IMG/VR virus record: IMGVR_UViG_3300047121_000945 | Location: 1-20,709 of that record | Direction: 5' to 3' (one strand) | Source of the DNA: a virus | Length of the DNA stretch: 20,709 nt | Shown: piece after piece, positions 1 through 20,709 of the stretch | Layout: every line of letters begins with the position of its first letter | Numbering within the stretch: position 1 is the first letter of the stretch | Position numbers and translations under genes: made by a program | Notes under the pieces: generated by a model | What the model saw: the letters and a program-made list of their open reading frames with translations, nothing else | What the model was told of the DNA's origin: nothing | The model's database searches: none

Positions 1-133
1 TTCCTTCGGTCTGGCTCAGCAGATCATGCTGCTGGTTCTTTTGCGCCTGGGACAGATCCACCAATGCATTCCATGCCTCTGCTGGAATCTTCAGTGGATC
101 GCCCGGCAACACCTTATGGAACTTATCCCCCAT
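1..133 (-). CDS. Phage tail-region protein, N-terminal part only (runs off the window)
   Basis: Reading leftwards from the ATG at 133, the frame stays open to the window edge and gives about 44 residues beginning MGDKFHKVLPGDPLKIPAEA. A GGAG lies 8 bases before the ATG, inside the end of the upstream 263-aa gene, and only three bases separate that gene's TAA from this start, so the two are very likely co-translated. The piece is hydrophilic with no signal peptide. By position after the tape measure it should be a distal tail, baseplate or fibre component. The N-terminal pattern (HKV.PGDPL.IPA.AWNA) resembles proteins I recall from planctomycete prophages, but no function can be assigned from so short a piece. 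Confidence 0.6.
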   Translation of the reverse strand, partial: MGDKFHKVLPGDPLKIPAEAWNALVDLSQAQKNQQHDLLSQTEG

Positions 134-136
134 CGA

Positions 137-928
137 TTAGACTCCGATCCCAAGGCCACTGAAGTCACCATAGGAATACACTTGCTCGACATAGGCTGAG
201 ACAGGTCGCTTGATCAGCGCCTTGGCAGTCGTGTCCTCATCATCGATGAAGCGAACCCAAAGGTACTGCCAGCCTTCTTTGGCGATTCCGGTGATGCTCC
301 CAAGCGATAGACCAGCGACGTTGGGGCTTGCTGCAAATCGGAATGTGATCTCCCAATCGTCCAAGCCACGCTTGGAGCCGCTTGCTCCGAGAAACAGGAC
401 TTCCCCCTTGGCGAATCCCTTAAAGCTTGCACCGTTGACCTTGCCCGTGAGATTAAACAGCAAGAGCTTGTACGCACCGGTGACGAGCAGATTGGGGATG
501 TAATGGGTCTCGGTGAAGTTGAAAACCGGAACCGTAACGTCGGTTCCTTCAACGCGATCATCCGTTACCCCGATCGCACCGAAGAAATCTGGAGCCGTAA
601 AGCCGCTTGCCGAATACTTGCCCACATTGGCGATGCTTTGAGTAACGTGCTGGGTGCCACCCCCGGTGTCAAACGAGTACTGAGACTCGCTTTTCCATTT
701 GACGTACCTCGCTGTTCCTTCCCAGACGCCGTTGCCTTGGTGGACGATGTGGTAATCGTCCAAGAACAGATCTCCGAACTTTGCAGGGATCGTCGAGGCC
801 ATGAGACCTTTGGCTGTGGCGTAATCCTCGGTGTTCATGATCATGTAGATCAAGTCCACACTTGGATTGTCTTTGCTTTCGCTGATCTCTTTGGAGTCAA
901 ATCGCTCGATGATGATCGGAGCAGGCAT
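137..928 (-). CDS. Putative distal tail/tail-tip structural protein
   Basis: This 263-aa protein begins MPAPIIIERFDSKEISESKD and has no signal peptide or membrane segment. It is rich in aromatic and beta-forming residues (for example GVWEGTARYVKW, GWQYLWVRFIDD), as expected of a beta-sandwich virion protein. The ATG is preceded by AGGAG at 6-base spacing, and only nine bases separate it from the tape measure stop. In siphoviruses the gene after the tape measure usually encodes a distal tail or baseplate hub protein, so that is the positional inference. I do not recognise a named domain. The C-terminus (SYGDFSGLGIGV) runs into the next gene with a three-base gap. Confidence 0.6.
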   Translation of the reverse strand: MPAPIIIERFDSKEISESKDNPSVDLIYMIMNTEDYATAKGLMASTIPAKFGDLFLDDYHIVHQGNGVWEGTARYVKWKSESQYSFDTGGGTQHVTQSIANVGKYSASGFTAPDFFGAIGVTDDRVEGTDVTVPVFNFTETHYIPNLLVTGAYKLLLFNLTGKVNGASFKGFAKGEVLFLGASGSKRGLDDWEITFRFAASPNVAGLSLGSITGIAKEGWQYLWVRFIDDEDTTAKALIKRPVSAYVEQVYSYGDFSGLGIGV

Positions 929-937
929 GGGAATCTC

Positions 938-2929
938 CTATCCGAATACCAAGCCACCACGGTCGGCTTGCTGAACGAGTTTCTTGGTATTGGCAGCGAC
1001 GTCCTCGGTAGCTCGAGCGGTCCGTTCACCCAGAGAGTCGGCTCCCAGGTTCATCGCTGCCAGCGGATTGAAGGTCCCAACGACATCGGTTTTCTTCTTG
1101 GTGTCGGCTAGCGATTGGTCCATGCTGCCAAGGTCTGGCATCCCGAGGCTCGATGACGAGAATTTGCTCGGCGACCCGGGGGAGGTTTCAGCTCGCTTTT
1201 GTGCCGCCTCGCCAAGAGCTGCTTTCCACTCGGTTTTTGCTTGCTCAAGCTGCGCTGCGGAATCAGCCAGCGCCTTTTCGTTGGCAGCCGCCAAGGCCGA
1301 CTGCTCTTGGGCCTGCATATCTCCGAGTGCCGACTGAGCACCTTGGCGATCTTGCTCGATTTGGTTGCGAGCCTTTTGGCGCTGCTTCTCTCGATCGAGG
1401 ATCTTTTGGTTCTGAGAGTTGTTAATCAGCTCATCTTGGCGAGCGATCTCATCGTTGATCTTGGCGATCTCTGCTTCGGTATTGGTATCGCCAAAGAGAC
1501 CTTGGATGCGGGCCCAGACTTTCTGAAAGAACCCTCCGAATCGATTCCAGCCCTTTTGAAGCAGGCTTATAAGGACAGTCCAGCTATCGGCAATGAAATG
1601 GGTGGTTTCAAGCCAACCGGTTTGCAGACCTGCCCAAGCGTCGGTCATTAAACCTGCGACGCTGTAGACCGCGCTTTGGAAGATGCCGATGAAGAATCCC
1701 TTGAAGTCGAGCCACTTCGACTGCAGGAAGGCGACCCCACGTTGCCATTCCATTTTCAGAGTGAGCCACAGAATCTTGCCAGCCAGTGCGATGTCACCGG
1801 CAGCAAGCGCATCGCCGATCCCCTTCCACGCAGCAAGTGCCGTGTCTTTGAGTTCGTTAAAACGATCCCCAAGCCACTTCATGGCCTGCGTTCCAGCACC
1901 GCTGGTGTAGAGGAGGTAGGCTACTAATGCCGTCAAACCAGCGATGGTAAGTCCTATCGGCGAGACCAATGCTGCGATCGCGGTACCAAGAATCGCGATC
2001 CCCTGTCCAATGCCAACGATCACTGCAGCAGCTGCGCTAAATACGGTCCCAAGTCCGGTTGCCGCAGCCCCCAGAGCAACGATGGCCGCACCTCCGGCTG
2101 CGATCGCCATGCCGACCTTGAAGACGGTGACGATCAGGTCCTTGTTGTTTTTGATCCAGTCACTGGTCACCACGACGATCCGAACGGTCGAATCGATCAT
2201 CGCCGAGAGGACCGGCTCCAAAGCAGATCCGATGGTAAAGACTGCCTTTTTGAGCACTTTCCAAAGAACATCGATGCGATCGCCAAAGGCCTCGGCCGCT
2301 TGGGCATCATCGGTGGCCATGGTGAGCCCCAGATCGCGGGCCTGCTGCTGGAGTTCCTCGATTCCTTTGGCACCGCTCGATAGCATTGGCAACAGCTGGG
2401 TGCCTGATTTGCCAAAGATCGCCATGGCCGTGGCGGTCTTTAGCGTCGGATCGGTGATTTGCGACATCCGATCGGCGATCAGCTTGAACTGTTCGTCCGG
2501 CGATAGTTTCGAGAGCTGCGCGACGCTCAGTCCCAGGGATGCGAGCGTTTCTTGGGCCGACTGCGATCCGGAGGCCGCTTCGAAGAGCATTTTCTGCATC
2601 TTCTTAAGCGATCCTTCGAGAGTCCCCATGTCGGCTCCGGATTGCTCGGCAGCGAATCCCAACTCCGAGAGGGCTTCGACCGACACGCCGGTTCGCTGGC
2701 TCATGTCGACCATCTCGCTTCCCATGTCGGCAAAGACCTTGGCAGCTCCGGCCAGTGGGGTGACGATCCCCACACCTAGCATGGCCATCTTGGTCCCGAT
2801 CCCTTGGAGGCCTTTTCCAAAGGCATCAAGCCGCTTGGCAGCATCGTTGAGACCCTTCACCAGACGCGAGTCTTTGGTGTAGAGCTCGATGTAGGCTGCA
2901 CCGGCTTTGATGCTGGAACTTGATGCCAT
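938..2929 (-). CDS. Phage tail tape measure protein
   Basis: At 663 aa this is the longest tail protein here. Tape measure proteins run down the tail lumen, fix tail length during assembly and help DNA delivery. Residues about 20-60 match the usual start of the family (paired helices, then GIGTKMAMLGVGIVTPLAG). Residues 70-200 have the SQRTGVSVEALSELGFAAEQ pattern typical of the tape measure core. A hydrophobic Ala/Gly/Ile-rich stretch spans about 265-340. Residues about 485-590 are Gln/Glu/Lys/Ala-rich and probably coiled coil. The C-terminal tail is Ser/Pro-rich. The ATG at 2929 lies two bases after the chaperone T stop, with only a weak AGTGAG before it, so translation is probably coupled. 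The length predicts a fairly short tail, at roughly 1.5 angstrom per residue by the usual rule. Confidence 0.9.
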   Translation of the reverse strand: MASSSSIKAGAAYIELYTKDSRLVKGLNDAAKRLDAFGKGLQGIGTKMAMLGVGIVTPLAGAAKVFADMGSEMVDMSQRTGVSVEALSELGFAAEQSGADMGTLEGSLKKMQKMLFEAASGSQSAQETLASLGLSVAQLSKLSPDEQFKLIADRMSQITDPTLKTATAMAIFGKSGTQLLPMLSSGAKGIEELQQQARDLGLTMATDDAQAAEAFGDRIDVLWKVLKKAVFTIGSALEPVLSAMIDSTVRIVVVTSDWIKNNKDLIVTVFKVGMAIAAGGAAIVALGAAATGLGTVFSAAAAVIVGIGQGIAILGTAIAALVSPIGLTIAGLTALVAYLLYTSGAGTQAMKWLGDRFNELKDTALAAWKGIGDALAAGDIALAGKILWLTLKMEWQRGVAFLQSKWLDFKGFFIGIFQSAVYSVAGLMTDAWAGLQTGWLETTHFIADSWTVLISLLQKGWNRFGGFFQKVWARIQGLFGDTNTEAEIAKINDEIARQDELINNSQNQKILDREKQRQKARNQIEQDRQGAQSALGDMQAQEQSALAAANEKALADSAAQLEQAKTEWKAALGEAAQKRAETSPGSPSKFSSSSLGMPDLGSMDQSLADTKKKTDVVGTFNPLAAMNLGADSLGERTARATEDVAANTKKLVQQADRGGLVFG

Positions 2930-2931
2930 GA

Positions 2932-3219
2932 CTATTGCAACTCACTTTGGCGATCGATGAACACGTGCTTGAGGACTTCGACTCCAACCATGGTCTTTGG
3001 CTGTGAACGTTTTTGTGCGTGCGGATTGAAGTCCGATGGGTGGTAGACTTTTGAGCGCTTGGCATCGCGATGGATGTTGGCAAGCATCGCCAGAATGCTC
3101 GAGGTGTGATTCCACAGAACCTGGCTGCGTGCCTGGCCCATGGCGATCAGCTCTCGGAGGGTAAATGGTCCTGGGTCGATGCAGAGGACTCCGGCAAGGT
3201 GCCAGACGAGCTGATCCAC
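2932..3219 (-). CDS. Tail assembly chaperone, T-like reading frame (probably made as a -1 frameshift product)
   Basis: This is the frame downstream of, and overlapping, the 164-aa chaperone gene. The most downstream plausible start is a GTG at 3219, but the frame is open much further upstream, at least to the slippery site at 3345-3351. The conserved-looking core is HLAGVLCIDPGPFTLREL followed by an Arg-rich helix and ANIHRDAKRSK...YHPSDFNPH, a pattern I associate with lambda gpT-like regions of tail chaperones. If made by -1 slippage, the product is 99 residues of the G-like protein plus 137 residues of this frame (236 aa). The added segment starts with a Gly/Ser/Gln/Arg-rich linker. The gene ends two bases before the tape measure start, the usual place for this pair. 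No convincing ribosome site precedes the GTG, which favours frameshifting over separate initiation. Confidence 0.75.
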   Translation of the reverse strand: MDQLVWHLAGVLCIDPGPFTLRELIAMGQARSQVLWNHTSSILAMLANIHRDAKRSKVYHPSDFNPHAQKRSQPKTMVGVEVLKHVFIDRQSELQ

Positions 3220-3641
3220 TTCATCGCTTCGACTTCCGGGTCGATCGAGTCGAGAATCCTCTCCGCGTGGCTGACCACTCTGTCCCGAACCGCTTTGCCC
3301 GCTTCGATCACCTTGCGAAGGCTCGCTCTGGCGCGGGCATCTGGGAAAAAATCGATTAGTTCCTCGATGAAAGCATCGGCCGCGTTGGTGATCACATCGC
3401 CAGCGAGTGCTCTTCCGAAATCTTCGTCGGAGATCGATTGCTTGTCAGCTTGGTCCTTGCACAAGCAATACAGCACGTCGGCCAGAGAGACTGGATCGGA
3501 GACGAGCTTCGAAAGTGACTTGAATCCGTCGTCGACTAGCGCGTAGAGATCGATCCCAAGCAATCCACGGATCCGCTTGACGGCCGTAACATTGATCGCA
3601 ACTTCCCAGGTCCGTCGGGAGTTATCCACAAAACTGTGCAT
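3147..3641 (-). CDS. Tail assembly chaperone, G-like
   Basis: This is a 164-aa, mostly helical, acidic protein (VSDPVSLADVLYCLCKDQAD, TNAADAFIEELIDFFPDARA) between the tail tube gene and the tape measure gene, the standard place for the tail chaperone that coats the tape measure before tube polymerisation. GGAAGG lies about 10 bases before the ATG. Within it, codons 97-99 (GAT TTT TTC) contain a correctly phased T TTT TTC slippery heptamer, and the -1 frame is open from there to the T-like stop at 2932. Beyond the heptamer the zero frame remains helix-like (ARASLRKVIEAGKAVRDRVV) and ends in a Ser-rich tail, so both the short and long products look real. Identification rests on position and the frameshift arrangement more than on sequence similarity. 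Confidence 0.75.
   Translation of the reverse strand: MHSFVDNSRRTWEVAINVTAVKRIRGLLGIDLYALVDDGFKSLSKLVSDPVSLADVLYCLCKDQADKQSISDEDFGRALAGDVITNAADAFIEELIDFFPDARARASLRKVIEAGKAVRDRVVSHAERILDSIDPEVEAMKWISSSGTLPESSASTQDHLPSES
3345..3351 (-). other. Candidate programmed -1 ribosomal frameshift site (T TTT TTC)
   Basis: On the minus strand, positions 3351 to 3345 read TTTTTTC. They are split T-TTT-TTC by the frame of the 164-aa chaperone gene (GAT TTT TTC at 3353-3345), an ideal X XXY YYZ heptamer. A -1 slip continues in the T-like frame with no stop until 2932, 137 codons later. Many tailed phages make their long tail chaperone in this way. I did not find an obvious strong stem just downstream by eye. 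Confidence 0.7.
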
Positions 3642-3681
3642 TTTCTAATTGCCTTCCGATAGCTAGAGAAACGAAACAGGA

Positions 3682-4131
3682 TTAGGCAACGGTCATCCAG
3701 GAAGGTGGATTTGCCGAATAGGTTGGCTTGGCGGTCACCGAAACCGTGATCGCTTCCTCGAGGGCTTCATTGCGAGAGAAGCTTGCGATGCGAAAACTGG
3801 CTCTGAGTCCCTGCGATCCGCTACTCCCTGCGCCGGTGATCAGTCCGTCCATAACAGCCAGTTCCACCGTGGTGCTATTCAAGAACGCATCGCGGATCGC
3901 TGTAAAATCCGTGTCTACGGTATCCCAGACCATCTCGAACTCCAGCGACGCATCCTTGAGCGTGCTTACCGTGGCTCTCCATCCGTTATTGGCACGGGTC
4001 GAGACGTCCGCTTCGCCGGTTTCCAGGTTCAAAGTGAGATCTTTCACGTTGCCGATGATGTCCCAGGTCGGCGCTGCAAAAGTCCCAGTATTCCGATAGA
4101 GCTTTGCATCGAGTCCAAGTTTGGCTGGCAT
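3682..4131 (-). CDS. Phage major tail (tube) protein
   Basis: This 149-aa protein begins MPAKLGLDAKLYRNTGTFAA and ends PTYSANPPSWMTVA. The pattern of an N-terminal beta strand, an early W-D-I-I-G-N-V-K-D-L-T-L-N-L-E run, WRATVSTLKDASLEFEM, then EEAITVSVTAKPTY near the C-terminus is that of TP901-1-like tail tube proteins, which stack as hexamers around the tape measure. AAGGAG with 8-base spacing precedes the ATG, the best ribosome site in this part of the operon, fitting a protein needed in high copy. It lies between the neck proteins and the chaperone gene, as in most siphoviruses. The length is normal for the family. Confidence 0.85.
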   Translation of the reverse strand: MPAKLGLDAKLYRNTGTFAAPTWDIIGNVKDLTLNLETGEADVSTRANNGWRATVSTLKDASLEFEMVWDTVDTDFTAIRDAFLNSTTVELAVMDGLITGAGSSGSQGLRASFRIASFSRNEALEEAITVSVTAKPTYSANPPSWMTVA

Positions 4132-4143
4132 ATTTGTTACTCC

Positions 4144-4536
4144 TTAACGAACGCTATTAGCCCACATTGGGGGTAATCGATCTTTGACTTTGTCTAGCGC
4201 TGGTCCCATGAAGGGTCGCTTGGGGTATCGTTCCTTGCGGAACCGCCCCCCGAATTCATGTGCTTTGCCTGCGGTACCGACCACCGAGATGTCTGGCCCG
4301 ATGGTTGCGATCCCTCGCTGCTTGTCGATCGCATAGACGATCGATCGCTTGAGTTGGCCTTGCCGAGTATTCGGAGGTGTGCCTGGCATCGAAGCGGTCT
4401 GCCGACGTTTGATGGAGCGACGAGCAACCAAGCGAATCGAGGCAGCCGCGTGGCCAAGGCTCTTGAAGTTTCCCTGCTGTGCCTTGCTTTTGACTTTGTC
4501 GAATGACTTTTTGGTGGTGACTTTCACGTCGATCAT
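4144..4536 (-). CDS. HK97 gp10-like tail-completion/neck protein
   Basis: This is a 130-aa basic protein. The N-terminal half is a Lys/Arg-rich helix (AAASIRLVARRSIKRRQ) followed by PGTPPNTRQGQLKRSI, and the C-terminal part has AHEFGGRFRKERYPKRPFMGPAL. The sequence 'G.PP.tr.G.L..si' followed by 'HEFG...P.RPFM.PAL' is the signature of the HK97 gp10 / minor tail Z-like family, which acts at the head-tail or tail-terminator interface. GAGG lies about 6 bases before the ATG, and the upstream gene stops two bases before it. Its place just before the tail tube gene agrees. Confidence 0.8.
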   Translation of the reverse strand: MIDVKVTTKKSFDKVKSKAQQGNFKSLGHAAASIRLVARRSIKRRQTASMPGTPPNTRQGQLKRSIVYAIDKQRGIATIGPDISVVGTAGKAHEFGGRFRKERYPKRPFMGPALDKVKDRLPPMWANSVR

Positions 4537-4538
4537 GT

Positions 4539-4967
4539 TTACCTCATCAGTCGATAGGTAAGAGTAAGGACGCTGGTGAACTGCAGCATTGTTTCCAGAT
4601 GGTCCGGCGCATAAATCGGAGTATTCTCGACGCTGATGAAGCGAGCACCGGGGTAGCTCGATAGTGGATTGCTCCGAAAGTAGTCGCTGATTTGTTCGAC
4701 CAAGAGCATCAGTGCGTCGATCGTTGCAATTTGGTTTTGAGTTTTCTTTTGGATCCCCACATCGATCTGGTAATCGAAGTTGTCTCGCGATCGATCCAGC
4801 GAGGAACTCACAAGCCCCTTGGGAACGACCGTCACCTTCAATTCCGACATGGACTTGAGGTCGTAGATGGGCAAATACTGCCGCTGAGCAGTAAACGGCT
4901 GGCTGAACGCATTGCCGTTTAACTCTGCGGTGATTGCATCTGCGATGGCGACGATGTTAGCGGGCAT
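4539..4967 (-). CDS. Putative tail terminator/neck protein
   Basis: This 142-aa protein starts with a helix (PANIVAIADAITAELNGNAF) and continues as alternating strands and helices. It includes IDALMLLVEQISDYFRSNPL and ends in a strand (TSVLTLTYRLMR). Short alpha/beta proteins of this size between the head closure protein and the gp10-like protein are usually tail terminators or neck proteins that cap the tail tube. The ATG at 4967 overlaps the upstream stop as TAATG, implying translational coupling. I base the role on position and size; there is no distinctive motif I can name. Confidence 0.6.
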   Translation of the reverse strand: MPANIVAIADAITAELNGNAFSQPFTAQRQYLPIYDLKSMSELKVTVVPKGLVSSSLDRSRDNFDYQIDVGIQKKTQNQIATIDALMLLVEQISDYFRSNPLSSYPGARFISVENTPIYAPDHLETMLQFTSVLTLTYRLMR

Positions 4968-5347
4968 TAAGCGATTCCAATTTCCTTAGTGTGGATTCGA
5001 TACAGGCTTCGATGTGGGTCCGACCAGCGCCAGGCAGGCTCCCCACCTGGAGCGTTGACCTCATAGGTGTAGACTTTGCTGCCTACGGTCTCTCGGATCG
5101 TGTCACCACGTTCGGGTGTGATGAGCGATCCAGCCAAAATTAAATCTGCGGGTGTAATGAGATAGTCACGATCGGTCCATTGCATTCGGACCCCACCGTA
5201 ACCATCTTCGAGCTTCATCAGCGTCCGGCCGATCGTGGCCAAGACGCTCACTTGGTTTACACCTCGCACATAGATCACTGTGCTGGAGGCATGCGTTTTG
5301 AGCTTGCTTGCGAGCCACTGCTGTCCAGCACGTAGTAGATCTGCCAT
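4967..5347 (-). CDS. Putative head-closure / head-tail connector protein
   Basis: I chose the ATG at 5347 (126 aa, beginning MADLLRAGQQWLASKLKTHA) because AGGTG sits 6 bases before it. A GTG three codons upstream at 5356 is the alternative. The protein has an N-terminal helix, then strands (SSTVIYVRGVNQVSVLATIG), ending WRWSDPHRSLYRIHTKEIGIA. Small beta-rich proteins located here, after the head genes and before the tail terminator, normally act as head-closure or stopper proteins at the portal exit. The protein also resembles, from memory, planctomycete prophage proteins with the same N-terminus. Its last codon overlaps the next gene (TAATG). Confidence 0.6.
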   Translation of the reverse strand: MADLLRAGQQWLASKLKTHASSTVIYVRGVNQVSVLATIGRTLMKLEDGYGGVRMQWTDRDYLITPADLILAGSLITPERGDTIRETVGSKVYTYEVNAPGGEPAWRWSDPHRSLYRIHTKEIGIA

Positions 5348-5356
5348 CACGGTCAC

Positions 5357-6619
5357 CTACGGCTTATTCACAGGCGGCTGGTTGGCAGGGGGCTGATTGT
5401 TTTGCTCTAAGAGCTTGAGCAGGTTTTGGTACTGCTCCATGAGCTTTTTGAACTGCTCGTCATCGAGCACCGCATTGCCACGTTGCTTCCTGGCGTTGCG
5501 GATCGCTTGCAGAACCAGCGGAATTCCATACTGCAATCCCAACAGCAAGGCGATGCTCGAGCCAGCCGACGTTGCGATCAGTCCGCCAGGAGTCCACTGC
5601 GGACCGATTCGCAATCGATCGGTGATGATCCCAGAGTCCTCCGGTTCCCTAGGCGATGGCCTGATCCTTGGTCGATCGATGATCGAATCCAGAACATCGT
5701 CTTGGACCTGCGACTGAGCCAAAAGCCCAAGTGGCACCTGCATCGGTTCCCCAGAAGTCGTCGAGGGAACTTGGACTATTTCCTGGCTCTCATCGATTTG
5801 GCAGCTCACTTCGCGGGTGCCCGAGGGGAGTCCCTCGAGCGTCGCAGGTAGCTTGCCTCGCATGGCGCTGAGCAAAAACGGAGTCGATTGGCCCAACCCC
5901 TCGCCACCGCCAGCCCAGGTAAGCAAACCGACCACACGAGGTCCATCGTCGCTGTAGTCGATGATGCTCGAACCGCTTCGGCCACCGATGGCTTCAGGCT
6001 TCCACGAAAGAAGCTGACCTTCTTTGCGGTTTAATCGCAATACCTGCAAGCTTGGCCACTCGCACCGCGGGCAACCGAAGGTGGTGATCAGAGACTGGGT
6101 GTTTGGGTAGCGATCGGCAATGGGGATCGGCTCGACATCTTTAGCAAATGCGAGATTGCACTTGAGTAGCGCAAAATCCACGCTGGTCCCTTTGCCGTAC
6201 CCCGATGCGATGATCGCAGCGGTGCTTCGCTCCGATACACCATTGGTATTCCATCGTTCGACGTTGACGGTTCGGCCACGCGTGGTACCTGCAACGTGGG
6301 CATTGGTAAGTACGATCGCGTTGCCCTCGGAAGTCCTACCAACGATGGTACCGCTACCGCAGACGTTGCTTACCGTCACTCGCACCGTTGCTCGGATCAC
6401 TTGATCGAACCGATCTAAAGATGCTGCCAACGACCTGGATCGAGCCTGATTTCTTACAATCGCGAACTCTTCGGTGAATGGATCCAGAACGATCGATCCG
6501 CTTCCGGAATACTGCATGGCTGGGCATTTGCCATCAGGGCACACTCTGTCTTGGCCATGAAGCATGGAAACAAAACACAAAAGCATGTAAACCATGCTTG
6601 CCAGAGAATAAGTCTTCAT
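5357..6619 (-). CDS. Exported trypsin-like serine protease with C-terminal membrane anchor
   Basis: The start is the ATG at 6619 because AAGGAG lies 5 bases before it and a signal peptide follows directly (MKTYSLASMVYMLLCFVSML, cleavage probably near HGQ). The frame is open 88 codons further upstream, but that part looks non-coding. The 420-aa protein has a trypsin-like fold: His108 in LTNAHVAG, Asp148 in SVDFALL and Ser215 in GGRSGSS form the catalytic triad. Cys pairs at 27/32 and 183/186 suggest disulphides. After a Pro/Gln-rich linker there is one membrane-type segment (about 346-373) and a short Lys/Gln-rich helical tail ending in a Pro/Asn-rich stretch. It probably acts in the periplasm or at the envelope. 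It sits inside the virion operon between the DUF2190 capsid gene and the neck genes, so it may be a host-derived extra gene (moron) or serve entry, release or exclusion of other phages. Confidence 0.85.
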   Translation of the reverse strand: MKTYSLASMVYMLLCFVSMLHGQDRVCPDGKCPAMQYSGSGSIVLDPFTEEFAIVRNQARSRSLAASLDRFDQVIRATVRVTVSNVCGSGTIVGRTSEGNAIVLTNAHVAGTTRGRTVNVERWNTNGVSERSTAAIIASGYGKGTSVDFALLKCNLAFAKDVEPIPIADRYPNTQSLITTFGCPRCEWPSLQVLRLNRKEGQLLSWKPEAIGGRSGSSIIDYSDDGPRVVGLLTWAGGGEGLGQSTPFLLSAMRGKLPATLEGLPSGTREVSCQIDESQEIVQVPSTTSGEPMQVPLGLLAQSQVQDDVLDSIIDRPRIRPSPREPEDSGIITDRLRIGPQWTPGGLIATSAGSSIALLLGLQYGIPLVLQAIRNARKQRGNAVLDDEQFKKLMEQYQNLLKLLEQNNQPPANQPPVNKP

Positions 6620-6680
6620 AACGGCTCCTTGGAAATGATTCACAAACAAAACTGAAAATCGAAACGAAGCGACCTCTAGG

Positions 6681-7010
6681 TCACTGACTGATTCGCATCC
6701 GGACGGTCGTGTCTGCGGAGGCTGCTGCTCTGACCACCTTGCCGATCGATTTATTACCAGTAGCCGTGGCAGTCGCGACGTTGTTGGCATCGTCCCAGTA
6801 CAAGATGGTGCCGACTGTGAATGCCACGCCGGTGTTTTTGTTGAAGTCAAACACCCCGTCGACAGCCAGCGCACCGAGTTCACCGGCAGCCAGTGGTCTG
6901 ACCACTACTCCAACAAGATCACCCTGAACCACCACATCCCCGGATTGCAATGCGGATGCAGGGGTGTGGTCGATGTACTTACCATCCTGAATAAAGGTTG
7001 CCTGAGGCAT
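6681..7010 (-). CDS. DUF2190-family capsid protein (decoration or head-fibre type)
   Basis: This is a 109-aa protein beginning MPQATFIQDGKYIDHTPASA. It has the DUF2190 pattern: an N-terminal strand with a 'G..idht' turn, SGDVVVQGDLVGVVVRPLAAGELGALAVDGVFDF, then GTILYWDDANNVAT and a final strand. Members lie next to the major capsid gene in many tailed phages and are regarded as capsid cement or decoration proteins; the old label 'RecA/RadA recombinase' for this family is not supported by sequence. AGGAG precedes the ATG at about 9 bases. It follows the major capsid gene after a 57-base gap. Confidence 0.85.
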   Translation of the reverse strand: MPQATFIQDGKYIDHTPASALQSGDVVVQGDLVGVVVRPLAAGELGALAVDGVFDFNKNTGVAFTVGTILYWDDANNVATATATGNKSIGKVVRAAASADTTVRMRISQ

Positions 7011-7067
7011 GGACTGTTTCTCCTGATTGACTTAGTTGGACGAATAAACCGACGAGTAAAGTGCCGA

Positions 7068-9125
7068 CTACACTTCACCCTTGCTCTTGATTGCAGCTCT
7101 TTGGTCTTGCAAAGCCACACCGAAATCGTGATAGCCTCGCATTTGAACGCCAAGGATGTTGAAATCAGCCGTAGCCGTTTCAATCGTTGGGGCTTCTTGC
7201 CCGTTGAGGAATGCAACTTCGATCACTGGCAGGTCGTTTGGATCCGAGAGCAAGTACCAAGCCTTGGTCGAGTTGCCGCTGTAGATCGCGTTACCTAGAT
7301 AGCGACTCACCTCGACCCGGAACTTACCCGCGTGAGGGTTGTTGATAGGCATCCTCGCGTTGGCCGTGTTATCGCGCATTTCCAGCGCCTTATAGAGCTG
7401 GGATCCAATAGCTGAGAGAGCCGTTGGAACCAGCAAGATCGTGGGCATCGTTCCGATGGGTTTACCATCAGCGTCCACCAAGTCGTAGTAGGCCACCTCG
7501 GCCTTAGTTAGGCCATCGATCGTAAGAACCGTATCCGCACCGGAGATGAAGTTCTTATTTCCAGCCGTGAAGAATGCCGAATTATTCATGAACGTGGTCC
7601 AGAATATATCGTTGATCTTCAAGCCAGATCCACGGCCCAGCTTCCTAGGAACGGTGGTGATCGCCCCAAGGTCATCATTGATAAAATCTCGACGATCAAC
7701 TCCGAGCATCAACCCGTAGGTATCTGCCCTGTTGGTGAAGCTTTCATTGCCAAGGTTCCCGTGCTTGATCTCACCGCCGGGAGCTACTAGCTCGTACTGA
7801 TCCTTTCCGATCAATCGGTAGCTTGTCACGGTTTTGAAGTCGGTGACATTCCGAATCGCGCAGATGTTTCTCCAGGTTCGCTCAACGGTGAAGAACCCTT
7901 CGAGCAAGAACTTATTCGCGACGTTTGCAAGAATGCCTCCGATGTCCACATTGCTGATCGAGCTTGCTTCCACCCGGCCACCAAATGCTGCTCGCATCAC
8001 TTCGCGGTGATCTCGGAAGGATCGACCGGTGTATCCATTGGCCCACGCAGCCTCGAGCAAGAGTTCCTGCAGACCAATCCCTCCCTTGAATTTGCGAGCA
8101 GCAATTTCTAGGGATTGCTCTTGGACATGCTCATCGATGTTCATCAGACCAGCACTGATGTAGCAAGCAGCTTCCAAGACACTCGCGTTAATGGTGTTTT
8201 GCGGGACATGGATCGCGGGAACTTCAGGGCGCATCATTCGGATCTTCATGAGTTCAGCTTTCTCAAGGTTCCAACCTTCGCGGATCGCTTGGGCTTCGAC
8301 CAGCGGAAGTGCCCCGTTGTAAATACTGCGAATCCCTGCGATTCGCTCGAGTTCTGTAGCATGGGCCGCCCTCATGGCTTCGACCTCAGTCGTTCTCTCA
8401 GGATGGTTCGTGACCGGTTCGACTGGAACCGGATTCGGAGGGACCAATACCGGAACTGCATCCGGAGCGACCGGTGTCGTTGGAGCTGCGGTTTGGTCGT
8501 CTTGGTTTGCAGTTTGACTTGGATCCATCTCGGTTTCTCCAAAGGTTGCTGATGCCTGAGCTGCGACACTCGCGCTGGTGGCTCCGTCGGCACCAAGGTC
8601 TACGAAACTGATTTCACCAAGCGAGGACCTTCGAATCACGTTCACCGGACCGTTGTATTGGTTGCCGTTGACGGTGACCTTTTGACCTTCCTTGACGAAC
8701 TCGAATTCATCCACACCGGTTCCCACGCTTGCTTGCCATGGAAAACCGTTCTTAGAGCTAACGACCACTTCGCGGGCAGCAGGTGTATCCCGAGAGACCA
8801 CGCCGGTGGCGACAAGCTGGCCGGCCTCGACTCGGATCGAGTCGGTATGGCCAACACCCGAAAGGGGATCGTGACCGAATCGGATCGGTCGTGCTTGCGA
8901 TGGGATCGATAGGCCCGCTAAGTCGATGATCACAGGATGACGCCATCCGGCGACTCGCATCTGACCACCGGTATAAGCGACCATCCGAAAACGAGGGAGC
9001 ACACCGCTTGATGTACCGTCAGCTGATGCATCGACATCGATCACTGCCGTTGCGCTTAACCTCAGTTGATTGCGGTTCTCTTCTGCCTTAAGCATCGTCG
9101 ACGGGGACTTCTTCGTCTTGGACAT
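7068..9125 (-). CDS. Fused prohead protease and major capsid protein
   Basis: The 685-aa protein joins two functions. Residues about 20-185 resemble a phage prohead protease: His85 in IRFGHDPLSG, His93 in GVGHTDS and Ser133 in FPWQASVG are the likely catalytic residues, and SSLGEISFVDLGADG closes the domain. Residues about 200-245 form an acidic then Pro/Val-rich linker. Residues about 250-685 form a Mu gpT-like, HK97-fold major capsid region (helical scaffold-like part near 250-285, then FLLEGFFTVERTW, and DRRDFINDDLGA further on). The protease would process the shell and release the capsid domain. The ATG at 9125 overlaps the portal end by 38 bases; an in-frame ATG at 9095 is the alternative start but has no clear ribosome site. 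Confidence 0.88.
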   Translation of the reverse strand: MSKTKKSPSTMLKAEENRNQLRLSATAVIDVDASADGTSSGVLPRFRMVAYTGGQMRVAGWRHPVIIDLAGLSIPSQARPIRFGHDPLSGVGHTDSIRVEAGQLVATGVVSRDTPAAREVVVSSKNGFPWQASVGTGVDEFEFVKEGQKVTVNGNQYNGPVNVIRRSSLGEISFVDLGADGATSASVAAQASATFGETEMDPSQTANQDDQTAAPTTPVAPDAVPVLVPPNPVPVEPVTNHPERTTEVEAMRAAHATELERIAGIRSIYNGALPLVEAQAIREGWNLEKAELMKIRMMRPEVPAIHVPQNTINASVLEAACYISAGLMNIDEHVQEQSLEIAARKFKGGIGLQELLLEAAWANGYTGRSFRDHREVMRAAFGGRVEASSISNVDIGGILANVANKFLLEGFFTVERTWRNICAIRNVTDFKTVTSYRLIGKDQYELVAPGGEIKHGNLGNESFTNRADTYGLMLGVDRRDFINDDLGAITTVPRKLGRGSGLKINDIFWTTFMNNSAFFTAGNKNFISGADTVLTIDGLTKAEVAYYDLVDADGKPIGTMPTILLVPTALSAIGSQLYKALEMRDNTANARMPINNPHAGKFRVEVSRYLGNAIYSGNSTKAWYLLSDPNDLPVIEVAFLNGQEAPTIETATADFNILGVQMRGYHDFGVALQDQRAAIKSKGEV

Positions 9126-10545
9126 CCTGTGGTTCCTGAGTTGGAGTTTGAGAAACTTGCTCGGCCGTTAAACCAAGCGCAGACATAAGTGCGATTTCCT
9201 TGGCTCGCTGGCGAAGTTGCGTTTCCCAGTCTTGGCCTCGCTTGGCGTATTCATCTGCCAGAGTGGTGGTGTGACTGGCTAAACGCGTCGCTTGGGCGTT
9301 GGCTTCTTTGGCTGGATCCACATGCTCGTGACCGTCCCAAAACCATTGGTGTGGCCACCGGGCAAATGGTCCAAGTCCGTTGGGAAGCAAACCGGGAAGA
9401 AGAGCGGCTTCGTCGAGCCAAGCCGCAAGAAGACGATCGAGTACGGTTCGTTCGAGATTCGACTGATCGACTCGGATCGCCTTGTAGTAAGTTTGATGGT
9501 CCAGCCGACCCGAGGCGTAGTTGTAGCCCGAGCTGTTACCCGCAGCGATGTTGAACGGCATGTTCAAACAGCGAGCGATTTCGTTGAGCAATTCATGTTT
9601 GAACTCACCATAGGTTGTCGATGGTTGTTCAGCTTGCATCTGAGCCATCTTCCAACCACCTGGCATCGTTACCAAAGCTCGTTTCTCCAGCTCGATCGGT
9701 TCGAAGGGTTCAGCCGCATCTGCCTCTCCGTTGGCCGGCGCATCGGTGTAGAGAATCCCGGCGAAGTCGGCTGCGGTTTCAGCAGCCGCCAGAACCGCAA
9801 GGGTGAATCGGCGAAGTTGTGCGAAGAGTGGCAATGCCGGCATGATGTCCGGGATGCCACGCGTTTGTCCTGGTCGATCTGCTCGGAACCAGTGCAACAC
9901 CGCATCTGCGGGAATGCGCTCATAATCGCTGCGACCCGAGTAAAACCCATCACCTGGGTGATTGCGGAGGATATGGTATTGGACTGGGTTGCCTGAGGAA
10001 TCGAACACGATCCCGTCGACAGCGATGGTGGAAAGTCGGTCGAGATCCGGCGTCGTGACCTGGTCTGCCTCGACGAGGCGAAGATCGAGCTGGACCTCGG
10101 TATTGAGGCGAGGATTGTTCGTGAGGATTGCGAAAGATTCGCCATCCGTGGCGCGTGCCATCCGCATCGTGCGGAGTTTTTCAGCGAGCTGCACCGAGCG
10201 AGCCCACAGCATGAAAGCTTGCTCGATGCGACGATTGGCTTCAGAGTCGCCAGTGAGCATCTGCAACCGGGGGCCGGTACCCACTACGTCATGCGCCAGG
10301 GTCAGAACGATCCCTCGAGCATACGAGTTGTTGGCCGTTTCATACCGAGCGCGGTTCCTAAGGATCCGGCGAACCTCGACGCTGTTGGATGCGTTGGGCG
10401 AGAGCCCATCGGCGCTGGCCCAATGGCGACGATTGTCGTCAGTGGTCACTGCTGCGTCGTAGCGTGCGCGCACGACTCGAACTGCGCTTGGCTTATAACC
10501 TTGCTCAGGCTTGCTTGACCACCAATTGGAAATCCAGGACAACAC
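9088..10545 (-). CDS. Phage portal protein, lambda family
   Basis: This 485-aa protein has the lambda portal (gpB-type) signature. Its N-terminus has R.RYDAAVTTDDNRRHW, then LRNRARYETANNSYARGI and DVVGTGPRLQM, with the central RMARATDGESFAIL and C-terminal AAGNSSGYNYASGRLDHQTYY motifs. Twelve copies form the ring through which DNA is packaged and ejected. It starts at GTG 10545, two bases after the stop of the 65-aa gene, with only a weak G-rich ribosome site, so coupling is likely. The C-terminal 25 residues are acidic and Gln-rich and overlap the capsid/protease start. Lambda-type portals usually go with GpA-type terminases, and one lies upstream here. Confidence 0.93.
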   Translation of the reverse strand: MLSWISNWWSSKPEQGYKPSAVRVVRARYDAAVTTDDNRRHWASADGLSPNASNSVEVRRILRNRARYETANNSYARGIVLTLAHDVVGTGPRLQMLTGDSEANRRIEQAFMLWARSVQLAEKLRTMRMARATDGESFAILTNNPRLNTEVQLDLRLVEADQVTTPDLDRLSTIAVDGIVFDSSGNPVQYHILRNHPGDGFYSGRSDYERIPADAVLHWFRADRPGQTRGIPDIMPALPLFAQLRRFTLAVLAAAETAADFAGILYTDAPANGEADAAEPFEPIELEKRALVTMPGGWKMAQMQAEQPSTTYGEFKHELLNEIARCLNMPFNIAAGNSSGYNYASGRLDHQTYYKAIRVDQSNLERTVLDRLLAAWLDEAALLPGLLPNGLGPFARWPHQWFWDGHEHVDPAKEANAQATRLASHTTTLADEYAKRGQDWETQLRQRAKEIALMSALGLTAEQVSQTPTQEPQDVQDEEVPVDDA

Positions 10546-10547
10546 GG

Positions 10548-10745
10548 TTACTCGGCCCCCGGTGGAACGATCTTGTTGAAGACCAAGCCACGACGCTTCG
10601 ACTTTGCGGCTTGCTTGGAGGCTAGGTAGCGATCGGCTTCGATCTGGTCGGTCAGCTTGTGCTGCTCGATGCTGCCCGCATCGCCCGAGGCCTTTGCTGG
10701 TCCTTGCGCGTTTTCAAGAATGGTGTCTTCTAGCTCATCAGCCAT
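10548..10745 (-). CDS. Small protein at the head-tail joiner (gpW-like) position
   Basis: This 65-aa protein begins MADELEDTILENAQGPAKAS and ends LVFNKIVPPGAE, with a helical middle (LTDQIEADRYLASKQAAKSK). GGAG with 8-base spacing precedes the ATG. In lambda-like packaging modules a protein of about this size (gpW) lies between terminase and portal, and the order here is the same, so a joining role is the positional guess. The sequence itself is not clearly gpW-like. The gene is separated by about 110 bases from the zinc-ribbon gene upstream; in that gap I see no gene and no convincing terminator. Confidence 0.6.
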   Translation of the reverse strand: MADELEDTILENAQGPAKASGDAGSIEQHKLTDQIEADRYLASKQAAKSKRRGLVFNKIVPPGAE

Positions 10746-10854
10746 GGGGTTAGCTCCAGTTCGATAGACAATTCGATTTGCCTATTTGTAGAACTACCCG
10801 GTGAGCCGACTTGATGACGGAGGAAAGAAAAGAATCAGCCAGATCGTGCTACAT

Positions 10855-11043
10855 CTAGCATTTTCGTTGCGGCGTCTGCGTCGATTCATAGGTGACGATC
10901 CGTCTGCCACAATGCCGACATTCTTTACGCCTACGGATGCGACCATCGTGAAGCGGTTCGGTGTTGGTCGTGTAGAAGTGCCTGCAACCGCACTGCGGGC
11001 AAGAGATCCCTCGATCACGGCTTTCTGATTTTTGCTCGTTCAT
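10855..11043 (-). CDS. NrdR-like zinc-ribbon protein
   Basis: This is a 62-aa basic protein with two CxxC pairs, Cys15/Cys18 (SCPQCGCRH) and Cys42/Cys45 (ECRHCGRR), followed by IVTYES. The layout, including R-I-R-R-R-K-E-C and the T-Y-E end, is that of the zinc ribbon at the N-terminus of the ribonucleotide reductase repressor NrdR, here standing alone without the ATP-cone. It could bind DNA, as small Ogr-type phage activators do, or assist the terminase. Its ATG overlaps the terminase stop by four bases (ATGA), so it is translated together with terminase. AAGGA lies about 10 bases upstream. Confidence 0.75.
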   Translation of the reverse strand: MNEQKSESRDRGISCPQCGCRHFYTTNTEPLHDGRIRRRKECRHCGRRIVTYESTQTPQRKC

Positions 11044-13307
11044 CGGTTTCGTTTCCTTTGAAGCTCGGCGAAACTAACCCGTCCAGACTTTGGTATGCCT
11101 ACCGACTCGCTTCCCGAGAGAGCCACTCCCTGCATCGACGCACCGACGCAGCAGCCAACGATGCAATCGAGCCAGTGGTTGTCACTTCGCTCCGGGCGCT
11201 GTTTCCATTCATCCACAGTTCGGCCACGGCCTTCGGTCCGCACTCGGTACTCGGCACAGAGGTGCTCGGCCAAGAGACGATGGGTCTCGGGGCCTGTTCC
11301 GAAAAAGGACAAGCAACCTTTGCTCCCCATCGAAACGGCGATGCGAGCATGCATGAAGGTTTTCCAGTAGTTGGTGTCATACACCACGTGCCGAACGGCT
11401 CGTTTCCCATGGATATTTGGAATTCTCCAGTTGTGACCAACGCGATCCCCCGGGCGACGCTTGTACTCGGAAAACGGCTGACTGGATGCTCCGACGAACC
11501 TCCCGTGGCTGGGAATCACAATCCCTGCATGAGCGCTCTGCCGACAGAACTGGTAGACCACATCGGTCGAAGCTCCCCAGTTGGCATCGATCAAGCATCG
11601 CTCGATCCGCATCATGGCACCATCATCTCGTCGCCATTCCCGACCAATCAGATCTCCGGTTAACCTCTCAAGACCAGCGTAGATACTCCCCTCGAGTCCT
11701 CCGGCCTTGGTGACCGTCGCCAGCGTGCTCCTTGCATCCCGAAGTGTGAAATACGGCCGTTTCTGGTCCGGGTAACTTCCATAGTCGATCAGGTATCCGG
11801 TGAAATCGCTTTCCCAGGCGACCACGGCGTAAAACAGGAGTGTTGCCTGGACGTCCACGAACATCGTTAGATGGTTGGTGGAGATCGGAACCACCCGCCT
11901 GTCGATTCGGTTAAACTTCGCAGCGATCTGATCTGGGGTTAGTTCGTTGTCGCTGGCTTCCTGCTCTGGCAGAGGTTCGTTTTGGTACTCGGCAAAGAAT
12001 GCTGCTTGATCTTGAAGCTTGAGATTCATCGCATGCTGGATGGCCGATAGTTCATCATGGTTGTAACGCTCGGGCCAAGCGATCCGCGATCCGAGGTCCA
12101 TGGCAAGTCGATTCGAACCATAGAACTGTGTGGCCAAGGAGATATCTCCACGGCTACGGAGGCTCTCAGCGCGGAGTTCGGCATACTTTGTCCAAAGCTT
12201 TTCGTCGCTTGGAAACTCATAGACCATCCGGGTCCGTTCCCCATTCCATTCAGGGTGTTTGTCTCGCGAGAGGATATTGTCGGCCATATCACCTGGACGA
12301 ATGACCGTGCAAGGCATGATTCCAGAGATCTTTTTCCCCGGGCCCGAGAGACCCAAGATGGCCCCGGCGAGGATACTCTCGCGAGTGGCACACTGGGAAA
12401 GGGATCTAGCCGATTCGTCCGTTTGGGGATCGTCGATTACCACAAGAGTGGGCCGAACGGTCTGACCGTCGGATCGCTTGTACTTCATGCCTCGGATCCG
12501 ACCAGTGATGCCGGCGACCTTGATGATCGCTCCGCTTGCGATGCTTCCGGGCATCGTCGGCAGGACGATCTCCTTGGCGGTCCAACCGATGTGCGTTCGT
12601 TCCCCTTTGTAGAGCTGGCCATTGCATCGGTTGGCGATTCCATCAAGCGATTGAATGGGAAAAACAACCTCGGGGTAATCCGCAAGGAGCAGCTCGTTTC
12701 CATCGAGCTCCATCTTGATCGATTCGAGCATATCGCAGGCATGGCCCTCATCGCTACCAATGAGACATACGAACTCTCGGTGGCCATTGAGAACCGCCCA
12801 AATGCAAGCACATTCGCAGATGGTGGTCTTGCCGCTACCTCGAGGCATTGCCATCGAGAACAGTCCCCCACGCAGTACTGCCTGCTCAATCCGGTTGATA
12901 ACCTTCAGGTGATCATCCGACCAAGCCAGATGAAACGTCAGTGGGAAATAGCACTCGCAGAAGTAGCGAAAGTTCGTGGCTGCCTTGGCCTTTCGCTCGG
13001 GGTCTGCTATCTCCGGAAGTTCACCGATGTCACGGCCTGCGGTTGCAATAGCCACATTGCGTGCTCGAGCACGTTCTTTGAGCTTCTCGTATGGATCCCC
13101 AGACGACTCGGGTGCTGGCGCATGCCGAGTCTCAACTAGCCACGCTCCGTAGCGAAGCAGGTCAACGTACCTTGCATCGCCGATGCGCATGCCAGCACGT
13201 GTTCGGTGTCGATACAGTTGCCTCTCGCTAATGACCTCACCTAGCGGTGTGGAGTTTAGCATTCTGCAAAGTTCGCTAGGTCGAAGTTTCCTTGGATCAC
13301 TCACCAC
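11040..13307 (-). CDS. Phage terminase large subunit (GpA-like) with N-terminal DNA-binding-like region
   Basis: This 755-aa protein is the packaging ATPase and nuclease. Walker A is MPRGSGKTT (154-162), Walker B is TLVVIDD (287-293), and the RNase H-like nuclease starts around Asp485 (TMFVDVQATL), with a late SDNHWLDCIVG motif typical of GpA-type enzymes. Residues 1-60 (LRPSELCRMLN...SERQLYRHRTRAGMRIGD) look like a helix-turn-helix and may replace part of a separate small terminase subunit. The start is GTG at 13307 (a second GTG follows at 13304). AAGGAG at 13315-13320 gives 7-base spacing, which decides the start inside the end of the upstream 68-aa gene. Confidence 0.93.
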   Translation of the reverse strand: MVSDPRKLRPSELCRMLNSTPLGEVISERQLYRHRTRAGMRIGDARYVDLLRYGAWLVETRHAPAPESSGDPYEKLKERARARNVAIATAGRDIGELPEIADPERKAKAATNFRYFCECYFPLTFHLAWSDDHLKVINRIEQAVLRGGLFSMAMPRGSGKTTICECACIWAVLNGHREFVCLIGSDEGHACDMLESIKMELDGNELLLADYPEVVFPIQSLDGIANRCNGQLYKGERTHIGWTAKEIVLPTMPGSIASGAIIKVAGITGRIRGMKYKRSDGQTVRPTLVVIDDPQTDESARSLSQCATRESILAGAILGLSGPGKKISGIMPCTVIRPGDMADNILSRDKHPEWNGERTRMVYEFPSDEKLWTKYAELRAESLRSRGDISLATQFYGSNRLAMDLGSRIAWPERYNHDELSAIQHAMNLKLQDQAAFFAEYQNEPLPEQEASDNELTPDQIAAKFNRIDRRVVPISTNHLTMFVDVQATLLFYAVVAWESDFTGYLIDYGSYPDQKRPYFTLRDARSTLATVTKAGGLEGSIYAGLERLTGDLIGREWRRDDGAMMRIERCLIDANWGASTDVVYQFCRQSAHAGIVIPSHGRFVGASSQPFSEYKRRPGDRVGHNWRIPNIHGKRAVRHVVYDTNYWKTFMHARIAVSMGSKGCLSFFGTGPETHRLLAEHLCAEYRVRTEGRGRTVDEWKQRPERSDNHWLDCIVGCCVGASMQGVALSGSESVGIPKSGRVSFAELQRKRNR

Positions 13308-13503
13308 GGCCCATCTCCTTTACCATCCATGCGATGTAGTGGACCAAGTTGATTGATCCATCTTGGTTTGTTGGAGCACCGCTATCGATGTCCAGCACAA
13401 TGTTCTCCTCGGGAATCCGGATCTTGGCCGCTGCCGAGAGAAGTTTGGCAGCCTGCTCGGGGGTTAGTCGATTCGGATCGATTGGTTTTTTTTCGTCACT
13501 CAT
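13297..13503 (-). CDS. Small acidic protein heading the packaging operon
   Basis: This 68-aa protein begins MSDEKKPIDPNRLTPEQAAK and ends IAWMVKEMGRGE. I chose the ATG at 13503 because GGGAG precedes it at 7 bases; the frame is open for 56 more codons upstream but that stretch looks non-coding. It overlaps the terminase start by 11 bases. The helical LTPEQAAKLLSAAAK segment and the position right before the large terminase make a terminase accessory or small-subunit role possible, but there is no recognisable DNA-binding motif, so the function is unknown. Confidence 0.65.
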   Translation of the reverse strand: MSDEKKPIDPNRLTPEQAAKLLSAAAKIRIPEENIVLDIDSGAPTNQDGSINLVHYIAWMVKEMGRGE

Positions 13504-13777
13504 GCCAGGCTCCCTTCTTTGAGGATTGGCACCGTGGCCCACACGGGGCCCACCGGCGTGTTTTGTTGGCACATGCGAACCCTTGGCCAAGATGGTTTTG
13601 CGAGCGACTTGGCGCAAACCGCCGCCTTTGTTGGGCCACCTGAAAACATGCAAAAAGACTGGAAAAAACATGCTTTCTCGGCTTCATCTGTATCGAACCG
13701 CATGGCTCAATGTGACCACGCGAACGCAAACGCGATCGCAAACGATAGACCCACCCAACCCAAATGGAGAGACAAAG
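13504..13777. promoter_or_regulatory. Divergent intergenic region between the packaging operon and the plus-strand block
   Basis: This 274-base gap separates the leftward 68-aa gene from the rightward amidoligase gene, so it must hold start signals for both. It contains a stem (GGTTTTGCG at 13594-13602 against CGCAAACC at 13613-13620, one bulged base) and, at 13663-13722, a copy of the leader element also found before other plus-strand genes. I could not pin down a convincing -35/-10 pair for the leftward operon. A 67-aa leftward frame (13500-13703) ends in an ATGA overlap with the 68-aa gene but lacks a ribosome site. Confidence 0.5.
13663..13722 (+). promoter_or_regulatory. Repeated promoter-like leader element, copy 1
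   Basis: This copy has AAAAAACAT, CTTTC, CGGCTTCATCT, CGCATGG, then CAATGTG and ACGC. It aligns almost base for base in spacing with the copy at 16861-16925 (CGGCTT to CATGG ends 26 bases on in both) and more loosely with copies at 14774 and 15202. It starts about 100 bases upstream of the amidoligase ATG. A promoter or regulator site is the likeliest role. Confidence 0.45.
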
Positions 13778-14635
13778 ATGAACGCAAACCAGATCGCCTT
13801 CGGAATCGAGTTCGAGACCACCCTGCCAAGCAGCGACACCACACCGATCGGACCATACCACCACGGATACCAAGTACCTTGGCTCCCGACCGGATGGCGA
13901 GCAGAACGCGACGCGAGCATCAAACCAGAAACACCCAACCGCAAGGGATGCGAATTCGTAAGCCCCAAGCTCAAGGGATACGAAGGTCTCAAACAAATCG
14001 AAGACGCGATCGACAAGATCAACGAGCACGACGCGAAGGTCAACGCGAGCTGCGGATTGCACATAACGATCGAATGGAACGGCGACGCGGCCGCCTTGGC
14101 CAGATTGATTTCCCTGGTCGGCAACCACGAAAAAGCGATCTTCGCAAGCACCGGAACACGCAGGCGAGAACAAACGGTCTACACCAAACGGATCAAACAA
14201 TACGGTGATAAAGACGCCGCTAAGAACCGATGCGAAGCGGATCGCTACCACCTGCTGAACCTCACGCACCTGGCCGCGGGCAAGAACCGAATCGAATTCC
14301 GGGCCTTCGCCGGAACGCTCAACAAGACCAAGGTGGTCGGATACCTGATGATGGTCCTGGGGTTGGCAGAGCTGGCGATGAACACCAAACGATGCGCCGA
14401 TTGGGACTACGCCAAGAAAGACGGAACCAAGAGCTGCTGGGATCGACCCGGGGCTGGCCTGGGGGAGACAGAACTCAACCGCCTTTTCTACCGGCTCGGA
14501 TGGACCAAGGGTTGGTACAAGGGTGACCTGCGAAACAAGATCTTCGGCGAGATCACCGGCGAGACCAACCGCGAATGGAAGACGATCAAGAACAAGCTCC
14601 TGGAGATGGCCAAGAAATACGACCAAGCGGCCTAA
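13778..14635 (+). CDS. Amidoligase-family enzyme
   Basis: This 285-aa protein belongs to the amidoligase_2 group of the glutamine synthetase/GCS-like fold, ATP-dependent enzymes that join an amine to a carboxylate. Visible motifs are FGIEFE (8-13) at the N-terminus, WRAERDASI (40-48), CEFVSP (58-63), CGLHITI (92-98, the metal/nucleotide motif usually written CGlHvHv) and RIEFRAFAGTLN (171-182). The ATG at 13778 has GGAG at 8 bases; the frame is open 84 codons upstream but that overlaps the shared leader element. The family occurs in phages and mobile regions, where roles in peptide, cell wall or protein modification have been proposed. No partner peptidase or amidotransferase is adjacent. A strong hairpin terminator follows. 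Confidence 0.88.
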   Translation: MNANQIAFGIEFETTLPSSDTTPIGPYHHGYQVPWLPTGWRAERDASIKPETPNRKGCEFVSPKLKGYEGLKQIEDAIDKINEHDAKVNASCGLHITIEWNGDAAALARLISLVGNHEKAIFASTGTRRREQTVYTKRIKQYGDKDAAKNRCEADRYHLLNLTHLAAGKNRIEFRAFAGTLNKTKVVGYLMMVLGLAELAMNTKRCADWDYAKKDGTKSCWDRPGAGLGETELNRLFYRLGWTKGWYKGDLRNKIFGEITGETNREWKTIKNKLLEMAKKYDQAA

Positions 14636-14644
14636 GGCGCTAGC

Positions 14645-14680
14645 GGGCAAGAACCTTGGGGAAAACCCCAAGGTTTTCTT
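14645..14680 (+). terminator. Rho-independent terminator after the amidoligase gene
   Basis: AACCTTGGGG (14652-14661), loop AAAA, then CCCCAAGGTT (14666-14675) is a perfect 10-bp stem ending in TTTTCTT. The stem can extend outward through GCAAGAA/TTCTTGC with a two-base bulge. It lies 10-45 bases after the amidoligase stop. Confidence 0.85.
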
Positions 14681-14773
14681 GCTGGGTTCGTCACGGGGCA
14701 TCGTGACCGTGTAGGTCATACATATAGGGGATCGAATCCACACGGGGTGTTTCACCCGGATTTGATTTGCTTG

Positions 14774-14815
14774 CGGCTTGATGTTTTCCGGCTTGTTGTA
14801 CTGATGTGCAACGCC
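14774..14815 (+). promoter_or_regulatory. Repeated promoter-like leader element, copy 2
   Basis: The copy runs CGGCTTGATGTTTTCC ... GATGTGCAACGCC and lies 84 bases before the next ATG. It shares CGGCTTGATGTT, and ATGTG exactly 30 bases after the start of CGGCTT, with the copy at 16880. The rest of the 222-base gap (14636-14857) holds the terminator and nothing else I recognise. Confidence 0.45.
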
Positions 14816-14857
14816 CTTTTGTTTCCAACCTATTTCCAAACCCATGGAGAACAGACC

Positions 14858-15136
14858 ATGACGATCGATGAATTGATTGCACGCCTTGAAGACTACCGCG
14901 ACGAGATCGGAGGCGATGCCGAGGTCAGGTTGATGACCCAGCAGAACTGGCCCTTCGAGAACTCCGTCTATGGCTTGGCCTCGGGGGCCGAGATCAACGA
15001 CTGTCACGACGATGAGGACGGGCAAGACGACGAAGATGGCGACGATGCGGCCGAAGATTCGGTCCTCTTTATCGTCGAAGGCAAGCAGCTTGGGTACGGA
15101 ACCAAGCGAGCCTGGGACGTAGCCCGCAAAAATTAA
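14858..15136 (+). CDS. Small acidic phage-type protein of unknown function
   Basis: This 92-aa protein begins MTIDELIARLEDYRDEIGGD. Its pattern (N-terminal helix, GDAEVRLMTQQNWPFENSVYG, a central Asp/Glu run at about 48-67, then VLFIVEGKQLGYGTKRAWD) matches a widespread phage/bacterial family I recall only as conserved hypothetical. In other members the segment resembling 'QPNYPFEYS ... VEGEQLGYG' is the constant part. The ATG has ATGGAGA at about 8 bases, chosen over an upstream GTG at 14747 that lies before the leader element. No membrane segment or enzyme motif is visible. The acidic loop resembles DNA-mimic composition, but that is only composition. Confidence 0.7.
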   Translation: MTIDELIARLEDYRDEIGGDAEVRLMTQQNWPFENSVYGLASGAEINDCHDDEDGQDDEDGDDAAEDSVLFIVEGKQLGYGTKRAWDVARKN

Positions 15137-15201
15137 TCTGCGGTGTTCTCCGAACATCTCTGTAAGTTTGGAGATTACTGGCAGATTATCGCATAATCGA
15201 G

Positions 15202-15245
15202 TTGCAAGTGTTTTGAGAACATGGCAATTATATGCATACGCCACA
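15202..15245 (+). promoter_or_regulatory. Repeated promoter-like leader element, copy 3 (diverged)
   Basis: The copy reads TTGCAAGTGTTTTGAGAACATGG, then CAATTATATG and ATACGCC, ending 36 bases before the next ATG. It shares GAAC..CATGG, ATATG/ATGTG and ACGCC with copies 1 and 4 in the same order, but lacks CGGCTT. TTGCAA and TATATG or CAATTA could serve as -35 and -10. Confidence 0.35.
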
Positions 15246-15280
15246 CGAAAAACCACCTTTTCCCACACGGAGAAACAAAC

Positions 15281-15607
15281 ATGGCCAACGAAAAGATCGA
15301 CGTAACGGACCTCGACCTGGTGATCACCAAGATCGAAAAGCGAACCTCCTGCGGGGGGGCTTGGGTACAAGGCAAGATCAACGACGCGATGCGGTTCGAC
15401 GCCCTGGTGTTCGCCGAACACGCCGAGAGCGAAGAGTACGAACTCGGACGCACCAAGATTTCGAAGCTCTGGATTCAAGACATCCAAACCAAGAAGACCC
15501 TTTTCAACTTCGACCGCGGGTTGGATGTACCCGCCGCGACCACCGAGATCCAGGTGTTGGTCGACTTCCTCGGATGCGGGTTGGCCGACCTGGTCTGGGG
15601 ATCCTAA
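15281..15607 (+). CDS. Conserved hypothetical protein
   Basis: This 108-aa soluble protein begins MANEKIDVTDLDLVITKIEK and ends CGLADLVWGS. It has alternating strands with Cys and Gly turns (TSCGGAWVQGKIND, MRFDALVFAEHAES), a basic middle (GRTKISKLWIQDIQTKK) and an acidic C-terminal helix (TTEIQVLVDFLGCGLADL). The start is the ATG at 15281, with ACGGAGAAACAAAC before it, the same leader used by other genes in the block; the frame is open 20 codons upstream. I recall similar proteins in planctomycete genomes without assigned function. No catalytic motif is visible. Confidence 0.65.
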   Translation: MANEKIDVTDLDLVITKIEKRTSCGGAWVQGKINDAMRFDALVFAEHAESEEYELGRTKISKLWIQDIQTKKTLFNFDRGLDVPAATTEIQVLVDFLGCGLADLVWGS

Positions 15608-15613
15608 GCCGAA

Positions 15614-15663
15614 ATCCCGACGCGATCGGGATCGTCGCTCGGTAGTGCGAGCGGCCTGACGAT
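15614..15663 (+). other. Stem-loops in the gap between two plus-strand genes
   Basis: A 6-bp stem (ATCCCG 15614-15619 with CGGGAT 15627-15632) is followed by a longer one in which ATCGT and CGCTCG (15631-15641) pair with CGAGCG (15648-15653) and ACGAT (15659-15663), leaving a 5-base bulge. There is no T-tract, so this is not a classical terminator; an attenuator, RNA-processing or protein-binding element is possible. Confidence 0.4.
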
Positions 15664-15700
15664 GGCAGCTAACCACGGTTCCAACACGGGAGAGAGACGA

Positions 15701-16282
15701 ATGAAGAAGGCAGAGGTCAAGATCGGTGGCAAGTACTATGCGAACGTCACCGGCAAGAAGGTCGAGATCCAGATCGATAGCGAGAAACCCAGCGGTGGTT
15801 GGAACGCCACCAACCTCGCGACCGGCAAGAAGATCCTCGTCAAAAGCGCCCAGCGGTTGCACGGCGAGGTTGGCAAAGGTAAATCGGCAACGAAAACCCA
15901 AAGCGAATCGCAGGCCCAGCCGCCCAACGAGGCAGACCCCGACATTGTTCCGATCAAGCCAAAGCGATCTGCGAAGAACGCCGAAGGCCAAGAGCCAAAA
16001 CGATCCGCCAAGAAGGCCGAGGGGCAAGAACCCAAACGCCTGAGCGCTTTGGCTGCCGCCCACAAAGTTCTCTGCGAAGCGACCGAACCCTTGAACGTCC
16101 AGCAGATGATCGAGGCGATGACCGCCAAGGGTTATTGGACCAGCCCCGGTGGCAAGACACCCCACGCAACGCTCTACAGCGCGATCCTTCGCGAGTTGGC
16201 CAAGGGGGAGGCTTCGCGATTCGTAAAGACCGATCGGGGCCGATTCGTAGCCGCTAGCGCCAACGCCGAGGTGGCCCAGTGA
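15701..16282 (+). CDS. HARE-HTH domain protein with an internal 12-residue repeat
   Basis: The 193-aa protein has three parts. Residues 1-55 form a small basic beta-rich domain (VKIGGKYYANVTGKKVEIQI, WNATNLATGKKILVKSAQRL) resembling an SH3-like or nucleic-acid-binding fold. Residues 56-113 are a hydrophilic linker with two tandem copies of KRSAK(N/K)AEGQEP (88-111). Residues about 114-182 match the HARE-HTH winged helix (ALAAAHKVLCEATEPLNVQQ, TAKGYWTSPGGKTPHATLYSAI, RFVKTDRGRFV), found in bacterial RNA polymerase delta, restriction enzymes and eukaryotic ASXL proteins and thought to link nucleic acid and transcription or restriction factors. GGGAG precedes the ATG at 15701. The stop overlaps the next start as GTGA. 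Confidence 0.82.
   Translation: MKKAEVKIGGKYYANVTGKKVEIQIDSEKPSGGWNATNLATGKKILVKSAQRLHGEVGKGKSATKTQSESQAQPPNEADPDIVPIKPKRSAKNAEGQEPKRSAKKAEGQEPKRLSALAAAHKVLCEATEPLNVQQMIEAMTAKGYWTSPGGKTPHATLYSAILRELAKGEASRFVKTDRGRFVAASANAEVAQ
15962..16033 (+). repeat. Two tandem 36-bp coding repeats
   Basis: Two head-to-tail copies encode KRSAKNAEGQEP and KRSAKKAEGQEP in the linker of the HARE-HTH protein, followed by a partial third (KR). The copies differ by several synonymous changes, so the duplication is not recent. Confidence 0.8.
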
Positions 16283-16473
16283 GCTGCGATCCGAACTACC
16301 GAGTCGCAGATGCGATCCGAAAGGTCGCTCTGCGGCTCGATGAGGCTTTTGAGTCGGGCAAGGTGGCTTGCATCTACGCCAACCAACTTGCCGAGATCCT
16401 GCTCTCGATCGCCGAGGAGCTCGATCCACCACTACCCGCTCGCGACCCAACCACCACGACCACGGAGCGCTAG
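16279..16473 (+). CDS. Small helical protein coupled to the HARE-HTH gene
   Basis: This is a 64-aa protein starting at GTG 16279, which overlaps the previous stop (GTGA) with GAGG about 7 bases before it. It is one long helical region (RVADAIRKVALRLDEAFESG, NQLAEILLSIAEELD) followed by a Pro/Thr-rich tail. It is the only gene of the block in a different frame from its neighbours; the frame of its neighbours is also open through it. The function is unknown, and translational coupling suggests it acts with the HARE-HTH protein. Confidence 0.6.
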   Translation: MSCDPNYRVADAIRKVALRLDEAFESGKVACIYANQLAEILLSIAEELDPPLPARDPTTTTTER

Positions 16474-16474
16474 C

Positions 16475-16714
16475 ATGCACATCGGACAGATCCATTTGGT
16501 AACCGACCTTGCCGATGGCCAGCGGGTTTACCCCGACTCCGACCATTCGTACCAGATCCAATCCGAAGACGACCCGTCGCTCGATACCACGGTCCAGTAC
16601 GTCGAGCGCCGAGGGGATCGATTGATCGCCCGCGGGCACAACGGCCAGGACTATGCGGTTTCGGGTTTGGGCAAGTACGAGCTCAAGACGATTCGGAATT
16701 GGCTCCGGCGCTAG
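16475..16714 (+). CDS. Small hypothetical protein
   Basis: This 79-aa protein begins MHIGQIHLVTDLADGQRVYP and ends KYELKTIRNWLRR. It is beta-rich and mixed in charge, and starts one base after the stop of the 64-aa gene, with CGGAG 7 bases before the ATG. The frame is open upstream to 16310 and beyond, but that stretch overlaps the coupled helical gene. I see no known domain. A hairpin terminator follows closely, so it is probably the last gene of the unit that starts at 15281 or 15701. Confidence 0.6.
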   Translation: MHIGQIHLVTDLADGQRVYPDSDHSYQIQSEDDPSLDTTVQYVERRGDRLIARGHNGQDYAVSGLGKYELKTIRNWLRR

Positions 16715-16733
16715 TACGGTTCGAATTGGCGAC

Positions 16734-16767
16734 AACGCCCCACGTTTGCGACGTGTGGGCGTTTTCT
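16734..16767 (+). terminator. Rho-independent terminator
   Basis: AACGCCC plus CACG (16734-16744) pairs with CGTG plus GGGCGTT (16752-16763), with one bulged base, across a 7-base loop, and runs into TTTTCTCGTT. It lies about 20 bases after the stop of the 79-aa gene. Confidence 0.75.
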
Positions 16768-16860
16768 CGTTGGATGGCCTAGTTACCCCACTACCCAAAG
16801 CGACGCGAACGGTGCGAAACGGTGCGGTTTGTGGGGCTCGAAAACATTCTTCGAGAATCC

Positions 16861-16925
16861 AAAACATTACTTTCCACATCGGCTTGATGTTCTTCCCAAC
16901 GCATGGGAAATGTGTTGTAACGCCA
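16861..16925 (+). promoter_or_regulatory. Repeated promoter-like leader element, copy 4
   Basis: The copy has AAAACATTACTTTCC, CGGCTTGATGTTCTTCCC, AACGCATGGG, AAATGTG and AACGCC, and lies 81 bases (from CGGCTT) before the ATG at 16961. It is the best match to copy 1 and shares CGGCTTGATGTT with copy 2. The rest of the gap 16715-16960 holds the terminator and no gene. Confidence 0.45.
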
Positions 16926-16960
16926 AACGAAAACCCCAACGCAAACACGGAGAAACGACG

Positions 16961-17254
16961 ATGAACGACACCGCAACAAACCCAACGGTCGCAGCGATCC
17001 AGGAACAACTCCACCGCCTCGAGTGGATGATTCCGGACGCCAAGAAACGGGTCGCAAAGGCCGCCGAACAAATGCTCTGGCGAGCCCAACGAGCCGTAGA
17101 GGATGCAACCGCGATGATCAACGACCAACCCTGCAGCTTGAGCTGGACGGATTTCGCCGACGGAGATCTCCGCGAAGCCAAAGAAGCCAAGGCCGAGCTC
17201 AACAAGCTCTACGAACAACAAAAGCTCCTGCAGTACCTGCTCAAGAACCAATAG
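16961..17254 (+). CDS. Coiled-coil hypothetical protein
   Basis: This 97-aa, almost wholly helical protein begins MNDTATNPTVAAIQEQLHRL. Heptad-like stretches are AIQEQLHRLEWMIPDAKKRV and DLREAKEAKAELNKLYEQQK, joined by a short loop (NDQPCSLSWTDF), suggesting a helical hairpin. ACGGAGAAACGACG precedes the ATG, the same ribosome-site leader as at 15281. It is the first gene after a terminator and a leader element, so it probably opens a new transcription unit with the three genes that follow. No function can be assigned. Confidence 0.65.
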   Translation: MNDTATNPTVAAIQEQLHRLEWMIPDAKKRVAKAAEQMLWRAQRAVEDATAMINDQPCSLSWTDFADGDLREAKEAKAELNKLYEQQKLLQYLLKNQ

Positions 17255-17293
17255 TCGCCAACACCGCAACACCCCACCACAAGGAACCAGACG

Positions 17294-17545
17294 ATGACCA
17301 CCGCAGACAAGCAAGCTAACGAAAAGATTCTCCGCGACGCCTTCCGCACGATGGACCCACACCAAGCCCAAGAGATCCGCGAGGCCTACTACAAAGCAGT
17401 TGAGGGGCTTCGAACTTTGGCCGACATGCTTGAGATCGCCGACGCACAACAACCGCAGACCGCTGGCCCGCTTCTTACCGAACACCTCCTGGCCTGCGAA
17501 GCGATCGACGCGATGAAGAAAAGCCAACTCGGAAAGATCCTCTAA
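17294..17545 (+). CDS. Small helical hypothetical protein
   Basis: This 83-aa, mostly helical, charged protein begins MTTADKQANEKILRDAFRTM and ends AMKKSQLGKIL. AAGGA lies 8 bases before the ATG. It sits 39 bases after the coiled-coil gene with no terminator between, so both are probably on one transcript. I recognise no domain. Confidence 0.6.
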   Translation: MTTADKQANEKILRDAFRTMDPHQAQEIREAYYKAVEGLRTLADMLEIADAQQPQTAGPLLTEHLLACEAIDAMKKSQLGKIL

Positions 17546-17563
17546 ACGAAAGTAGCTCCTACG

Positions 17564-17782
17564 ATGATCGATGCACCCAAAGTCGGAGACCGGATCCGAT
17601 TGATTCAAATGCCCGAGGACCCCAATCCGATTCCTACAGGTTCGCTTGGTACCGTCTGTGCGATCCAACCGCACCATGGATGGACGCAGGTCGAAGTCGA
17701 TTGGGACAACGGCCGGAGTTTGATGCTCTCGCTGCCCGACGACCTTGTTGAGATCGTTATCCCTGACCAATCCGATTCCTAG
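17564..17782 (+). CDS. DUF4314-family protein
   Basis: The 72-aa protein fits the DUF4314 pattern: VGDRIRLIQMPEDPNPIPTG, then SLGTVCAIQ, then QVEVDWDNGRSLMLSLPDD. This describes a small SH3-like barrel with a conserved 'DWDNGRSL' strand. Members are common in phages and mobile elements, sometimes fused to larger proteins, with unknown function. The ATG is 18 bases after the previous stop and has no clear ribosome site, so it may depend on translation of the gene before it. Confidence 0.8.
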   Translation: MIDAPKVGDRIRLIQMPEDPNPIPTGSLGTVCAIQPHHGWTQVEVDWDNGRSLMLSLPDDLVEIVIPDQSDS

Positions 17783-17794
17783 AAAGACCCAACC

Positions 17795-18115
17795 ATGTCC
17801 ACACGAGCGACGATCGCATGTGCTAACGAGGATGGGACGTTCCAGGCGACGTACCTGCACTACGATGGCTATCCGGAACATGCTGGCGTGATTCTCGATC
17901 AACGTTTTAACTCCATCGAGAAAGTTTCGGCACTCTTGGCCGGTGGTGAACTTCGCAGCCTGACCTCCGAGGCCGGTGGCCCGGAGTACTTGGCTCGGGC
18001 TCGGCCACCGAAGCATCTTTGCGACAATCGTTCTCTGCTGGAGTTCGCACGCAACTGCGATGCGAACTACCTGTATGTTTTCCAAAACCAAACATGGCAT
18101 TGCCATAAGCTGTGA
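17795..18115 (+). CDS. Phage-type 'MSTRATIA' family protein
   Basis: The 106-aa protein begins MSTRATIACANEDGTFQATY and continues LHYDGYPEHAGVILDQRFNS, IEKVSALLAGGELRSL. The 'MSTRs.Ia ... y.HwDGYp...G..L...y' pattern is shared by many small phage and bacterial proteins whose function is not established. The C-terminal part (NRSLLEFARNCDANYLYVFQ) is a helix then a strand. It is twelve bases after the DUF4314 stop. It ends two bases from the stop of the convergent methyltransferase gene, with no terminator between them. Confidence 0.75.
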   Translation: MSTRATIACANEDGTFQATYLHYDGYPEHAGVILDQRFNSIEKVSALLAGGELRSLTSEAGGPEYLARARPPKHLCDNRSLLEFARNCDANYLYVFQNQTWHCHKL

Positions 18116-18117
18116 AG

Positions 18118-20316
18118 CTACTTAGCGTCGGCCGCACGCATCGGAATCGGTGATGTCCCCGTCCGCTCTAGGATCGCCGGCTTGCCTGTGAAGCGCTGGT
18201 ACCTATCGACGATGACATCGCTGTAAAGCGGATCGAGCTCCATGAGGAACGCATGCCGACCCGTCTGCTGGGCAGCGATCAAGGTCGATCCGCTACCACC
18301 AAAGAGGTCCAGCACATTCTCCCCGGGTCGCGATGAGTACTGCATCGCGCGGACCGCAAGTTCGACGGGCTTCTCGGTAAGGTGGACCATCGACTGCGGA
18401 TTGACCTTCTTGATCTGCCACAGATCCGTAGCGTTGTTGGGCCCGAGATACACGTGCGCGGCCCCCTCGAGCCACCCATAAAAGCAATTGTGGGTGACAA
18501 GCCCGTCGGCAATATAGTGCTCGTGCGTATCGACACCCAGGGAGACAACCTCACCGGAGTAGTCTTGGACATCAACGGCCCGGATCGGACTCCATTCCAC
18601 ACTTTGGCCACGCTGCGGAGTTGGAACCTCCATGCTGCCAGGAAGGAGATTACACGAGCGTACCTGGATCGACTGCCGCGCTCCAAACTTTGCTCTGGTA
18701 TCGCTTGAGTCAACAAACGGATACTTTCGGTTTCGATTGAAATGCGCAAGTGCGTTGCAAGCAGCAGCTTCCTGGGCATCCGCATCAAGTTGACCGTAAA
18801 AGTCTCTGATGTGATCACTTTGCCTGTGCGACGAGCTTCGGTTCGTTACCCAGCATGTCTGAGGAATCCCAAACTGAATCGACACAAGCTGTTCTTGCAT
18901 CCGAGCCTCCGCTGCCGAGTCATGCAGCGAGAGAATCCAAGCTTGGTCTCCTAGCTCATGGAGCAATCTTCCCTTTACACCAAAGCCCCAGGTGGTTCGC
19001 ATCTTGGTCATGCCAACGCGCCACCAAGTGCCACGACGCATCAAATACACGCACCATCGAGATGGGTAATCCGCTGTCATGCGGACGGTCCAGATGTGAC
19101 CATCGGTACCCCAAGATTGCTTCGTTGGAGTCGTTACGCCATAAAGCTTTCCTCCGTAAGGGCGTCTGCCGACTTTGACTCGGTAGCCATCTCGCAAGCC
19201 AACGATTGCTGAGCTGTGCGAGTAATAACTAACCACGCGGTCATCGTCACGCATTTGGCCCAGCGTGCTCGTGCCTCCGGCTGTTTGAACCATGGTATCT
19301 GGCGGTTGGCACCACTCATGGGCTCCCATAAAGTCTTTACGGGTAAGCACCGGATGCATCTTGTCCCAGATGATCGCTTGGCTGAAATACAGACCATGCT
19401 TCCTCAGGAACGGGGGATAGTTGCCGCAGTTGGCATACCCACCCCAGATGTAGAAGCCACGCCCTGGGTCGAGAACCCGAGCCATATTTCCAAACCATGC
19501 ATCGAGCAATCGATCGAACTCTTGATCGCTCACAAAGTCGTTGGCCAGGGGACGATCCTTGGCTCGGAGCTTCTTGTGCGTTGCAGGATGTTTCGGCTTA
19601 CCGGTATCGTGGTCTACCCCAAACGAGGCTGCATTGCCTTGGCCCCCTTTAAGTTTTTTAGAGGCGCTATCGTTAGAAAACGATGACAATCCGGCTGCAA
19701 TCGCGTTGTTAGACCGAGGTTCGACTTTCACGTTGTAGGGTGGATCCGTGTTGACCAGCTGGATGGTCTGGCCACCTAAAAGTCGATCGAGGTCCTCGGG
19801 TTTCGATGAATCGGCGCAGAGTAACCTGTGGTCTCCGAGGATCCAAAGATCACCGGGTTGGGTCACCGCTTCATCTGGAGGTGCCGGCACATCATCCGGA
19901 TCCGTGAGCCCCTCGTTGACGTCGCCACTCATGAGCTTTAGAAGCTCATCGGGATCGAAACCAAGTAGCGACAGATCGAAACCGGCCGTTTGCAGTTCGC
20001 CGAGTTCGATTGGGAGCAGGTCGAAGTTCCAATCGGCAAGTTCCGAACTCTTGTTGTCGGCGATCCGGTAGGCCTTGATCTGCTCTGGGGTAAGATCCAA
20101 AGCCACGTGCACCGGCACCTTCTCAAGCCCAAGCTTGTGCGCGGCTTTGAATCGGGTATGTCCACAGATGATCACCCCTTCGGTATCCACAACAATCGGT
20201 TGTCGGAACCCGAACTCCTTGATGCTACTGGCAACAGCATCGACCGCATCATCATTGATGCGAGGGTTGTTCGGATAGGGTTTGATGTCCGCTATGGGTC
20301 TGATTTCAATCTTCAT
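18118..20316 (-). CDS. ParB-domain DNA adenine methyltransferase interrupted by an intein
   Basis: This 732-aa precursor has GAGGA 8 bases before its ATG. Residues 1-100 are a ParB/Srx-like domain (PYPNNPRIN, IICGHTRFKAAHKLG). The methyltransferase has motif IV DPPY at 191-194 and motif I VLDLFGGSGSTLIAA at 668-682, in that order, as in beta-class amino-methyltransferases; a role in N6-adenine methylation is likely. Residues 336-610 form an intein inserted in the sequence HEW/CFYGW, so the spliced enzyme would be 457 aa. ParB-methyltransferase fusions often lie near phage packaging genes and probably protect phage DNA or mark it. The gene faces the plus-strand block tail to tail. Recognition site and activity cannot be read from sequence. 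Confidence 0.92.
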   Translation of the reverse strand: MKIEIRPIADIKPYPNNPRINDDAVDAVASSIKEFGFRQPIVVDTEGVIICGHTRFKAAHKLGLEKVPVHVALDLTPEQIKAYRIADNKSSELADWNFDLLPIELGELQTAGFDLSLLGFDPDELLKLMSGDVNEGLTDPDDVPAPPDEAVTQPGDLWILGDHRLLCADSSKPEDLDRLLGGQTIQLVNTDPPYNVKVEPRSNNAIAAGLSSFSNDSASKKLKGGQGNAASFGVDHDTGKPKHPATHKKLRAKDRPLANDFVSDQEFDRLLDAWFGNMARVLDPGRGFYIWGGYANCGNYPPFLRKHGLYFSQAIIWDKMHPVLTRKDFMGAHEWCQPPDTMVQTAGGTSTLGQMRDDDRVVSYYSHSSAIVGLRDGYRVKVGRRPYGGKLYGVTTPTKQSWGTDGHIWTVRMTADYPSRWCVYLMRRGTWWRVGMTKMRTTWGFGVKGRLLHELGDQAWILSLHDSAAEARMQEQLVSIQFGIPQTCWVTNRSSSHRQSDHIRDFYGQLDADAQEAAACNALAHFNRNRKYPFVDSSDTRAKFGARQSIQVRSCNLLPGSMEVPTPQRGQSVEWSPIRAVDVQDYSGEVVSLGVDTHEHYIADGLVTHNCFYGWLEGAAHVYLGPNNATDLWQIKKVNPQSMVHLTEKPVELAVRAMQYSSRPGENVLDLFGGSGSTLIAAQQTGRHAFLMELDPLYSDVIVDRYQRFTGKPAILERTGTSPIPMRAADAK
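18487..19311 (-). mobile_element. Intein with a GIY-YIG-like endonuclease domain
   Basis: This encodes residues 336-610 of the methyltransferase precursor. Splicing signals are Cys at position 1 (CQPPDTMVQTAGG), block B TxxH (TDGH, residues 404-407), block F (VVSLGVDTHEHYIADG) and the end VTHN followed by Cys+1. Between the splicing halves, about residues 420-490, lies VYLMRRGTWWRVGMTK, then GVKGRLLHEL and DSAAEARMQEQLVS. This is laid out like a GIY-YIG nuclease (VYL for GIY, RVG for YIG, followed by Arg and Glu positions) rather than LAGLIDADG. All splicing residues seem intact. The flanks rejoin as a normal methyltransferase HEWCFYGW, so removal restores the enzyme. Confidence 0.88.
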
Positions 20317-20709
20317 TTTCGTTTCCTCAACATGCGTTTAATGTGAAATTCCAAGACGCCTCGATGGCATCAAGCGTTCCGTAGTGGCCCAACCCAGGTT
20401 CCAAAGGGACCGTTCCAACCCCCTGGCAATCTGGATCACGTCGGTTCTCGCAAACTCGTCTTTGCGTTGCATTTCGTTGCTAAAAGTCCTCCTGGTTGAA
20501 AATTCGGACTAGGAAATAAAACTCTGTCTAACTTGGCGATTTTTCCCAACGCCCTTAAGTGGGGTTTAAGGGCGGGGGAGGGCCCATTAGGGCAATTTGG
20601 ACCAAAGTAGTGCCAAAATGGCACACCCGCACATGTGGCCACAGTTGGCCTTTTTACGCGATCTTTCGCTAAATGGGCACTTTGATCGAACGTGGTGCTT
20701 TGAACGCGT
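20317..20709. promoter_or_regulatory. Upstream region of the methyltransferase with palindromes
   Basis: This stretch of 393 bases has no convincing full gene. It holds CGCCCTTAA (20550-20558) and TTAAGGGCG (20566-20574), a perfect 9-bp inverted repeat with a 7-base spacer, and GTGCCA/TGGCAC (20610-20624) with a 3-base centre. Neither has a T-tract, so operator sites are likelier than terminators. The leftward promoter for the methyltransferase should lie here. Confidence 0.4.
20338..20472 (-). CDS. Possible 44-aa peptide upstream of the methyltransferase
   Basis: An ATG at 20472 opens 44 codons (MQRKDEFARTDVIQIARGLE ... RRLGISH) ending 21 bases before the methyltransferase ATG. A perfect AGGAGG lies upstream but 15 bases away, longer than normal spacing. 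The peptide is basic and helical. It could be a small gene or leader peptide, or chance; I recognise nothing in it. Confidence 0.3.
   Translation of the reverse strand: MQRKDEFARTDVIQIARGLERSLWNLGWATTERLMPSRRLGISH

Follow-up and report, generated by a model that had tools for sequence, protein, structure and literature searches.

The window, i.e. the whole stretch of 20,709 nucleotides that was analysed, is an IMG/VR viral contig of 20.7 kb whose other genes include a lambda-type portal, a capsid protein and a gpA-type terminase. The capsid gene is adjoined by an ORF with a trypsin-like peptidase domain (Pfam Trypsin_2; 5357-6883, minus strand), and an amidoligase-like protein (Amidoligase_2, E=1e-15) is encoded at 13526-14635 on the plus strand, with the structural genes on the opposite strand. 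The gene of interest codes for a methyltransferase precursor in which Pfam recognizes ParB_N at residues 4-71 (E=8.8e-9) as well as N6_N4_Mtase (E=1e-23). An intein lies within this precursor, and a further domain is nested within the intein:

18118..20316, minus strand: ParB-N and N4/N6 DNA methyltransferase, the host gene; 732-aa precursor (20316..18118 translated)
18487..19311, minus strand: intein, 275 aa, precursor residues 336-610, between HEW and CFYGW; delimited by end-to-end homologues, intein-free alleles and an AlphaFold2 (AF2) model
19072..19311, minus strand: N-terminal Hint half-domain (splicing), intein residues 1-80, with Cys1 at 19309-19311 and TDGH at 19096-19107
18670..19068, minus strand: nested GIY-YIG-like domain, intein residues 82-214, between the Hint halves; missing from the mini-inteins L035 and L099
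18862..19056, minus strand: predicted catalytic core (intein residues 86-150) within the nested domain, with Y89, R98-V99-G100, R115, W125, A136, E140
18682..18861, minus strand: helical segment after the core, intein residues 151-210; two helices in the AF2 model, conserved L188/P198
18487..18669, minus strand: C-terminal Hint half-domain, intein residues 215-275; its last residues are HEHYIADGLVTHN, after which comes the extein Cys+1

In the translated precursor, residues 336-610 read CQPPDT...GLVTHN and are followed by CFYGW, and all residues of a class-1 intein are found: Cys1, T69-D-G-H72, H274-N275 and Cys+1. C1, TxxH and N275 are invariant in 57 of 57 non-redundant relatives, at position 274, 45 of them have His and 9 have Gly, and the boundaries that these 57 sequences have in common are the ends of the window intein. 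The intein C-terminal model TIGR01443 reaches 17.7 bits (cut-off 15.6), and the Pfam model Intein_splicing gives a weak match (E=0.003). AF2 predicts a Hint fold (pLDDT 96, pTM 0.91) for which inteins lead the PDB structure matches together with BIL and hedgehog Hint domains, and a profile of 47 relatives matches the solved Hint domains of the MJ0781/KlbA intein, a BIL domain and DnaX. The element is not a chance find: matches that cover at least 80% of the intein occur in 28 public phage records, SPO1 gp34.33 among them, and the majority span its full length and share its termini. Judged by its sequence and modelled structure, it is a complete class-1 intein, in frame in a phage methyltransferase, and it is predicted to splice. 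The first-pass annotation, which had called an intein with a full set of splicing motifs in a ParB-methyltransferase, was thus exact in its coordinates, its motifs are present and the Hint fold is predicted. Its further claim that a methyltransferase is an unusual place for an intein has to be given up, because the N4/N6 methyltransferases of mycobacteriophages and actinophages are already known to harbour inteins (PMC5050341, PMC9957025), and because S. suis phages, a Providencia plasmid and many contigs (viral, Planctomycetota and Fibrobacterota ones) have an intein at the very same site.

A scan of viral contigs for intein-free alleles with the HEWCFYGW junction, which the first-pass annotation had suggested, was productive: at least 120 intein-free viral stretches carry this motif uninterrupted, and each of the stretches listed codes for a protein related to the spliced methyltransferase, with protein identity over the junction being 67-77% in the best 40. 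The existence of such empty alleles in methyltransferase relatives means that the insertion is precise and optional. A very close intein-free allele that would mark a recent homing event was not found among the intein-free alleles compared. Two mini-inteins, L035 (144 aa) and L099 (149 aa), occupy the same site and lack exactly the nested domain; L035 adjoins the loci L021/L022 on the extein tree. In two other intein-containing loci (L025 and L051), the N-terminal flank is FE[LI] and not HEW, the C-terminal flank CFYGW is kept, and the inteins group together, which the exteins do not.

In the AF2 model, the nested domain sits where inteins usually carry their endonuclease, flanked by the two splicing half-domains. 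Its core consists of two strands (residues 86-93 and 96-103), a helix (111-118), a third strand (123-130) and a second helix (133-147), and this beta-beta-alpha-beta-alpha order is the order of GIY-YIG nucleases, for which we took a core of this topology with about 65-100 aa as the criterion of the superfamily. The nuclease-like stretch that had initially been delimited at precursor residues 415-495 agrees well with the predicted core at 417-485. No substitution occurs at Y89, R98, G100, R115, W125, A136 or E140 in any of the 55 relatives that contain the nested domain, and V99 varies. In terms of GIY-YIG positions, Y89 corresponds to the Tyr of GIY, G100 to the Gly of YIG, R115 to the central Arg and E140 to the C-terminal Glu. 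The Tyr of YIG is replaced by the invariant R98 in all 55 relatives, and therefore the catalytic set differs from that of I-TevI. This Tyr is not defining for the whole superfamily, as the T5orf172/MUG113 branch replaces it too; in the sequences of this branch it is usually a Lys, as in VYLMKSGQYYKIGKT. T5orf172 has been described as a GIY-YIG subfamily in which the Glu is needed, with one enzyme being reported to depend on it (PMC10448857). The helical segment at residues 151-210 is a candidate for the DNA-recognition part, and in some closely related pairs it has changed faster than the rest of the intein.

How firmly can the nested domain be assigned to the GIY-YIG class? In a Foldseek comparison with viral models (BFVD), ranks 1-3 were members of its own intein family, and 18 of the 19 informatively named matches among ranks 4-50 were GIY-YIG, Seg, intron, homing or other nucleases, the best match outside the intein family being modest (E=3.5e-3, TM about 0.4, nested domain alone). 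A structure search of the PDB with the model of the nested domain gave no match with a useful score, GIY-YIG structures included, and a sequence profile search of the PDB gave no match either. None of the GIY-YIG models of Pfam matched any of 47 nested domains, and Pfam and PHROGs returned no informative family for the domain alone or for the 47 relatives. Profile-profile comparisons counted as evidence only with families delimited by Pfam-defined coordinates on the correct strands; an hhalign run on sequences that had been picked by a query-like motif was partly circular and was left out. With T5orf172 and MUG113 joined, the alignment is in the GIY/YIG register, and its score was reached by none of 200 column shuffles; with T5orf172 and MUG113 taken separately, 2 and 1 of 200 shuffles reached the score, and with PF01541, whose alignment lies around the catalytic Glu, it was again 2 of 200. 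These pairwise matches cover short motifs of 14-16 columns, each weak alone. The top match of an hmmsearch over 1,852 ORFs near GIY-YIG loci was a motif-level match (i-E 0.046) to VYLMKSGQYYKIGKT of a MUG113 protein. HNH and LAGLIDADG were considered as nuclease classes and rejected, as neither motif nor model matches were seen. On these sequence and model comparisons, we consider the nested domain a true member of the GIY-YIG class that has diverged very far, with the T5orf172/MUG113 branch favoured. The embedded GIY-YIG-like nuclease of the first-pass annotation is thereby supported by topology, invariant Tyr, Gly, Arg and Glu, BFVD neighbours and in-register profile matches, with nuclease activity being predicted. 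The outcome that had been named as its refutation, a different fold devoid of the catalytic Arg and Glu, is not what was found, although no solved GIY-YIG structure matched the model.

The intein family extends to Planctomycetota, Fibrobacterota and cyanobacterial genomes or phages, to SPO1-like, S. suis, phi92-like and Vibrio phages, and to plasmids. UvrD helicases are also among its hosts, with insertions mostly in motif III (GDxxQ^[SC]IY, GD[PS]^CQxI, QLY^CFRG) and once at TIH^SAKGLEW. The UvrD inteins of L081, L082, L012, L015, L016, L017 and L011 are found at three neighbouring motif III registers and, in one case, at TIH^SAKGLEW, which is suggestive of target shifting. Some members reside in hosts with no informative Pfam match (L089, L093 and L074, with the contexts PDRD^CVFDE, RDEK^CPFFD and IDELQD^CSASV). 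The intein of SPO1 gp34.33 (275 aa) has already been annotated, as have inteins in the records of CampHawk and JohannJBalmer; the methyltransferase genes of the Providencia rettgeri plasmid NZ_CP077319.1 (L014) and of the S. suis phage records are unannotated or have no intein annotation. The methyltransferase inteins cluster in a single group of the intein tree, with 98% support, amid helicase-borne ones, and since this is one supported group, the family probably entered the methyltransferase site in a single event, as far as sequences can tell.

Several observations speak for mobility. On the extein tree, the presence of the intein is patchy and requires at least 10 changes, with the starred branches alone forcing at least 4. 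The inteins of L067 and L070 are 90% identical, with N-exteins that are 60% identical; L025 and the window share 76% identity in the extein and 46% in the intein, and the intein of L025 groups with that of L051. Such patchiness, the discordance of intein and extein, and the mini-inteins at the same site are, at the sequence level, the pattern of a homing cycle. The nuclease core is not under more relaxed selection than the splicing domain or the extein, its dN/dS being 0.015-0.05 between the window and its nearest relatives. A separate observation concerns L065 and L103 (IMGVR 3300028048_003164 and 3300021431_000087), in which dS is 0.04-0.12 in the splicing domain and 0.66 in the nuclease core, as if the nuclease block had been swapped inside the intein.

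The selection on the domain, the patchiness and the mini-inteins together make it most likely that we are dealing with a mobile intein that carries a divergent GIY-YIG homing endonuclease. For the window, we hold with good confidence that a class-1 mobile intein resides in a ParB-N4/N6 methyltransferase and that its homing endonuclease is a divergent GIY-YIG enzyme; splicing, cutting, target and homing are what we infer. Splicing would follow the standard route, with an acyl shift at Cys1, transfer to Cys+1 of CFYGW, and a final cyclization of Asn275 that is aided by His274, which would result in a methyltransferase of 457 aa with the junction HEW-CFYGW. The GIY-YIG nuclease, carried by the excised intein or by the intein within the precursor, would use Y89, R115 and E140 to cut intein-free alleles at or near the HEWCFYGW codons, and repair would then copy the intein into the cut allele. 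Somewhat less certain, yet still probable, is the more general reading that this is a widespread, unrecognized family of mobile inteins with an active divergent GIY-YIG homing endonuclease that has moved between UvrD motif III and the methyltransferase site.

What alternatives exist for such a homing cycle? The domain might have retained the GIY-YIG fold and ceased to be a nuclease, serving as a structural or DNA-binding part, with the intein persisting by vertical descent and recombination of phage genes. The loss of the YIG Tyr to R98 in every member would agree with this, cleavage is a prediction, and in some cases intein and extein have diverged in step. We nevertheless regard it as unlikely, as the Arg and Glu of the GIY-YIG set are invariant in all 55 sequences, as very strong purifying selection acts on the core, and as T5orf172/MUG113 enzymes also do without the second Tyr, one of them reportedly being Glu-dependent (PMC10448857). 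Moreover, the patchy occurrence and the intein/extein discordance point to mobility, and the mini-inteins show that the nested domain is dispensable for keeping a splicing element. It is still less probable that the domain belongs to another nuclease class or to a new fold and that its likeness to GIY-YIG is superficial: there is neither a PDB nor a Pfam match for the domain and the sequence profile scores are weak, but the topology, the spacing of the residues, the neighbours in BFVD and the best-ranked match among the 1,852 ORFs (VYLMKSGQYYKIGKT of a MUG113 protein) all agree, and neither motifs nor matches of the HNH or LAGLIDADG kind turned up. The idea that the intein, through regulated splicing, turns methyltransferase activity on or off in the course of infection is very improbable: conditional splicing is known for other inteins, and the precursor is probably inactive because the intein splits a conserved strand of the enzyme, with the DPPY part on one side and the FxGxG part on the other, but there is no sign of regulation in the sequence or in the relatives, and at least 120 relatives do without the intein.

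The mobile intein with a divergent GIY-YIG homing endonuclease, which we thus prefer, can be compared with several known systems. The intein of SPO1 gp34.33, a UvrD-type helicase with relatives in CampHawk, SP82G and Goe10, also has 275 aa, is 34.9% identical to the window intein end to end and has the same Hint and nested-domain residues; it differs in its location in helicase motif III (GDDDQ^SMYSFRG), in its Ser+1, and in that its annotation as an intein names no nuclease class. The S. suis phages (phiD12, Javan558 and others) and the Providencia rettgeri plasmid have the same site (HEP^C...HN^CLYGW), 39-40% identity and the same domains, and in the records examined the gene is labelled as methyltransferase, as ParB-like nuclease or not at all, with the intein being unrecognized. 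The family therefore supplies many unannotated inteins that are hidden in methyltransferase and helicase records. Because the family offers empty sites, mini-inteins, several host genes and several registers, and is present in laboratory phages such as SPO1 and in S. suis prophages, its homing cycle and its target shifting are open to direct tests.

With regard to the nuclease, T5orf172/MUG113 enzymes have the pattern VY[LI]x...[YFW][KR][VI]GxT, in which Lys or Arg stands for the YIG Tyr, and their profile matches that of the nested domain in register. Those known from phages are free-standing homing endonucleases whose DNA-binding domains are separate (PMC10448857), whereas the domain of the window is nested in an intein. 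At the AceL NrdHF locus of a phage-like contig, a class-3 split intein and a GIY-YIG homing endonuclease occur together (PMC7891396), but there the GIY-YIG enzyme is a separate ORF between the halves of a fractured gene (PMC7891396), while the window contains a continuous cis-splicing class-1 intein. The methylase inteins of actinophages and mycobacteriophages (DNMT-1/2; Dorothy, Akhila) and the ShiLan insertion are, like the window intein, mobile elements in N4/N6 methyltransferases (PMC5050341, PMC9957025, PMC11855218); the intein has 327 aa in that case, the additional endonuclease inserts belong either to LAGLIDADG, lying outside the intein, or to HNH, lying out of frame, and no GIY-YIG has been reported for them. 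It was stated in 2006 that GIY-YIG had not been found in inteins (PMC1564403), a survey of huge phages from 2025 lists only HNH and LAGLIDADG domains within other genes and GIY-YIG as stand-alone (PMC12363816), and general reviews count GIY-YIG among the homing endonucleases and name no intein (PMC7765530). In the openly readable literature, we found no description of a GIY-YIG nuclease nested in an intein. As far as we found, the GIY-YIG nuclease, known from introns, thus appears to be new inside inteins. If our reading is true, GIY-YIG joins the nuclease classes that are known to partner with inteins, and if the domain indeed cuts DNA, inteins have captured this class just as introns did.
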